A stretch of 64,000 nt of DNA from the NCBI RefSeq assembly GCF_001687545.1, contig NZ_CP016545.1:310001-374000 (forward strand), read 5' to 3'. Under the pieces are notes generated by a model. It searched no databases, was not told the origin of the DNA, and saw only the letters and a program-made list of their open reading frames with translations. This document shows, piece by piece, positions 1 through 64,000 of this stretch (position 1 is its first letter; each line of letters starts with the position of its first letter). Source of the DNA: Paraurantiacibacter namhicola. Lineage in GTDB: Bacteria > Pseudomonadota > Alphaproteobacteria > Sphingomonadales > Sphingomonadaceae. A program made the position numbers and the translations under genes.

Positions 1-1
1 C

Positions 2-148
2 GAACCGGAAGCCAATGCCAGCTATGACCTGTCGGCCAAGGTGCTGCAGATCATCAAGGGCTCGGGCGTCACGAAGTTCGGCTTCGTCGGCAACGAACAG
101 TACCGCCAGTTCGGTACGGGTGGCCCGGCCAACCCCGTCGGCGGCTGA
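2..148 (+). CDS. ExbD/TolR-type biopolymer transport protein, C-terminal end (partial)
   Basis: Only the last 48 codons are inside the window, read in frame from base 2 to a TGA at 146-148. The peptide has the typical end of the ExbD/TolR periplasmic domain: a helix followed by GVTKFGFVGNEQYRQF, then a short Gly/Pro tail. ExbD proteins are inner-membrane partners of ExbB and energise TonB-dependent outer-membrane transport with the proton gradient. The rest of the gene, and probably exbB and tonB, lie to the left of the window. The assignment rests on the C-terminal motif and on similarity to the truncated copy just downstream. Confidence 0.75.
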   Translation, partial: EPEANASYDLSAKVLQIIKGSGVTKFGFVGNEQYRQFGTGGPANPVGG

Positions 149-173
149 TCCGACCACCATAGCAATCTGAGAG

Positions 174-202
174 GGGGCGGAGCGATCCGCCCCTTTTCTT
201 TT
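174..202 (+). terminator. Rho-independent terminator after the exbD-type gene
   Basis: A perfect 8-bp stem (GGGGCGGA at 174-181, loop GCGA, TCCGCCCC at 186-193) is followed by TTTTCTTTT. It lies 26 nt after the stop of the first exbD-type gene, so it should end that transcript before the truncated second copy. Confidence 0.85.
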
Positions 203-272
203 GCCTGCCGCAGACGTCGCATGCCCCTGCCGCCGACCGGCCCTGCGCGAAGTCACCACTCGCCTGCGGTAA

Positions 273-581
273 GCGGATCAAATCGACCTGCCTAGCTCGG
301 ATCCCGTCAATCCGCCCATACTGGAGCCGGACCAGAACCGCCTCGTCGTGACCGCGCAGGACAGCATCCTGTGGAACGGCACTAAGGTCAGCGAGGCGCA
401 GGCCCTCGCCGCGCTCCGCCTGGTCGAGACCCGCGTGCCGGAGCCCGAAACGCAAATCGCGCCGGAAGCCGGGGCCAGTTACGAAAAGACCGCACGCCTC
501 ATGCGGCTGGTGGATGTGTCTGGCGTCACCAAGGTCGGCTTTGTCGGGAATGAGCGCTACCGGAACTTCGAACGCGACTGA
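273..581 (+). pseudogene. Truncated ExbD-like periplasmic domain (probable remnant of a tandem duplicate)
   Basis: This open frame of about 102 codons begins after an in-frame TAA at 270-272 and ends with TGA at 579-581. It encodes most of an ExbD periplasmic domain, including IDLPSSDP, LWNGTKVSEAQAL and GVTKVGFVGNERYRNF. The last motif closely matches the complete copy upstream (GVTKFGFVGNEQYRQF). The N-terminal cytoplasmic tail and single membrane helix are missing. There is no ATG; the first usual start is a GTG at 348 inside the domain, which would give 77 residues. A terminator separates it from the upstream gene. I read it as a decayed duplicate; a secreted or domain-only protein starting from GTG is less likely. 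Confidence 0.6.
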
Positions 582-612
582 GCCTAACGCGCATCCTCCA
601 GCGCAGCTGGGC

Positions 613-3075
613 CTAGCCAGGGCCGTTCAGCTGTTCTGGGTCACTCGTCCGCATTGCAGCGCCTGCCAGGCTTTCGGCTTCCAGCAACAGCTCCTCGTCC
701 ACCGCGCCCTGCGGCACGCTCTCGCGGCCGATCATCACCATCACCGGCACGGCCAGAGGGCTCACCCGGTCCAGCTCGACATGCAGTAGCCGGTCGGCCG
801 CGCTGTCCAGCAGGTCGCCGAGCCTGCCGATATCGGTCATTTTCTCCCGCGCATCGGCCCAAGCCGCCTCGATCAGCACATGATCCGGCTCGTACTTGCG
901 CAATACGTCGTAGATCAGGTCGGTGCTGAAGGTGACCTGCTTGCCCGTCTTGCGCTTGCCGGGATGCTGCCGCTCCACCAGACCGCTGATCACGGCAACC
1001 TCACGAAAGGCCCGGCGCAGCAGGTGCGAATCCTGCACCCAGTCGATGAATTCATGCGTCAGAATGTCGGGCGAGAGTAGCGGCGCCGGGTCCGTCACCG
1101 GCTTCAGGCTCCACACCGCGAGCGAATAGTCATTCGCCACGAAGCCGCCAGGCACCAAGCCCAGCTCCTCCATCCGCTTGGTGATAAGCATCCCCAGCGA
1201 CTGGTTCGCGTTCCAGCCGACGAAGGTGTAGTACACGGTGTAGTGCCGCTGGCCGTGCGGGAAGCTCTCGACCAGCAGATTGTCCGGCCCGGGCAGCTGG
1301 CTACGCCAGTCCTGCACTTCCAGCCATTCACGCACATCGTCGGGGAAGCGCGCCCAGCCCGCGCGGTCCACCAGCATCGCGCGCACGCGGTCTGCCAAAT
1401 GAGTTGTCAGCGGCAGGCGCAGCCCTCCATAGGAGGGGATCGCCGCGCTTTTCTTGGCCGCCCGCACGACCAGCTCCATGTCGCGGATCTGCTCCACTTC
1501 CAGCGCCATGCCGGAGAAGCTGAACGTATCGCCAGGGCTGAGCGAAGCGGCGAAGCGTTCCTCCACCTTGCCAAGGTTGCGCCCGTTGCGGAAGCGGACT
1601 TGCAGCATCTCGGAATCGATGATGATCCCGGCGTTCATGCGGTGGCGCGCGGCATGTTCGGGGTGGGTCAGGCGCCAGACGCCCTGCTTGTCGCGCACGA
1701 TGCGCTTGAACTTGTCATAGGCCTCCAGCGCATAACCGCCTGTCGCCACGAAGTGCAGGACGCGGTTCCAGACATCCTCGTCCACCCATGCGTAGCTGAG
1801 GCAGGAACGCACCTCGCGCAGGAAGGCGGCCTCCTCGAACTCCCCCGCACAGGCGCGCGCCATTACATGTTGGGCGAGCACGTCGAGCCCACCGGGCCGG
1901 AAGTCCTCGCCGTCGCGCTGGCCATCGTCCACGGCTTCCTTCGCCGCGATCGCTTCCAGGAACTCGAAGCGGTTGCCCGGCACCAGCAGCGCGCGGCTGG
2001 GCTGGTCGAGCCGGTGGTTGGCGCGCCCGATACGCTGCAGCAGACGGCTGGAGCCCTTGGGCGCGCCCATCTGCACGACGAGGTCGATGTCGCCCCAGTC
2101 CACGCCCAAATCCAGGCTGGCCGTGCAGACAAGCGCGCGCAGCTCGCCCCGCGCCATCGCGCCCTCCACCTTGCGCCGGGCCTCTATGCCCAGGCTGCCG
2201 TGGTGGATGCCGATGGGCAGCGTGTCCTCGTTCACATCCCACAGGTGCTGGAAGATATACTCGGCCAGGAAGCGGGTGTTGGTGAAGATCAGCGTGGTGC
2301 GGCTCTGCTTCACATACTCGTAAAGCTGCGGGATCGCCCAAGTCGCGGCATGGCCGCCCCAGGGCACGCGCTCTTCCACAGGCAGCAGGATCTCAACCTC
2401 GGCCGGAGCGCCATCCTCGCCCTTCACCAGTTCGACCGTGTCGATCTCCCCCCACGGGGCGAGCCATTCACGGTAAGCAGTCGGGTCCGCCAGCGTGGCC
2501 GAGAGCGCCACACGCTCCATGTCCGGGGCAATGGCCTGCAGCCGGGTGAGCGCGAGGGCCAGCAGGTCGCCGCGCTTCTGGGTGGCAAAGGCGTGCACCT
2601 CGTCCACCACCACGCGTTTCAGGCCGGCAAACAGCGTGTCGCTGTCCGGATAGCTGAGCAGCAGGGAGAGGCTTTCGGGCGTGGTCAGCAGGACATGCGG
2701 CGGGCGGCTGCGCTGGCGCTTCTTGCGGTCGGACGGGGTGTCGCCGCTGCGGGTCTCCACCCTTATGGGCAGGCCCATTTCCTCGATCGGGGTAATGAGG
2801 TTGCGCTGCACATCGTGCGCCAGCGCCTTCAGCGGGCTGACATAGAGCGTGTGCAGGCCCTCGGGCGGGGCCGCGCCATCCAGCCGCGAGGGCGTGAAGG
2901 CGGCAAGCGTGGGGAGGAAGCCGCCCAGCGTCTTGCCCGCGCCCGTATCGGCCACCAGCAGCGCGTGCCGCCCGGCATCGCTGGTCTCCAGCATCTCGGC
3001 CTGGTGCCGCCGCACCCGCCAGCCGCGCGCATCGAACCAGGCCGCGATCTCCGGCGGAATGGCCGCGCCGTTCAT
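613..3075 (-). CDS. Ligase-associated (Lhr-like) DEXH-box DNA repair helicase
   Basis: The 820-residue protein is a superfamily 2 helicase of the Lhr-core type, a family usually annotated as ligase-associated DNA damage response DEXH-box helicase. Visible motifs are Walker A TGAGKT (44-49), DEVH (about 158-161), SAT near 193, and the motif VI stretch QRIGRANH near 348-355; the C-terminal third is the Lhr-specific region. In many bacteria this gene sits with an ATP-dependent DNA ligase, an exonuclease and a metallophosphatase. None of these is next to it here: upstream is a DUF2059 protein and downstream an ExbD remnant. No clear Shine-Dalgarno precedes the ATG, but the start fits the family. 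Confidence 0.9.
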   Translation of the reverse strand: MNGAAIPPEIAAWFDARGWRVRRHQAEMLETSDAGRHALLVADTGAGKTLGGFLPTLAAFTPSRLDGAAPPEGLHTLYVSPLKALAHDVQRNLITPIEEMGLPIRVETRSGDTPSDRKKRQRSRPPHVLLTTPESLSLLLSYPDSDTLFAGLKRVVVDEVHAFATQKRGDLLALALTRLQAIAPDMERVALSATLADPTAYREWLAPWGEIDTVELVKGEDGAPAEVEILLPVEERVPWGGHAATWAIPQLYEYVKQSRTTLIFTNTRFLAEYIFQHLWDVNEDTLPIGIHHGSLGIEARRKVEGAMARGELRALVCTASLDLGVDWGDIDLVVQMGAPKGSSRLLQRIGRANHRLDQPSRALLVPGNRFEFLEAIAAKEAVDDGQRDGEDFRPGGLDVLAQHVMARACAGEFEEAAFLREVRSCLSYAWVDEDVWNRVLHFVATGGYALEAYDKFKRIVRDKQGVWRLTHPEHAARHRMNAGIIIDSEMLQVRFRNGRNLGKVEERFAASLSPGDTFSFSGMALEVEQIRDMELVVRAAKKSAAIPSYGGLRLPLTTHLADRVRAMLVDRAGWARFPDDVREWLEVQDWRSQLPGPDNLLVESFPHGQRHYTVYYTFVGWNANQSLGMLITKRMEELGLVPGGFVANDYSLAVWSLKPVTDPAPLLSPDILTHEFIDWVQDSHLLRRAFREVAVISGLVERQHPGKRKTGKQVTFSTDLIYDVLRKYEPDHVLIEAAWADAREKMTDIGRLGDLLDSAADRLLHVELDRVSPLAVPVMVMIGRESVPQGAVDEELLLEAESLAGAAMRTSDPEQLNGPG

Positions 3076-3274
3076 GTTCGGACTGGCGAAGCTGAAAGGT
3101 GATACAGGTGTGACACAGTCCTAGAACGAAAAAGCGAGCCGGTGTGTCCCGCACGGTCCGCACACCGCGTGACGGAGGTGACATGTCGCAAGTGAGGGGG
3201 CGAAGTGCAGGCATGGCCCGGGCCCAGCACGGGCGCCGTCCTGTAGGAAAGTGCGCCATGCGCCCGCCGCGCGC

Positions 3275-4111
3275 TCAATCCTCGCTGAAGTCGATCTCTT
3301 CCTCGTCCTCGGCCGCTTCGGACAGCAATTGCTGCGAGGAAATGCCGAACAATCCGGCCAGCTTCGATAGCTCGTCTGCGGGCAGTTCGCCTATCGACCG
3401 CGCCGAACCGTAGCGCTCTTCGATTTCCGCCACCTCCTCCATGAGGCGGGGAAACATCTGGCCGATGAGCGGTCCGATCTGGTTCGTTGCATCCAGGACA
3501 TGGGGGCTGCTGTGCAAGAGATAGCTATTGGTCGCATACCGGGCACCCGCCGGCGTTGCGAAGAAAACCTCCATCTCCTCGAGCTCTTCTGCGGTAAATT
3601 CGACCGCGATCGCCTGCGCCATGCCCGCGCGATAATGCGGCTCCAGAAGTGTGAACATCTCGTCCAACATGCCCATGAGCCACTGGAAGGTCGCAGCTTC
3701 CCGCTTTGCCTGGTTCGGGTCGAGTATGGCCAGGGCCGATGCAGCGGCATCATCGTCCAGCGCGTTGATGCGCCAGCTCGGCAGGCCTGTCAGATTCGTC
3801 AGGGCTTCGCGCGGGTCAGATTTTTCCGACGCCAAAGCGGATTCGAAAACCGGCATCAGCTGGTCGGACATCATGCGTTTGAAGGAGCCTTCGGGCATCA
3901 ATTGCAGGGCCACGCGCTCGGCCGCAGGCAGACGTGCTTCCTGCACATCGGTGAGCGGATCGATATCGAGCTCGAAGAACGTCAGGTCGGCAAAGACAGC
4001 ATCGGTCTCTTCCGCGCTCGCCGCATCCTTGTTGCGCTCCTGCGCATGTGCCGCGCCCGGCATGCCGCACATCAGCGCCGCGCCCGCCAAGAATCCCAAA
4101 ACCGCTTTCAT
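3275..4111 (-). CDS. DUF2059 domain-containing exported protein
   Basis: The 278-residue protein starts with a signal peptide (AGAALMCGMPGAAHAQ, cleavage expected near residue 23). Its central part is acidic, and residues about 160-215 form the DUF2059 helix pair, including EPHYRAGMAQAIA and FFATPAGARY. It is therefore periplasmic or exported, of unknown biochemical role. An acidic tail ends the protein. A good ribosome binding site (GAGGGGG) lies about 6 nt before the ATG. It begins 23 nt after the stop of the phosphomannomutase gene on the same strand and is probably co-transcribed with it. Confidence 0.8.
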   Translation of the reverse strand: MKAVLGFLAGAALMCGMPGAAHAQERNKDAASAEETDAVFADLTFFELDIDPLTDVQEARLPAAERVALQLMPEGSFKRMMSDQLMPVFESALASEKSDPREALTNLTGLPSWRINALDDDAAASALAILDPNQAKREAATFQWLMGMLDEMFTLLEPHYRAGMAQAIAVEFTAEELEEMEVFFATPAGARYATNSYLLHSSPHVLDATNQIGPLIGQMFPRLMEEVAEIEERYGSARSIGELPADELSKLAGLFGISSQQLLSEAAEDEEEIDFSED

Positions 4112-4134
4112 GATTGCCCCCTCTGCAGATCCGG

Positions 4135-5538
4135 TCAGTGACCTACGCTCTCACCGCGCTCCAGCCCGCTCAGGGCCAGCTGCTCGTCGATCTGCGCCAT
4201 CAGGCGTTCGAGGCCTTCTTCCGTATCGCTTTCGGCGCGGGCGACGAGCACGTCCTGCGTATTGCTGGCGCGCAGCAGCCACCAGCCATCGGCATTGGTC
4301 ACGCGCACGCCATCGGTGGAGTTCACCTCATCCGGGCTGTCCGCCAGCCGCGCCTTCACCTCGTCGATGGCGGCGAACTTGCGGCTCTCGTCCACCTGGA
4401 AGCGCATTTCGGGCGTGTTGAGCATGGCGGGCATCTCGCCGCGCAGCTGGGTGACGGATTTGCCCAGCCGCGCGCTGGCCGTGATCAGCCGCACGCCGGC
4501 ATAAAGCGCATCGTCGTACCCATAATATTCGTCCGCGAAGAAGACGTGGCCGCTCATCTCGCCTGCCAGCGGGCTGCCCGTTTCCTTCATTTTGGACTTA
4601 ATCAGCGAATGGCCCGTCTTCCACATCAGCGGCTTGCCGCCGTGCTTTTCGACATGGTCGAACAGGGCGCGGCTGGCCTTCACATCGGCGATAATCGTGG
4701 CATCCGGGCGATTACCTAAGAGGTCTTCCGCATAGATCATCAGCAATTGATCACCCCATATCACCCTACCTTGGCCGTCGATGGCACCGATGCGGTCGCC
4801 GTCACCGTCGAATGCCACTCCGAAGTCGAGGTTCTTCTCGCTGACGAGCTGGCGGAGGTCTTCCAGATTGGCCTCCACAGTTGGATCAGGATGATGATTG
4901 GGGAAGTTGCCATCGACATCGGTAAACAGGCAGAAGTGTTCCCCCGGCATGCGGGCGACAAGGCGTTCGAGCGCGGGGCCGGCGGCACCGTTCCCGGCGT
5001 CCCAGCCGATGCGCAGGGCAGCCAGGCCATCACCATCGACCCCTTCGAGGGGCTTGAGGAGGGCGTCGATATAGGCGTCCATGATATCGAGCTGGCGCGC
5101 AGTGCCGGTGCCGTCCAGCCAGTCGCCGGCGGCAGCGCGGCGGCCGAGAGCCAAGATGTCCTCCCCGAAAAACGGTCGGCCCTGGATTACTATCTTGAAG
5201 CCGTTGTAATTGGCGGGGTTATGGCTCCCGGTTATCTCGATGCCGCCGTCAACCTCTTCGATTGAGGCTTCCGCGAAATAGAGCATGGGCGTGGGCCCCA
5301 TGCCGATGCGCACCACATCGCAGCCCGAGGCGGTCAGCCCCTCCACCAGCGCATGCTCCAGCAGCGGTGAACTGACGCGCCCGTCATAGCCCACGGCCAC
5401 CGTCTTGCCGCCCGCTTCGCGCAGGATGGAGCCGTATGTGCGCCCGATGGCACGGGCATCGTCCGGCCCCAGCGTCTCGCCGATTATGCCGCGGATATCG
5501 TATTCGCGCAGGACGGTGGGATCGAATTGGTGGCTCAT
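4135..5538 (-). CDS. Phosphomannomutase/phosphoglucomutase
   Basis: This 467-residue enzyme of the alpha-D-phosphohexomutase family interconverts hexose 1- and 6-phosphates for nucleotide-sugar, LPS and exopolysaccharide synthesis. The phosphoserine loop TGSHNP lies at 103-108 (Ser105) and the magnesium loop DGDGDR at 244-249; GEMSGHVFF in the third domain is the sugar-binding loop. Length and domain order match dual-specificity PMM/PGM (AlgC-type) enzymes. The ATG overlaps the stop of the J-domain gene upstream by 4 nt (ATGA), implying translational coupling. Confidence 0.93.
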   Translation of the reverse strand: MSHQFDPTVLREYDIRGIIGETLGPDDARAIGRTYGSILREAGGKTVAVGYDGRVSSPLLEHALVEGLTASGCDVVRIGMGPTPMLYFAEASIEEVDGGIEITGSHNPANYNGFKIVIQGRPFFGEDILALGRRAAAGDWLDGTGTARQLDIMDAYIDALLKPLEGVDGDGLAALRIGWDAGNGAAGPALERLVARMPGEHFCLFTDVDGNFPNHHPDPTVEANLEDLRQLVSEKNLDFGVAFDGDGDRIGAIDGQGRVIWGDQLLMIYAEDLLGNRPDATIIADVKASRALFDHVEKHGGKPLMWKTGHSLIKSKMKETGSPLAGEMSGHVFFADEYYGYDDALYAGVRLITASARLGKSVTQLRGEMPAMLNTPEMRFQVDESRKFAAIDEVKARLADSPDEVNSTDGVRVTNADGWWLLRASNTQDVLVARAESDTEEGLERLMAQIDEQLALSGLERGESVGH

Positions 5539-5825
5539 GGATGCGTGCTCCTGTCGGGCAATTCGTTCAGTAGAAGGTCGCGGGCGTCATTCGCTTCATG
5601 CACCTGCGCATTGCTGCCGCCCCGGTCCGGGTGGACCATTGTGATCAGGCGGCGATGCGCCTCGATGATGTCCTGATGGCGGGCATTGGCGGGCACACCC
5701 AGCAGCTTGCGCGCGCGGAACAGGGCCTGCTGGCGCGTGCCGTCCTGCTTCTGCCAGGGCCAGCGACCCAGCGCCATTTTCCAGCCGACGCAAATGATGG
5801 CGGCGAGGATTAGGAGCTTGAGCAT
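5535..5825 (-). CDS. Small membrane-anchored J-domain (DnaJ-like) protein
   Basis: A 96-residue protein with one N-terminal membrane helix (about residues 2-18) followed by a J-domain-like segment whose HPD tripeptide is at 65-67. The arrangement resembles the TIM14/Pam18 type of membrane-tethered J-proteins, which stimulate DnaK-type ATPases; a DnaK partner is inferred from the HPD motif only. It lies 3 nt after the mipZ stop and overlaps the phosphomannomutase start by 4 nt, so the three genes look like one transcription unit. Confidence 0.85.
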   Translation of the reverse strand: MLKLLILAAIICVGWKMALGRWPWQKQDGTRQQALFRARKLLGVPANARHQDIIEAHRRLITMVHPDRGGSNAQVHEANDARDLLLNELPDRSTHP

Positions 5826-5828
5826 CGA

Positions 5829-6632
5829 TCAGGCTGCCTGTGCCTGGCTGGGCGGCGCGCTCGGTTTTGCTGGCAGGTTCAGCGCGCCCACCAGCTCGCG
5901 CAGTTCCTGCCGTGCGATCAGGTGGCTCGTGCCCAGCTCCCCCAGGTGCCCGCGATCGAGCAGGGTGAGGCCCGAGGGGAACAGTTCGCGGTAGATCACG
6001 CGTTCGGACAGGCCCTGGGCCACGCGGAAGCCGACGCGCTTGGACAGCTCCGTCAGGGCCTGGTCGATGCGGACCTGGTTGCGCGCGTCGAGGCGCTGGA
6101 CGCGGTTGCGCACCACCACCCAGTCCATCTCGCGCCGTTCCTTCATGGCGCGGGTCTTGCGCGCCTCGAACAGCAGTTCGGCATAGAAGCTGAGGCGTTT
6201 GACCTTAAAGGTTTCCGCATCCACCTGCCCGATCAGGTCGAAATCGACGAAGCTGTCGTTCATCGGTGTGACCAGCGTATCTGCCTTCGTCGCGACATGG
6301 CGCGCCAGCGGATCGTCGCGGCCCGGCGTGTCGAAGACGAGGTAATCGGCATCGGCGCCCAGTCGCTCCGCCACCGCCTCCAGCGCGATGACGTCGCCGT
6401 TCTCGAATACGTCGAATGCCACGGTGGGCAGGTCGATGCTGCGGCGCTGCATCGTCTCGCAGCGATTCTCCAGGTAACGGGCCAGCGTGCGCTGCCGGGG
6501 GTCGAGGTCGATCGCGGCCACGCGGTGTCCCTGCGCGGCCAGCGCAATGGCGACATGCACCGCCGTGGTGGACTTGCCCGTGCCGCCCTTCTCATTGGCG
6601 AAGACGATGCGGTGAGGGGCGGTGGTGCTCAA
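5829..6632 (-). CDS. mipZ: MipZ-type ParA-family ATPase (division-plane positioning)
   Basis: A 267-residue P-loop ATPase of the ParA/MinD superfamily with the deviant Walker A KGGTGKS at residues 15-21 and the DTPGRDD switch. The long middle section (FEARKTRAMKERREMDWVVV, then NRVQRLDARN) is typical of alphaproteobacterial MipZ, which binds ParB at the pole and blocks FtsZ polymerisation away from midcell. The start is a TTG at 6630-6632, giving STTAPHRIVFANEKGG after the initiator, with AGGAAAG about 8 nt upstream; no ATG gives the complete P-loop. It is divergent from panC across 72 nt and leads the J-domain/mutase cluster. Confidence 0.88.
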   Translation of the reverse strand: MSTTAPHRIVFANEKGGTGKSTTAVHVAIALAAQGHRVAAIDLDPRQRTLARYLENRCETMQRRSIDLPTVAFDVFENGDVIALEAVAERLGADADYLVFDTPGRDDPLARHVATKADTLVTPMNDSFVDFDLIGQVDAETFKVKRLSFYAELLFEARKTRAMKERREMDWVVVRNRVQRLDARNQVRIDQALTELSKRVGFRVAQGLSERVIYRELFPSGLTLLDRGHLGELGTSHLIARQELRELVGALNLPAKPSAPPSQAQAA

Positions 6633-6704
6633 TTGCTGCTCTTTCCTGACTGCGCTGGCGGGGCTAAGCCGCCGTTTCCAATACCCTATCGGAGGCTGGC
6701 ATCC

Positions 6705-7580
6705 ATGCAAACCGTCAACACGGTCAGGACCCTGCGCGAAGCTGTGGACGAATTGCGATCCGCCAGTGGTGGGGGCGGCGGCACGGTGGCGCTGGTCCCT
6801 ACGATGGGCGCGCTGCACGATGGGCATCTGACGCTGGTGCGCGAGGCGGCGAAGCATGCCGACCATGTGGTGGCCAGCATCTTTGTGAACCCCACGCAGT
6901 TCGGCCCGGGCGAGGATCTGGACGCCTATCCCCGGCAGCTGGCCCAGGATTCCGCCATGCTGGTGGGCGCGGGGTGTGCGCTGCTGTGGGCGCCATCGGT
7001 GGAGGAAATGTATCCCGAAGGTTTCGCCAGCAAGATCCGCGTGACCGGCCTGCCGGACCGGCTGTGCGGCGCCAACCGCCCGGGCCATTTCGATGGCGTG
7101 GCAACGGTGGTGTGCAAGCTGTTCAACCAGGTCCGCCCGGACATGGCCTTCTTCGGGGAGAAGGATTGGCAGCAGCTCGCCGTGATCCGCCGCATGGCCG
7201 CCGACATGGACCTGCTGCTGCCGCGCGCCGAAGCGATCCACGGCGTGCCCACGGTGCGGGAGGCGGACGGCCTCGCGATGAGCAGCCGCAACCGCTACCT
7301 GTCGGAGGAGAACCGTGAGCGCGCCGCGACCCTGCCGCGCGAGATGCGCGAAGCCATTGCCCGGATCGAGAGCGGCGAAGAGGTGCACGGCACGCTGGGC
7401 CAGCTGGAAGACGCGCTGCTGGGCGGCGGCTTCGACAGCGTCGATTACGCCGAACTGGCGGACGCAGCCTCGCTGGAGGCGCTGGAGGCGCTGGGCGAGA
7501 AGCCCGCCCGCCTGCTCGTCGCCGCGCGCATCGGCGGCACGCGGCTGATCGACAATATGGCGGTGGGGCCAAACGCGTAA
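6705..7580 (+). CDS. panC: Pantothenate synthetase (pantoate--beta-alanine ligase)
   Basis: The 291-residue enzyme joins pantoate and beta-alanine with ATP, the last step of pantothenate synthesis. PTMGALHDGH (32-41) is the ATP-binding signature, FFGEKDWQQL and VREADGLAMSSRN follow, and the length fits the family. The ATG at 6705 is preceded by GGAGG at 6691-6695 (9-nt spacing), which settles the start although the frame stays open far upstream, antisense to mipZ. It stands alone, convergent with gcvPB, with 17 nt between the stops. Confidence 0.95.
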   Translation: MQTVNTVRTLREAVDELRSASGGGGGTVALVPTMGALHDGHLTLVREAAKHADHVVASIFVNPTQFGPGEDLDAYPRQLAQDSAMLVGAGCALLWAPSVEEMYPEGFASKIRVTGLPDRLCGANRPGHFDGVATVVCKLFNQVRPDMAFFGEKDWQQLAVIRRMAADMDLLLPRAEAIHGVPTVREADGLAMSSRNRYLSEENRERAATLPREMREAIARIESGEEVHGTLGQLEDALLGGGFDSVDYAELADAASLEALEALGEKPARLLVAARIGGTRLIDNMAVGPNA

Positions 7581-7597
7581 AGCTGCGCCGCTTAGCC

Positions 7598-9268
7598 TTA
7601 CTGCCCGCCGATCTCGCTTGGCACCGGCGTGCCGGACGGGGCGACCTCGCCATTCCACGCCAGCACCGGCTTCCTTGCCGCCAGCGTCTCGTCCAGCCTT
7701 GCACGCGGGGCGTAATGCGGTGCGGTCTTCAGCGTCTCGTCGCCAGCCTTCGCACGCTCCGCCACGCTGCGCAGCGCGCCGATGAACTGGTCGAGCGCCG
7801 CCTTGCTCTCGGTTTCCGTCGGCTCCACCAGCATCGCGCCGTGCACCACCAGCGGGAAGTACATGGTCATGGGGTGGAAGCCCTCGTCGATCAGGCCCTT
7901 GGCCAGATCCAGCGTGGACAGGCCCTCGGCAAAGCCTTTGTCGCCGAAGAGCGCCTCGTGCATGCACGGCCCGCTGTGGGCGAAGGGCGCGTGCAGCACG
8001 TCTTCCAGCTGGCGCAGCACGTAATTGGCGTTGAGGACCGCGTCCTCCGCCACCTGCCTTAGGCCATCGGACCCGTGGCTGAGGATATAAGTGAGCGCGC
8101 GGGTGAACATGCCCATCTGCCCGTGGAAGGCGGTCATGCGGCCGAAGCTCTGCAGCGTCTTGCCGAAGTGCTCTTGCGCGAAGCTGTCGGCGCTCTCCTC
8201 CTCGACCAGGTGCACCGTGCCATCCGCGGTGCGGGCGGCATAGGGCAGCGGGGCGAAGGGGCTCAGCGCCTCGGACAGCACGACCGGGCCGGAGCCGGGC
8301 CCGCCGCCGCCATGCGGGGTGGAGAAGGTCTTGTGCAGATTGATGTGCATCGCATCCACGCCAAGGTCGCCGGGGCGCACCTTGCCGACGATGGCGTTGA
8401 AGTTCGCGCCATCGCAGTAAACGAAACCGCCCGCCTCATGCACCGCGTCGGAGATCGCCTTCAGGTCCCGCTCGAACAGGCCGAGCGTTGAGGGGTTGGT
8501 GATCATCACGCCTGCGACATCGGGGCCGAGGCGCGATTTCAGCGCATCGAAATCGACGCGCCCGTCGGAATTGGCCGGGATGTCCTCGATCTCGTAACCG
8601 GCGAAGGCGGCGGTGGCGGGATTGGTGCCATGCGCGCTTTCGGGCACGAGCACGACCTTGCGGGCATCGCCGCGTGCTTCCAGCGCGGCGCGGATGCACA
8701 GGATGCCGCAGAGTTCCCCATGCGCGCCCGCCTTGGGGCTCATGGCCACCGAATGCATGCCGGTCAGCTCGATCAGCCAGAAGGCGAGTTCGTTGATCAC
8801 CTCCAGCGCGCCGCGCACGGTCTCGACTGGCTGCAGCGGGTGGACATCGGCAAAGCCGGGCATGCGCGCGACCTTCTCGTTCAGGCGCGGGTTGTGCTTC
8901 ATCGTGCAGCTACCGAGCGGGAAGAGGCCGAGGTCGATGGCGTAATTCTGGCGCGACAGGCGCGTATAATGGCGCACCGTTTCCGGCTCCGTCAGGCCGG
9001 GCAGGCCGATGGCTTCCTTGCGCGCGAACTTGCCGAGCTTGCTGGCGGAAGGCTCGCTGCGCACCGGCGCGGCGGCATCGACACCGGCCAGGTCCATCTG
9101 GCCCGGGAAGGTCAGGTCCACGCCCGTCCGGTCCAGCGAGCCGGTCTCGAAGATCAGCGGCTCTTCCAGCATCAGCGCGCGGTTGCCGGTGGTTGTGGCC
9201 GGGCCGCTGAAGCTGTCTGCGGAAACCGGAGAGCCGGGCTTCCAGCCGGATGCGTTAGGATTGCTCAT
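7598..9268 (-). CDS. gcvPB: Glycine dehydrogenase (decarboxylating) subunit 2
   Basis: This 556-residue PLP enzyme is the C-terminal half of the split P-protein of the glycine cleavage system. It decarboxylates glycine and passes the aminomethyl group to the lipoyl arm of GcvH. The PLP lysine is in [15 protein letters not shown] (Lys313), and [11 protein letters not shown] near 119-129 is also conserved. The first 60 residues are a variable extension. Its ATG overlaps the gcvPA stop by 4 nt, so the two subunits should be made in step. It is the last gene of the gcvT-H-PA-PB operon. Confidence 0.95.
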
Positions 9269-10632
9269 GACAGTACCTCCTTCAGCGCAGCACAGAGGGC
9301 ATCGATATCGTCCTCGCCGGAGGTTTCGGTCACGCAGACCAGCAGCGCATCGTGCAATTCTGCATTGCCGGGGAACAGGCGGCCGAGCGAAACGCCCGCC
9401 AGCACGCCGTCATCCGCCAGCTTGCGCACCACGTCGCGCGCGTCGCGGCCGATGCGGATAGTGAATTCGTTGAAGAAACTCTCGTTCAGCACGCTGACGC
9501 CGGGGATCTGCGCCAACCGCTCCGCCGCAAGGCAGGCGAGGCGGTGGTTCTCCGCCGCCAGCGCGGTCAGGCCCTTCTCGCCCAGCAGCGTCATGTGCAC
9601 GCTGAAGGCCAGGGCGCACAGCCCGCTATTGGTGCAGATGTTGCTCGTCGCCTTCTCGCGCCGGATATGCTGCTCGCGCGTGGAGAGCGTCAGCACGAAG
9701 CCGCGCTTGCCATCGGCATCCACCGTCTCGCCGCAAAGGCGACCCGGCATCATGCGCACATGCTTCTGGTCGCGCACGGCGAAGAGGCCAAGATACGGCC
9801 CGCCGAATTGCAGGCCGACACCGATGGCCTGGCCTTCGCCCACCACGATATTGGCGCCCAGCTCTCCGGGAGACTGGATCGCGCCCAGCGCCACCGGTTC
9901 GGTATTCACGGCGATCAGCAGCGCGCCCGCCGCGTGCGCGGCCTCGGCGATGCGGGCGAGGTCCGGCAGGCGGCCGAGCACGTCGGGATATTGCACCACG
10001 ACGCAGGAGGTCTCGCCATCGATCAGGCCGATCAGCGCGTCATCGTCCGGCGCGGGCGTGAGGCTCGGCGCGCCGCCGGCGATCTCGTCATCGGTGAACT
10101 TGGCCATGGTGCGCACGACTTCGGCGTAATGCGGATGCAGCGCATCGGAGAGCACGACCTTGCGCTTCTTGCCGCGCGCGATGCGGCTGGCCATGGCCAC
10201 GGCTTCCCAGCACGCCGTCGAGCCATCATACATGCTCGCATTGGCCACCGCGCAGCCATAAAGGCGCGCGACCTGCGTCTGGAATTCGAAGAGCATCTGC
10301 AGCGTGCCCTGCGCGATTTCCGGCTGGTAAGGCGTGTAAGCGGTCAGGAACTCGCCGCGCTGGATGATGTGATCGACCGATGCGGGCACGTGGTGGCGAT
10401 AGGCCCCCGCACCAAGGAAGAACGGCGCATCCGCTGCCGCGAGGTTCTTCTTCGACAAGCGGCGCATGTGCTTCTCGACCGCCATTTCGCCGGCATGGGT
10501 CGGCAGGCCGCGGATCGGCCCATCCAGCCGCGCGGCTTCCGGAACATCGACAAACAGGTCGTCGATGGAGGAGGCCCCCACGGCATCGAGCATGGCGCCG
10601 CGATCGGCATCGGTCAGGGGTAAGTAGCGCAT
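9265..10632 (-). CDS. gcvPA: Glycine dehydrogenase (decarboxylating) subunit 1
   Basis: The 455-residue protein is the N-terminal half of the P-protein and begins [15 protein letters not shown], as usual for Gcv[18 protein letters not shown] and the [16 protein letters not shown] stretch are family signatures. It lacks the PLP lysine, which is on GcvPB, and forms a heterotetramer with it. A 103-nt gap holding two repeat hairpins separates it from gcvH upstream; the gene overlaps gcvPB by 4 nt downstream. Confidence 0.95.
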
Positions 10633-10651
10633 CGTCTCGCTTCTCTCATGA

Positions 10652-10671
10652 GTCCCTGCGAAGGCAGGGAC
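10652..10671. repeat. REP-like hairpin, first of two between gcvH and gcvPA
   Basis: Perfect 8-bp inverted repeat GTCCCTGC / GCAGGGAC with a GAAG loop, followed by CTCTCTC. The arm and the trailing GGGACCTCTCTC are shared with the palindromic element inside ileS at 40272-40350, so both belong to one repeat family. It lies inside the gcv operon and could stabilise or separate mRNA segments. Confidence 0.8.
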
Positions 10672-10700
10672 CTCTCTCGGCAGGGCTGTAGGATTGCGGG

Positions 10701-10723
10701 AGGCCCCGGCCTGCGCCGGGGCT
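10701..10723. repeat. REP-like hairpin, second of two between gcvH and gcvPA
   Basis: Perfect 8-bp inverted repeat GCCCCGGC (10703-10710) / GCCGGGGC (10715-10722) around a CTGC loop. It lies 31 nt from the first hairpin and 13 nt from the gcvH stop. There is no T-run on the minus strand, so it is not a convincing terminator. With its partner it forms a two-hairpin unit typical of bacterial REP pairs. Confidence 0.7.
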
Positions 10724-10735
10724 CACCCCTTGGCA

Positions 10736-11107
10736 TCACAGATTAGCCACGAATTCCTTGTAGCCGTCCTCGTCCATCAGGCCTTCCAGCTCCGACTTGT
10801 CGGCCAGGGTCAGCTTGAAGAACCAGCCTTCGCCTTCCGGATCGGAGTTCACCAGCGCGGGGTCTTCTTCCAGCGCGGGATTGCCTTCGGTGATGACGCC
10901 GGAGACGGGGGCGTAGACGTCGCTTGCCGCCTTCACGCTTTCGACCACGGCCGCCTCGTCACCCTTGGCGAAATCGGCGCCTTCTTCGGGCACTTCGACG
11001 AAGACGATATCGCCCAGCTGTTCCTGCGCGAAATCGGTGATGCCGATGGTGGCATCATCGCCCTCGACTTCGATCCACTCATGCTCCTCGGTAAAATATC
11101 GCGCCAT
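10736..11107 (-). CDS. gcvH: Glycine cleavage system H protein
   Basis: A 123-residue lipoyl carrier protein. The lipoylated lysine is Lys59 in [12 protein letters not shown], and [19 protein letters not shown] is the conserved N-terminal beta-sandwich. It shuttles the aminomethyl group from the P-protein to GcvT and returns electrons to lipoamide dehydrogenase, which is not in this window. Its ATG shares one base with the gcvT stop (TGATG). Two REP-like hairpins follow its stop. Confidence 0.97.
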
Positions 11108-12246
11108 CAGGCTGCTCCCTTGCGGTGGTAATTCTGTTTTACGAACGGCAATTTCGTGACGCGCGTGGGCAGGCGCTTGTTCCGGACCTGCGCTTCGAGC
11201 GCGGTGCCCTCGCCCGCATGGCCGGCCAGCACATATCCCATGGCGATCGGGTGGCCGCGCGTGGGGGAAAACCCGCCGGAGGTCACCACGCCGACTTCCT
11301 CGTCACCGGCATACAGCAAGGCTCCTTCGCGCGCGGGCAGGCGGCCTTCCAGCTCCAGCCCGACGAGGCGCTTCTCCGCGCCCTTCTCCAGCACGGAAAG
11401 CACGCGGTCCGCGCCGGAGAAGCCGCCTTCGGTGCGGCGGCGCTTGCTGATGGCAAAGGACAGGCCTGCGCTGACCGGATCGGTGTCGAGCGACAGGTCA
11501 TGGCCGTAAAGCGGCAGGCCTGCTTCCAGCCGCAGCGAGTCGCGCGCGCCGAGGCCCGCGGGTTTCACTTCCAGTTCGGCGCAAAGCCGCCCGGCCAGCG
11601 TTTCGGCATGTTCGGCAGGCACGGAGATCTCGTAGCCATCCTCGCCCGTATAGCCACTGCGGGTGATTTCGAGATCGAGCATCCCGAACTCCCACGCCCT
11701 GGCCTGCATGAAATAGAAATCCTCATTCACGCCGCGCAGAACGCGCTCCAGCGCCTGAGCCGCCGCCGGGCCCTGCAGCGCCAGCAGCGCGCGGTCCACC
11801 CGGTGAGTCAGGGTTATGTGGTCGGGCAGGCGCTCGGCCAGGAAGGCGATATCACCGTGCTTGGTCGCCCCGTTGACCACCAGGCCGTAACACTCGCCAG
11901 CCTCGTCGCTGGACCAGTTGGTGACCATCAGATCGTCCACGATGCCGCCATTGTCGTCCAGCAGCAGGGAATAGCGCACGCGGCCCGGTTTCAGAGCGGC
12001 GATATCGGCTGGCAGGATGGCTTCCAGCGCCTCTTCAGCGCCCTCGCCGGTCACCACCAGCTGGCCCATGTGGCTGACATCGAACAGGCCGGCACGCTCG
12101 CGCGTCCACTCATGCTCTGCCACGATGCCTTCGTATTGCAGCGGCATTGCATAGCCAGCGAAGGGCACCATGCGCGCGCCCTGCGCCCGGTGCCAGGCAT
12201 CCAGCGGCAGCGTTTTCACATCATCGGTGGCGGAAGGTCCGGCCAT
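11107..12246 (-). CDS. gcvT: Aminomethyltransferase (glycine cleavage T protein)
   Basis: The 379-residue T-protein uses tetrahydrofolate to release ammonia from the aminomethyl group on GcvH, giving 5,10-methylene-THF. Conserved parts are [11 protein letters not shown] near residue 50, [22 protein letters not shown] and [12 protein letters not shown]. It is the first gene of the operon and lies directly behind a tandem glycine riboswitch. Only a weak ribosome binding site (CGGA) precedes the ATG, and it lies in a predicted hairpin. Confidence 0.96.
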
Positions 12247-12256
12247 GGTGTTTCAT

Positions 12257-12316
12257 CCGACAGGGCGGCACGGCCCGGGTGGACCGTTTGCGTAAGCCGC
12301 ACACCCCCTCTGTCGG
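12257..12316 (-). promoter_or_regulatory. Putative expression-platform hairpin of the glycine riboswitch
   Basis: CCGACAG just after aptamer 2 (plus-strand 12310-12316) is complementary to CTGTCGG about 10 nt before the gcvT start (12257-12263). Pairing would bury the only Shine-Dalgarno-like bases (CGGA) of gcvT. No T-run follows, so control of translation is more likely than termination. The fold is inferred by eye. Confidence 0.45.
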
Positions 12317-12320
12317 GAAA

Positions 12321-12490
12321 ACCTGAGAGCCTGACGCGGGGAATGCCCGCGCTTACACCTTCGGTGGCCCTGCCAGGCAGGGCGCTTTCCAGAGTGCCGG
12401 TGGATTCGCGCCGCGGTCCTTTGGCCTGAGAGATTCCGGGGCGGTTGCTCCTTCGGCGGCGAAGCCATTGCAGGCCCCGCACTCTCCCGT
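12321..12490 (-). promoter_or_regulatory. Tandem glycine riboswitch
   Basis: Read on the minus strand, two glycine aptamers follow each other. Aptamer 1 (about 12490-12426) has GGGAGAG, the core GCCGAAGGAGCAA and closing CCCCGGAATCTCTCAGG. Aptamer 2 (about 12398-12321) has CTCTGGAAAG, core CACCGAAGGTGTAAGC and GGCTCTCAGG. A linker of about 27 nt separates them. These core sequences are diagnostic for the class, which normally turns on the glycine cleavage genes when glycine is bound. It sits 75 nt before gcvT. Confidence 0.95.
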
Positions 12491-12535
12491 GGCGCGCCCG
12501 GACCCGAAGGCCCGGCCGACGCGGCGGACTCCTAA

Positions 12536-12572
12536 GCAAAAACGCCGCCCCGTCAATCGGCGGAGCGGCGTC
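12536..12572 (-). terminator. Rho-independent terminator after malate synthase
   Basis: On the minus strand ACGCCGC (12571-12565) pairs with GCGGCGT (12548-12542), with further C/G pairing inside, followed by a T-run (plus-strand AAAAA at 12538-12542). It begins 23 nt after the glcB stop and lies immediately before the riboswitch leader, insulating the gcv operon from glyoxylate-shunt transcription. Confidence 0.8.
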
Positions 12573-12594
12573 TGTTTGCTGTTGTCGGCAATTT

Positions 12595-14715
12595 TTAGCA
12601 GGCTTTCGCCTTCTTCATCGCCCGCACGCCGTGCAGGATCGGCTCCGTATAGCCCGATGGCTGCGTGGTGCCTTCGAACACAAGCGCCCGCGCGGCCTTG
12701 TAAGCAAGCGATTCGTCCCACCTGCCGGCCATCGGCTCGTAAGCCGGGTCGCCTGCGTTCTGCCCATCGACCTGCGCGGCCATGCGCTGCAGGCTCTCGT
12801 CCACCTGCTGCGGAGTGACGATTTCGTGCTGCAGCCAGTTGGCGATGTGCTGGCTGGAGATGCGCAGCGTGGCGCGGTCTTCCATCAGGCCGACATCGCT
12901 CAGGTCCGGCACCTTGGAGCAGCCCACGCCCTGGTCGATCCAGCGCACGACATAGCCCAGGATGCCCTGCGCATTGTTTTCCAGTTCCTGCGCGATCTCC
13001 TCGGCAGACCAGTCCCCGCTGCCCAGCGGCACGGTGAGCAGGTCCGCCAGCGGCGCGATGCCCTCCTTCGCGCGTTCGGCCTGCCGGTCCTTCACGTCGA
13101 CCTGGTGGTAATGCACCGCGTGCAGCACGGCCGCCGTTGGCGAGGGGACCCATGCGGTGCTGGCCCCGCTCATGGGATGGCCGGTCTTCTCCGCCATCAT
13201 CTGCGCCATGCGGTCAGGCGCGGCCCACATGCCCTTGCCGATCTGCGCCTTGCCGGAAAAGCCGGTGGCGAGGCCGATCTGGACGTTGCGATCTTCATAG
13301 GCGGAAATCCATTTCGCCTGCTTGATCTCGGCCTTGCGGGCAAAAGGCCCGGCCAGCATGGAGGTGTGGATCTCGTCACCCGTCCGGTCCAGGAAGCCGG
13401 TGTTGATGAAGAAGATGCGGTCCTTCACCGCATGAATGCAGGCGGCAAGGTTGGCAGACGTGCGCCGTTCCTCGTCCATCACGCCCACGCGCATGGTATG
13501 ACGCGGCAGGCTGAGCATGTCCTCCACCGCATCGAATACGGCATTGGCAAAGGCGGCCTCTTCCGGGCCGTGCATCTTGGGCTTCACGACATAGATTGCG
13601 CCGTGGCGGGAATTGCGCCCGATGTCGCTGCGGGGGCCGAGGCCCTCGATATCGTGCAGGCCGATCGCGCCGGTCACAACGGCGTCCAGCAGGCCTTCGG
13701 GCGCTTCGCTGCCATCGGGCAGGCGCACGGCAGGCGTGGTCATCAAATGGCCGACATTGCGCACCAGCAGCAGGCTGCGGCCCTTCAGGGTGAAGGCGCT
13801 GCCATTCGGCGCGGTATAGTCGCGGTCGGCCTCGCTCCGGCGGAGCATGGTCTGGCCGCCCTTGGTGAACTCCGCCTCCAGGTCGCCGCGCAGCGCGCCC
13901 ATCCAGTTGCGATAGGCCGCGACCTTGTCCTCGGCATCGACGGCGGCGACGGAATCTTCCAGGTCCACGATGGTGGAAAGCGCCGCTTCGAGCCGGATAT
14001 CGGCCACGCCCGCCGCATCGGTTTTCCCGATGGGATGGTCGCGGTCGATCACGATTTCGATATGCAGGCCGTTGTGGACGAGCAGGATGTTCTCGCCCGC
14101 GCGGCCAGCCAGCTGTGCAGGGTCGGCGAGGTCCGGCGCCTGGCCGTCCCAGTCGCTCCACCTGCCCGCTGCCAGCGGCACGGCCTCGTCCAGGAAGGCC
14201 CGTCCGCGCGCCACCACGGCGGCACCGCGCGCTTCGTCATAACCGCCCGGCGGCGGCGCGGAGCCGTCCAGCGCATCGGTACCGTAAAACGCGTCGTACA
14301 GGCTGCCCCAGCGCGCATTGGCGGCGTTGAGCAGGAAGCGGGCGTTCAGAACCGGCACCACCAGCTGCGGCCCGGCGATGTCGGCAATTTCGGGGTCGGC
14401 CGGCGGCGGGGCGATGGCGAAGGCCTCGGGCTCTTCCACCAAATAACCGATTTCGCGCAGGAAGGCCTCGGGCGCGCCGCCCTTGCCGGGATTGTCCCTG
14501 TGCCAGTCGTCGATCTGCGCTTGCAGGCTCTCGCGCACGGCCAGCAGCCGGGCATTGCGCGGGGCGAAGCGGTCCATGATGCCGGCAAAGCCGCGCCAGA
14601 AGGCGGCGACGTCGCGGCCCGTGCCCGGCAGGACTTCGTCCTCCAGGAAAGCGGCAAGCGGGGCGGCGATTGCCAGCCCCGCCCGCTCTACCATGCCGTG
14701 GGTGTGCGTGTTCAT
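12595..14715 (-). CDS. glcB: Malate synthase G
   Basis: The enzyme (706 residues from the chosen start) condenses glyoxylate with acetyl-CoA to malate, the second step of the glyoxylate shunt. Family signatures are [20 protein letters not shown] at the N-terminus, [48 protein letters not shown], and [15 protein letters not shown] then [10 protein letters not shown] toward the C-terminus. I chose the ATG at 14715 (MNTHTHGM), preceded by AGGGA, because it matches the length of known MSG. An upstream in-frame ATG at 14769 overlaps the preceding 66-aa gene by 4 nt and would add 18 unconserved residues. A terminator follows. Confidence 0.94.
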
Positions 14716-14765
14716 GCCATCTTCCCTATCGGGCGAGGGGCTGCGTTCAAGCACGGCCTCGGTCG

Positions 14766-14966
14766 TCATGCCGCATCGCTTTTCGCCGTGGCGGGCGTGT
14801 GGCGCGGCGGACGTTCGCCGAAGCGGCCCAGCCGGTGGTGCAAGTTGACGTATTTCTCGACGCCTTCTTCGCCATCATGGGCGCGGATGTATTCCACCAC
14901 CGCTGCGCGCAGCAGGCGGAAATCCTCGGTCGAGAAAACGGGGCGGGCCATTGTCGGTTCGGCCAT
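14766..14966 (-). CDS. Small conserved-looking protein between aceA and glcB
   Basis: A 66-residue [22 protein letters not shown] at its start, with a predicted helical core containing [17 protein letters not shown] and NLHHRLGRF, and a disordered tail. I recognise no domain. It lies 62 nt after aceA and ends on or just before the malate synthase start, on the same strand, so it is probably co-expressed with the glyoxylate shunt. A role there, for example in enzyme regulation, is only a guess from position. Confidence 0.65.
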
Positions 14967-15028
14967 TTCTACTCTCCTTTGAGTGGCCGCTGCCGTGGGG
15001 GTTGGCAGCGGCCCATTCTCGCAGCGGA

Positions 15029-16624
15029 TTACGCCGCGAACTGATTCATCGTGTTGTCCTTGCCGCCGGCCTTCAGGGCCGCTTCGCCGGCAAAGGCTTC
15101 CTTGTGGTCGTCCCCGATGTCGGAGCCGGCCATGTTCTGGTGCTTCACGCAGGCGATGCCCTGGCGGATTTCCTCGCGCTGGACGGTCTTGACGTAGCCC
15201 AGCATGCCATCGTCGCCGAAGTAACGCTTGGCGAGGTTGTCCGTGGAAAGCGCCGCGGTGTGATACGTCGGCAGCGTGATCAGGTGGTGGAAGATCCCCG
15301 CCCGCTTCGCGCCGTCGGCCTGGAAGGTGCGGATGCGCTCATCCGCCTCGGCCGCCAGCTCGCTGTCGTCGTAATGCTGGCTCATCAGCATGGCGCGATC
15401 GTAATCGGTCACGTCGCGGCCTTCCGCTTCCCAGGCATCGTAAACCTGCTGGCGGAAGTTCAGCGTCCAGTTGAAGCTGGGCGAGTTGTTATACACCAGC
15501 TTGGCATCGGGCACGACTTCGCGGATCCGGTCGACCATGCCGGCGATCTGCTCGACATGCGGCTTCTCGGTCTCGATCCACAGCAGGTCCGCACCGTTCT
15601 GGAGCGAGGTGATGCAGTCGAGCACGCAGCGGTCCTCGCCCGTGCCGGGGCGGAACTGGTAAAGGTTGGAGGGCAGGCGTCGTGGTCTGAAAAGCCCGCC
15701 CTCCCGGCTGATAAGGACTTCTCCCGTCCCGATATCCGCCGTGTCCACTGCCTCGCAATCGAGGAAGCTGTTGTACTGGTCGCCGAGGTCGCCCGGCTCC
15801 TTGGTGAAAGCGATCTGCTTGGTCAGGCCTGCGCCCAGCGAATCGGTGCGGGCAACGATGATGCCATCGTCCACGCCCAGTTCGAGGAAGGCGTAACGGA
15901 TCGCGCGGATTTTCTGCAGGAAGTCCTCGTGCGGCACGGTGACCTTGCCGTCCTGGTGGCCGCACTGCTTCTCGTCCGACACCTGGTTTTCGATCTGCAG
16001 CGCGCAGGCGCCGGCCTCGATCATCTTCTTGGCGAGGAGATACGTCGCCTCGGCATTGCCGAAGCCGGCATCGATATCGGCGATGATCGGCACGACATGC
16101 GTCTGATGATCGTCGATGGCATGCAGCAGGCGGTGCGTGTTCATCACGTCGCCGCTGGCCTTGGCCTCGTCCAGCTCGCGGAACAGGCCGCCCAGCTCGC
16201 GCGCATCGGCCTGGCGAAGGAAGGTGTACAGTTCCTCGATCAGCGCGGGCACGCTCGTCTTTTCATGCATGGACTGGTCGGGAAGCGGGCCGAATTCGCT
16301 GCGCAGCGCGGCCACCATCCAGCCGGACAGGTACAGGTACTTGCCCTTGGTCGTGCCGAAATGCTTCTTGATGCTGATCATCTTCTGCTGGCCGATGAAA
16401 CCGTGCCAGCAGCCCAGCGACTGCGTGTAATTGGCCGGGTCCGCATCGTAAGCGGCCATGTCTTCGCGCATGATCTTTGCAGTGTAACGCGCGATGTCGA
16501 GGCCGGTGCGAAAGCGGTTCTGCAATTCCATGCGGGCCGCGGCTTCGGGATCGATGCCGGTCCAGCGCGGGCCTTCGTCTGCGATCAGGTCACGCTTTGC
16601 GGCGAGTATCTGGCTGTAAGTCAT
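15029..16624 (-). CDS. aceA: Isocitrate lyase
   Basis: The 531-residue enzyme splits isocitrate into glyoxylate and succinate, the entry to the glyoxylate shunt. The active-site motif is KQCGH (Cys221), the variant found in the long isocitrate lyases of Pseudomonas type; IADIDAGFGN and RTDSLGAGL are further conserved parts. The ATG at 16624 starts MTYSQILAAK, the normal family start; the frame stays open 90 nt further into the promoter region, which I discount. The gene is divergent from a ScfR-type regulator. Confidence 0.96.
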   Translation of the reverse strand: MTYSQILAAKRDLIADEGPRWTGIDPEAAARMELQNRFRTGLDIARYTAKIMREDMAAYDADPANYTQSLGCWHGFIGQQKMISIKKHFGTTKGKYLYLSGWMVAALRSEFGPLPDQSMHEKTSVPALIEELYTFLRQADARELGGLFRELDEAKASGDVMNTHRLLHAIDDHQTHVVPIIADIDAGFGNAEATYLLAKKMIEAGACALQIENQVSDEKQCGHQDGKVTVPHEDFLQKIRAIRYAFLELGVDDGIIVARTDSLGAGLTKQIAFTKEPGDLGDQYNSFLDCEAVDTADIGTGEVLISREGGLFRPRRLPSNLYQFRPGTGEDRCVLDCITSLQNGADLLWIETEKPHVEQIAGMVDRIREVVPDAKLVYNNSPSFNWTLNFRQQVYDAWEAEGRDVTDYDRAMLMSQHYDDSELAAEADERIRTFQADGAKRAGIFHHLITLPTYHTAALSTDNLAKRYFGDDGMLGYVKTVQREEIRQGIACVKHQNMAGSDIGDDHKEAFAGEAALKAGGKDNTMNQFAA

Positions 16625-16713
16625 GATGGCGTTATCCGTCCTTGGGTTGTCTTCTGGACGGACCATGCAGCGGACGTGCGCCTGCGAAAATCGCTTGCAG
16701 TGTCGCGTTGTCA

Positions 16714-16740
16714 AACTTTACAAGAATGTGTTGTAAAGTT
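16714..16740. promoter_or_regulatory. Perfect inverted repeat, probable operator between aceA and its regulator
   Basis: AACTTTACAA (16714-16723) and TTGTAAAGTT (16731-16740) are perfect 10-bp arms around a 7-nt AT-rich spacer. On the minus strand the repeat abuts a consensus -35 box TTGACA (16714-16709) directed at aceA, with a weaker -10 candidate (GATTTT) 16 nt on. The site is AT-rich in an otherwise GC-rich region. I infer it is the binding site of the divergent XRE/ScfR-type regulator. Confidence 0.7.
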
Positions 16741-16778
16741 GTAAGCACTCGACACAGGCGGAAAGTCAGGAGCCGGAT

Positions 16779-18179
16779 ATGGCGCGCAAGGCAATCTACA
16801 TGGGCCCGCGGATGAAGCGCGTGCGGCGCGACCGGGGGCTGACGCAGGCCAACATGGCGGAGGATCTCGGCGTCTCCCCCAGCTATATCGCCCTGATGGA
16901 GCGCAACCAGCGTCCCGTCACCGCCGAGCTGCTGCTGAACCTGGCCACCACATACGGCATCGATATCGCCGACCTGGCGGACGGGGCGGAGGAAGAGCTG
17001 GGCACGCGGCTGGAGGGGGCCCTGCGCGACCCGATCTTTGCCGATATCGACCTGCCCGCGCTCGACGCCGCCGATATTGCCACATCCTATCCCGGTTTTG
17101 CCGAGGCGTTCCTGCGCCTGCAGACCGCGTTCGAGGAAGAGCGGCTGGCCCTGGCCGAGCGGATGGACAGCGCGGAAGGGAGCGCCGCGCCCGGCACCAG
17201 CGACCCGGTGGGCGAGGCGCGCGCCTTCTTGGCCGCACGGCAGAACTGCTTCCCAGCGCTGGATGCGAGCGCAGCGGAACTGGCGAGCGAGCTGGGCAGT
17301 ATCGAGGCGCTGTCGGCGCGCCTGCAGGACAATCACGGGCTGGAGGTGCGCTTCGTCGATGCGGGCCTGCTGCTGGGGGCGCTGCGCTTCCTCGATTACC
17401 ACCGCCGCCGCCTGTTGCTGAACGAACGGCTGGACCTGTCATCGCGCCGCTTCCAGCTGGCGCTGCAGGTGGCGATCCTGGAACAGGGCGAGGCCATTGC
17501 GCCGCTGGTAGAGGAAGGTCGCTTGCAATCCGAGGATGCGGCCATGCTGGTACGCCGCGCCTTGCAATCCTATTGGGCTGGCGCGCTGATCATGCCCTAT
17601 CGCCCCTTCCTGAAGGCCGCGCGGGAGCTGCGCTATGACGTGGAGGCGCTGGCCGGGCGCTTCGGGACCAGCTTCGAACAGGTCGCCCACCGCCTGACCA
17701 CTCTGCGCCAGCCGGGCGAGGAAGGCATCCCGTTCTTCTTCCTGCGGGTGGACCGGGCGGGCAATGTTTCGAAACGGCTGGACGGGGCAGGCTTCCCCTT
17801 CGCGCGCCATGGCGGGGCCTGCCCGCTGTGGAACGTGCACCATGCCTTCGCCGCGCCGGGGCAGGTCATCGCGCAGGAGATCGAGCTGCCGGACGGCGAG
17901 CGCTACGTCTCCATCGCGCGCACGGTGAAATCGGGTGGCGGCGCCTTCGATGCGCCCGCCGCGCTACGCAGTGTGGCGCTGGCCTGCCCGGCAAGCCATT
18001 CCGCCGAACTGGTCTATTCCTCTACACTGGAAGGCCGCGAGCCGACCCCCATCGGCGTCGCCTGCCGCCTGTGCCACCGCCCCCACTGCATCGCCCGAAG
18101 CGCCCCGCCCATGGGCCGCGAAATGAGCCCCACCGCTTACCGCGACACGGGCGTGCCGTTTGCGTTCTCGGGGGAGTGA
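16779..18179 (+). CDS. XRE-family regulator of short-chain fatty-acid/glyoxylate metabolism (ScfR/RamB-like)
   Basis: A 466-residue regulator with an N-terminal XRE helix-turn-helix (about residues 8-65, including GLTQANMAEDLGVSPSYIAL), a central ImmA/IrrE-like peptidase-fold section (RRFQLALQVAILEQGE, then FGTSFEQVAHRLTTLRQPG) and a C-terminal DUF2083 domain with clustered Cys and His (GVACRLCHRPHC). This architecture is that of RamB/ScfR proteins, which control aceA and glcB or acyl-CoA genes in response to acyl-CoA status. Its divergence from aceA across an inverted repeat supports the role. A good AGGAG lies 7 nt before the ATG. Confidence 0.88.
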   Translation: MARKAIYMGPRMKRVRRDRGLTQANMAEDLGVSPSYIALMERNQRPVTAELLLNLATTYGIDIADLADGAEEELGTRLEGALRDPIFADIDLPALDAADIATSYPGFAEAFLRLQTAFEEERLALAERMDSAEGSAAPGTSDPVGEARAFLAARQNCFPALDASAAELASELGSIEALSARLQDNHGLEVRFVDAGLLLGALRFLDYHRRRLLLNERLDLSSRRFQLALQVAILEQGEAIAPLVEEGRLQSEDAAMLVRRALQSYWAGALIMPYRPFLKAARELRYDVEALAGRFGTSFEQVAHRLTTLRQPGEEGIPFFFLRVDRAGNVSKRLDGAGFPFARHGGACPLWNVHHAFAAPGQVIAQEIELPDGERYVSIARTVKSGGGAFDAPAALRSVALACPASHSAELVYSSTLEGREPTPIGVACRLCHRPHCIARSAPPMGREMSPTAYRDTGVPFAFSGE

Positions 18180-18194
18180 TGGCTGTAAGAAGGC

Positions 18195-18268
18195 TGGAGC
18201 GGGTAAGGGGAATCGAACCCCTCTAGCTAGCTTGGAAGGCTAGAGCATTACCACTATGCTATACCCGC
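18195..18268 (-). tRNA. tRNA-Gly (anticodon UCC)
   Basis: The minus strand gives a complete 74-nt cloverleaf: acceptor GCGGGTA/TACCCGC, D-arm with AGTGGTAAT, anticodon stem CTAGC/GCTAG enclosing CTTCCAA, and T-arm GGGG-TTCGATT-CCCC. The discriminator is U and CCA is encoded (18197-18195). It stands alone downstream of the OmpA-like gene on the same strand. Confidence 0.97.
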
Positions 18269-18341
18269 ATTCCCAGCGCAGCGCGCTTGCCACCGATGGG
18301 CGCGCGTCGTCAAGCATCCGGTTCGGGCGGACCTCCGGCAA

Positions 18342-19058
18342 TCAGCGAGCGGGTGTGCGGGTGGCGCGCGGTTCGCTCAACGGGCGCGGGTTGCCGCGAG
18401 GGGCCTCGGCCTCCTCCTCTTCGGTGTCTTCCGGGGGCTGGCTGCCCGGTTCGCCCAGCCACACATCCACGCGGCGATTGGCGCGGCGACCGGCCTCGTT
18501 CGGCGTGCCGTCGAGCTTGGCATTGGGGGCAACGGGGCGCTGTTCGCCAAGCGCGATGATCTCGATCCGGTCCTCGTCCACGCCGTTTTCCGTCAGCCAT
18601 CCGGCGACGGCTTCGGCGCGCTTGCGACTGGCAAAGATATTGCCCTGGTCGTCCCCTTCAGAATCGGTGTGGCCGCGCAGCACGATGGGCCAGCCTTCCT
18701 CATAGGCATCGCTGTCCAGCAAGGCGCGCAGTGTGCGCTTGCCACCCGCCGACACTGCGTATCCGCCATCGGGGAAGCCGATGGTGAGCGATTGCGGCTC
18801 CGGCGGGCTTTCGACCACGGGATTGTCTTCCAGGTCGGGCCGGATGATGGAATTGACCGGCGTTTCGGCGGCCGCGGGCGTGGGATCCGGCGAAATCAGC
18901 GTGGTTTCGGACGGGTCGGGTGCAGCCTCGCCGCCATCCTCGCGCGTGTCCTTTACCTTGCAGCCGCTGGCCAGCAGCGCTGCGGCCAGCGTCATCGCGA
19001 TTGCGGCGTGGCGATATGCGGGTCGCTTGGTCATCTCGGTTCTCTCCAGCATTTCCAT
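18342..19058 (-). CDS. OmpA-family lipoprotein
   Basis: A 238-residue protein with an N-terminal lipobox (LLASGC) after a hydrophobic segment, an acidic/proline linker, then an OmpA C-terminal peptidoglycan-binding domain: GHTDSEGDDQGN, SRKRAEAVAGWLTENGV and RRANRRVDVWL. A Glu/Pro-rich tail ends it. It probably anchors in the outer membrane and binds the cell wall. The start codon shares one base with the antiporter stop (TGATG), suggesting coupled translation; an internal ATG (MTKRPAYRH) could be the true start. Confidence 0.85.
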   Translation of the reverse strand: MEMLERTEMTKRPAYRHAAIAMTLAAALLASGCKVKDTREDGGEAAPDPSETTLISPDPTPAAAETPVNSIIRPDLEDNPVVESPPEPQSLTIGFPDGGYAVSAGGKRTLRALLDSDAYEEGWPIVLRGHTDSEGDDQGNIFASRKRAEAVAGWLTENGVDEDRIEIIALGEQRPVAPNAKLDGTPNEAGRRANRRVDVWLGEPGSQPPEDTEEEEAEAPRGNPRPLSEPRATRTPAR

Positions 19059-20926
19059 CAGCCCGGCTCCGGCCGCGCATTGCCGTTTCCATTGCCGTTC
19101 TCGGCATCGCGCTTCGCCCGCTTCTCGCGCATTTCCCCGCTTTCGCGCGGGGGCGAGAAGGAGACGATCGTATCGCCCGCTTCCGGTTCGGGGACCGAAG
19201 CATGGGTGAAGAAGCGCAGGTTCCCGCTGGGGCGGATCAGCAACAGCATATTGGCGGCATTCGGCAGCTTCTCGCGCGCGGCGTCGACATCGAATTCCTC
19301 GGACAGCTTGGTCTTGCGGAAGACCCAGCCCTCGCCGGTTTTCTCGGCCACCTCGTCCACGCCCCAGCCGCTGGCGAACAGGGCTCGCCCACGAAGGCTG
19401 CGCGGCAGGGCGCGGTGATCGTCGTCATCGTCCAGCTCGCCCAGCTGGTACACCTTGTCCGTGCCGATTTCCGGGGCGAACTCGCTGCACACCAGCGTGT
19501 TATACGCCTCGTTCTCGGTCGCGGCGACCAGCACCTGGTAGGGGCCGAGGTCGAGATTGTGCTCCGTCGCCTCGTTCAGGATCTCGCCGTGATAGGTCTG
19601 CAGGCCCGCCTGCCGCGCGGGCTTGAGGCGGGACCAGCTGGTGTCGACGATCAGCGTGGGCGTGCCCAGCTCGTCCATCTGTTTGGCCAGCGCGATTGTC
19701 CAGGGGGTGGAGCCGACCACGACCAGGCCGGGACGCTCCGCGCCTTTGATGCCCAGCCACTTGGCCACGATGTTGATGGTGAAGCCATGCGCGAGGATGG
19801 TGGTCACCACCACGGCGAAGCTCAGCCCGATCAGCACGCTGCCATCGGCAAAGCCAAGGTCCGCCATGCGCAGCGCGAACAGGCCGCTGATCGCGACCAG
19901 CACGATGCCGCGCGGGGCGATCCAGGCCAGGAACAGCCGCTCGTTCCACGGGATCTTGCTGCCCAGCAGGCTGAGCAGGATGGTGGCCGGGCGCACGATG
20001 AACAGCAGCGCCAGCAGGAACAGGCCGAAGCGCCACTGGAACTGCTGCAGCTCTTCGAAATCGAGGCTGGCGGACAGCAGGATGAAGATGCCCGAGACCA
20101 GCAGCACGGCGATGTTCTGCTTGAAGGGGTGGATACTGCGCAGGCTGGCGACATGCATGTTGGCAAGCGCGATGCCCATGACGGTGACGGCCAGCAGGCC
20201 GGCCTCGTGCTCGATCATGTTGCAGCCCACGAACACGCCGATGACGGTAACCAGCAGGACGGGGACCTTGAGGTATTCCGGCACCAGCCCGCGCGGGAAG
20301 GTGAAGGCGATGGCGCGCGCGGCGGCATAGCCGATCACGCCGGAAACAAGCGCGGCAATGATCAGCGGCGGGACGACTTCCACAAGGGTGGAGCCATCGG
20401 CCGACAGGCGGAAATATTCATAAGCCATCACGGCGCACAGCGCGCCGATGGGATCGTTGACGATGGCTTCCCACTTCAGGATGCCGGCAGGGCGCGCCTC
20501 TACGCTGGATTGTCGCAGCAGCGGCATGACCACGGTCGGGCCGGTCACGACCAGGATGCCGGCGAACAGGATCGCCACCGGCCAGACGAGGCCCGCGACG
20601 TAGAAACTGGCAAGCGAGCCGAGCAGCCAGCCGATGGGCACGCCAAGGATCACCAGCCGCCAGACGGCATTGCCGTATTTGTTGAGCTCGCGAAAATCGA
20701 GGCTGAGCCCGCCTTCGAACAGGATCAGCGCAACGCCAATGCCCACGATGGGCTCCAGCAACTCACCGAAGGCCACCTCCGGGTCGAAGATGTTGAGGAT
20801 GGGGCCTGCGAGGAAACCGGCGGCCAGCATCAGGACGATGGCAGGTAGCCCCGTGCGCCATGCGATCCATTGCGCGCCGATGCCAAGTACACCGACCAGG
20901 GCGATAACTAATGCCTGGTGTTCCAT
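19058..20926 (-). CDS. CPA1-type Na+/H+ antiporter with C-terminal TrkA-N-like domain
   Basis: The 622-residue protein has about 12 membrane helices over residues 1-400 with the CPA1 antiporter motifs GVALILFEGGLSLDF, VTGPTVVMPLLRQ and EAIVNDPIGAL, where the ND pair is the ion site. Residues about 405-520 form a TrkA/RCK-like NAD-binding domain (GLVVVGSTPWTIALAKQMD), followed by a TrkA-C-like tail. It exchanges cytoplasmic Na+ or K+ for protons; the nucleotide-binding domain suggests gating by NAD(H) or a related ligand. It is probably co-transcribed with the OmpA-like lipoprotein. Confidence 0.9.
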   Translation of the reverse strand: MEHQALVIALVGVLGIGAQWIAWRTGLPAIVLMLAAGFLAGPILNIFDPEVAFGELLEPIVGIGVALILFEGGLSLDFRELNKYGNAVWRLVILGVPIGWLLGSLASFYVAGLVWPVAILFAGILVVTGPTVVMPLLRQSSVEARPAGILKWEAIVNDPIGALCAVMAYEYFRLSADGSTLVEVVPPLIIAALVSGVIGYAAARAIAFTFPRGLVPEYLKVPVLLVTVIGVFVGCNMIEHEAGLLAVTVMGIALANMHVASLRSIHPFKQNIAVLLVSGIFILLSASLDFEELQQFQWRFGLFLLALLFIVRPATILLSLLGSKIPWNERLFLAWIAPRGIVLVAISGLFALRMADLGFADGSVLIGLSFAVVVTTILAHGFTINIVAKWLGIKGAERPGLVVVGSTPWTIALAKQMDELGTPTLIVDTSWSRLKPARQAGLQTYHGEILNEATEHNLDLGPYQVLVAATENEAYNTLVCSEFAPEIGTDKVYQLGELDDDDDHRALPRSLRGRALFASGWGVDEVAEKTGEGWVFRKTKLSEEFDVDAAREKLPNAANMLLLIRPSGNLRFFTHASVPEPEAGDTIVSFSPPRESGEMREKRAKRDAENGNGNGNARPEPG

Positions 20927-21009
20927 GTGTGCGCCCTGCTCCCCCTTGCTGCGGCCTGCAAGTTATAATGCCCGGCGGCGGCTTTCTATCCCATGCAGGC
21001 CGGCGCGCT

Positions 21010-21546
21010 TTAGTCCCCGTCGAAGGCGACGAGCGATTGCGGCCGGATGTCCGCCCCTTCCAGCGCGCGCGCACCGCCAAGGTCCGGCAGGTCGACGACG
21101 AACATCGCATGATCCACCCGCGCCCCGGCCTGCCGCAGCAGGTGCGCCCCGGCCAGCGCCGTGCCGCCGGTGGCCAGCAGGTCGTCGACGATCAGCACGT
21201 CCCGCCCGTCATCGACCAGCGTGGGATCGAGCTCCAGCCGCGCTGTGCCATATTCCAGCGCATAATCGTGGCCGATGGTCGGCACGGGCAACTTGCCCGG
21301 CTTGCGCAGCAGGATGAAGCCAAGGCCCAGGCGAGCCGCCATGGCCGCCCCGAACAGGAAGCCGCGCGCCTCGATCCCGGCGATGGCGGAGGGGCCAAGC
21401 GCCTCGGCACGCTCGCACAGGTGATCGATGGTGGCGGCAAGGCCCGGGCCGTGCGCCAGCAGTGTGGAGATGTCGCGGAACTGAATCCCGGTTTTCGGGA
21501 AATCGGGAACGGTGCGGATGAGCGCGCGGATGTCCTCCAGGGTCAT
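21010..21546 (-). CDS. apt: Adenine phosphoribosyltransferase
   Basis: The 178-residue enzyme salvages adenine to AMP with PRPP. The PRPP loop VLIVDDLLATGGTALAGA is intact, as are GIQFRDISTL and GIEARGFLFGAAMA. Length is normal. It begins 25 nt after petC on the same strand, so it is likely read through from the cytochrome bc1 operon, an unrelated pathway. Confidence 0.96.
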   Translation of the reverse strand: MTLEDIRALIRTVPDFPKTGIQFRDISTLLAHGPGLAATIDHLCERAEALGPSAIAGIEARGFLFGAAMAARLGLGFILLRKPGKLPVPTIGHDYALEYGTARLELDPTLVDDGRDVLIVDDLLATGGTALAGAHLLRQAGARVDHAMFVVDLPDLGGARALEGADIRPQSLVAFDGD

Positions 21547-21571
21547 CCGGCGCGCCTCATCGAAAGTCCGC

Positions 21572-22459
21572 TCAGTCCTTGCGCCCAGTGCGCTTTTGGG
21601 CAGGCTTTGCGTCGGCCCAGACCTGCTTCTTGGCCATGAAGGCCAGGATCGTGAAGAAGATCAGGAAGCCGAGCACCGGCACGCCGGTCTGCTTGCGCTT
21701 GATCATGGTCGGCTCGCCCGCCCAGGTCAGGAATGCGGCAACGTCCTTCGACATCTGCGAGATGGTCGCATCCGTACCGTCTTCATAGGTCACCTGTCCG
21801 GCGGCCGTGATCGGGGGCGCCATGCCGATCACCAGCGAGGGGTAATAGGCGTTGAAATAGCCACCGGGCGGCAGTTCGAAGTCCGGCGCGGCTTCGCTGA
21901 ACTTCTTGCCGTTCACGGCGAAGGTGGCGGGATCGCGGTAGCCCGTCAGCAGAGAATAGACATAGGCAGAGCCGTGATGGCGCGCCTTGGTGATCAGCGA
22001 GAGGTCGGGCGGGATCTTGCCGCCATTGGCCGCCGCTGCCGCCACATCATTGGGATAGGGCGAGGGGAAGTAATCGGTAGGCGTGCCTTCGCGCATGGTG
22101 GCTTCGCCGGTGGCCGGATCGATGCCGGGCACCTGCCACTGTGCGGCAAGCGCCTTCACCTGGCCTTCGTCATAGCCCAGCTCGCTGAGGTTACGGAAGG
22201 CGACGTGGCGCAGGCCGTGACAGGCGGAGCAAACTTCGCGGTACACCTGGTAGCCGCGCTGCAGCTGCTGCTTGTCATAAGTGCCCAGCACGCCTTCGAA
22301 GCTGAAACCGCCTTCGGGCCCGTGGGCCGGAAGCTGAAATTCATACTCGACGGGCTTTTCCACGTCTTCGGTCGCGGCAGTATAGGCGCCGGTGACAAAG
22401 GCGATGCCGACAACCAGCGAGAAGCCGAGGCCGATCAGGATAGCGATGATGCGGATCAT
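21572..22459 (-). CDS. petC: Cytochrome c1 of the bc1 complex
   Basis: The 295-residue protein begins with a hydrophobic signal/anchor, carries the heme c site CSACH at 77-81 and the axial methionine in VIGMAPPI, and ends with a membrane anchor (VLGFLIFFTILAFMAKKQ). It accepts electrons from the Rieske protein and passes them to cytochrome c. It is the third gene of petABC, 29 nt after petB. Confidence 0.96.
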   Translation of the reverse strand: MIRIIAILIGLGFSLVVGIAFVTGAYTAATEDVEKPVEYEFQLPAHGPEGGFSFEGVLGTYDKQQLQRGYQVYREVCSACHGLRHVAFRNLSELGYDEGQVKALAAQWQVPGIDPATGEATMREGTPTDYFPSPYPNDVAAAAANGGKIPPDLSLITKARHHGSAYVYSLLTGYRDPATFAVNGKKFSEAAPDFELPPGGYFNAYYPSLVIGMAPPITAAGQVTYEDGTDATISQMSKDVAAFLTWAGEPTMIKRKQTGVPVLGFLIFFTILAFMAKKQVWADAKPAQKRTGRKD

Positions 22460-22488
22460 GTCGTGTGCGTTCCTTGAAACCGTTTCGC

Positions 22489-23781
22489 TCAGGTGGCCGG
22501 CGAGGTGTTTTCGCCCAGCACCGCCTTCTTGTCCGATCCCAGCACCGCTTCCGTGATGGAATAGGGCAGCGGCTCGGGCCGCTCGATCGAGGAGACGATC
22601 GGCAGGATGACCAGGAAGTGCAGGAAGTAATATGCCGTCGCGATCTGGCTCAGCATCACATAGGGCTCTTCAGCCGGGGCGCCGCCGCAGATGAACAGCA
22701 CGACCATGGCGGGGATAAGGCCGAACCAGAAGAACTTGCGGAACAGCGGGCGGTAATGGCCGCTGCGCACCGGGCTGCGATCCAGCCAGGGCAGGAAGAA
22801 CCACAGCAAGATGGAGCTGAACATGGCCAGCACGCCCCACAGCTTCGCCGACAGGATGAAGTCCACGGTGAAGGCACGCAGGATGGCGTAGAAGGGCCAG
22901 AAGTACCATTCGGGCACGATGTGCGCCGGCGTCGCCATCGGGTTGGCCGGGATGTAATTGTCCGGGTGGCCCAGGAAGTTCGGCAGGAAGAACACGAAGG
23001 TGCAGTAAAGGATCAGGAAGATGCCCAGGCCGAAACCATCCTTCGCCGTGTAATACGGGTGGAACGGCACGGTGTCGCTTTCGGACTTGATCTCGATACC
23101 CGTCGGGTTGCTGGAGCCCGGGATATGCAGCGCCCAGATGTGCAGGATCACCACGCCGGCCGTCACGAAAGGCAGCAGGAAGTGCAGGCTGAAGAAGCGG
23201 TTCAGCGCGGCATTGTCAGGCGCATAGCCGCCCAGCAGCCAGACCTGCAGCGGCTCGCCGATCAGCGGGATAGCGGAAAACAGGCCGGTGATGACCTTGG
23301 CGCCCCAGAAGCTCATCTGGCCCCACGGCAGCACGTAACCCATGAAGGCGGTGGCCATCAGCAGCAGGAAGATGACCACACCCAGCAGCCAGATCATCTC
23401 GCGCGGGGCCTTGTAGCTGGAATAGAACAGGCCGCGGAAGATGTGCATGTAGATCACGACGAAGAAGAAGCTGGCGCCGTTGGCGTGCGCATAGCGCATC
23501 ATCCAGCCCCAGTTGACGTCGCGCATGATGTGTTCGGTGGTGTCGAAGGCGACCAGCGCATTGGGCGCATAGTGCATCGCCAGGATGACACCCGTCACGA
23601 TTTGCAGGACCAGGCAGAAACCGGCCAGCACGCCGAAGTTCCACATGTAATTCAGGTTGCGCGGAACCGGGTAGCCAGCGCCCACGGCATTGTAGACGAA
23701 GCGCGGCAGAGGCAGCTTTTCGTCCAGCCAGCGCATCACCGGCATCTTGGGTTCGTATTGCTTGGCCCAGGGGAAGCTCAT
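22489..23781 (-). CDS. petB: Cytochrome b of the bc1 complex
   Basis: A 430-residue integral membrane protein with the two heme-binding helices of cytochrome b (VILAMHYAPN and VVIYMHIFRGLFY with later AGVVILHIWALH) and the quinol-site PEWYFWPFYAIL motif. It houses hemes bL and bH and both quinone sites. It starts 17 nt after petA and precedes petC. Length and helices match alphaproteobacterial PetB. Confidence 0.97.
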   Translation of the reverse strand: MSFPWAKQYEPKMPVMRWLDEKLPLPRFVYNAVGAGYPVPRNLNYMWNFGVLAGFCLVLQIVTGVILAMHYAPNALVAFDTTEHIMRDVNWGWMMRYAHANGASFFFVVIYMHIFRGLFYSSYKAPREMIWLLGVVIFLLLMATAFMGYVLPWGQMSFWGAKVITGLFSAIPLIGEPLQVWLLGGYAPDNAALNRFFSLHFLLPFVTAGVVILHIWALHIPGSSNPTGIEIKSESDTVPFHPYYTAKDGFGLGIFLILYCTFVFFLPNFLGHPDNYIPANPMATPAHIVPEWYFWPFYAILRAFTVDFILSAKLWGVLAMFSSILLWFFLPWLDRSPVRSGHYRPLFRKFFWFGLIPAMVVLFICGGAPAEEPYVMLSQIATAYYFLHFLVILPIVSSIERPEPLPYSITEAVLGSDKKAVLGENTSPAT

Positions 23782-23798
23782 GGTCTCTTACTCTCGCC

Positions 23799-24383
23799 TC
23801 AGCCGATCACGATGGTGGTGTCGGTGGTGAAGGTGTAATCCGGCACGACCAGGTTGGTCGGCGCCGGGCCTTTGCGGATACGGCCCGCCGTATCGTAATG
23901 CGAACCGTGGCAGGGGCAGAAATACCCGCCGTATTCGCCCTTGTTCTCGCCTTCGGCAGCGCCCAGCGGCACGCAGCCGAGGTGGGTGCACACGCCCATG
24001 GTGACGAGCACGTTCTCATGCCCTTCCAGCGTCCGGTCGGCCAGCGTCTCCGGCTCGCGCAGGTCGCCCAGCGACACCGCATCGGCTTCTGCGATCTCCG
24101 CTTCGGTCAGCATGCGGACGAAAACCGGCTGCTTGCGGAACACGGCCTTCACGGCCTGCCCCGGCTGGATGGCGGAAATGTCCAGTTCCGTGGTCGACTC
24201 GGCAAGCACGTCCTTGGACGGGGCCATCTGCGAGACCAGCGGGTAAACCACTGCCAGCGCGCCAACGCCGCCAGCGGAGACCGCCGCGATATTGATGAAA
24301 TCGCGCCGGCGGACGCCGTCTTCGCCTACCGTTTCGGCAGCCACATCGGTGGTGTTGACGGTGGTGTCGGTGCTCGTTGCCAT
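23799..24383 (-). CDS. petA: Rieske iron-sulfur subunit of the bc1 complex
   Basis: The 194-residue protein has a twin-arginine-type N-terminus (RRRDFI at about 25-30) leading into a membrane anchor, and the 2Fe-2S ligands in CTHLGC (132-137) and CPCHGSHYD (156-164). It oxidises ubiquinol and passes electrons to cytochrome c1. First gene of petABC. The 204 nt upstream, before pgeF, should carry the operon promoter; I could not pick one confidently. Confidence 0.97.
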
Positions 24384-24587
24384 AACCCTGCCTTGGCTGC
24401 CGGGAGGCCCGTGCCCGCATGGGCGGCTTACCCGGATCGAAGTGACCTGTCAGAACGCGCCTACCGGCCTGCCGGAAGGCGTCTTGGCGCGGCCAATAGC
24501 CGCTCGTGCCACCGATGCCAACAGGCAATTGGGCGCTTTGATGACAGTGTTTGCGGATGCCAGCCGTGCGCGCAGCCGATGGTCGGC

Positions 24588-25355
24588 TCAGTCCTGCGGC
24601 AGGCCGATCAGCGAGAACTGCCGCCCATAGGTCGCCTCGGCGCGGTGCGTCGCCCGGCGGAAGGAGAAATAGCCGCTGCCTGGAGGGTAGGTATCCCGCG
24701 CCGTGTCCTCCACATGACCCACGCCTGCCGCCTCCAGCCGCGCGGCGACATAGCCGGGCAGGTCGAACTGCCAGTGCCCCTCGCGCCCGGCGGCGAAATG
24801 GTGCGCGTCCGCATCGGAGAACTGCGCGCGGAAGCCCGCGTCCACCTCGTAGCTTGCCTGCGCGATGCAGGGGCCGATGGCGGCGGCGATGTTCCCGCGC
24901 GCGGCGCCCAGCTCCTCCATCGCCGCGAGCGTGTTTTCCAGCACGCCGGAATGCGCGCCGCGCCAGCCTGCATGGGCCGCACCCACGACACCGGCGGATG
25001 TGTCCGCCAGCAGCACAGGCGCGCAATCGGCAGTAACGATGCCCAGCAGCAGGCCGGGCACGGATGTGACCAACGCATCCGCCTCGGGCCGGGCGTCATC
25101 GCCCCATGGCGCAGGCACGCTCACCACATCGGGCGAATGCACCTGGTAGACGGCCACCACCTGTGCGCCCGGCAGCACGGCATCGGCGGCGAGGCGGCGA
25201 TTGGTCGCCACGCAGGCCGGATCGTCTTCCGCCCCGTAGCCGACGTTCAGCCCGGCGACTTCGCCCGCCGAAACGCCGCCCTCGCTGCCGAAGAAGCCGT
25301 GCGGGACCGGGCCGAGCGCCGGGGCGCGCAGATGCGGGGGCGCCTCAGTCGCCAA
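24588..25355 (-). CDS. pgeF: Peptidoglycan editing factor PgeF / YfiH-family purine nucleoside phosphorylase
   Basis: A 255-residue Cys/His metal-site protein of the YfiH/LACC1 family: GLNVGYGAEDDP near the N-terminus, TADCAPVLL, GAAHAGWRGAHSGVLE and IGPCIAQASYEVD. Members act as purine nucleoside phosphorylases or hydrolyse mis-incorporated amino acids in peptidoglycan precursors; older annotation is polyphenol oxidase. The frame starts with TTG at 25355, 11 nt inside the end of pepN, without a clear Shine-Dalgarno, so translation is probably coupled to pepN. Confidence 0.88.
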   Translation of the reverse strand: MATEAPPHLRAPALGPVPHGFFGSEGGVSAGEVAGLNVGYGAEDDPACVATNRRLAADAVLPGAQVVAVYQVHSPDVVSVPAPWGDDARPEADALVTSVPGLLLGIVTADCAPVLLADTSAGVVGAAHAGWRGAHSGVLENTLAAMEELGAARGNIAAAIGPCIAQASYEVDAGFRAQFSDADAHHFAAGREGHWQFDLPGYVAARLEAAGVGHVEDTARDTYPPGSGYFSFRRATHRAEATYGRQFSLIGLPQD

Positions 25356-27999
25356 GGCTGCGGGTCACCTGCTCATAGGTGTCGCGGCTCAGCTTGTCGG
25401 CCTTGGCAATCCGCTCCAGCTGCTCGCGCATCAGGGCGCTGCGGCCCGGCTCCAGCCGGCGCCAGCGGCCCAGCGGAGTCACGAAGCGCGCGGCGGTCTG
25501 CGGGTTGATCGGGTCGAGCTGAAGTATCAGGTCGGCGATCATCCGGTAGCCCTCGCCGCTGGCCGCATGGAAGGCATGCGGATTGGCGGCGAACGCCATG
25601 TAAAGCGAACGCACGCGGTTGGGATTCTTCAGCGTGAAATCGGGGTGGTCTGCCAGCGCCTTCACATGCTCGATGGCATTGGGATGGAGCGACTGCGCCT
25701 GCACGCTGAACCATTTGTCGATGACCAGGTCGTTGCCTTCGTAGCGGTTGTAGAAATCGAGCAGCGCATTGGTCCGCTCGATGCCGTCGATCCCGGCAAG
25801 GACCATCAGCGCGCCCTGCCGGTCCGTCATGTTGTCGGCGCCGCGGTACTGCTCCCACGCCATCGCGCGGGCCACGTCGGGAGCGCCGGCGGCAAGGTAG
25901 ACCAGCGCCTGCACCTTCACCTTGCGCGCGCCCTTGGCGGCGGCATCCAGCGAATAGGGGACCTTGCTGGCGCGGCTGTGCATGGCGGTGAACAGGTCTT
26001 CCAGCTCCGCCCCCAGCCATGCCTTCAGCCCCTCGCGCTCGCGGTGGATGGCGGCCGGGTCCGCCAGCAGCACCTGCTCTGCAAGATAGGTCTGGCTGGG
26101 CAGCACCAGCAGCTCGCCGCGCATGAGGTCGTCCACGGCCTCGTCGCCGATGATATTGGCCAGCGCCTGTCCGATCGCCTCGCGCGCGGAAGCCTTCGCG
26201 GCATCGTCCAGCCGGTTGTCCGCTGCAGCGACCAGGTGCCGGGTGACGAGGTCCTGCATCGCCTCGTACCGGGCGAAGGGATCATCGTCATGCGCGGCCA
26301 GGAAAGCCAGGTCCGCATCTGCAATGTCGCGCTCTATGGTCACCGGCGCAGTGAAGCCGCGGTTGATCGAGAGGATCGGCGGCTCCGCAAAGCCATCGAA
26401 ATTTATGCCCTTCTGCGCCTCGTCCATGATGACCAGCTGCTCGCCGCGATGCTGGCCGGTTGCGCGGTCGAACATGGCGATCCGCAGGGGCACGGGCATG
26501 GGCTTCTTGTCCGGCTGGCCGGGGGTCGGCGGCACGCTCTGCTTCAGCGCGAGAAGCGTCGTCTTGTCGCTGTGCAGGACGGAGGCCTCGATCTTGGGCG
26601 TGCCGGCCTGGCGATACCACAGGCGGAACTGCTCCAGATCCAGCCCGGCGCCCTCCTCCATCGCGCGGATGAAGTCTTCGCAGGTGGCCGCCTCGCCATC
26701 GTGGCGTTCGAAATAGAGGTCCGTGCCCTTACGGAAGCGTTCGGGCCCGGCCATGCTGCGCATCATGCGGATGACTTCCGCGCCCTTATTATAGACCGTG
26801 CTGGTGTAGAAATTGCTGATCTCGCGGTAGCTGTCCGGGCGGATCGGATGTGCCAGCGGGCCGCTGTCCTCGGGGAACTGCACGCCGCGCAGCACGCGCA
26901 CATCGCCGATGCGGCACACCGCCTCGCTGCCCATATCCTGGCTGAACAGCTGGTCGCGCAGGACGGTGAAGCCTTCTTTCAGCGACAGCTGGAACCAGTC
27001 GCGGCAGGTGATGCGATTGCCCGACCAGTTGTGGAAGTATTCGTGCGCGATCACGCCTTCCACCCCGTCGAAATCGCCGTCCGTTGCGGTGTCGGCATCG
27101 GCCAGCACGTATTTCGTGTTGAAAACGTTGAGGCCCTTGTTCTCCATCGCGCCCATGTTGAAATCGGAGACGGCGACGATGTTATAGATGTCGAGATCGT
27201 ATTCGCGGCCGAACACCTCCTCGTCCCACTTCATGCTGCGCTTCAGCGAATCCATCGCATGGTCGGTGCGCTCCAGGTCGCCCTCGCGCACCCAGATGGC
27301 AAGGTCGACGCGGCGGCCGCCCATAGTGGTGAATGTGTCGCGATTGGCCACCAGCTGCCCGGCCACCAGCGCGAAGAGGTAGGACGGCTTGGGCCAGGGA
27401 TCGTGCCATTCGGCCCAGTGATTGTCGCCATCCTCGCCCGTGGCGACCTCGTTGCCATTGCTCAGCAGGACCGGGAACTGCGCCTTGGGGCCGGACATGC
27501 GCAAAGTGTAAGTGCTTAGCACGTCGGGCCGGTCGGGGAAGAAGGTGATGCGGCGGAAGCCTTCGGCCTCGCACTGCGTGCACAGCATACCGTTCGAGGC
27601 GAACAGGCCCATCAGCTGCGAATTGGCGCTGGGATCGAAGCGCGTGACGATGGTGATGGTATGCGCATCGCCCTCCAGCGTTACCAGCAGGTCATCCCCG
27701 TCCATCGCCCAGCCGGCGCAGTCCTCGCCGTCGCAGTGCAGGCTCTCCAGCTTCAAGCCGTCGCCGTTCAGGCGCAGGACGGGGCTCGCCTCGGCCGCCG
27801 GATTGCGCTCCACCTTCAGCGTGGCGGTGACGCGTGTGCTCTCCAGCCCCAGCTCGAAGTCGAGATGCGTTTCGGGCACCAGCCAGGCAAACGGCGTGTA
27901 ATCCTCGCGCCGGATGATCGCGGGTTCCTGCGGCTCCGGCGGGGCGTCCGCCAGGTGCGGGTTGCCGTCTGCGGTGCTGGGGGTGCGGGCAATATCCAT
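25345..27999 (-). CDS. pepN: Aminopeptidase N (M1 family)
   Basis: An 884-residue zinc metallo-aminopeptidase. GAMEN (283-287) binds the substrate amino terminus; HEYFHNW (His319, His323) with Glu342 forms the zinc site HExxH-18-E. It has the DUF3458 Ig-like and C-terminal ARM-type domains expected of bacterial PepN. I start at the ATG at 27999 (MDIARTPSTAD), preceded by AGGA; an upstream TTG would overlap the divergent epimerase gene. Confidence 0.95.
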   Translation of the reverse strand: MDIARTPSTADGNPHLADAPPEPQEPAIIRREDYTPFAWLVPETHLDFELGLESTRVTATLKVERNPAAEASPVLRLNGDGLKLESLHCDGEDCAGWAMDGDDLLVTLEGDAHTITIVTRFDPSANSQLMGLFASNGMLCTQCEAEGFRRITFFPDRPDVLSTYTLRMSGPKAQFPVLLSNGNEVATGEDGDNHWAEWHDPWPKPSYLFALVAGQLVANRDTFTTMGGRRVDLAIWVREGDLERTDHAMDSLKRSMKWDEEVFGREYDLDIYNIVAVSDFNMGAMENKGLNVFNTKYVLADADTATDGDFDGVEGVIAHEYFHNWSGNRITCRDWFQLSLKEGFTVLRDQLFSQDMGSEAVCRIGDVRVLRGVQFPEDSGPLAHPIRPDSYREISNFYTSTVYNKGAEVIRMMRSMAGPERFRKGTDLYFERHDGEAATCEDFIRAMEEGAGLDLEQFRLWYRQAGTPKIEASVLHSDKTTLLALKQSVPPTPGQPDKKPMPVPLRIAMFDRATGQHRGEQLVIMDEAQKGINFDGFAEPPILSINRGFTAPVTIERDIADADLAFLAAHDDDPFARYEAMQDLVTRHLVAAADNRLDDAAKASAREAIGQALANIIGDEAVDDLMRGELLVLPSQTYLAEQVLLADPAAIHREREGLKAWLGAELEDLFTAMHSRASKVPYSLDAAAKGARKVKVQALVYLAAGAPDVARAMAWEQYRGADNMTDRQGALMVLAGIDGIERTNALLDFYNRYEGNDLVIDKWFSVQAQSLHPNAIEHVKALADHPDFTLKNPNRVRSLYMAFAANPHAFHAASGEGYRMIADLILQLDPINPQTAARFVTPLGRWRRLEPGRSALMREQLERIAKADKLSRDTYEQVTRSLGD

Positions 28000-28046
28000 G
28001 GTCGTCCTGTCTTTCCGGATGGCAGCTTCGCCCCTACAACGCGGCA

Positions 28047-28829
28047 ATGCCCTATCTGTTCATTTTCGGCCTCGGCTATAGCGCAAAGCGGATCAAGGCC
28101 AGTGTGGAGGCGCTGGGCTGGCAGGTTTCCGCCACCGGCAGCGACGGCGATGTGGACTTCGAAGACGCCGATGCCGTGCGCCGCGAACTGGCGCGGGCGA
28201 GCCATGTCCTCTCCAGCGTGCCGCCGGACCGGGAGAGCGGGACAGACCCGGCGCTGGAACGCTATGCCAGCGATCTTGGCGAGCGCTGGATGGGCTATCT
28301 CTCCTCCACCGGCGTTTACGGCGATGCAGGCGGGGCCTGGGTGGACGAGGCCTCGCCCACCGGCACGGGCCGCCGATCTGCGCGGGCGGAGGCCGATGCG
28401 AAATGGCTGGAGCTGGGCGCGCGGGTTTTCCGCCTGCCGGGCATCTATGGCCCCTCTCGCAGCGCGCTCGACCGCGTGCGCAGCGGCAAGGCGCACCGGA
28501 TCCACATGCCGGGACAGGTCTTCAGCCGTGTGCATGTGGAGGATGTCGCCAGCGGTGTGACGGCTGCGCTGACGGGCGATGCGCCGGCAGGGGCCTACAA
28601 TCTCGGCGACGATCTACCCGCCAGCCACAATGCGGTGACCGAGGAAGCCTGCCGCCTGCTGGGCGTGGAGCCGCCACCCCTGCAGACGATGGACGAGGCG
28701 GGCCTGAGCGACATGGCGCGCGGCTTCTATGCCGAGAACCGCCGCGTCGCGAATGGCAAGGCGAAGCGTGTTCTGGGGTGGGAGCCGGAATACCCGACTT
28801 ACCGCGAAGGGCTCAGGAGCCTGCTTTGA
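28047..28829 (+). CDS. NAD-dependent epimerase/dehydratase-like SDR protein
   Basis: The 260-residue protein is an atypical short-chain dehydrogenase of the YeeZ-like group: glycine-rich FIFGLGYSAKRIK at the N-terminus binds the nucleotide, and LSSTGVYGD with a following RLPGIYGPSRSAL corresponds to the epimerase active region. The substrate is not known. It is divergent from pepN (47 nt apart) and its end overlaps the convergent DMT transporter by 17 nt. Confidence 0.8.
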   Translation: MPYLFIFGLGYSAKRIKASVEALGWQVSATGSDGDVDFEDADAVRRELARASHVLSSVPPDRESGTDPALERYASDLGERWMGYLSSTGVYGDAGGAWVDEASPTGTGRRSARAEADAKWLELGARVFRLPGIYGPSRSALDRVRSGKAHRIHMPGQVFSRVHVEDVASGVTAALTGDAPAGAYNLGDDLPASHNAVTEEACRLLGVEPPPLQTMDEAGLSDMARGFYAENRRVANGKAKRVLGWEPEYPTYREGLRSLL

Positions 28830-29754
28830 CCGCCATCTGGCGTCCGCGCAGGGCGACGAGGAGGCCGACCATGGCCAGCGCGCCGCCCGCCACAGCAAGC
28901 GGCGACCAGCGATAGCCTTCCAGCACGGTCGATACGGCCATGGCGATCACGATCACCAGCACGCCGTTATAGGCCGCCCGGCCCGCGCCCAGTTTGCGCA
29001 CGAGGTCGTAATAGATCGGGAATGTCCCGACCGACCCCGCCAGCGCCAGCCACGCCGTCCCGGCCCAAAATATCGACTGGTCCGGCATCACCGGCGGCCC
29101 GGTCAGCACGAAGGCCAGCGCCGCGTCCAGGCCCGTGCCATACAGCATGGACCACGCCAGCAGCGTCAGCAGCGGCACATCCTTGCCCGATGGCCGCGCC
29201 TGGATGACATTGGCAAAGCTCGCCGAAAGCATGGCCAGCAGCGCCAGCACCGTGCCGAGCGGGATATTGCCGCCCAGCGGCGCCTCGCGCGCCTCGTTCA
29301 CCAACAGCGCGGCGATGCCCGCCAGCGCGATGGCGCTGCCCAGCACGAAGCGCGCGGTGATCGGCTGGCCCAGCAGGAAGCGCCCGAAGATGGCATTGGG
29401 CACCAGCATCATGCCGATCAGCAGCGCAACGATGCCGGAGGTCAGGTGCAGCTCCGACAGATAGACCAGGTTGAAATTGCCGCAGAACTGGAACAGCCCG
29501 ATGGCCAGCGCCAGCATGTGCGCGCGGCGCGGCATGGCCAGGACCTTTGCGCGCCAGGCGGCCAGCGCGAACATGGCAGGCGTTGCCAGCATGAAACGAT
29601 AGGTCACCGCCCACGGTGCAGGCACGTCGCCAATCTGCGTGGTGATGACATACCACGTGCTGCCCCACAGCAGCGCGACGAGCAGGAATGGCAGCGCAAT
29701 GGCGGGGCGCAGCAATGTGTGCGGCGGCGCTGCGTCCGCGACCGGCGCGCTCAT
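28813..29754 (-). CDS. DMT-superfamily (EamA) transporter
   Basis: A 313-residue, ten-helix membrane protein made of two EamA repeats; the N-terminal repeat starts LLVALLWGSTWYVITTQIG and the second covers about residues 160-300. Members export amino acids or other metabolites. Its ATG overlaps the threonine aldolase stop by 4 nt, so the two are coupled; export of an amino acid linked to that enzyme is plausible but unproven. Confidence 0.85.
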   Translation of the reverse strand: MSAPVADAAPPHTLLRPAIALPFLLVALLWGSTWYVITTQIGDVPAPWAVTYRFMLATPAMFALAAWRAKVLAMPRRAHMLALAIGLFQFCGNFNLVYLSELHLTSGIVALLIGMMLVPNAIFGRFLLGQPITARFVLGSAIALAGIAALLVNEAREAPLGGNIPLGTVLALLAMLSASFANVIQARPSGKDVPLLTLLAWSMLYGTGLDAALAFVLTGPPVMPDQSIFWAGTAWLALAGSVGTFPIYYDLVRKLGAGRAAYNGVLVIVIAMAVSTVLEGYRWSPLAVAGGALAMVGLLVALRGRQMAVKAGS

Positions 29755-30758
29755 AGGGCGGCGATAGCCTTGCCCAGCGCCTGCGCCTCTTCCTCGCGCG
29801 CGTCCCAGCCGGCCACGAAGCGCGCGGCGCCCTCGCCCCAGTCGTAAAAGCCGAAGCCCTGGCCGCGCAGGCCTGCGCGCTCAGCCGCATCGCATTGCAG
29901 GAATACCTCGTTCGCCTGCACGGGATGCAGCAGCCGCGCGCCTGCGCCGCGGGCAATCTCCGCCGCAGCGGCATTGGCGGCGCGCGCATTCTCGAGCCAG
30001 AGGTCGCCGTCCAGCATGGCGAGGATCTGCGCCGCGAGGTAGCGGCCCTTGCTTTGCAAATGCCCGGCGCGCTTGCGGCGATAGCGCGCGACATCGGCAA
30101 GGTCGGTATCGAAAAACACGATGGCTTCTGCGCCCATGCCGCCATTCTTCACGAAGCCGAAGCTGAGCGCATCGACCGGCCCGGCCACGGCGGAAGCAGG
30201 CGCATCGGCAAAGGCCACGGCATTGGCAAAGCGCGCGCCGTCCATGTGGAAGCCCAGACCTCGCGCGTCGCATTCACCCTTAAGCGCGGCCAGCTCCTCG
30301 CCCGAATAGATGCAGCCATATTCGCTGGCCTGCGTGATGGAGAGCGCGTGCGGCTGCACCTGGTGCACATCGTCGCGGATCGGATCGAGCGTGGCGGCCA
30401 GCGTGTGCGGCGTGACCTTGGCATGCTCCCCGCCACACAGCAGCAGCTTCGCGCCGTGGAGGTAGAAGCCGGGCGCGCCGCCTTCGTCCATCTCGATATG
30501 CGCTTCGCGGTGGCAGGCGACACCGCCATGCGGCTGCACCATGGTGCCGAGCGCAAGGCAGTTCGCTGCCGTGCCCGTCGCCACCCACAGGGCGGTGCAA
30601 TCGCGGCCGAACAGGTCCGCAAACCGCTCGTCCAGCGCGGCGCTGGCGCGGTCGCCGTCATAGGGGGCATCGGCCTCGTCCACGGCGCGCATCGCCTCCC
30701 ACACCTTCGGGTGCACGGCGGCGGCATTGTCGGACAGGAACTGGCGGGTCGAAGTCAT
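29751..30758 (-). CDS. Low-specificity L-threonine aldolase
   Basis: A 335-residue PLP enzyme that splits threonine or allo-threonine into glycine and acetaldehyde. The PLP lysine is Lys204 in SFGFVKNGGMGAE; TGTAANCLAL and HMDGARFANA are also conserved. Start set at ATG 30758 (MTSTRQFLSDN); an upstream extension in the same frame is unlike the family and would overlap the divergent GNAT gene. Its product glycine could feed the riboswitch-controlled gcv operon elsewhere in the window. Confidence 0.9.
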   Translation of the reverse strand: MTSTRQFLSDNAAAVHPKVWEAMRAVDEADAPYDGDRASAALDERFADLFGRDCTALWVATGTAANCLALGTMVQPHGGVACHREAHIEMDEGGAPGFYLHGAKLLLCGGEHAKVTPHTLAATLDPIRDDVHQVQPHALSITQASEYGCIYSGEELAALKGECDARGLGFHMDGARFANAVAFADAPASAVAGPVDALSFGFVKNGGMGAEAIVFFDTDLADVARYRRKRAGHLQSKGRYLAAQILAMLDGDLWLENARAANAAAAEIARGAGARLLHPVQANEVFLQCDAAERAGLRGQGFGFYDWGEGAARFVAGWDAREEEAQALGKAIAAL

Positions 30759-30813
30759 CGCGGAACGCCCTGCCCGCCCCGCCCGTTCAGCGCAAGAAGG
30801 AGACGACACCGAC

Positions 30814-31119
30814 ATGGCCGACAGTATAGAGATCACCCGCGAGGACAATGGCACCAGCGGTGCCTATTACGCCCCCGTGGAAGGCAGCGAGAAGCGCGCC
30901 GAACTGACCTGGGCGGCGCGCGGGAAAGCGCGGATCGCGGACCACACCTTCACCCCGCCCGAAGCCCGCGGCAAGGGCATCGCGCTGGAGCTGGTCAAGG
31001 CGCTGGTGGCCGATGCAAAGGAGCAGGGCTTCACCATCGTGCCCCAATGCCCCTATGTCGAGGCGCAGTTTCGCAAGCATCCCGAGTGGTCTGACGTGCG
31101 GGCCGAAATCGAAAGCTAA
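30814..31119 (+). CDS. Small GNAT-family N-acetyltransferase (YjdJ-like)
   Basis: A 101-residue protein of the compact GNAT subgroup (Acetyltransf_CG type): ADHTFTPPEARGKGIALELV is the acetyl-CoA-binding signature, and VPQCPYVEAQFRKHPEW is the characteristic C-terminus. The substrate is unknown. AAGGAG about 12 nt before ATG 30814 supports this start. Divergent from the threonine aldolase gene. Confidence 0.87.
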   Translation: MADSIEITREDNGTSGAYYAPVEGSEKRAELTWAARGKARIADHTFTPPEARGKGIALELVKALVADAKEQGFTIVPQCPYVEAQFRKHPEWSDVRAEIES

Positions 31120-31127
31120 GGCGCCGG

Positions 31128-32690
31128 TCAGCTCGCCTTGCGCGTGTCGGCAAAGTCCGTCGCGCACATGCTGGCCAGCAGTTCCTCACGCACGGCCCTT
31201 GCCCGTGCCAGCGGCAGGTTCTCGATAGCGAACTTCCCGCCGGCCAGCCCGCAGTGCAGCGTGGCATAGCCGCGCAGCCGGGCGATGGGTCCCTGTGCAA
31301 TTTCGACCGATTGCAGCTTCACGCGATTTCCAACGACCAGCTTCGGCGCCAGCCAGCCGGTCCGCGTATAGACCTGCGCCGCATCGATCGCATGCCGCTC
31401 ATACCGCCAGAGGAAGTACTCGCGCGCGGCGACCAGCACGCCGAAAAACAGTGGCAGTGCTGCAACCCGGCCTTTCACCGAAACGTCCGGCAGGAAATGC
31501 AGCGCCAGCCCGATGGCGATGGATATGGGCAGCGCGATCGCGATGGCGAGGATGGCTCCGTCGATCCGGCTTTCGCGGCTCGATCGGTGCCAGGACGTGT
31601 CTTCACCCGCCAAAGCAAATCCCGTCACATCGGCCACCGGCGCGATTTCCGGCATCCGCCCGAATGGCACGACATCGTGGCTGGCATTGCCCGAATCCTG
31701 GGCCAGGCTGACCAGTTTCAGCCCGTGCCAGCCGAACAGGCGGCGCACGATGCCGGTGGAAACGATAATCGCCTGCACGCGGTGGAGCGGCATCATCACG
31801 TCCGTCTTGGTCAGCAGGCCGCGGCGGCGGCGCAGGCCGCGCGGCGTGTCTTCCAGTTTGAAGTCCCAGTCGCGAAGGAATGTCTTGCCGATGCCCGCCG
31901 CCAGGCCGGTCAGGATCAGCGACACGGCCGCTGCCAGGAAACCGGCGAATTGCGCCATCGGGCCAAGCCCGCCGAGCCGCTCGCTGCCTTCGTTCACCCA
32001 GCCCATCCAGACGTCCGGATCCCACACATCGAAGGGCAGCAGGAATTCGAACTGCTGCGTCACACCGAACAAGACTGCGACAAAGGCGAGCGAGAATTCG
32101 AACACGCCAAAGGTCAGCAGGCGGCCCGGCCCCATGGCAAACAGCGTGCGGGCCTCTTCCTCTTCGGGCGCTTCGGCAGCTTCGCCATCGGCAGCAACGG
32201 GCACGCTGCCGGCGCCCGCCTTCATCGCGCGCACGGTGCTGCGGAGTTCCTCGCCCTCTGCTTCGGTCAGATAGGAAAGGCTGAGCTCCTCCTTGCCGCC
32301 CGCGCCGGTTTCGAATTTCACGGAAACGAGGCCGAAAAGGCGCGGCAGCAGAGCCTGTTCCAGGCTGACATCCTGGATCCGGTCATAGGGCACGGAGCGC
32401 GCCTGGCGGCTGACGATGCCGCTTTCCACCCGAATATCGTCGCGGCCCGTGGTGTAGGTCCGGCGGGTCCAGGCGAGCCATGAGAAGAAGAAGGAGAAAC
32501 CGATGGCCAGCAGCGCCATCCCGGCAAATGCGTAAATCGCCCAGGACACGCCGCCCAGGTCGTCGCGCGTCACGAACCACAGCGCCGCCAGCGAAAACAC
32601 CGCCGAGCGCAGGCCCTGCAGCGCGCCGATCACCAGCCCCAGCGGCTGCGTGCGCCGCGGCTGGCCGGTAAGGTCGGTCGCCTCGTTCAA
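31128..32690 (-). CDS. PH-domain membrane protein, YdbT type
   Basis: The 520-residue protein carries bacterial PH (bPH2) domains next to membrane helices: TGRDDIRVESGIVSRQARSV (about 80-100) begins the first and DTPRGLRRRRGLLTKTDVMM the second. YdbT/YdbS pairs are widespread; their role is unclear, probably in envelope or stress functions. Its ATG overlaps the upstream partner gene by 4 nt. It is convergent with the small GNAT gene. Confidence 0.82.
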   Translation of the reverse strand: MNEATDLTGQPRRTQPLGLVIGALQGLRSAVFSLAALWFVTRDDLGGVSWAIYAFAGMALLAIGFSFFFSWLAWTRRTYTTGRDDIRVESGIVSRQARSVPYDRIQDVSLEQALLPRLFGLVSVKFETGAGGKEELSLSYLTEAEGEELRSTVRAMKAGAGSVPVAADGEAAEAPEEEEARTLFAMGPGRLLTFGVFEFSLAFVAVLFGVTQQFEFLLPFDVWDPDVWMGWVNEGSERLGGLGPMAQFAGFLAAAVSLILTGLAAGIGKTFLRDWDFKLEDTPRGLRRRRGLLTKTDVMMPLHRVQAIIVSTGIVRRLFGWHGLKLVSLAQDSGNASHDVVPFGRMPEIAPVADVTGFALAGEDTSWHRSSRESRIDGAILAIAIALPISIAIGLALHFLPDVSVKGRVAALPLFFGVLVAAREYFLWRYERHAIDAAQVYTRTGWLAPKLVVGNRVKLQSVEIAQGPIARLRGYATLHCGLAGGKFAIENLPLARARAVREELLASMCATDFADTRKAS

Positions 32691-33214
32691 AATTCTTCCT
32701 TGCCGATCGCGCGGCGGATCGTCTCGCGCATGTCGGTGGCATCGGCATGCTTCAGGCCGGGCAGGTGGACGCTGGCATTGTGCGACCCGGCGGTGTGGAC
32801 CGTCAGCGTGGCAAGGTCGAACAGCCGCTCCAGCGGGCCCTGCTCCACATCGATATGCTGCACGCGGGCGAAGGGGACGACGGTGTCGGAATTGAACCAG
32901 ATACCGCGCACCACGCGCAGCCGGTCCGCATCCAGCCGATACCCGCGCGCCTGGTAACGCCGCATGGGCAGGCGCAGCACCAGCATCAGCGCGATCAGGA
33001 ACACCGGCGCGATGATGGCCCCGGTGGGCAGCAGGTCCGCAATCTCCAGCACCAGTGCGCCGATGATGAACGGCAGGCTGGTAAGCGCCGCCACGATGCG
33101 CAGCACGGTGGTGTAAGCCGGATCGAGCTGCGTCAGCTCGTCCCTGTCGATATCGGTTTGGGTCTCGGTCTTGGGCCCGGCCTGGGCCGCGCTCCCCTCT
33201 GTCTGGTCGTCCAT
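32687..33214 (-). CDS. PH-domain membrane protein, YdbS type
   Basis: A 175-residue protein with two membrane helices (about residues 30-75) followed by one bPH2 domain: GYRLDADRLRVVRGIWFNSD and ARVQHIDVEQGPLERLFDL. It is the short partner of the YdbT-like gene downstream (4-nt overlap). The ATG at 33214 (MDDQTEGSAAQ) is chosen; a TATAAC sequence sits only a few bases upstream, so the mRNA leader may be very short. The frame continues open upstream through a hairpin-rich gap. Confidence 0.82.
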   Translation of the reverse strand: MDDQTEGSAAQAGPKTETQTDIDRDELTQLDPAYTTVLRIVAALTSLPFIIGALVLEIADLLPTGAIIAPVFLIALMLVLRLPMRRYQARGYRLDADRLRVVRGIWFNSDTVVPFARVQHIDVEQGPLERLFDLATLTVHTAGSHNASVHLPGLKHADATDMRETIRRAIGKEEF

Positions 33215-33258
33215 AGGTGTGTTATAGAGGTGATGCACCGAAATGGGAAGGAATTTGC

Positions 33259-33288
33259 GGGCGCGGGTGGCTCCGCGCCTTTTTGTTT
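33259..33288 (+). terminator. Plus-strand intrinsic terminator without an obvious upstream gene
   Basis: GGCGCGG (33260-33266), loop GTGGCT, CCGCGCC (33273-33279), then TTTTTGTTT. The stem is perfect and the T-run strong, but the only upstream plus-strand sequence is antisense to the ydbS-like gene, so it would end a short antisense or small RNA. Confidence 0.55.
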
Positions 33289-33291
33289 CAT

Positions 33292-33311
33292 GAACCCGCA
33301 TCCGCGGGTTC
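33292..33311. repeat. Short palindrome
   Basis: Perfect 8-bp arms GAACCCGC / GCGGGTTC around an ATCC loop. Stem length and 4-nt loop resemble the REP-like hairpins at 10652 and 10701, but the sequence differs. Confidence 0.55.
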
Positions 33312-33560
33312 GTCCTCGGTGCTGTTCCCTCCGCTTCGCTGCGGGGCACCTGCGAGCGGGCGGTCGCCCTTGCGGTCCGCTGGTCGCGTTCCGGACTGGC
33401 ACTACACCGCTGGCTTTATCGCCTAGTCCAAGTTCAAACTAACTGGGCTGGCTATAGTTCGGTCGATGAAATCGACCGCAAGCGCGACCGCGCGCCGGCC
33501 GGTTAGGCCGGAAGCCAAGCGGGCCGGACGGCCCGCGCCCGGCGCTTGAGGGATCAAGAA

Positions 33561-33595
33561 AACAGAAACCATTTTCACCTTTAAGGTGAAAATGG
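33561..33595 (-). terminator. Terminator of tRNA-Thr
   Basis: On the minus strand CCATTTTCACC (33595-33585) pairs perfectly with GGTGAAAATGG (33579-33569) around a 5-nt loop, followed by TTTCTGTTTTC. The first three bases of the stem are the encoded CCA end of the tRNA. Confidence 0.85.
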
Positions 33596-33667
33596 TGCCA
33601 CGAGAGAGAATTGAACTCTCGGCCTCACCCTTACCAAGGGTGCGCTCTACCACTGAGCTACCGCGGC
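33593..33667 (-). tRNA. tRNA-Thr (anticodon GGU)
   Basis: A 75-nt cloverleaf on the minus strand: acceptor GCCGCGG, D-arm with AGTGGTAGAG, anticodon stem CACCC/GGGTG enclosing TTGGTAA, T-arm GAGAG-TTCAATT-CTCTC, discriminator A and encoded CCA. Two acceptor pairs are G-U. Confidence 0.97.
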
Positions 33668-33780
33668 ACGCGGGCAGGCCTGCGTCGGCCCGCCGATTAC
33701 GGTGGCGCGCTATTGTCTCGCACCGCCGCCATGTCAAGCATAGCTTGAGCAATCCGCGCCATACCCGCTAGGTGTTTCCC

Positions 33781-33954
33781 ATGACTGAAGATCAGGGCAA
33801 GGAAATGTCGCGCGAGGAGCGGCTGGCGGAAAAACTGCGCGAGAACCTGCGCCGCCGCAAGCAGCAATCGCGCCTCTTGAGCGATGGGCCTAGCGAGGCG
33901 CCCACGGCCGAATCGCCCGCTTCCGCGCTTTCCAAGCCCGCCGGTGACAGCTAA
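33781..33954 (+). CDS. Small highly charged protein upstream of gpmA
   Basis: A 57-residue protein starting MTEDQGKEMSREERLAEKLR, a strongly charged predicted helix rich in Arg, Glu and Lys, then a Ser/Ala/Pro tail. No domain recognised. I start at ATG 33781; a GTG 9 nt upstream is possible. It lies 33 nt before gpmA on the same strand and begins the long plus-strand gene run. Its regular composition in the helix suggests a real gene. Confidence 0.65.
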   Translation: MTEDQGKEMSREERLAEKLRENLRRRKQQSRLLSDGPSEAPTAESPASALSKPAGDS

Positions 33955-33987
33955 CGCGCGAAAAACGCGCATTAACAGGGAACAGAC

Positions 33988-34686
33988 ATGTCGACCTTGA
34001 TCCTCGTCCGCCACGGGCAGAGCCAGTGGAACCTCGAAAACCGTTTCACCGGCTGGTGGGATGTCGACCTGACGGAGAAGGGCGTGTCCGAAGCGACTGC
34101 CGCGGGCGAGCTGCTGAAGGAAAAGGACGTGCTGCCCACCAGCGCCTTTACCTCCCTGCAGACCCGCGCCATCCGCACCCTGCACCTGGCGCTGCATGCT
34201 GCCGATCGCCTGTGGGTCCCGGTGACCAAGGACTGGCACCTGAATGAGCGGCACTATGGCGGGCTGACCGGCCTCGACAAGCAGGAAACGCGCGACAAGC
34301 ATGGCGACGAGCAGGTGCATATCTGGCGCCGCAGCTTCGACGTGCCGCCGCCGGAAATGGAACCGGGCCATGAATACGACATGCTCGGCGATCCGCGTTA
34401 CGAAGGCATCGATATCCCCAGCACGGAAAGCCTGAAGCTGACCATCGAGCGCGTGCTGCCATTCTGGGAAAACGCCATCCTGCCGGTGCTGGAAGACGGC
34501 GAGACGGTGATCGTCTCCGCCCACGGCAATTCCCTGCGCGCGCTGGTGAAGCACCTGTCCGGCATCTCGGACGATGACATCACCGGGCTGGAAATTCCCA
34601 CCGGCCAGCCGATCATCTACGAATTCGCAGCCGACGCCGATGGCGAATTGCAGCCCGGCGAGATGCGGTACCTCAAGGATATCTGA
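33988..34686 (+). CDS. gpmA: 2,3-bisphosphoglycerate-dependent phosphoglycerate mutase
   Basis: The 232-residue glycolytic enzyme interconverts 3- and 2-phosphoglycerate. The phosphohistidine motif [10 protein letters not shown] lies at residues 6-15, [10 protein letters not shown] and [14 protein letters not shown] follow, and [12 protein letters not shown] holds the second catalytic histidine. AGGGAACAG precedes the ATG. The purE start is 4 nt after its stop. Confidence 0.95.
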
Positions 34687-34690
34687 GAAG

Positions 34691-35170
<480 letters not shown>

Positions 35171-35174
35171 GGCG

Positions 35175-36230
35175 ATGATCGCGCCCGGCAGCACGATCGG
35201 CATCCTTGGCGGCGGGCAGCTCGGCCGCATGCTGGCGGTTTCCGCCGCTCAGCTGGGCTATCGCTGCCATGTCTTCGCCCCCGAAAAGGTCAGCGTGGCG
35301 GCAGAGGTGAGCGCGGAATTCACCAGCGCCAAGTGGACCGACCAGGCCGCCATGGCCCGCTTCGGCGAGGCCTGCGACGTGGTGACTTACGAGTTCGAGA
35401 ACGTGCCCGTTGCCCCGCTCGCCGCGATCCCGGCGGAGAAGCTGCATCCCCCCACCCGCGCACTGGAAGCGGCGCAGGACCGGCTGGCGGAAAAGAACTT
35501 CGTCACGGATCTGGGCGGATCGCCCGCGCCCTTTGCCAAGGTGGACTCGGACGAGGACCTGGCCAGCGCCATCGAACGCATCGGCACGCCCGGCATCCTC
35601 AAGACGCGGCGCGATGGCTATGACGGCAAGGGCCAGTGGCGCATCATGGACCGGCGCGAGGCGGAAGGCATGCGCCTGCCCGGCGATTCGCTGGTCTATG
35701 AAGGCTTCGTGCGCTTCACTTGCGAATTCAGCGTCATCCTGGTGCGCGGCCGCGATGGCGAGGTGCGCTTCTGGGACAGCGCGCATAACACGCATGAGAA
35801 CGGCATCCTGGCCCATTCCTCCCTGCCCGCGCCCGCCATCGTGGGCGAACAGGTAGAAGCAGCCCGCAAACTGGCCCGCGATGCGGCCGATGCGCTTGGC
35901 TATGTCGGCGTGCTGACCTGCGAATTCTTTGCCACGGAGGCCGGACCGGTCTTCAACGAGATGGCCCCGCGCGTGCACAATTCCGGCCACTGGACGATCG
36001 AGGGTGCGGCCACCAGCCAGTTCGAGAACCATATCCGCGCCATCTGCGGCCTGCCGCTGGGCGATACCGCCACAACCGCGCGCAAGGTGGACATGGCCAA
36101 CATCATCGGCGCCGCCGCTGGCGACTGGCAGCACTGGCTGGAGCAGGGAGATGCCCACCTGCACCTTTATGGCAAGGGCGAGGCGCGCGAAGGCCGCAAG
36201 ATGGGGCACGTGACCCTCCTGGAGCGCTGA
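35175..36230 (+). CDS. purK: N5-carboxyaminoimidazole ribonucleotide synthase
   Basis: The 351-residue ATP-grasp enzyme carboxylates AIR with bicarbonate and ATP. GSTIGILGGGQLGRMLA is the N-terminal signature; KTRRDGYDGKGQW forms the ATP-grasp loop and FNEMAPRVHNSGHWTIEG the metal/ATP site. Start at ATG 35175, just after purE. One base separates its stop from folA. Confidence 0.95.
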   Translation: MIAPGSTIGILGGGQLGRMLAVSAAQLGYRCHVFAPEKVSVAAEVSAEFTSAKWTDQAAMARFGEACDVVTYEFENVPVAPLAAIPAEKLHPPTRALEAAQDRLAEKNFVTDLGGSPAPFAKVDSDEDLASAIERIGTPGILKTRRDGYDGKGQWRIMDRREAEGMRLPGDSLVYEGFVRFTCEFSVILVRGRDGEVRFWDSAHNTHENGILAHSSLPAPAIVGEQVEAARKLARDAADALGYVGVLTCEFFATEAGPVFNEMAPRVHNSGHWTIEGAATSQFENHIRAICGLPLGDTATTARKVDMANIIGAAAGDWQHWLEQGDAHLHLYGKGEAREGRKMGHVTLLER

Positions 36231-36231
36231 G

Positions 36232-36720
36232 ATGGCGCGCGAAGTGGTGCTGGTGGTGGCCAAGGCCGCCAATGACGTGATTGGCCGCGACGGCGACCTG
36301 CCCTGGCACATCCCGGCAGACCTGAAACGCTTCAAGGCGCTGACCACGGGCACGCCCATGATCATGGGCCGCCGCACCTTCGAAAGCCTGCCCGGCATAT
36401 TGCCCGGCCGCCGCCACATCGTGATGACACGGGCCAAGGGCTGGAAGGCTGACGGCGTGCAGGTGGCCGCCAACGCCGCCGAGGCGCTGGAGCTGGCCGG
36501 ATCGGGAAGCATCTCCGTGATCGGCGGGGGCGAGATCTATCGCCGCTTCCTGTCCATGGCGAAACGCATCGAGATGACCGAGGTCCATGCCGAGGTGGAA
36601 GGCGACACGACCTTCCCGGCGCTGGACCCTGAGGCATGGAAGTGCGTGCGGCGCGAGGAGTTCGACCCGGCGGGCGACCTGCCCGGGTATTCCTTCGTCA
36701 CGCTGGAGCCGCGCGGATGA
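36232..36720 (+). CDS. folA: Dihydrofolate reductase
   Basis: A 162-residue enzyme reducing dihydrofolate to tetrahydrofolate with NADPH. ANDVIGRDGDLPWHIPADLK carries the catalytic acid, MIMGRRTFESLP binds NADPH, and ISVIGGGEIYRRFL is the second nucleotide motif. The ATG follows purK by one base; the stop overlaps the dipeptidase start by 4 nt. Confidence 0.96.
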   Translation: MAREVVLVVAKAANDVIGRDGDLPWHIPADLKRFKALTTGTPMIMGRRTFESLPGILPGRRHIVMTRAKGWKADGVQVAANAAEALELAGSGSISVIGGGEIYRRFLSMAKRIEMTEVHAEVEGDTTFPALDPEAWKCVRREEFDPAGDLPGYSFVTLEPRG

Positions 36721-37973
36721 AGCGCATCTTCCGCATCGGCTTGCTGGCGGTGCTGCTGCTGGCGGCGATCGGCTTCTTCGGCTTCGCCCCCGGGATTGCC
36801 GAGCGCAGCATGAACGTGATCGACGGCGGGGAATTGCTGGAGGTTTCGGACGAGGCGCGCGAACTGCATGCCAGCCTGACCATCGTGGACCTGCATGGCG
36901 ACACGCTGCTGTGGGACCGCGACCTGCTGGATGATGGCGCGCGCGGGCACATGGATTTGCCGCGTCTCATGCGGGGAAATGTCGCGCTGCAAATCTTCTC
37001 CAGCGTCACCAAGATGCCGCGCGGGCAGAATTACGAGAGTAACAGCGCGGACACGGACAACATCACTCCGCTGGTGATCGGCCAGTTGCAGCCGGTGCGG
37101 ACCTGGGGCTCGCTGCTGGAACGCTCGCTGTTCCATGCGGAGAAGCTGGACCGGGCGGTTGCCGCTGATGAGTGGGGCGTATTGCGCACGATCCGAAGTC
37201 ATGAGGATATATCGACGCTGGTCGATCACCGCTCAAATAGCGAGAGCTGGCTCCGCGCTCCATACGGAGTAAAGGGCGCTGCCCATCCGCCCATCGGCGC
37301 TATGTTCAGCGTGGAAGGCCTGCATAATCTCGAAGGCGATCTCGCCAATCTGCAGGTGCTGTACGATGCGGGCATGCGCATGGCGGGGCTGGTGCATTTC
37401 TTCGATAACGAGCTGGCTGGGTCCATGCACGGCGTCGAGAAAGGTGGTCTGACCCCGATGGGCCGCGACGCCATCCGTCAAATGGAGCGCATGGGAATTA
37501 TAGTGGACATCGCGCATTGCAGCCGCGCCTGCGTGGCCGATGTGCTGGCCATGGCGAAGCGCCCGGTCGTCTCCAGCCATGGCGGCGTGCAGGCAGCCTG
37601 CGAGGAGAACCGCAACCTCACCGATGACGAAATCCGCGGTGTTGCGGTAACGGCCGGCGTCATCGGAATTGGATACTGGCCCGGCGCGGTGTGCGATACC
37701 TCGCCGCGCGCCATCGCCAAGGCGATGCGCCACGTGCGCGACCTGGTCGGCATCGAATACGTCGCGCTGGGCAGCGATTTCGACGGGGCGGTGACGGTGC
37801 GCTTCGACACAAGCCAGCTGGTGCAGGTGACGCAGGCGCTGCTGGACGAAGGCTTCAGCCACGAGGAAATCCGGCTGGCCATGGGCGGCAATGCCCTGCG
37901 GGTGATACAGCGCGGGATCATTCCGCTGGATCCCCCCATGCCGCCGCTCCCCGCGCCGGAGCGCAGCTCATGA
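36717..37973 (+). CDS. Membrane (renal-type) dipeptidase, M19 family
   Basis: The 418-residue protein has one N-terminal membrane helix or uncleaved signal (about residues 6-24) and an M19 dipeptidase domain. Zinc ligands appear in order: DLHGDT, MFSVEGLHN, DIAHCSR, SSHGG and GSDFDGA. It is probably periplasmic and hydrolyses dipeptides, including D-amino-acid dipeptides. ATG 36717 overlaps the folA stop by 4 nt and its own stop overlaps ribF by 4 nt, so it sits inside a tightly coupled run. Confidence 0.9.
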   Translation: MKRIFRIGLLAVLLLAAIGFFGFAPGIAERSMNVIDGGELLEVSDEARELHASLTIVDLHGDTLLWDRDLLDDGARGHMDLPRLMRGNVALQIFSSVTKMPRGQNYESNSADTDNITPLVIGQLQPVRTWGSLLERSLFHAEKLDRAVAADEWGVLRTIRSHEDISTLVDHRSNSESWLRAPYGVKGAAHPPIGAMFSVEGLHNLEGDLANLQVLYDAGMRMAGLVHFFDNELAGSMHGVEKGGLTPMGRDAIRQMERMGIIVDIAHCSRACVADVLAMAKRPVVSSHGGVQAACEENRNLTDDEIRGVAVTAGVIGIGYWPGAVCDTSPRAIAKAMRHVRDLVGIEYVALGSDFDGAVTVRFDTSQLVQVTQALLDEGFSHEEIRLAMGGNALRVIQRGIIPLDPPMPPLPAPERSS

Positions 37974-38908
37974 TCCGCCTCACTCACCGCGACCCGATGC
38001 CGGAGGCGCTGCACGGCGCCATCATCGCGCTCGGCAATTTCGACGGCTTCCACACCGGCCACCAGCATGTCGCGCGCGAGGCCATCGACTGGGCGCGCGC
38101 CGAGGGCCGCCCCGCCGTCATCGCCACCTTCGATCCCCATCCCGTGCGCCATTTTGCGCCGCATGTGCCGCCCTTCCGCCTCTCCACGCTGGACCAGCGC
38201 GAGGAATGGTTCGCCGCTGCCGGCGCGGACGGCATGCTGGTGTTCACTTTCGACGATGCGCTGGCGGGCATGACCGCGCAGGATTTCATCGGCCTTCTGC
38301 TGGGCGACCATATGCGCGCGGCGGGCGTCGTGACGGGGGAGGACTTCACCTTCGGCAAGGGCCGCGGCGGGAATGTGGACGTGCTGCGCGATGTCGGGGC
38401 GGCGCATGGCATTGCTGCGCGCGCCATCTCTCCGGTGGCTGACGAAGGCATGACCATATCCAGCAGCCGCATCCGCGATGCGCTGAAGGCGGGCGATTGC
38501 GGGCGCGCGGCCGAACTCCTCACCCGCCCCTTCGCAATCCGCGGGCCGGTGATCCATGGCGACAAGGTGGGCCGCACCATCGGCTATCCCACCGCGAACA
38601 TGGAACTGGGCAGCTATCTGCGCCCGCGCTTCGGCATTTACGCCGTCACCGCCCGCGTGCTGGACAGCGGCGAGGAGCTGATCGGTGCGGCCAATGTCGG
38701 CATCCGCCCCACATTCGATCCGCCCAAGGAATTGCTGGAGCCCTATTTCTTCGACTTTTCCGGCGACCTCTACGGACGCGAGATCGAGGTGCGGCTGGAG
38801 CATTTCCTGCGCCCCGAAGCGAAGTTCGACAGCATGGATGCGCTGACGGCGCAGATGGCGCAGGATTGCGAGGAGGCGAGGAAGCTTCTAAGCGCGCCCT
38901 CGCAATGA
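37970..38908 (+). CDS. ribF: Bifunctional riboflavin kinase/FAD synthetase
   Basis: The 312-residue enzyme makes FMN and then FAD. The FAD synthetase half has LGNFDGFHTGHQ (about 21-32), TFDPHPVRHF and ISSSRIRDAL; the kinase half begins GDKVGRTIGYPTANM and contains NVGIRPTF. ATG 37970 overlaps the dipeptidase stop by 4 nt and ileS starts in its last codon region. The ribF-ileS-lspA order is common in bacteria. Confidence 0.96.
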   Translation: MIRLTHRDPMPEALHGAIIALGNFDGFHTGHQHVAREAIDWARAEGRPAVIATFDPHPVRHFAPHVPPFRLSTLDQREEWFAAAGADGMLVFTFDDALAGMTAQDFIGLLLGDHMRAAGVVTGEDFTFGKGRGGNVDVLRDVGAAHGIAARAISPVADEGMTISSSRIRDALKAGDCGRAAELLTRPFAIRGPVIHGDKVGRTIGYPTANMELGSYLRPRFGIYAVTARVLDSGEELIGAANVGIRPTFDPPKELLEPYFFDFSGDLYGREIEVRLEHFLRPEAKFDSMDALTAQMAQDCEEARKLLSAPSQ

Positions 38909-41808
38909 GCGACGAACCCGAACAGCAGCGCGATTACCGCCCCACCGTCTTCCTGCCGAAGACCGGCTTCCCCATGAAGGCCGGCCTGCCGCAGAAGGAG
39001 CCCGGAATCCTGGCGCGCTGGGAGGAGGAAGACCTCTACGGCCAGCTGCGCGAGGCGCGCAGCGGTCGCGAGAAATTCATCCTGCATGACGGCCCGCCTT
39101 ACGCCAATGGCAACATCCACATCGGTCATGCGCTGAACAAGGTGCTGAAGGATGCGGTGGTCCGCACGCAGAGCCTGCTTGGCAAGGATGCGCCTTACGT
39201 GCCCGGCTGGGATTGCCACGGCCTCCCCATCGAATGGAAGGTGGAGGAGAAATACCGCAAGAAGAAGCGCAACAAGGACGAGGTCCCCGCGGCCGAATTC
39301 CGCGCCGAATGCCGCGAATATGCCGCCGAATGGGTGGGCGTCCAGCGCGAGCAGTTCAAGCGGCTGGGCATCTCCGGCGCATGGGACCGGCCCTATCTGA
39401 CCATGGCCCCCGACGCCGAAGCGGGCATCGTCGCCGAACTCCTCAAATTCGCCGAGACCGGCCAGCTCTATCGCGGCGCGAAGCCGGTGATGTGGTCGCC
39501 CGTGGAGAAGACCGCGCTCGCCGAGGCCGAGGTCGAGTACGAGGACATCACCTCGACGCAGATCGACGTGGCGTTCGAGATCACGGAGTGCCCGAATGTG
39601 CCCAAATTGGTCGGCGCACACGCGGTGATTTGGACGACCACGCCGTGGACGATCCCGGTGAACCAGGCGTTGGCCTATGGGCCGGATGTTGACTATGCGC
39701 TCGTGGAATGGGGCGGGACCAATCGAAATTTCTTGGTCGCCAAACCGCTTGTCGAAGCTTTCATCGAGCGCTTCCACGCGGCGAATCCTAGTGAACATCT
39801 GGAGCATTTCGGGAAGACCTTTAAAGGCTCCGACCTCGCCGGAACCATCGCCCGCCACCCGATGCACCACCTCGGCGGGTTCTTTGCCGAGCCGCGTCCG
39901 CTGCTGCCGGGTGATTTCGTCACCACGGACAGCGGCACGGGCCTTGTCCATATGGCGCCGGACCATGGCGAGGACGATTTCGAGCTGTGCAAGGCGCATG
40001 GGCTGAACCCGAAATTCGTGGTCGATGCCGATGGCCGCTACAAGGAAGACTGGTTGTGGCTGCCCCGCACCGACGAGCGTTCGGGCAGCGTCATCAACCC
40101 GAAATTCAACGCGCCGGACGGGCCGATCTGCTCCGACCTGCGCGAGGCGGGCGCGCTGCTGAGCTCATCGGCGGATTACCAGCACTCCTACCCGCATAGC
40201 TGGCGGTCCAAGGCCAAGGTCATCTATCGCTGCACGCCGCAATGGTTCGTGCCGATGGACCAGGAAACGTCCGTCGTCCCAGCGGAAGCTGGGACCTCTC
40301 TCAATGGGAACGCCAGCCCGGACGAGATCCCAGCTTCCGCTGGGATGACGCTGAGGCAGAAGGCCATGCAGGCCATCGACGCCACCCGCTTCGTGCCGGC
40401 CAAGGGCAAGAACCGCATCGATTCCATGGTGGAAGGCCGCCCGGACTGGGTGCTCAGCCGCCAGCGTGCCTGGGGCGTGCCGATCACCCTGTTCGTGGAC
40501 CGGGCGAGCGGCGAATACCTCGTCGATGAAGCCGTCAACGCCCGCATCGTCGAGGCGGTAAAGGCCGAGGGCGTGAACGCCTGGCGCGAGGAGAATGCCG
40601 CGCATTTCCTGGGCGAAACCCGCAACCCCGACGATTACGAAATGGTCGCCGACATCCTCGATGTCTGGTTCGACAGCGGTTCCACCCACGCCTTCGTGCT
40701 GGAGTCGGACAACTGGCCCGAGCTTTCCAGCCCCGCGGACCTATACCTGGAAGGCAGCGACCAGCATCGCGGCTGGTTCCAGTCATCGCTGCTGGAAAGC
40801 TGCGCCACCCGCGGCCGCGCGCCGTACAAGGCGGTGCTGACCCACGGCTTCACCATGGCGGCTGACGGGCGCAAGATGTCCAAGTCGCTCGGCAATACGG
40901 TCGATCCGCTGAAAGTGATGGGCGAATACGGCGCGGACATCATCCGCCTGTGGGCGCTCAGTGTCGATTACACCGAGGACCACCGCATCGGCCCGGAAAT
41001 CCTGAAGGGCGTGGGCGACCAGTACCGCCGCCTGCGCAACACCTTCCGCTACATGCTGGGCGCGCTGGAAGGCTACACGGGCAATCTGGAAGATGCCGGC
41101 GCCGTGCCGGAGCTGGAAGTCTATGTCCTCGCCTTGCTGGCCGATCTTGACGGGCGGCTGCGCAAGGCGGTCGAGGATTACGACTTCAACACCTATGTCC
41201 GCGCGCTGACCGAGTTCTGCAACGAGGACCTCAGCGCCTTCTTCTTCGATATCCGCAAGGACAGCCTCTATTGCGATGCGCCGGAGGATGACCGCCGCCG
41301 CGCCTATCGCGCCGTGCTGGACCTGCTGTTCCACGCGCTGGTCCGCTACGCTGCGCCGGTGCTGGTCTTTACCGCCGAGGAAGTTTGGCAGAGCCGCTAC
41401 CCAGACGGCGGCAGTGTCCACCTGCTGGAATGGCCGATGGTGCCGGGCGTGACAGCAGACGGCGCGCGCTGGAAGGCCCTGCGCGAACTTCGCGAAGACG
41501 TGTTCGAAGCCATCGAGCCGCTGCGGCGCGAGAAGGTAATCCGCTCCGGCCTCGAAGCCGAAGTCTCCGTCCCCGCCAGCGCCGTGCCCGAAGGCTTCAG
41601 CGACGAGGACCTCGCTGAGCTGTTCATCACCGGCACCGTCACGCGGCATGATGGCGAGGGCATCACGGTGACCAAGTCCGACGATGCGAAATGCGGGCGC
41701 TGCTGGCGCCTGCTGCCCGAGGTGGAAGAGGACGGCGCGCTATGCAATCGCTGCGAGCGCGTGGTGGACGGATGGGATGCCGCCCACGCGCAAGGCGGGG
41801 AGGCATGA
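38905..41808 (+). CDS. ileS: Isoleucyl-tRNA synthetase with an in-frame repeat insertion
   Basis: A 967-residue class I synthetase. HIGH is at 72-75, KMSKS at 657-661, WTTTPWTIP and the CP1 editing domain are present, and the C-terminus has the zinc-finger CGRCWRL...CNRCERV. ATG 38905 overlaps ribF by 4 nt. Residues about 456-482, between CTPQWFVPMDQ and TLRQKAMQAID, are encoded by a palindromic repeat and have no counterpart in E. coli IleRS, where MDQ is followed after two residues by LRAQSLKEI. The frame is kept and all active-site motifs are present, so the enzyme should be functional. lspA overlaps its stop by 4 nt. Confidence 0.96.
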   Translation: MSDEPEQQRDYRPTVFLPKTGFPMKAGLPQKEPGILARWEEEDLYGQLREARSGREKFILHDGPPYANGNIHIGHALNKVLKDAVVRTQSLLGKDAPYVPGWDCHGLPIEWKVEEKYRKKKRNKDEVPAAEFRAECREYAAEWVGVQREQFKRLGISGAWDRPYLTMAPDAEAGIVAELLKFAETGQLYRGAKPVMWSPVEKTALAEAEVEYEDITSTQIDVAFEITECPNVPKLVGAHAVIWTTTPWTIPVNQALAYGPDVDYALVEWGGTNRNFLVAKPLVEAFIERFHAANPSEHLEHFGKTFKGSDLAGTIARHPMHHLGGFFAEPRPLLPGDFVTTDSGTGLVHMAPDHGEDDFELCKAHGLNPKFVVDADGRYKEDWLWLPRTDERSGSVINPKFNAPDGPICSDLREAGALLSSSADYQHSYPHSWRSKAKVIYRCTPQWFVPMDQETSVVPAEAGTSLNGNASPDEIPASAGMTLRQKAMQAIDATRFVPAKGKNRIDSMVEGRPDWVLSRQRAWGVPITLFVDRASGEYLVDEAVNARIVEAVKAEGVNAWREENAAHFLGETRNPDDYEMVADILDVWFDSGSTHAFVLESDNWPELSSPADLYLEGSDQHRGWFQSSLLESCATRGRAPYKAVLTHGFTMAADGRKMSKSLGNTVDPLKVMGEYGADIIRLWALSVDYTEDHRIGPEILKGVGDQYRRLRNTFRYMLGALEGYTGNLEDAGAVPELEVYVLALLADLDGRLRKAVEDYDFNTYVRALTEFCNEDLSAFFFDIRKDSLYCDAPEDDRRRAYRAVLDLLFHALVRYAAPVLVFTAEEVWQSRYPDGGSVHLLEWPMVPGVTADGARWKALRELREDVFEAIEPLRREKVIRSGLEAEVSVPASAVPEGFSDEDLAELFITGTVTRHDGEGITVTKSDDAKCGRCWRLLPEVEEDGALCNRCERVVDGWDAAHAQGGEA
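40272..40350. repeat. Palindromic repeat element inserted in frame in ileS
   Basis: Two 27-nt arms (40272-40298 and 40324-40350) are inverted copies differing at 2 of 27 positions, around a 25-nt loop. Each arm is itself a small hairpin, CCCAGC-GGAA-GCTGGG or its complement. The reading frame gives SVVPAEAGTS and DEIPASAGM. The left arm shares GGGACCTCTCTC with the hairpin at 10652 in the gcv operon. Confidence 0.9.
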
Positions 41809-42323
41809 GCATGGTGATCGACCGGCGCAACACCACCATCGGCCTCGCCATCGCGGGCGTCATCTTCCTGGCCGACCAGGCGACGAAGTGGCTGGTGGAC
41901 GTGCATCTGGGCATGCTGCGCGGCGAGACGATCGACCTGCTGCCCTTCTTCGATTTCACGCGCACGCACAATTACGGCATTTCGCTGGGCATGCTGACCG
42001 CCGAAAGCCAGGAAATGCGCTGGTTTCTGGTGATCGCCACATCGCTGATCGCCGCGATCGTGCTGTTCTGGATGCTGCGCGAGAAGCTGCTGGGCGATGT
42101 CGTGGCGCTTTCGCTGGTGCTGGGCGGCGCGCTGGGCAATATCCTCGACCGGGTCCGCTTCGGCTATGTCCTCGACTTTGCCGACTTCCACATCGGGGAG
42201 TTTCGCCCCTTCCTGATCTTCAACGTGGCCGATGCGGCAATTACCATCGGAGTCGTGATATTGCTTGCCCGCGCGCTGTTCATGGGCGAGAAACCCGGCG
42301 ACACGCAGAGCGAGACCGCCTGA
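41805..42323 (+). CDS. lspA: Lipoprotein signal peptidase (SPase II)
   Basis: The 172-residue membrane aspartyl protease cleaves prolipoproteins after lipidation. It has four helices; the catalytic aspartates lie in GNILDRVRFGYVLDF and NVADAAITIGV. Start at ATG 41805 (MSMVIDRRN) overlaps the ileS stop by 4 nt. It follows ileS as in many bacteria. Confidence 0.95.
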   Translation: MSMVIDRRNTTIGLAIAGVIFLADQATKWLVDVHLGMLRGETIDLLPFFDFTRTHNYGISLGMLTAESQEMRWFLVIATSLIAAIVLFWMLREKLLGDVVALSLVLGGALGNILDRVRFGYVLDFADFHIGEFRPFLIFNVADAAITIGVVILLARALFMGEKPGDTQSETA

Positions 42324-42394
42324 TAAACGCGTTTTTCCCTGGGCGGCATCGCCGCCACATGCCAAGCGAACAAGACCTTCGCGGAGAGATTTGA

Positions 42395-42808
42395 ATGACC
42401 AAGATTGCCCGATCCACCCTGCTGCTGGCCACTGCCGGCATGGCGCTTTCCGCTTGCCAGGGCGGCGGTGTGCTGGGCCGCGACCGGCCTGACGAATTCG
42501 CCGTGCAGCGCCAGGCGCCGCTGGTGGTCCCGCCCGATTACGATCTCGAGCCCCCGCAGCCCGGTGCTCCGCGCCCGGCCGAAGGCACCGCCTCGCAGCA
42601 GGCGCTGGACGCCCTGTTCGGCGGCCCGCAGGCCCGCAGCGCGATCGAAAGCGACGCGCTGGCCCGCGCAGGCAGCGCCGATGCAGGCATCCGTTCCAAT
42701 GTCGGCGATCCGGACACCTTCACGGTGGACAAGGGCGAGTCGACCACCGCCATCATCGCCGCCCCCGAAGGTGACGGCCAGGCGGCAAAGGCCGGTATCG
42801 TCGGGTAA
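42395..42808 (+). CDS. DUF3035 (BamF-like) outer-membrane lipoprotein
   Basis: A 137-residue lipoprotein with lipobox LSAC (Cys20). The segment RDRPDEFAVQRQAPLVVPPD is the hallmark of DUF3035, an alphaproteobacterial family some of whose members are described as BamF, part of the outer-membrane protein assembly complex. The rest is low-complexity and probably disordered. It lies 71 nt after lspA, the gene that would process it, and ends the plus-strand run. Confidence 0.85.
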   Translation: MTKIARSTLLLATAGMALSACQGGGVLGRDRPDEFAVQRQAPLVVPPDYDLEPPQPGAPRPAEGTASQQALDALFGGPQARSAIESDALARAGSADAGIRSNVGDPDTFTVDKGESTTAIIAAPEGDGQAAKAGIVG

Positions 42809-42835
42809 TCAACCTGGCGTGGCCGACAGGCTCCG

Positions 42836-44131
42836 CTAGCTCACCCCGCTCACCAGCAGCTTGTCGATGCGGCGGCCGTCCATGTCGACGACTTCGAATC
42901 GGTAGGCCTGTTCCTCGAACCACTCGCCCTCCTCGGGCAGTTTCTTGAGGTAGAACAGGACGAAGCCTGCCGCCGTGGCGAACTCGCGGGCTTCGGGCAA
43001 TTCGATGCCCAGCCGGTCCGCCAGGTCGTCCGCACCCATCGCGCCGGATATCAACAGGCTGCCGTCGGCGCGTTCCACGACCATGGGCTCGTCGCCCTCG
43101 TCCGCATGGCTGGCGAAGCTGCCGGCGATGGCGGAAAGCAGGTCCGCGCTGGTCACGATACCGTCCAGATGGCCGTATTCGTCATGCACCATGGCGATCC
43201 CCGCGCCGGAGCTTTGCAGGATGCGCAAGGCGTCCATGGCGTCCAGCTGGTCCGGCACGACTTCGGTCTTGGTGACCATGGCGGGCAGGTCCAGCGGCTT
43301 GCCATCCAGAAGCTCGGCCAGCACTTCGCGCACCTTCACCACGCCCAGCATCTTGTCCGCCGTGCCTTGCCCCACCGGGATCAGCGAATGCGGCGATTCG
43401 GAGATGAGCGCGCGGAACTCCTCCGCCGTGGCCGAGGCGTCGATCCAGTCGAGCTCCGTCCTGGGCGTCATCAGCTCGCGCACCGGGCGGGTGTTGAGGC
43501 GCATCACGCCTGACAGGATGGCGCGCTCCTCCTCCTCGATCGCGCCGCTGCGGGTGGCATCGGCAAAGATCATCTGCAGTTCCTGCGCGGTCAGCCCGTG
43601 CTCGCCCTTGTGGCGGATGCCCAGCAGCCGCATCAGCAGGCTGGAGGATTTGTCCAGCACCCAGACGAAAGGCGCGGCGATGCGGGCCAGCATGGCCATC
43701 GGCCGCGCCATGGCCAGCGCGATGGGCAGCGCCGCGCGCAGGGCCACCTGCTTTGGCACGAGCTCCCCGATCACCAGGCTGAGATAGGTCGTCAGCACGA
43801 TGACCGAGACGAAGCCCGCCGTCTCCGCCGTATCTGCCGGCAGGCCCATGGCCTCCAGCCGCTCGCCCACAGGTCCGCCCAGCGTGGCCCCGGAATAGGC
43901 ACCGGCGATGATGCCGATCAGCGTGATGCCGATCTGCACGGTGGACAGGAACTTGCCGGGATCCTGCGCCAGCGACAGAGCGGTGCGCGCTGCTCCACTG
44001 CCCTTTTCCGCCTCCATGCGCAGCTGCGCCTGCCGGGCGGACACGATGGCCAGCTCCGACATGGCAAACACGCCGTTGATCAGGATGAGCGCAACGAGCA
44101 CGGAGAAATCGAACCAGGGGAAGGGTGTCAT
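42836..44131 (-). CDS. CNNM/CorC-HlyC-type membrane protein (hemolysin family)
   Basis: The 431-residue protein has an N-terminal DUF21 membrane domain (about 1-195, including LILINGVFAMSELAIVSARQ), two CBS domains (about 215-340, starting RPVRELMTPRTELDWI) and a C-terminal CorC_HlyC domain. Such proteins are linked to Mg2+ or Co2+ efflux; the hemolysin name is historical. It is convergent with the DUF3035 gene and divergent from the OmpA lipoprotein. Confidence 0.9.
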   Translation of the reverse strand: MTPFPWFDFSVLVALILINGVFAMSELAIVSARQAQLRMEAEKGSGAARTALSLAQDPGKFLSTVQIGITLIGIIAGAYSGATLGGPVGERLEAMGLPADTAETAGFVSVIVLTTYLSLVIGELVPKQVALRAALPIALAMARPMAMLARIAAPFVWVLDKSSSLLMRLLGIRHKGEHGLTAQELQMIFADATRSGAIEEEERAILSGVMRLNTRPVRELMTPRTELDWIDASATAEEFRALISESPHSLIPVGQGTADKMLGVVKVREVLAELLDGKPLDLPAMVTKTEVVPDQLDAMDALRILQSSGAGIAMVHDEYGHLDGIVTSADLLSAIAGSFASHADEGDEPMVVERADGSLLISGAMGADDLADRLGIELPEAREFATAAGFVLFYLKKLPEEGEWFEEQAYRFEVVDMDGRRIDKLLVSGVS

Positions 44132-44259
44132 TTGAGTTTCGCGCTAGCAGGTTTTGCGCGCTTGTCGAATGACAGGCCTGCGCTTTTTGCGTGGAACGGG
44201 AGGGGCCATGATGCGTTGTGGGCTGGTTAAGGGTTCAACCATGGAAGGGGGACTGCCCC

Positions 44260-44940
44260 ATGAATATCAAGAAACTGCTTGTGTCTTCGACCGCTGCACT
44301 GGCGCTGATGGGTACATCGGCCTGTGTCACAGACCCCAATACGGGCGAGAAGAAGGTGTCGCGCACCGCCATCGGCGGCGTCGGCGGCGCAGCTCTCGGC
44401 TACCTGCTGGGCGGCGTGATCGGCGGCAAGACGGCCCGCATCGTGGGCGCAGCTGCCGGCGGCGCAATCGGCGGCTATGTCGGCTACCGGATGGACGAAC
44501 AGATCCGCGAAATCGACGAGGCGACCGAAGGCTCCGGCATCGATGTGAGCCAGACCCCCGATGGCGAGGCCATCCTGGTCAACCTGCCGGACCTCACCTT
44601 CGCCACCGACAGCACCGAAATCAGCCCCGGCCTGCGCGCCGGCCTGGATGAAGTCGCTGCCAGCCTGGTGAAATATCCCAACAGCCTGATCGACGTGATG
44701 GGCCACACCGATTCGGTCGGCCGCGAAGATTACAACCTCGGCCTGTCGAAGCGCCGCGCCGAAGCGGTTGCCAGCTACCTGGAAATGCGCGGCGTTGCCC
44801 GCAGCCGGGTGCAGACCATCGGTTATGGCGAGCAGTATCCGATCGCCAGCAACGACACGGCAGATGGCCGCGCGCAGAACCGCCGCGTGGAAATCAAGAT
44901 CACCCCGCTGACGCAGGCGGAAATCGACGCTGCGATGTAA
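44260..44940 (+). CDS. OmpA-family lipoprotein with glycine-zipper segment
   Basis: A 226-residue protein: lipobox TSAC (Cys22), a glycine-zipper 2TM-like stretch rich in Gly and Ala (about 43-82, GGAALGYLLGGVIGGKTARI), then an OmpA peptidoglycan-binding domain with DLTFATDSTEISP, GHTDSVGREDYN and LSKRRAEAVASYL. ATG 44260 (MNIKKLLVSS) is preceded by GGAAGGGGG; 14 upstream residues in frame are discarded. A terminator follows. Confidence 0.9.
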   Translation: MNIKKLLVSSTAALALMGTSACVTDPNTGEKKVSRTAIGGVGGAALGYLLGGVIGGKTARIVGAAAGGAIGGYVGYRMDEQIREIDEATEGSGIDVSQTPDGEAILVNLPDLTFATDSTEISPGLRAGLDEVAASLVKYPNSLIDVMGHTDSVGREDYNLGLSKRRAEAVASYLEMRGVARSRVQTIGYGEQYPIASNDTADGRAQNRRVEIKITPLTQAEIDAAM

Positions 44941-44966
44941 TCGCAGCGCATCGCGTGAACACGGTA

Positions 44967-45001
44967 AGGGGCGGCCTCGCGAGGGGTCGCCCTTTCCTTT
45001 T
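44967..45001 (+). terminator. Rho-independent terminator after the OmpA lipoprotein gene
   Basis: GGGCGGCC (44969-44976) pairs with GGTCGCCC (44985-44992), one G-U pair, then TTTCCTTTT. It lies 28 nt after the stop and just beyond the convergent cysQ-like stop. Confidence 0.8.
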
Positions 45002-45005
45002 GCGC

Positions 45006-45803
45006 TCAGCCCTTGGGGGCCAGGGCCGCGGCGCGCCCGGCCAGGTGCGCCACCGCCTCGCCATGGATGGCGGGCGCGCTGACCAGCAGGCCGAAGGCGC
45101 GCGGGTCGCGCTTGTTATACGCCAGCGGCTTGCCGAAGGCGTCGGTCGCCGCAGCGCCAGCCTCGCGCGCGATCAGCGCCGCTGCCGCAACGTCCCATTC
45201 GAACCCCCAGCGCAGGGTGGCCACCAGATCCGCCTCGTCATTGGCGACCATGGCGATGCGCAGGGCAATGGAATTGGGCTGGCTAACCTTGGTGAGGATC
45301 TGGTCCTCTTTCGGCAAATCATGCGCGGGAACACGCGCTCCGGCGAGCGTCTTGCGCGTGGAGGCGACCAGCCGCTCCCCATTGCGCCACGCGCCGCGCC
45401 CCGCGGTGGCGGACCAGACTTCCTGCCGCGCCGGGGCCACCAGCGTGCCGATCAGCGGGCGTCCGCCGCTCACCAGCGCCACGCTGACGGCCCAGCCGGG
45501 CCTGCCGCGGATGAAGTCGCGCGTCCCGTCGATCGGGTCGACCAGCCACGCGAGCCCCTTGCCCAGCCGCGCAGGGTCGTCCGCCGTCTCCTCGCTCAGC
45601 CAACCGGCGGCGGGCAGCAGGGCGCCAAGCTCACGCTTCAGGAACCGGTCCACGGCAAGGTCTGCCTCGCACACGGGCGATCCGGGAGACTTCTCCCAGC
45701 TTTCCAATGCATCGCCCGAACCGCTCGGGTTCCCGGGCCACAGCGCCAGCGCCATGTGCCCGGCCTCCCGGCAGATCTGTTCGAGGCGAAGGGAATCTAT
45801 CAC
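45006..45803 (-). CDS. Inositol monophosphatase-family protein, CysQ-like 3'(2'),5'-bisphosphate nucleotidase
   Basis: The protein (265 residues from the chosen GTG) has the metal motifs of the family: WLSEETADD, WLVDPIDGTRDFIRG and, near the C-terminus, FEWDVAAAALIAREAGA. CysQ-type members remove the 3'-phosphate from PAP formed in sulfate assimilation; inositol monophosphatase activity is the alternative. The start is uncertain: GTG at 45803 (VIDSLRLEQICREAG) fits the family length, whereas ATG 45851 would add 16 unconserved residues. Divergent from sucC. Confidence 0.83.
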   Translation of the reverse strand: MIDSLRLEQICREAGHMALALWPGNPSGSGDALESWEKSPGSPVCEADLAVDRFLKRELGALLPAAGWLSEETADDPARLGKGLAWLVDPIDGTRDFIRGRPGWAVSVALVSGGRPLIGTLVAPARQEVWSATAGRGAWRNGERLVASTRKTLAGARVPAHDLPKEDQILTKVSQPNSIALRIAMVANDEADLVATLRWGFEWDVAAAALIAREAGAAATDAFGKPLAYNKRDPRAFGLLVSAPAIHGEAVAHLAGRAAALAPKG

Positions 45804-45906
45804 GGATCGTGAACTGGATGGCGGAAGGTAGCATTGCAAGGGGTGCGCCATCCCCCTATGCCCGCCGCCACGTGCAATATCCCTATTGAGAGGCTGCGGA
45901 AGCTCC

Positions 45907-47106
<1,200 letters not shown>

Positions 47107-47140
47107 CGCAGCCTTTCTTCCTCTTCTGAGGGTTCGAAAC

Positions 47141-47175
47141 AGAGCCGTGCGTAGCCGATACGCGCGGCTCTTTTC
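47141..47175 (+). terminator. Rho-independent terminator after sucC
   Basis: AGAGCCGTGCG (47141-47151) pairs with CGCGCGGCTCT (47161-47171), 11 bp with one G-U, followed by TTTT. It lies 34 nt after the sucC stop. Confidence 0.85.
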
Positions 47176-47190
47176 ATTGGGGCGGCAGGT

Positions 47191-47796
47191 TCAGCCGGAG
47201 CCCTCGCCCCCGCTGCCCCACCAGAATGCACCGCCCAGCATGGCGATGGCGCTGATTAGCAGGGCGACGATCATCAGCGCGCCGTCGCGCACCAGCACGG
47301 CCAGGCCGAACATCGCGATGGCCAGCATCGGGCCGCTGCTGGCGAAGGGCAGCACTTCCAGGAAGGGGACGGTGCAGCACAGCAGGATGACCACGCCCGC
47401 CGCGATCCGGCTGAAGGGCGCATGAGTCAGGCGTTCCAGCCGCCCATGGAAATGCTTGTCCATGAACTTTGCCAGCGGGCGCAATTTCCCCACCGCCTTG
47501 TCCATCTTCTCGGCGGAGACTTCGCGCCGCTTCAGGAAGCCCGGGATCCAGAGGTGGCTCATGCCCAGCATCTTCTGCGCGGCAACCAGGGCGATGATCG
47601 CCGCAAGCGTTGTCGGCACGCCGGGAATGGCGCCGACGGGGGTGAGCTCCAGCAGGGCAGGGACCATGATGGCAGGGCCGAAGGTACGCGCGCCGAAAGT
47701 ATGGGCGATATCGCCCACGCTCACCGGCTTGCCGTCGGAGGCCTGCTCGGAAAGGTTATCGAGGATGTCGCCTACGGAATGCGGCGTATCGGCCAT
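47191..47796 (-). CDS. exoD: ExoD-family membrane protein
   Basis: A 201-residue membrane protein of the ExoD family, named from Rhizobium exopolysaccharide/alkali-sensitivity mutants. [20 protein letters not shown] near the N-terminus and a cluster of C-terminal helices ([20 protein letters not shown], then [19 protein letters not shown]) match. Biochemical function is unknown. Convergent with sucC; 49 nt after the DUF6265 gene stop on the same strand is its upstream side. Confidence 0.87.
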
Positions 47797-47845
47797 GGGT
47801 CTCTCCCCCGCCTGATCGAACGGTCGGCGGGGTGGGCAGTTCCGC

Positions 47846-48406
47846 TCAGTCGGCCCCTACTCCGGACGCTGCCCCTCCCAGCGGGTAGAAGCGGAACACC
47901 AGCTCGCTCGTACTGCCATCCTTCTGCCTCATGCGCACGGCGACCAGCAGGCCGGATTCCGGGCCCGCATCGGCATCGAGGCAGCGATAGGTCAGCCCGT
48001 TGAAGAAGGCCGCGCAATGCTCCACCGCCACCAGCGGGAAGCGCACCATGCCCTCCTTGTCCTCCCAGCCCACCAGCTGGTCGTCGAAATGCTTGAGCTT
48101 CACCACCAGGCTGCCGTCCGTCTCGGCGATATACATGTGCTCGGTGAACATGACGCCGCCCTCGCCATCCTGCTGCACGAAGCTGCCGACCATCAGCGGG
48201 CCGGTTGCAGGCAGCCAGCTTTCGGAAGCGGGCGCACCGCCGATCCCCTCGCCCTGCCACTGGCCCTGCAGCCAGGCGACATCGGCCAGGGTGGCGGCCG
48301 GAGGCGCCTCGCCCTCGCCCAGAACGCGGGTTTCCTGTGCAGCGGCCGGCGCTGCCAGCGCGGCGCAGGCCAGCGCGATCCCTGCGGCCAGATGGCGAAT
48401 AGTCAT
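47846..48406 (-). CDS. DUF6265-type exported protein
   Basis: A 186-residue protein with a signal peptide (IALACAALAAPAAAQ, cleavage near residue 23) and a lipocalin-like DUF6265 domain: DVAWLQGQWQGEG, SWLPATGPLMVGSFVQ and VVKLKHFDDQLVGWEDK. Function unknown. ATG 48406 (MTIRHLAAG) has AGGGATA about 8 nt upstream; the long in-frame extension beyond it overlaps the divergent etfB and is not coding. Confidence 0.82.
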   Translation of the reverse strand: MTIRHLAAGIALACAALAAPAAAQETRVLGEGEAPPAATLADVAWLQGQWQGEGIGGAPASESWLPATGPLMVGSFVQQDGEGGVMFTEHMYIAETDGSLVVKLKHFDDQLVGWEDKEGMVRFPLVAVEHCAAFFNGLTYRCLDADAGPESGLLVAVRMRQKDGSTSELVFRFYPLGGAASGVGAD

Positions 48407-48565
48407 GGCAAATATCCCTCCTGCTGATGGAATGTAACGCTTCTGGCGCTGGAGAGCCATATTGCTTGACCCGCGCGCCGGGGAACGCGAGAGCCAGCGC
48501 AGCATTGGCCAAGGGGGAGAGGTTTCCCGATACGTCGCGCCGACGCGTTCCTTAAGGTACGCTGC

Positions 48566-48595
48566 TTGACGTATAGGGAAGGCATCCTCTAAAAG
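48566..48595 (+). promoter_or_regulatory. Possible etfBA promoter
   Basis: TTGACG (48566-48571) and TAAAAG (48590-48595) with an 18-nt spacer, about 37 nt before the etfB ATG. The -35 is good, the -10 only moderate; assigned by eye. Confidence 0.35.
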
Positions 48596-48631
48596 CCGCG
48601 CAAGATTCGAGAATACGGAAAGGTACGCCCC

Positions 48632-49378
48632 ATGAAGATCCTCGTCCCCGTAAAGCGGGTGATCGATTACAACGTGAAGCCGCGCGTGAAGGCGGACGGT
48701 TCCGGTGTCGATCTTGCCAACGTCAAGATGAGCATGAACCCCTTCGACGAAATCGCGGTGGAAGAGGCGCTGCGCGTGAAGGAAGCCGGCAAGGCTGAAG
48801 AAGTCATCGCGGTCTCTGTCGGCCCGGCCAAGGCGCAGGAAACGCTGCGCACCGCGCTGGCCATGGGCGCAGACCGCGCGATCCTGGTGGAAACGGACGA
48901 TCAGGTGGAACCGCTCGCCGTTGCGAAGATCCTGAAGGCCATCGTGGACGAAGAAACGCCCGGCCTGGTGATCCTGGGCAAGCAGGCGATCGACGACGAT
49001 TCGAACCAGACGGGCCAGATGCTCGCCGCGCTGCTCGACCGGCCGCAGGGCACGTTCGCCAGCAAGGTGGAAATCGACGGGGACCACGTCAGCGTGACGC
49101 GCGAAGTCGATGGCGGCCTGGAGACGGTGAAGCTGGCCATGCCGGCTGTCGTCACCACGGACCTTCGCCTGAACGAGCCGCGCTATGCTTCGCTGCCCAA
49201 CATCATGAAGGCCAAGAAGAAGCCGCTCGATACCAAATCGCCCGCCGATTACGGCGTGGACACCGCCCCGCGTATCAAGACCACCAATGTTGCCGAGCCG
49301 CCCGTGCGCCAGGCCGGTGAAAAGGTCGCCGATGTGGATGCGCTGGTTGCCAAGCTCAAAGCCCTGGGGGTTGCGTAA
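48632..49378 (+). CDS. etfB: Electron transfer flavoprotein subunit beta
   Basis: The 248-residue AMP-binding subunit of ETF, which collects electrons from acyl-CoA and other dehydrogenases for ETF-ubiquinone oxidoreductase. [20 protein letters not shown] opens it; [16 protein letters not shown] and the signature [20 protein letters not shown] are intact. GGAAAGG precedes the ATG. The stop shares one base with the etfA ATG (TAATG). Confidence 0.97.
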
Positions 49379-50307
49379 TGAAGACGCTCGTACTCGTAGA
49401 ACACGACAACAACTCTGTCGGCGATGCCACGCTGGCGACTGTCACTGCCGCGTCAAAGCTGGGTGAAGTCCACCTGCTGGTCGCCGGTTCCGGCTGCCGC
49501 AGCGTGGCGGAAGAAGCCGCGAAAATTGCCGGCGTTGGCAAGGTCCATCTGGCCGATGACGCCGCTTACCAACACCAGCTGGCCGAAAACGTCGCGCCGC
49601 TGATCGTGGACCTGATGGGCCACCATGACGCATTCCTTGCGCCCTCTACCACGACCGGCAAGAACATCGCCCCGCGCGTCGCCGCGAAGCTGGACGTGAT
49701 GCAGCTGTCCGACATCATCAGTGCGGAAGGGGGCAAGACCTTCACCCGCCCGATCTATGCCGGTAATGCGATCGCCACCGTGGAAGCGACGGACGACAAG
49801 CTCGTCATCACGGTGCGCACCACCGCTTTCGACAAGGCCGCGCCGGAAGGCGGCAGCGCCGCGATCGAAGACGTCAGCGGCCCCGGCGATTCCGGCATGT
49901 CGACCTTCGTGAACCTGGAAGCGGCAAAGTCCGACCGTCCGGAACTGACCAGCGCGGGCACCATCGTGTCCGGCGGCCGGGCGCTGAAGGATGCCGCCAC
50001 GTTCGAACAGTACATCATGCCGCTGACCGACAAGCTGGGCGCTGCCGTGGGCGCATCGCGCGCTGCAGTCGATGCCGGCTACATCAGCAACGATCACCAG
50101 GTCGGCCAGACCGGCAAGATCGTGGCACCGGAGCTTTATGTGGCCGTCGGCATCTCCGGCGCCATCCAGCACCTTGCGGGCATGAAGGATTCCAAGGTCA
50201 TCGTCGCCATCAACAAGGACGAGGATGCGCCTATCTTCCAGGTCGCCGATATCGGCCTGGTCGCGGACCTGTTCACGGCCGTTCCGGAGTTGACCGAAAA
50301 GCTTTGA
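49378..50307 (+). CDS. etfA: Electron transfer flavoprotein subunit alpha
   Basis: The 309-residue FAD-binding subunit of ETF. The C-terminal FAD domain has [27 protein letters not shown] and [19 protein letters not shown], the family signature, then [20 protein letters not shown]. Partner of etfB with 1-nt overlap. Together with the glyoxylate shunt, it fits a metabolism able to use fatty acids. Confidence 0.97.
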
Positions 50308-50325
50308 TGATGCTGTAATGCGCGC

Positions 50326-51273
50326 ATGGCATTGAAAACCAAGCTCGCTTTACCTCTCGTCCTCTCGTTTTCGCTGATCGCAGCGCCGGTTTCGGCGTCT
50401 GCGACTTCGGCCGCCGACGACGTCCTGCCGGATGATGCATGGCGGGTCTTCACGCCCACCACGCCGTGGCAAGTGTCAACGGACGGCGAAAGCTGCGCGA
50501 TGGTCCGCGGCTTCAAAAGCGGTCCGCGCAGGGGCCAGGCGGAGATCCGGCGGTACAGTCCGGACGAAGTCTTCGAACTTTCCGTGTTCGTGTCCGAGGC
50601 GGACCTTGAAAGGAACAAGCTTTCTTTCCGCTTCTCGCCGGAAACGGAATGGCACTCGGGCCTTCCGATGTTTGCGCGCTCGGCCCAGTACGGCGGCTTC
50701 ATAACAAACGCGCATTTCGACTTGCCTCTGGAAGAGCGGGACGAAGAACCGGACGACCAGCCCGCTCCGGGTGACGAGGATTACGAGCGCGTTCCGGTCG
50801 ACCCGTACAAACGGGCTGCCATGGAGAAAAAGGCGACCGGCATCTGGGTGCGGACCGGCCTGGGCGAACCGGTCCTGCTCAAGACGGGCACGATGCTTGG
50901 CCCGATGATGCAACTTCGCGACTGCACCGATGCCTTGCTGGAATCCTGGGGTTATGACGCGGCCAGCTATCACGCGCAAAAGCGCCATACGGCCATGCGC
51001 GACGGCTATAAATGGATCCCCTATGTCCAACAGCATTACCCCGGCCAGGCATTGCGCAGTGGAAACAATGGCCTGATCCGGGTGCGCCTGGCGATTGATA
51101 CCGAAGGCCGGGTTACGGACTGTCACCCGCAGTCAAATCTCTCAGGCAAGGAATTCTACGATGCTGCTTGCGGCGTGCTGAAGCGACAGGGCCGCTTCTA
51201 TCCGGCCCACGATGCGTCCGGTACGCCGGTGGCGAGCTTCTATTCGCTCGCGATCTCGTACCAGCTGAACTAG
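50326..51273 (+). CDS. Exported protein with C-terminal TonB-like domain
   Basis: A 315-residue protein with a signal peptide ([19 protein letters not shown]) and a C-terminal TonB-type domain (about 232-315: [19 protein letters not shown] and [15 protein letters not shown]). The middle is unassigned, with an acidic stretch [19 protein letters not shown]. It lacks the usual N-terminal anchor and proline spacer of TonB, so a direct energy-coupling role is doubtful; periplasmic binding to a partner is more likely. It begins 18 nt after etfA. Its stop overlaps the convergent GNAT stop by 4 nt. Confidence 0.75.
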
Positions 51274-51806
51274 CTGCGAGCTGGTGGCGCGCGGCGCATG
51301 AGGCGTATCTCCTCGCCATCCGCGAAGCTGGTATCGCGCAGCAGGCCGAAGCCCAGCTTGTCCGCCAGCTTCAGCGACGGCGTGTTGGCCGGCGCAACCA
51401 TGCACATGACTTCCTGCCCATACTCGCGGTCGAACCAGGCCAGGATCGCGCGCATGGCTTCTTCGGCATAGCCCTTGCCCGTGCTGGCGTGGCGCAGGAT
51501 CCAGCCGGCCTCGGCACGGTCGTCGAAATCCTCGCCCATGCCGCGGATCGAGTGGAAGATGCCGCAATTGCCCAGCAGCGATCCGTCCCCGCCCCGTTCG
51601 CGCACCATCAGCCCGCCATAGCCGTAAAGCGCCCAGCTGCCGGCATTGCGGCAAAAGCGCATGAAATGATCGTCCAGCGTCACCGAATTGCCGAAGTGCA
51701 GCCCCGTTTCCGGTTCACTGATGATGGCGAACATGGGGCGCATGTCCGCCTGCGTCGGCCGCCAGAGCTCCAGCCGGTCGGTCGTCAGGAACGGGCCGGT
51801 CGTCAT
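51270..51806 (-). CDS. RimJ/RimL-type GNAT N-acetyltransferase
   Basis: The 178-residue protein begins with LTTDRLELWRPTQADM, the usual start of RimJ/RimL-like acetyltransferases; the acetyl-CoA loop is HASTGKGYAEEAMRAILAWF and the end has PANTPSLKLADKLGFGL. The substrate is unknown. ATG 51806 is 12 nt after the DUF445 stop, so it ends the efflux-pump transcription unit. The frame continues open upstream only as antisense-like sequence of DUF445. Confidence 0.87.
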   Translation of the reverse strand: MTTGPFLTTDRLELWRPTQADMRPMFAIISEPETGLHFGNSVTLDDHFMRFCRNAGSWALYGYGGLMVRERGGDGSLLGNCGIFHSIRGMGEDFDDRAEAGWILRHASTGKGYAEEAMRAILAWFDREYGQEVMCMVAPANTPSLKLADKLGFGLLRDTSFADGEEIRLMRRAPPARS

Positions 51807-51817
51807 CGGCGCAGCGC

Positions 51818-53089
51818 TCAGATGAATTTCAGCAGGAAGTGCAGCGTCACGCCCACCAGCCCGCCGACCAGCGTGCCGTTCACGCGGATGAACTGCAGGT
51901 CGCGCCCCACGGCGCCTTCCAGCCTGCCGGTCAGCGTGCGGGCATCCCAGCGGCGCACGGTCTCGGAAACAAGCTGCACGATATTGGAGCCGTATCGGGT
52001 GGCGACGCCCACCGCCGTTCGGCGCGCGAAGCGGTTGATCTGCCACTGCAGCCGCTCGTCCGATTGCAGCGCACGGCCAAGCTCGCCCAGCATGGAGCCC
52101 ATCTGTGCGCCCAGCCCGTCCTTCGCGGGATTGCGCGCGCTGTCGATCAGCGAGAGGCGGATACGCTCCCACACCGCCATCCACCAGTCGGCAAGGGCGG
52201 GGTTGGCCAGCATTTCCGCCTTCGCCTTCTCCACCTTGGCGCGCGTTTCGGGATCGTGCTGCAAGTCATGCGCGAGGCTGGCGAGACCCTCCTCGATCTT
52301 GCCGCGGACGGGGTGGTTCACGTCGATCGCGATCTCGGCCAGCAGGCGGTAGAGGCCATCCAGCACGGAGTTTGCGAGCTTCTCGTCCAGCCCGGTCCAG
52401 CGCACGATGGCATAGGCGCGTTCATGGACCATGGTGCGGACCATGTTCTCATTCGATTCCAGCGCATTGCCGGCCCAGCGGATACCGGTGTCCAGCAGCG
52501 GCAGGTGGCGCTTGTCCGCAATGGCGCTCTCCAGCATCCGGCCGAGCAGCGGCGCGATTTCAAGCTTCTCCAGCTGCCCCGCCAGCCCGGCGCGCACCTG
52601 CATGCCAAGCCGCTGCGGATCGAGCGATTCGAGAAGCTCGGCGAACATCTCCCCCGCACCGCCCGCGATGCGCGAGCGAACGCCGCTCTCGTCCTTCGGG
52701 GCCGCGAGGAAATCGCCGGCCGCCTGTGCCACGTTCATGCCGCGCATGCGCCGCGCCACCACTTGCGGGATGAGGAAGTTGGACTGCAGGAACCGCGCCA
52801 TCGTATCGGCGATGCGGTCCTTGTTCTCGGGGATGATGGCGGTGTGCGGTATGGGTAGGCCAAGCGGGCGGCGGAACAGAGCCGTCACCGCGAACCAGTC
52901 TGCCAGGCCGCCCACCAGGCCGGCTTCGGCAAAGGCGCGCAAATAGCCCCATGTGGGATCGACCTGCTCCAGCCGGTGGCCCAACAGGAACAGCCCGGCC
53001 ATGACAACCAGCAGCCCGGTCGCCACGATCCGCATCCGCCGCGCGCGATCGGGCGGCAGGTTTCCGGTCACGGGCGTGGGCAGCGTCAC
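51818..53089 (-). CDS. DUF445 family membrane protein
   Basis: A 423-residue protein with one hydrophobic segment near residues 22-41 and a second near 55-70 (LVGGLADWFAVTALFRRPLG is the DUF445 signature), a long helical middle, and a C-terminal hydrophobic tail (VGGLVGVTLHFLLKF). Function unknown. Its ATG overlaps the RND transporter stop by 4 nt, so it is produced with the pump. Confidence 0.85.
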   Translation of the reverse strand: MTLPTPVTGNLPPDRARRMRIVATGLLVVMAGLFLLGHRLEQVDPTWGYLRAFAEAGLVGGLADWFAVTALFRRPLGLPIPHTAIIPENKDRIADTMARFLQSNFLIPQVVARRMRGMNVAQAAGDFLAAPKDESGVRSRIAGGAGEMFAELLESLDPQRLGMQVRAGLAGQLEKLEIAPLLGRMLESAIADKRHLPLLDTGIRWAGNALESNENMVRTMVHERAYAIVRWTGLDEKLANSVLDGLYRLLAEIAIDVNHPVRGKIEEGLASLAHDLQHDPETRAKVEKAKAEMLANPALADWWMAVWERIRLSLIDSARNPAKDGLGAQMGSMLGELGRALQSDERLQWQINRFARRTAVGVATRYGSNIVQLVSETVRRWDARTLTGRLEGAVGRDLQFIRVNGTLVGGLVGVTLHFLLKFI

Positions 53090-56000
53090 TCGGCCGGCTG
53101 CGCCTGACCCGGCTGCTCTCCGGATGCATCGGACGCACCGCCCTTCTCGTCACCGGGGCGGTAAGACAGAAGGTTCTTGCGCAGCTTGGGCCCGTATCGC
53201 TTCTCGATACCGTCAGCCAGGCTGAAGCCCGCAGGCACGATCAGCAGGGTGAGCAGGGTCGAAAGGATCAGGCCGCCGATCACCACCGTGCCCATCGGCG
53301 CGCGCCATGCGCCATCGCCATTCAGCGACATGGCCGTTGGGATCATGCCCGCAGTCATAGCGACCGTGGTCATCACGATGGGCTGGGCGCGTTTGCGACC
53401 GGCATCGATGATCGCCTCGAACTTGCGCGTGCCCTTGGCCATCTCGTCAATCGCGAAATCGACCAGCAGGATCGAGTTCTTGGACACGATACCGAACAAC
53501 ATCAGCACCCCGATGAAGACGGGCATGGATATCGGCTGTCCGATAAGCGCAATGGCAATGAAGCCGCCAAGGGGCGCAAGGAGCAGTGCGCCCATGTTTA
53601 CCAACGGGCTCATCAGGCGCTGGTACAGCAGCACGAGCACAGCGAAGACGAGCATGATGCCCGTCACCAGCGCCGTCTGGAAATCGGATATCAGGTCGGC
53701 AAGGAACTCTTCCGAACCGGCAGCCTGCGTCGATACGCCGGTGGGAAGGCTCTTCATCGTCGGCAGCTGTTTGATCTTGGCATTCGCCACGCCCATTTCC
53801 GCGCCCGGCGCAAGGTCGGCACCGATGAAGACGCGGCGCTGGCGATCGTAACGCTGGATGCTTGTGGGGCCGGAGCCGAAGCTGATCTCCGCCACGCGTT
53901 CCAGCGGAACCGAACCGCCGGAGCTCGTTGGCACGGGCAGGTTGCGGATCGTCTCGATGGAGCTGCGCCCGCTCTTGGGCAGCATCACGCGGATAGGGAC
54001 CTGCCGGTTGGACAGGGAGAACTTGGCCGCCGACTGGTCGACCTCGCCGATGGTCGCGATGCGGATCGCCTGGCTGAGCGAGACTGTCGACACGCCAAGC
54101 GATGCGGCCAGTTCCGGCCGGGGCGTGATGATGAGTTCCGGCCGCTGCATGTCGGCTTCCACACGCGGCGATCCCAGCTCTGACAGGCCGCGCATTTCCT
54201 CCACAACCTGCTGCGCCGTGCTTTCCAGCAGATCGGGGTCGCTCCCCTGCAGCATCACGGTGATATCACGGCCGGTGCCGCCGCCACCGGGGCCCTGATT
54301 GTTCCGGAAACTGACGCGCGCATCGGGAATGTCGGCGAAGTACCGGGCGGTTTCCCGCTCGAATTCCTGGCTCGTCCGCTCGCGTCCGTCGCGCAGGGTG
54401 ATGCTGAGCGATGCGCTGCCTTCGCTCACGAAAACCAGGATGCGCTCGACCTCCGGCTCTTCGCGGACGATGGCCTCAATACTGTCTGCCATCTCCTCCG
54501 TCTGCTCCAGCGTCGTGCCGGGCGCCATGCGGATGGAAATCTGGCTGTAATCGAGATTGACGTTGGGGAGAAACTGCACTGGCAGCGATGCCATGGATAT
54601 GATTGTGGCGACAAAGGCCCACAGGCCAACGCCCATCACCTTTACGCGATTGTCGTGGAACCGCGCCCAGAAGCGGCGGGCGCGGTAATCGTACCAGGCG
54701 CGGAAACGCTCGCCCAGCAGCATGCCCGGGATGAAGCCGACGAGCACGTAGCGCACGAACAGCGCGACCAGCCGCGCGGCGTACCAGCCCACGACTGCGG
54801 AAAAGATCAGAACGATGAATTTGCGCAGCAGACCGAGGCCGACATGCGGCGCCAGCGCTTGGTCGACGAAGTAGAAGACGGCGCCGGTCGCGCCTGCAAA
54901 CGACAGGCCGATCAGCGTGAACAGCACGATACCGATGGGATAGCCCCACCAGCGCGCATGGACCGTCTCCACGCCTTCGCGCAGGCGATTCGCCTCACTG
55001 CGATCCAGCGTCCAGCGCAGCACGCTTTCGTACCGGTTGACCCACGGGCCGTTGGCGTGATCGGCATGGCCGTGCGACTTCATGAAATAGGCCGCGGCCA
55101 TGGGCGTGATCATGCGCGCGACCGCCAGGCTCATCAGCACGGCGACCACGACCGTCAGGCCGAAATTCTTGAAGAACTCGCCCGCAATGCCCGGCATCAG
55201 GCCCACCGGCAGGAAGACGGCGACGATGCAGAAGGTGGTGGACACCACGGCCAGGCCAATTTCGTCCGCCGCGTCGATACTGGCCTGGTAAGCCGTCTTG
55301 CCCATGCGCATATGGCGCACGATATTCTCGATCTCCACGATCGCATCGTCCACCAGCACCCCGGCCACCAGTCCCAGCGCCAGCAGGCTCAAGGAGTTTA
55401 GCGTAAAGCCCAGCTGGTCCATGAAGAAGAAGGTGGGAATGGCCGAAAGCGGGATGGCGATCGCCGCAATGATGGTCGCGCGCCAGTCGCGCAGGAAGAA
55501 GAACACCACGACCACGGCCAGCACGGCCCCTTCGATCATGGCTGCCATGGAGGAGGAGTACTGCCCCTTGGTATATTGCACCTGGTTGTCGAGCTCGACG
55601 ATGTCGATGCCGGGGTTCTCTTCCTCGATCTGCGCGATGACGATCTGCGCTGCATCGTAGACGGATACGTCGGATTCGCCCTTGGCGCGCGTCAGGCGGA
55701 AGGTCACGACAGGCTTGCCGTCGACCTTGGAGATGGAGCGGATTTCGCTGTTGCCGTCGCTCACATCGGCAACGTCGCTCAGCTTGATGGTGCGCCCGCC
55801 ACCCAGCGATATGCGCCGCTCGCCCAGCTCGAAGGCGGTATCGGCATTGCCCAGCACGCGCACGGACTGGCGGGAGCCGGCGATTTCCGCCTGGCCGCCG
55901 CCGGCATCGGTGTTGTTCTGGCGCAGCACGCCGTTGATCTGCGAGGCGGTAACGCCGAAGCTCTGCATGCGCTGCGGATCCAGCACAACGCGGATTTCGC

Positions 56001-56553
56001 GGTCCACGCCGCCGCGCCGTCCCGCAGATGCCATGCCCGGCACGGCCAGCAGCCGCTTTGATATCACATCGTCGACGAAGAAGCTCAGCTGCTCCATCGT
56101 CATGTCCTGCGATTCAACCGCATAGCTGGCGAAGGAATTGTCGGAGTTCTGCACGCGGAAGACGCGCGGCTCCAGGATGCCGTCCGGCAGGTCTCCGCGC
56201 ACCTGGTCGACCGAGGCCTTTACCTCGTTCACGGCCACATTGATGTCGGTGCCGATCTGGAACTGCACCACCGTCTGGCTGTAGCCCTCGCTGACGGAGG
56301 AGGTGATGACGTCCACGCCTTCAACCGTGCTGACGGCGCTTTCCACCTTTTCGGTGATCTGCGTATCGATTTCCGTCGGTGCGGCGCCTGGCTGGTTGAT
56401 GCCCACGATCACGACGGGGAAATCCACGTCCGGGTCGTTCTGCACTTCCATCCGGTTGAAGCTGAGCAAGCCGGCAAAGGTAAGCGCCACGAAGAACACG
56501 ATCGGGATGATCGGGTTGCGGATGGACCATGCGGAAATCTGGTTGAAGTTCAT
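53086..56553 (-). CDS. RND efflux permease (HAE1/AcrB family) with enlarged central insert
   Basis: A 1155-residue inner-membrane proton-driven pump. It opens MNFNQISAWSIRNPIIPIV; TM4 has the proton-relay pair VDDAIVE (Asp402-Asp403) and TM10 the lysine in VSKNSILLVDFAIDE. Between TM6 (ending near 490) and TM7 (about 641-661) there are about 150 residues, with strongly hydrophobic stretches at about 537-562 and 578-612 that AcrB lacks. It lies 13 nt after its adaptor gene. No outer-membrane channel gene is present. Substrates are unknown. Confidence 0.93.
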   Translation of the reverse strand: MNFNQISAWSIRNPIIPIVFFVALTFAGLLSFNRMEVQNDPDVDFPVVIVGINQPGAAPTEIDTQITEKVESAVSTVEGVDVITSSVSEGYSQTVVQFQIGTDINVAVNEVKASVDQVRGDLPDGILEPRVFRVQNSDNSFASYAVESQDMTMEQLSFFVDDVISKRLLAVPGMASAGRRGGVDREIRVVLDPQRMQSFGVTASQINGVLRQNNTDAGGGQAEIAGSRQSVRVLGNADTAFELGERRISLGGGRTIKLSDVADVSDGNSEIRSISKVDGKPVVTFRLTRAKGESDVSVYDAAQIVIAQIEEENPGIDIVELDNQVQYTKGQYSSSMAAMIEGAVLAVVVVFFFLRDWRATIIAAIAIPLSAIPTFFFMDQLGFTLNSLSLLALGLVAGVLVDDAIVEIENIVRHMRMGKTAYQASIDAADEIGLAVVSTTFCIVAVFLPVGLMPGIAGEFFKNFGLTVVVAVLMSLAVARMITPMAAAYFMKSHGHADHANGPWVNRYESVLRWTLDRSEANRLREGVETVHARWWGYPIGIVLFTLIGLSFAGATGAVFYFVDQALAPHVGLGLLRKFIVLIFSAVVGWYAARLVALFVRYVLVGFIPGMLLGERFRAWYDYRARRFWARFHDNRVKVMGVGLWAFVATIISMASLPVQFLPNVNLDYSQISIRMAPGTTLEQTEEMADSIEAIVREEPEVERILVFVSEGSASLSITLRDGRERTSQEFERETARYFADIPDARVSFRNNQGPGGGGTGRDITVMLQGSDPDLLESTAQQVVEEMRGLSELGSPRVEADMQRPELIITPRPELAASLGVSTVSLSQAIRIATIGEVDQSAAKFSLSNRQVPIRVMLPKSGRSSIETIRNLPVPTSSGGSVPLERVAEISFGSGPTSIQRYDRQRRVFIGADLAPGAEMGVANAKIKQLPTMKSLPTGVSTQAAGSEEFLADLISDFQTALVTGIMLVFAVLVLLYQRLMSPLVNMGALLLAPLGGFIAIALIGQPISMPVFIGVLMLFGIVSKNSILLVDFAIDEMAKGTRKFEAIIDAGRKRAQPIVMTTVAMTAGMIPTAMSLNGDGAWRAPMGTVVIGGLILSTLLTLLIVPAGFSLADGIEKRYGPKLRKNLLSYRPGDEKGGASDASGEQPGQAQPAE

Positions 56554-56566
56554 GATGTGTGGCCTG

Positions 56567-57754
56567 TCAGCCTTCCTTGGCCACGATCGGGCGGACTTCC
56601 TCGCCCTCCTTCACGAAAGCGCCAGCGCGCACGATGACGCGTTCCGTGCCGTCGAGGCCGCTGGAGATGGCTATCCCGTTGTCGGTCACCATGCCCAGCT
56701 TCACCGGGCGGCGACGTACGCGGTTCTCTCCGTCGACGACCAGCACGTAGCTGCTGCCGTCATCGGACTGGATCGCGCTTTCGGGCAGCATCGGGGCCGT
56801 GACAGTGCCGGAGCGGATGGTGGCCGTGGCAAAACCGCCGGGCCGCAGTTCGGGTGCATAAGGCAGGGCGACGCGCGCCGTGCCCTGCCGGTTCTGGGCA
56901 TCGATGGTGGGGGCGATCTGCCAGACCTGGCCTTCGAAGACCTTGTCCGTGCCCACGGGCACCACGGTAGCGGGGACGCCGACGGACAGGCGGGACAATT
57001 CCTGCTCGCCCACTTCGGCCATCAGCTCCATCTCGCCGCCGCGGGCGATCATGAACAGCACGCCGGAGCCGCCGCTAACGACCTGTCCGGGCTCCACATT
57101 GCGGGTCAGCAGCAGGCCAGCGGCCGGCGCCACGATGTTGAGGCGCGCATTGCGGGCCTGCAGCTCGCCATAGCTGGCGCGCGCGACCTTGACCCGGGCA
57201 ACGGCGGCATCGCGCGTCGCGGTCAGGCGGTCCACATCGGCCTGCGAGATGAAGCCGCGGTCGACCAGCTGCAACGCGCGGTCGAGATTGGCCTGCGCCA
57301 GATTGGCATCGGACTGGGCGACCTCGATCTGCGCTGCCGCGCTTTCCAGCTGGCGGTTCTGCACGCTGCGGTCGATCACGGCGAGGACCTGTCCTGCGCG
57401 GACCCACTGGCCTTCTTCGACGGGTACGGAGACGACACGGCCGCCCTCGCCCACCACGCCGACGGGAATCTCGCGGCGGGCAGCCAGCGTGCCGGTGGCA
57501 GAAATCATGCCTTCGATCGTGCCCGCGCCGGGGCTGACGACGGTGACGGCGGCGGTCTGCTCGGGCGGGGCCTCTTCTTCCTCGCCCGCCATGGCATTCC
57601 AGACATAGCCGGCTGCAAGGATGGCAATCAGGCCGATGGCGATGAAGAGGAAAAGCCGCCGCTTTCCGGCACGCTTGCGCTCTGCCTCCAGCGGGTCTTC
57701 GCCGGCAGTCGTGCCGGTGCCACTTTCCAGGTTCATCCGCGTTTCGTAATTCAT
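56567..57754 (-). CDS. RND efflux periplasmic adaptor (membrane fusion protein)
   Basis: The 395-residue MFP has an N-terminal anchor (LFLFIAIGLIAILAAGYVW), the lipoyl half GVVGEGGRVVSVPVEEGQWV, a helical hairpin, LNIVAPAAGLLLTRNVEPGQ as the second lipoyl half, then beta-barrel and membrane-proximal domains (GTERVIVRAGAFVKEGEEV). It joins the RND permease to an outer-membrane channel encoded elsewhere. First gene of the adaptor-permease-DUF445-GNAT unit. Confidence 0.93.
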   Translation of the reverse strand: MNYETRMNLESGTGTTAGEDPLEAERKRAGKRRLFLFIAIGLIAILAAGYVWNAMAGEEEEAPPEQTAAVTVVSPGAGTIEGMISATGTLAARREIPVGVVGEGGRVVSVPVEEGQWVRAGQVLAVIDRSVQNRQLESAAAQIEVAQSDANLAQANLDRALQLVDRGFISQADVDRLTATRDAAVARVKVARASYGELQARNARLNIVAPAAGLLLTRNVEPGQVVSGGSGVLFMIARGGEMELMAEVGEQELSRLSVGVPATVVPVGTDKVFEGQVWQIAPTIDAQNRQGTARVALPYAPELRPGGFATATIRSGTVTAPMLPESAIQSDDGSSYVLVVDGENRVRRRPVKLGMVTDNGIAISSGLDGTERVIVRAGAFVKEGEEVRPIVAKEG

Positions 57755-57939
57755 CCGCCCTACCTGCTTTTCAATCCCTGCCGGCTGGCCATATCACAGC
57801 GCCCACAAAAGCGCACCGGATACGCGTTACCGCCATCCTCCGGCCTTAGGGCTGCCCCCCGGAACCCGCAATCGCCCATTCCACCAAAGGCCATCGCCGC
57901 CCGACGCAGGCCTAGGCGGCTGGAACAGGCGGCGCGCAC

Positions 57940-57975
57940 GAAAAAGGGCGGCACCGCATGGCGGGCCGCCCTTCT
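57940..57975 (-). terminator. Rho-independent terminator after the GlsB-like gene
   Basis: On the minus strand AAGGGCGGC (57973-57965) pairs with GCCGCCCTT (57952-57944), followed by a T-run (plus-strand AAAAA at 57941-57945). It lies 24 nt after the stop at 57998. Confidence 0.85.
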
Positions 57976-57997
57976 TTAACTGTATTTGGTGTCGTGC

Positions 57998-58264
57998 TTA
58001 GCGAACGCGGCCGCGCTGCACGAGGTTCACGATGCCCAGCAGCACGATGGCGCCGACGATGGCAATCAGGAAACCGGTCAGCGAAAACTCCTGGATCGAT
58101 CCGGCAATGCCCAGCAGCGGGCCGGCAATCAGATTGCCTAGGATGGATCCGATGATGCCGACGACGATATTCCAGAAAATGCCCATCGAGGCATCCCGGT
58201 TCATCACCATGCTGGCCAGCCAGCCGGCGACACCGCCGACGATAATTGCGATAATCCAACCCAT
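57998..58264 (-). CDS. GlsB/YeaQ/YmgE-family membrane protein
   Basis: An 88-residue protein with three small membrane helices rich in glycine: MGWIIAIIVGGVAGWLASMV, then NIVVGIIGSILGNLIAGPLL and FLIAIVGAIVLLGIVNLV. This is the transglycosylase-associated/GlsB stress-protein family, induced by stress in several bacteria; function unknown. Single-gene unit with its own terminator. Confidence 0.92.
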   Translation of the reverse strand: MGWIIAIIVGGVAGWLASMVMNRDASMGIFWNIVVGIIGSILGNLIAGPLLGIAGSIQEFSLTGFLIAIVGAIVLLGIVNLVQRGRVR

Positions 58265-58368
58265 GTTGCTCTCTCCTCACACATGCCCGCCCTTGTGCGG
58301 GGTCATGAGGGAAGACTCGTAGCCGAGACGCAAAGTTCCCGCAATTCGCGGCCTGCGCGGATTTAGGT

Positions 58369-58668
58369 TCAGTATTTCAGCTGGCGTTCGTAGAGATCGC
58401 GGTAATGCTGGATGCGGGTGACACGCAGGCCCTGCATGCCCGAACGGTCCACGGCGCGCTGCCAGGATGCGAATTCCTCCAGCGTCAGGCTGTAGCGTTC
58501 CAGCACTTCGTCGATCGTCAGCAGGCCGCCATTGACCGCAGCGACGACTTCCGCCTTGCGGCGCACGACCCAGCGCTTGGTGCTGGGCTTGGGCAAGTCG
58601 TCGATGGTCAGCGGCTCTCCGAGCGGGCCGATGACCTGTGCAGGACGGATTTTCTGGTTCTCGATCAT
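58369..58668 (-). CDS. sciP: SciP-type DUF1153 regulator of CtrA
   Basis: The 99-residue protein has the DUF1153 helix-turn-helix: TKRWVVRRKAEVVAAVNGGL then LTLEEFASWQRAVDRSGMQG. This strongly resembles Caulobacter SciP, which binds promoters with CtrA and blocks CtrA-driven transcription in G1, linking to flagella and cell-cycle genes. With mipZ in the same window it supports a Caulobacter-like division circuit. The ATG follows the upstream stop codon directly (TAAATG). Confidence 0.88.
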   Translation of the reverse strand: MIENQKIRPAQVIGPLGEPLTIDDLPKPSTKRWVVRRKAEVVAAVNGGLLTIDEVLERYSLTLEEFASWQRAVDRSGMQGLRVTRIQHYRDLYERQLKY

Positions 58669-59037
58669 TTAAATCCTCGGATCGCCGGATCGGGCGGGGT
58701 TCTGGGCCATGCCCTTCGGGGCCGCCGCGTCACTGGGAAGGATAGTGTCGCCAACGGGCTTACCATCTGCTGAAAAATCAAGGTTAAAGGGTTGTTTGCC
58801 ATCACCATGGGCGTGCAGCTTGCGGGCCGATCGGGGATCGAAGCTGGCATCATCCATGCCCTCTTGCGTCCCGGACCACGCCTCGTGCCCCAGCGCCCCG
58901 CGCAATTCGCGCGCCGCGCCCAGACGGGCTTTCAGTACATCCCATTCCAGCCGCACGAGCGCGTCGGCCGCTACGGGTTTCACCGCATCGTCAGCACCCG
59001 GGCCAAGGCCGGCAAATGGAAAACGTCCTTCGAACAT
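58669..59037 (-). CDS. Hypothetical protein upstream of sciP
   Basis: A 122-residue ORF starting MFEGRFPFAGLGPGADDAVK, followed by a helical segment (LVRLEWDVLKARLGAARELR) and a polar tail ending PARSGDPRI. I recognise no domain. Its stop codon is immediately followed by the sciP ATG, implying termination-reinitiation coupling. The helical N-terminal half and clean join suggest a real gene, possibly cell-cycle related by position only. Confidence 0.6.
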   Translation of the reverse strand: MFEGRFPFAGLGPGADDAVKPVAADALVRLEWDVLKARLGAARELRGALGHEAWSGTQEGMDDASFDPRSARKLHAHGDGKQPFNLDFSADGKPVGDTILPSDAAAPKGMAQNPARSGDPRI

Positions 59038-59177
59038 GTCCGCCCCTTTACCGGGCGAAGCGTCAAGATCGGGTAAAGCGCGCCTTCATCATCTCTTAGG
59101 AGAGGTTACCGCGCGGTCCGGGCAGGCCGGCGAGGAGGGCTTGGCGCGCGGCCTGCCCATGTTGTAAAGGGCCATCC

Positions 59178-60329
59178 ATGCCAGCAGCGCAGCTATCCCT
59201 TTCGCCGGCCGAAGCCGCCGGCCTGTTCGACCTGCCCCGCCCGGCGGAGCAGTGCCGTATCGTCGTGGCCATGTCCGGCGGGGTCGATTCCTCCGTGGTC
59301 GCCGCGCTGGCTGCGCGCAGCGGGGCGGAGGTCATCGGCATCACGCTCCAGCTGTACGATTACGGCGCGGCGACCGGGCGCAAGGGTGCATGTTGCGCGG
59401 GCGACGATATCCGCGATGCGCGCGAAGTGGCGGACCGGCTGGGCTTTGCCCATTACGTCCACGACCATGAAAGCGCGTTTCGCGAGGAAGTGGTCGAGCA
59501 GTTTGCCGACGATTACCTGGCTGGACGTACGCCGATCCCCTGCATCCGCTGCAATATGGGGCCCAAGTTCACGGACCTGTTCGCCATGGCGCGCGAGCTG
59601 GGCGCGGATTGCCTTGCCACCGGCCATTATGTGCAGCGCATCATCGGCCTCGCCGGCCCCGAATTGCACCGCGCGACGGACCCGGCGCGCGACCAGTCCT
59701 ATTTCCTCTATGCCACCACGGAAGAGCAGCTGGATTACCTGCGCTTCCCGCTCGGCGGCCTGCCCAAGGCGCAGGTGCGCGAGATTGCCGAGGAGTTCGG
59801 CCTGCGCAATGCCGCCAAGCCGGACAGCCAGGACATCTGCTTCGTGCCCGATGGCGATTATGCGAAGATCGTGAAGGCGATGCGGCCCGAAGGCGGCCGG
59901 CCCGGCGCTATCGTCCATGCGGAGACTGGCGAGGAGCTGGGGACCCATCCCGGCGTCATCCATTACACCGTCGGCCAGCGGCGCGGCCTCGATATCGGCG
60001 GCCAGCCGGAACCGCTTTACGTGATGGGCATCGATGCGGATGAGGCCCGCGTGCTGGTCGGCCCGCGCCGCATGCTTGCTGTCGCGAGCGCCGAAGTGAT
60101 CGAGACCAACCGCATCGGCCCGCTACCCGATGCGCCGCTGACAGCCAAGGTCCGCTCCATGGCCAAGCCCGTACCGGTCAGGCTGGATGGCGCGCTGGGT
60201 GACGGCAAGACCGTGACATTGCGCTTCGACCAGCCGGAACTGGGCGTCTCGCCCGGCCAGGCCGCCGTCATCTATGCCGGTGAGCGCGTGGTAGGCGGAG
60301 GCTGGATCGAGGATACGGACAAGGCCTGA
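59178..60329 (+). CDS. mnmA: tRNA-specific 2-thiouridylase
   Basis: The 383-residue enzyme makes 2-thiouridine at wobble position 34 of Lys, Glu and Gln tRNAs. The PP-loop is [10 protein letters not shown] (31-40); [16 protein letters not shown] holds the first catalytic cysteine region, [14 protein letters not shown] and [16 protein letters not shown] the second; the C-terminal beta-barrel follows. Its TGA shares a base with the next ATG (TGATG). Confidence 0.96.
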
Positions 60330-61351
60330 TGGGCTGGTTGCGGGACAAGTGGAACAGCCGCAACTGGATGCTGGTGCCGCTGATCCTCGCCGTGCCGGTG
60401 GTGGCGTTCATCTATGTCTGGCTCGATCCTTACGGCCCGCCGGAGGGAAGCGAGTCCCGCCCGCCGACATTCGAGGTGTTCCTGCCAGACCTCTGGCCCG
60501 GCGATCCGGACAGCGAACCGACGCGCGGCATGGACTTCGTCGCCAGTATCTATGGCACCGTAATTGAAGCGCCCGTGCTGCGGGCAGGGATGGTCGATGC
60601 CCGCGTCGGGCGCGGGTCGACGTCCGGCACGGTGGCCGAAGACGTCGCGCGATTCGTCAGGGCGTGGCCATCCGTCACGGTGCTGGATGAGGGCGTGCGG
60701 CCGGAATACTCGACTCTGGAGATGCGCCCCGAGCACTCGGCGACCGGCGCGACCCTGCTGCTGCGCGAAGGGTGCCTGCGCGCGCGCAAGGAGGGATGGG
60801 ACGAGGAGCATCTCGTCATTCCCTTCGGCCCGATCGACTTGTTCCGCGATGCGCAGGGCTATCTCGCCGTAGGGCAGCCCGATGGCGCCGCGGAATACCA
60901 GCTGCGCATCGGCGAGCCGGGCGGCCTGGTCTGGCTCAGCCCCGTCGATGACGCGCAGCTGGAAGGCGTGGCCGCCTTCCGCGAGGCCTGCGGTGATGCG
61001 CCCATCGCCCTGATGACCGGCACGCCCAAGCGCCTGCCCGATTGCTCGGCGGCCTTCCTCGCGATCGAAGCGGAGAAGCAGCGGCATTACGACGCCGCCT
61101 ATGCCGCGCAGAAGGATGAGGCCGAAGCCTGCCGAGCCGCAAACGAGAGCCGCGCCGCCGTGGAATCGAAGCGCGTTGGCCCCCGCACGCCGCCTGCGCC
61201 CTGCCCTCCATTGCTGAACACGCCGCCTCCCATCGAGGCCATCGGCGGGGACGTATGCCGCCATCCCGATGCGCCGGTCACGCCCGGGCCGAAGCCGCAG
61301 ATGCCCCCGCCCCCGCCGCCCGGGCTGTCGGAGAGCACCATCGTGCGCTGA
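60329..61351 (+). CDS. Hypothetical membrane-anchored protein with proline-rich tail
   Basis: A 340-residue protein with one N-terminal membrane helix (MLVPLILAVPVVAFIYVWL, about 14-32) and a predicted periplasmic part of mixed structure. The C-terminal 70 residues are Pro-rich (PRTPPAPCPPLLNTPPP, later PPPPPPGLSE). Two cysteine pairs could form disulfides. No family recognised. The start overlaps the mnmA stop by one base, so it is co-translated with mnmA, an unrelated cytoplasmic enzyme. Confidence 0.7.
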   Translation: MGWLRDKWNSRNWMLVPLILAVPVVAFIYVWLDPYGPPEGSESRPPTFEVFLPDLWPGDPDSEPTRGMDFVASIYGTVIEAPVLRAGMVDARVGRGSTSGTVAEDVARFVRAWPSVTVLDEGVRPEYSTLEMRPEHSATGATLLLREGCLRARKEGWDEEHLVIPFGPIDLFRDAQGYLAVGQPDGAAEYQLRIGEPGGLVWLSPVDDAQLEGVAAFREACGDAPIALMTGTPKRLPDCSAAFLAIEAEKQRHYDAAYAAQKDEAEACRAANESRAAVESKRVGPRTPPAPCPPLLNTPPPIEAIGGDVCRHPDAPVTPGPKPQMPPPPPPGLSESTIVR

Positions 61352-61360
61352 GCGGGCTGA

Positions 61361-61711
61361 TCAGTCTTCCCAGCTCTCCAGCACGCAGCCCTGTCCCTCG
61401 CGGTAAGTCGCCGTTTCGCTGGCGACCAGCGGTACGCGGGCGGTCACGCTCTGCTTCGCCTCATCCTCGCTGAGGAACACGGCCCACATGCTGTCTTCCA
61501 GGTCGGCGCGGCAGCTATCCAGATCGCGCCCGCCGACATATTTGCAGGAGCACGCGATGCGCGCGCCGTAAGCCGCGCCTGCGCCGGACATGCCGGTGAT
61601 CGGGGCGCGCCAGAACCATGCCGCCGCTGCCACAACCAGCAGCAGCACGACCAGCACGCGCAGCCATGTGCGCTTCGCCTTGGGTCCGGTGCGACGCTTT
61701 GCGGTTGCCAT
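61361..61711 (-). CDS. Hypothetical membrane-anchored protein
   Basis: A 116-residue protein: basic N-terminus, one membrane helix (WLRVLVVLLLVVAAAAWFW) and a small outer domain with three cysteines (IACSCKYVGGRDLDSCRADL) plus one near the C-terminus. No family recognised. ATG 61711 has AGGTGG 4-5 nt upstream; a GTG two codons earlier is possible. It is divergent from the serine hydrolase gene and convergent with the upstream hypothetical gene (9 nt). Confidence 0.72.
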   Translation of the reverse strand: MATAKRRTGPKAKRTWLRVLVVLLLVVAAAAWFWRAPITGMSGAGAAYGARIACSCKYVGGRDLDSCRADLEDSMWAVFLSEDEAKQSVTARVPLVASETATYREGQGCVLESWED

Positions 61712-61743
61712 GTCCACCTGCTTGGGGAAGAGACGCGGACGAC

Positions 61744-62889
61744 ATGTCGCGCCGGTCCCGCTCCCCTAACCCGCTTGCCCGCCTGCTGCCAGCCCTGTTG
61801 GCCGCGGCGGTGCTGGCAGGCTGCGGCAGCGATGGCCCGCCGCCCGAACCGCCCCTGCCCGAAAGCGCTCTGGAAGCGGTGGTGGAAAGCCCGGGCGTGG
61901 AGCGCGAGAAGCTGGCCCGCAAGATCGATGCGCTGTTCACGGCCGAGGGCATCGGGGAGACGCGCGCGGTTATCGTGATGCACCGCGGCGAGGTGGTGGC
62001 CGAACGCTATGCCGAGGGCTTTGGCCCGGGCACGCGCTTCATCGGCTGGTCGCTGTCCAAGACGGTGACGGGGCTGATGATCGGCGCGCTGGTGGCCGAA
62101 GGGCAGCTGGCGCTGGACGAATCGCCGCCCATCCCGCGTTGGCAGCGGAGCGGCGATCCGCGCGGCGAGATCACGATTCGCCAGCTGCTGCAGATGCGCA
62201 GCGGGCTGCGGCATGCCGAGGCGAGCGACCCGGTCTACGAATCCCCGGAAGTGCGGATGATGTTCCTCGACGGGCGCGACGACATGGCAGCCTGGGCGCA
62301 GGCGCAGCCGCTGGAGCATGAGCCGGGCGCCGAGTTCGACTATTCCACCAACACCTCCGTCATCCTGGCGGACGTGGCGGCGCGCGTGCTGGCACCGGGC
62401 GCCGGGCCTGATGCGCGGCGCGAGGCGGTGGCGGGCTTCCTCGAATCGCGGCTGGCAACGCCCATGGGCGCGCCCAGCTTCACCGGCGAATTCGATGCCC
62501 AGGGCACCATGCTGGCCGGGTCCAACATCTGGGCCACGGCGCGCGACTGGGCGAAACTGGGCGAGCTGCTGCGCAATGGCGGCAGCAAGGGCGGCGTGCA
62601 GCTGGTACCGCGCAGTTGGGTGGACTTCATGCGCCGTCCCAGCCCGCGGGCAAGCGATTACGGCGCGCATCTCTGGCTCAATCGCGCATCGGGTAATGAC
62701 CGCACGGTGCTGTGGCCCGCGCAGGGTCCGGACACCGCCTTTGCCGCCGTTGGCCACCTCGGCCAGTATGTCGTGGTTTCGCCCGAGCAGGGCCTGACCG
62801 TGGTTCGGCTGGGCAAGAGCACGAATGAGGAGCGAGACCTGATGGTCCCGCTGCTGGCCGAGCTCTTTGCGCTTTACCCGCTGACGTAG
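61744..62889 (+). CDS. Class C beta-lactamase-related serine hydrolase (lipoprotein)
   Basis: The 381-residue protein begins with a lipoprotein signal (LLPALLAAAVLAGCG) and has a beta-lactamase/esterase fold. The catalytic SxxK is GWSLSKTVTG, and YSTNTS corresponds to the second motif, differing from the usual YxN of class C enzymes. Such proteins are often esterases or amidases, so antibiotic hydrolysis should not be assumed. ATG 61744 (MSRRSRSPN). The last 16 nt overlap the convergent phzF-like gene. Confidence 0.85.
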   Translation: MSRRSRSPNPLARLLPALLAAAVLAGCGSDGPPPEPPLPESALEAVVESPGVEREKLARKIDALFTAEGIGETRAVIVMHRGEVVAERYAEGFGPGTRFIGWSLSKTVTGLMIGALVAEGQLALDESPPIPRWQRSGDPRGEITIRQLLQMRSGLRHAEASDPVYESPEVRMMFLDGRDDMAAWAQAQPLEHEPGAEFDYSTNTSVILADVAARVLAPGAGPDARREAVAGFLESRLATPMGAPSFTGEFDAQGTMLAGSNIWATARDWAKLGELLRNGGSKGGVQLVPRSWVDFMRRPSPRASDYGAHLWLNRASGNDRTVLWPAQGPDTAFAAVGHLGQYVVVSPEQGLTVVRLGKSTNEERDLMVPLLAELFALYPLT

Positions 62890-63686
62890 AAGCGGCCTTC
62901 CACCACCGTCACGCATTGCCCGCCGAGCCACGCGCGCTCGCCGCCATCGCTCTTGGCAAGCCTGCACGCCACATCGCCGCCCCGCGCGCTGGCCTGGTGT
63001 GCAGTGAAGGCATCGCGCCCCAGCTTCGCAGCCCAGAACGGGGTGAGCGCCGCGTGGGCGGAGCCGGTCACGCTGTCCTCATCCACCCCGCCGCCGGGCA
63101 CGAAGACCCGGCTGACGACGTCGGTGCGGTCGCCCGGCGCGGTGCAGATGAACTGGTCGTCCCCCAGTGCGCCCAGCCCGCGGATGTCGGGTGACAGCGC
63201 GCGCACCTCATCCTCGCTGCCGAACAGGTAGATGCCGTAGCGATCCGGGTTCAGCCACACCTCCTGCGGCTGCGCGCCCAGCAAGGCCGCCGCTTCGGCC
63301 CACTCGCCCTGCTCGGTCGGGATCGCAGGCAGAGCCAGCTCGTATCCCGCATCGCTGCGACGCACCTCGAGCACGCCGGCCTTGCGGGTGCGGAAAGTGA
63401 CCCGGTCGCCGCCATTCTGGCCCAGCAGCACATGACCGCTCGCCAGCGTGGCATGGCCGCACAGGCGGATCTCGCAGGTCGGCGTGAACCAGCGCAGCTC
63501 GTAATCGGCCTCGCCCGTGGCATCGGGCACCAGGAAGGCGGTTTCCGCGAAGTTGTTCTCTTCCCCGATGGCTTGCAGCACCGCGTCCGGCAGCCATTCC
63601 ACGAGCGGCATCACGGCCGCCTGGTTGCCGGTAAACGGGCGCGAGGCAAAGGCGTCAACATGCCAGTAGGGCAGCGTGTCAGGCAT
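62874..63686 (-). CDS. PhzF-family isomerase
   Basis: The 270-residue protein has the PhzF/diaminopimelate-epimerase-like fold: WHVDAFASRPFTGNQAAVM at the start, EENNFAETAFLVP with the catalytic glutamate, FTPTCEIRLCGHATLASGHV, and DSVTGSAHAALTPFW in the second half. Substrate unknown; no phenazine genes are nearby. ATG 63686 (MPDTLPYWHV) overlaps the cation-efflux gene by 8 nt. Confidence 0.92.
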   Translation of the reverse strand: MPDTLPYWHVDAFASRPFTGNQAAVMPLVEWLPDAVLQAIGEENNFAETAFLVPDATGEADYELRWFTPTCEIRLCGHATLASGHVLLGQNGGDRVTFRTRKAGVLEVRRSDAGYELALPAIPTEQGEWAEAAALLGAQPQEVWLNPDRYGIYLFGSEDEVRALSPDIRGLGALGDDQFICTAPGDRTDVVSRVFVPGGGVDEDSVTGSAHAALTPFWAAKLGRDAFTAHQASARGGDVACRLAKSDGGERAWLGGQCVTVVEGRFYVSG

Positions 63687-64000
63687 TGTCCGGTGTCTCC
63701 TCCAGCTTGGCGAACTCGTCTTCCTCGACCAGCGGATTGCCGGGGTCGTCGACATGTCCGGCAGGGTCGATATGGATCAGCAGCTCCATGCGCGGGAAGT
63801 GGCCGCACAGGTCCTCTTCCACGCGCTCGATGATGTCATGCGCCTGCTCCACGGTCATGGCACCGGGCAAGTCGACATGGAACTGCACGAAGTCGCGGTC
63901 CCCCGCAGAGCGCGTGCGCAGGTCATGCAGGTTGGACAGCTCCGGATGGCGATGCGCGATCTCCACGAAGCGGCGGCGCTCATCCTCCGGCCATTCGCGG
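63679..64000 (-). CDS. Cation diffusion facilitator, C-terminal domain (partial)
   Basis: The last 106 codons of a gene that begins beyond the right edge. The peptide is the cytoplasmic ferredoxin-like domain of CDF metal efflux proteins: HPELSNLHDLRTRSAGDRDF, VQFHVDLPGAMTVEQAHDI and PRMELLIHIDPAGH. Resemblance is to the FieF type, which export Zn2+, Fe2+ or Cd2+. An acidic tail ends it. The stop overlaps the phzF-like start. Confidence 0.85.
   Translation of the reverse strand, partial: REWPEDERRRFVEIAHRHPELSNLHDLRTRSAGDRDFVQFHVDLPGAMTVEQAHDIIERVEEDLCGHFPRMELLIHIDPAGHVDDPGNPLVEEDEFAKLEETPDNA

Follow-up and report, generated by a model that had tools for sequence, protein, structure and literature searches.

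How does a long, stable palindrome come to lie within the reading frame of an essential gene, and why at one particular place in it? The question is raised by ileS, which encodes isoleucyl-tRNA synthetase (IleRS) and is carried by the window, i.e., the whole 64-kb stretch of DNA that was analysed. From the evidence presented below, we hold it very probable that the palindrome in ileS is a CGTC-type REP doublet kept at a permissive loop of the enzyme, and that this loop is a recurrent landing site in Sphingomonadaceae. The features discussed are collected in Table 1.

Table 1. Features of the ileS element, related sequences of the window and genome, and groups of palindromic loops. Positions are those of the window unless marked as genome coordinates.
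Feature	Position	Strand	Comment
ileS, isoleucyl-tRNA synthetase, ATG to stop	38905..41808	+	open frame and TIGR00392; the start ATG is a choice
CGTC-type REP doublet, 79 nt, read in frame	40272..40350	+	encodes VVPAEAGTSLNGNASPDEIPASAGMT; the final T is the T of TLR
Left arm	40272..40298	+	CGTC tag, 8-bp stem (40276-40283 / 40288-40295), GGAA loop, CTC tail
Spacer, 25 nt	40299..40323	+	differs among copies of the genome
Right arm (inverted)	40324..40350	+	GAG, 8-bp stem (40327-40334 / 40339-40346), TTCC loop, GACG tag
Codons of the hypervariable 29-residue loop, MD to TLR	40261..40347	+	residues 452-480 of the structural model, mostly low confidence
Second inverted repeat of the window	33356-33495		score 16, arms 96 nt apart
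Lone half element	10650-10675		GAGTCCCTGCGAAGGCAGGGACCTC, like one REP arm with an altered stem
Doublets of the family (genome coordinates)	15674, 350272 (ileS copy), 1167467, 1371098, 1464544, 1762766, 1865956, 1890453, 2005372, 2310318
Doublet in uvrA (genome coordinates)	1371098-1371167		about 1500-1570 of locus L016
Loop group A			CGTC REPs; 5 loops
Loop group B			CCGTTCG..TGAGC..GTCGAAG; 12 loops
Loop group C			CCCTCTCCCC..GGGGAGAGGG; 18 loops
Loop group D			CCCCTCCCGC..GCGGGAGGGG; 5 loops
Loop group F			4 loops

A palindromic repeat read in frame in ileS

The original prediction described a 79-nt element with 27-nt inverted arms matching at 25 positions, each arm also forming a small hairpin. 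Comparison of the arms confirmed this description: 25 of 27 positions are complementary (93%), and each arm on its own folds as an 8-bp stem closed by a 4-nt loop. The CGTC tags, CGTC starting at position 40272 and GACG at positions 40347-40350, are the outer ends of the doublet. The full element is predicted to form one long hairpin (-59 kcal/mol, z -9.6), and none of 200 shuffled sequences was equally stable. In a scan of the window with a threshold score of 14, it was the top-scoring inverted repeat; the second repeat listed in Table 1 was the only other one to reach the threshold.

The IleRS frame is uninterrupted across the element, and its match to TIGR00392 (795 bits) is above the cut-off of 621. 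Twenty-six residues are encoded by the element, 25 of them belonging to the 29-residue loop between MD and TLR and the last one being the T of TLR. To call these residues extra is only partly right, since a near relative (locus L030) has an unrelated loop of 30 residues at this place, while others have 2-9 residues. The placement of the element, in frame and right after CP1, was borne out. This is the place at which the chain, on leaving the CP1 editing domain, re-enters the catalytic core. In an AlphaFold model of IleRS (mean pLDDT 84), the loop sits between a strand (residues 439-448) and a helix (residues 482-492); residues 460-473 have pLDDT below 50, and the element-encoded loop is predicted to be disordered. 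The model matches solved IleRS structures, best 1qu3 (Z 40.9, rmsd 5.0 over 837 residues), and the equivalent site in Staphylococcus aureus IleRS is at residues 416-419. Enzyme function is presumably normal with this loop in place.

The arm is not unique in the genome, and the dispersed REP-like family that had been supposed does exist. Ten full doublets were found in the genome (2.59 Mb, one contig), and a palindrome pattern allowing up to 2 mismatches gave 58 matches per strand, versus 4 for a reversed control. When nine of these copies were aligned, the CGTC ... GACG ends were nearly constant and the spacers variable; the tenth copy, read separately, looked likewise. The left CGTC is kept in eight of the nine aligned copies, the exception being the more diverged copy at 1371098, and one of the eight has GACA on the right. 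A sample of 149 genomes of the same taxonomic family, this genome among them, contained the element in 46 cases (E <= 0.001).

Conserved genes contain two of the ten doublets, one in ileS and one in uvrA. Four others (L004, L005, L007, and L008) are not crossed by any open frame of 130 codons. At 1865956 the sole spanning frame, of 137 codons, has no Pfam family, and the doublet at 2005372 is spanned by one 151-codon frame; two doublets precede a CcmH and a GTPase domain.

Occupancy of the loop in related enzymes

The loop between MD and TLR could be read in 209 of 210 IleRS records, comprising the window, 80 named loci, and a further 29 loci and 100 stretches that together represent 129 of 171 matched relatives. 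The 200 distinct Sphingomonadaceae loops obtained vary in sequence as well as in length (2-69 residues, median 29), and the segment is not conserved across related IleRS. With the arm not unique either, both conditions named in the original prediction as refuting it came out negative. A strict palindrome test, requiring an inverted-repeat score of at least 12, was applied to loops of at least 36 nt (159 of the 200). Forty-four loops reached this score, and in none of them did any of 100 codon shuffles score as high; the next best loop scored 11. The remaining 156 distinct loops fail the test, 41 of them being below the testable length.

The 44 strict loops were grouped by eye on their arm sequence (Table 1; the family labels so assigned also cover 11 weaker loops, which are excluded from strict counts). 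In an all-versus-all blastn comparison (E 0.001), matches joined members of one group, apart from 5 of 90 pairs that linked C with D. No match crossed between A, B, C/D, and F at this threshold, which for such short sequences means an absence of detectable similarity rather than proof of separate origin. Since the same spot of IleRS has been filled repeatedly by unrelated repeats, we conclude that the loop acts as a recurrent landing site. The presence of unrelated families in this loop in many other species had escaped the original prediction.

Strong inverted repeats (score of 16 or more) were also located along the 200 ileS open frames, some of which are partial. Out of 50 such repeats, 34 are in the loop, which accounts for 3% of the bases. 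Another eight precede the loop by 380-640 nt, four follow it at a distance of 1.1-1.4 kb, and the remaining four are close to the start of the frame, perhaps ahead of the gene. The upstream region, at about 380-540 nt from the loop, constitutes a second recurrent place in ileS (L044, L055, L072, L088, L092, L093, and L101), and a third one, downstream of the loop, holds CGTC-type doublets (L053, L055, L093, and L254).

Outside Sphingomonadaceae, a short turn usually takes the place of the loop: where the IleRS match was split at the site (52 genomes of the class), the two parts were no more than 9 nt apart. Among 28 further loci from outside the family, 26 were tested and had loops of 2-38 residues; 25 of these scored 9 or less, and one (L323) scored 27. 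The other two of the 28, L300 and L322, have short loops, as judged by eye. Locus L323, from another family of the class, has an in-frame loop of 38 residues with a palindrome of yet another arm, of the GCGAGGCACGAGG type. The landing site is therefore not confined to Sphingomonadaceae.

To count changes at the site, a FastTree phylogeny of IleRS was built with the loop removed. The strict set requires at least 38 state changes on this tree, 35 when groups C, D, and F are merged, and 34 when mere presence is scored, although such counts do not separate gains from losses. When the 11 weaker loops were added, 49 changes were obtained versus a shuffled mean of 53.2, and a value as low was seen in 2 of 200 shuffles; the family labels are therefore only slightly clustered on the tree. 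Even neighbours on the tree can differ: L079 and L080, at branch lengths 0.015 and 0.019, have loops of the mutually related groups D and C, respectively. The rows nearest to the window are L060 (Aurantiacibacter luteus), with a group A doublet in the corresponding position, and L030, whose IleRS groups with that of the window and whose loop is non-palindromic. The mobilisation may be less recent than supposed, since the same-family doublet is at the same place in L060 and missing from L030. Non-palindromic loops of near relatives differ too, e.g., those of L187 and L194 (28 versus 7 residues).

The slight clustering could point to a different history, in which only a few original insertions took place and ileS segments were afterwards exchanged horizontally or altered by gene conversion, the mosaic being due to recombination. 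This alternative is possible but rather improbable. Besides the clustering, it draws on loci L079 and L080, whose loops differ and whose 150-nt flanks agree at 147 and 142 positions; furthermore, recurring loop types other than REPs also sit, as judged by eye, on distant branches. Against it, families, spacers, and edges vary between species, and many of the inserts are repeated in the genomes that carry them. A joined query of 18 inserts, searched in the inserts' own genomes, located the own insert elsewhere in at least 10 of 18 cases among the matches listed, with none listed for the other 8, whereas each of 8 non-palindromic control loops matched only itself among the matches listed (18 inserts and 8 controls, 26 genomes). 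With a second joined query, the own insert was repeated in at least 7 of 18 genomes among the matches listed, 7 more genomes held copies similar to other inserts of the query, and in the remaining 4 only the insert itself was among the matches listed.

Comparison of 12 sister sets, the flanks of which have diverged, revealed neither a clean target duplication, as looked for in a MITE, nor a simple empty site, so copies may have arrived through replacement by recombination just as well as through insertion.

Reading frame of the inserts and a second site in uvrA

For 45 loops (the 44 strict ones and L034), the frame in which the insert is read was compared with the average over the remaining open frames, using residue scales for hydropathy and disorder. 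The frame read is more disorder-promoting in 41 loops (4 opposite), poorer in W/C/F/Y in 42 (1 opposite), and poorer in R/H/K in 43 (0 opposite). The most disorder-promoting open frame is in use in 22 of the 45 loops, versus 12.4 expected. Hydrophilicity was rejected as a frame filter, the frame read being more hydrophilic in 19 of the 45 loops (p 0.43). Since members of one family may share a frame by copying rather than by selection, and are then not independent, the p-values of the frame test are too optimistic. Selection against harmful peptides would explain the bias.

The genome has a doublet of this family in frame at one more place, namely in uvrA, where it lies between the UvrA_inter and UvrA_DNA-bind domains. 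Of 70 uvrA loci, 68 could be read, and 28 score 12 or more at this inter-domain site; the positives comprise 10 of 30 best matches, 2 of 18 of another set, and 16 of 20 picked for long spans. By eye, the uvrA gap of relatives holds several repeat families, the same as in ileS and in similar frames. The bias recurs in the 28 UvrA inserts, the frame read being more disorder-promoting in 27 (1 opposite), with fewer W/C/F/Y in 24 (1 opposite) and fewer R/H/K in 25 (3 opposite). Single in-frame REP doublets of relatives were seen in the adenylation domain of ligA (L295), in cobN (L115), and in the linker of a 2-oxoacid dehydrogenase E2 (L127). A Pfam check of 24 open frames spanning elements at other loci revealed no family in 14; the element precedes the domain in 5, perhaps upstream of the true start, and lies inside or between domains in 5.

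The protein-level nature of the bias bears on another explanation, namely that the loop is kept for a function of the RNA or DNA, with the hairpin pausing ribosomes or binding a factor and so tuning IleRS production. The hairpin is indeed very stable, and palindromes of unlike sequence and similar shape recur at the same place. We nevertheless regard this function as improbable: the 156 distinct loops without a strict palindrome include those of close relatives such as L030, the bias acts on the protein sequence, and UvrA has the same pattern.

We favour instead a course of events in which a small, non-autonomous CGTC-type REP doublet entered ileS at a permissive loop, where CP1 returns to the catalytic core. 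Its retention would be due to a length and phase that leave the frame intact, and to a frame that yields a flexible peptide poor in aromatic, Cys, and basic residues. Unrelated palindromic families would have entered this loop, or replaced one another in it, many times, arriving by insertion or by REP-REP recombination and then passing a filter on length, frame, and peptide. A bolder extension, which we put forward tentatively and think rather unlikely, is that in Sphingomonadaceae several REP families, unrelated to one another, are adapted to coding sequence, having one stop-free frame that yields an inert linker; permissive loops of essential genes, among them the IleRS junction and the UvrA inter-domain loops, would then be part of their normal habitat and serve as landing pads with a turnover faster than that of species.

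The usual view of REPs is that they are mostly extragenic and that intragenic cases are scattered. If dozens of species have unrelated repeats in a single loop of an essential enzyme, the evolution of proteins through inserted repeats could be put to the test: species carrying the insert could be set against sisters lacking it, and the filter on the reading frame could be measured. It also indicates natural permissive sites in IleRS and UvrA.

Relation to known palindromic repeats

As in REPINs, which consist of an inverted REP doublet with a spacer and are predicted to form a hairpin (Bertels and Rainey 2011, PMC3116915), two inverted REPs with a spacer make up the ileS element. REPs of the REPIN/RAYT system are, however, described there as primarily extragenic and RAYT-linked, while the ileS copy is intragenic. 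Nothing matching PF01797 turned up when the genome was searched for the REP-associated tyrosine (Y1) transposase that the original prediction had suggested looking for; a control search was positive in 5 of 14 known genomes. That the element is an ordinary REPIN mobilised by a RAYT is, despite the shared doublet architecture, very unlikely, as 36 of 46 element-bearing genomes are also without a PF01797 match and the association in the family is not significant (p 0.23).

The proposed likeness to Rickettsia palindromic elements (RPEs), which are palindromic repeats lying in frame in metabolic genes (PMC10969869), is supported by the palindrome read in frame inside ileS, where the frame is open and both the family and the fold of the presumably functional IleRS are matched. 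It is a likeness by description; the hosts here are Sphingomonadaceae, and several unrelated families occupy one site. The nearest named relatives of the lineage (Aurantiacibacter) are known as free-living. The enterobacterial RU elements (Delihas 2007, PMC2759123) are likewise small mobile repeats read within proteins, but they are longer (103-168 bp), occur in other bacteria, and have no recurrent shared site mentioned in the abstract.

The closest resemblance is to the CGTC-1 REPs of alphaproteobacteria, which have a CGTC tag, an 8-bp stem, and a 4-nt loop, often form dimers, and apparently have no dedicated transposase (Di Nocera, De Gregorio, and Rocco 2013, PMC3733652). The ileS element shares the tag, stem, loop, and dispersed dimers, and it fits most published features of CGTC-1 dimers. 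Published dimers are described as having HH orientation; in the ileS doublet the tags face outwards. The first two stem positions are A-T almost invariably in the published REPs; in the ileS copy the stem starts with AT in the right arm and GT in the left arm, and the left arm has AT in seven other copies of the genome. The ileS tail is CTC, versus a consensus of CCA; the latter is reported for most units and not all (PMC3733652), so CTC does not exclude membership. The same paper equates CGTC-1 elements of R. conorii with RPE-6. Our literature search found no paper on insertion of a palindromic in-frame repeat in isoleucyl-tRNA synthetase. The kind of element is itself known, since REPs have been reported in tRNA synthetase genes of X. 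oryzae, E. lithoralis (an Erythrobacter), and S. alaskensis, the synthetase being left unnamed in the text, and in uvrA of other species (PMC3733652). In the account given there, REPs in genes of one functional category are at different sites, except in recB of Xanthomonas, whereas here one loop has been occupied many times by unrelated families.
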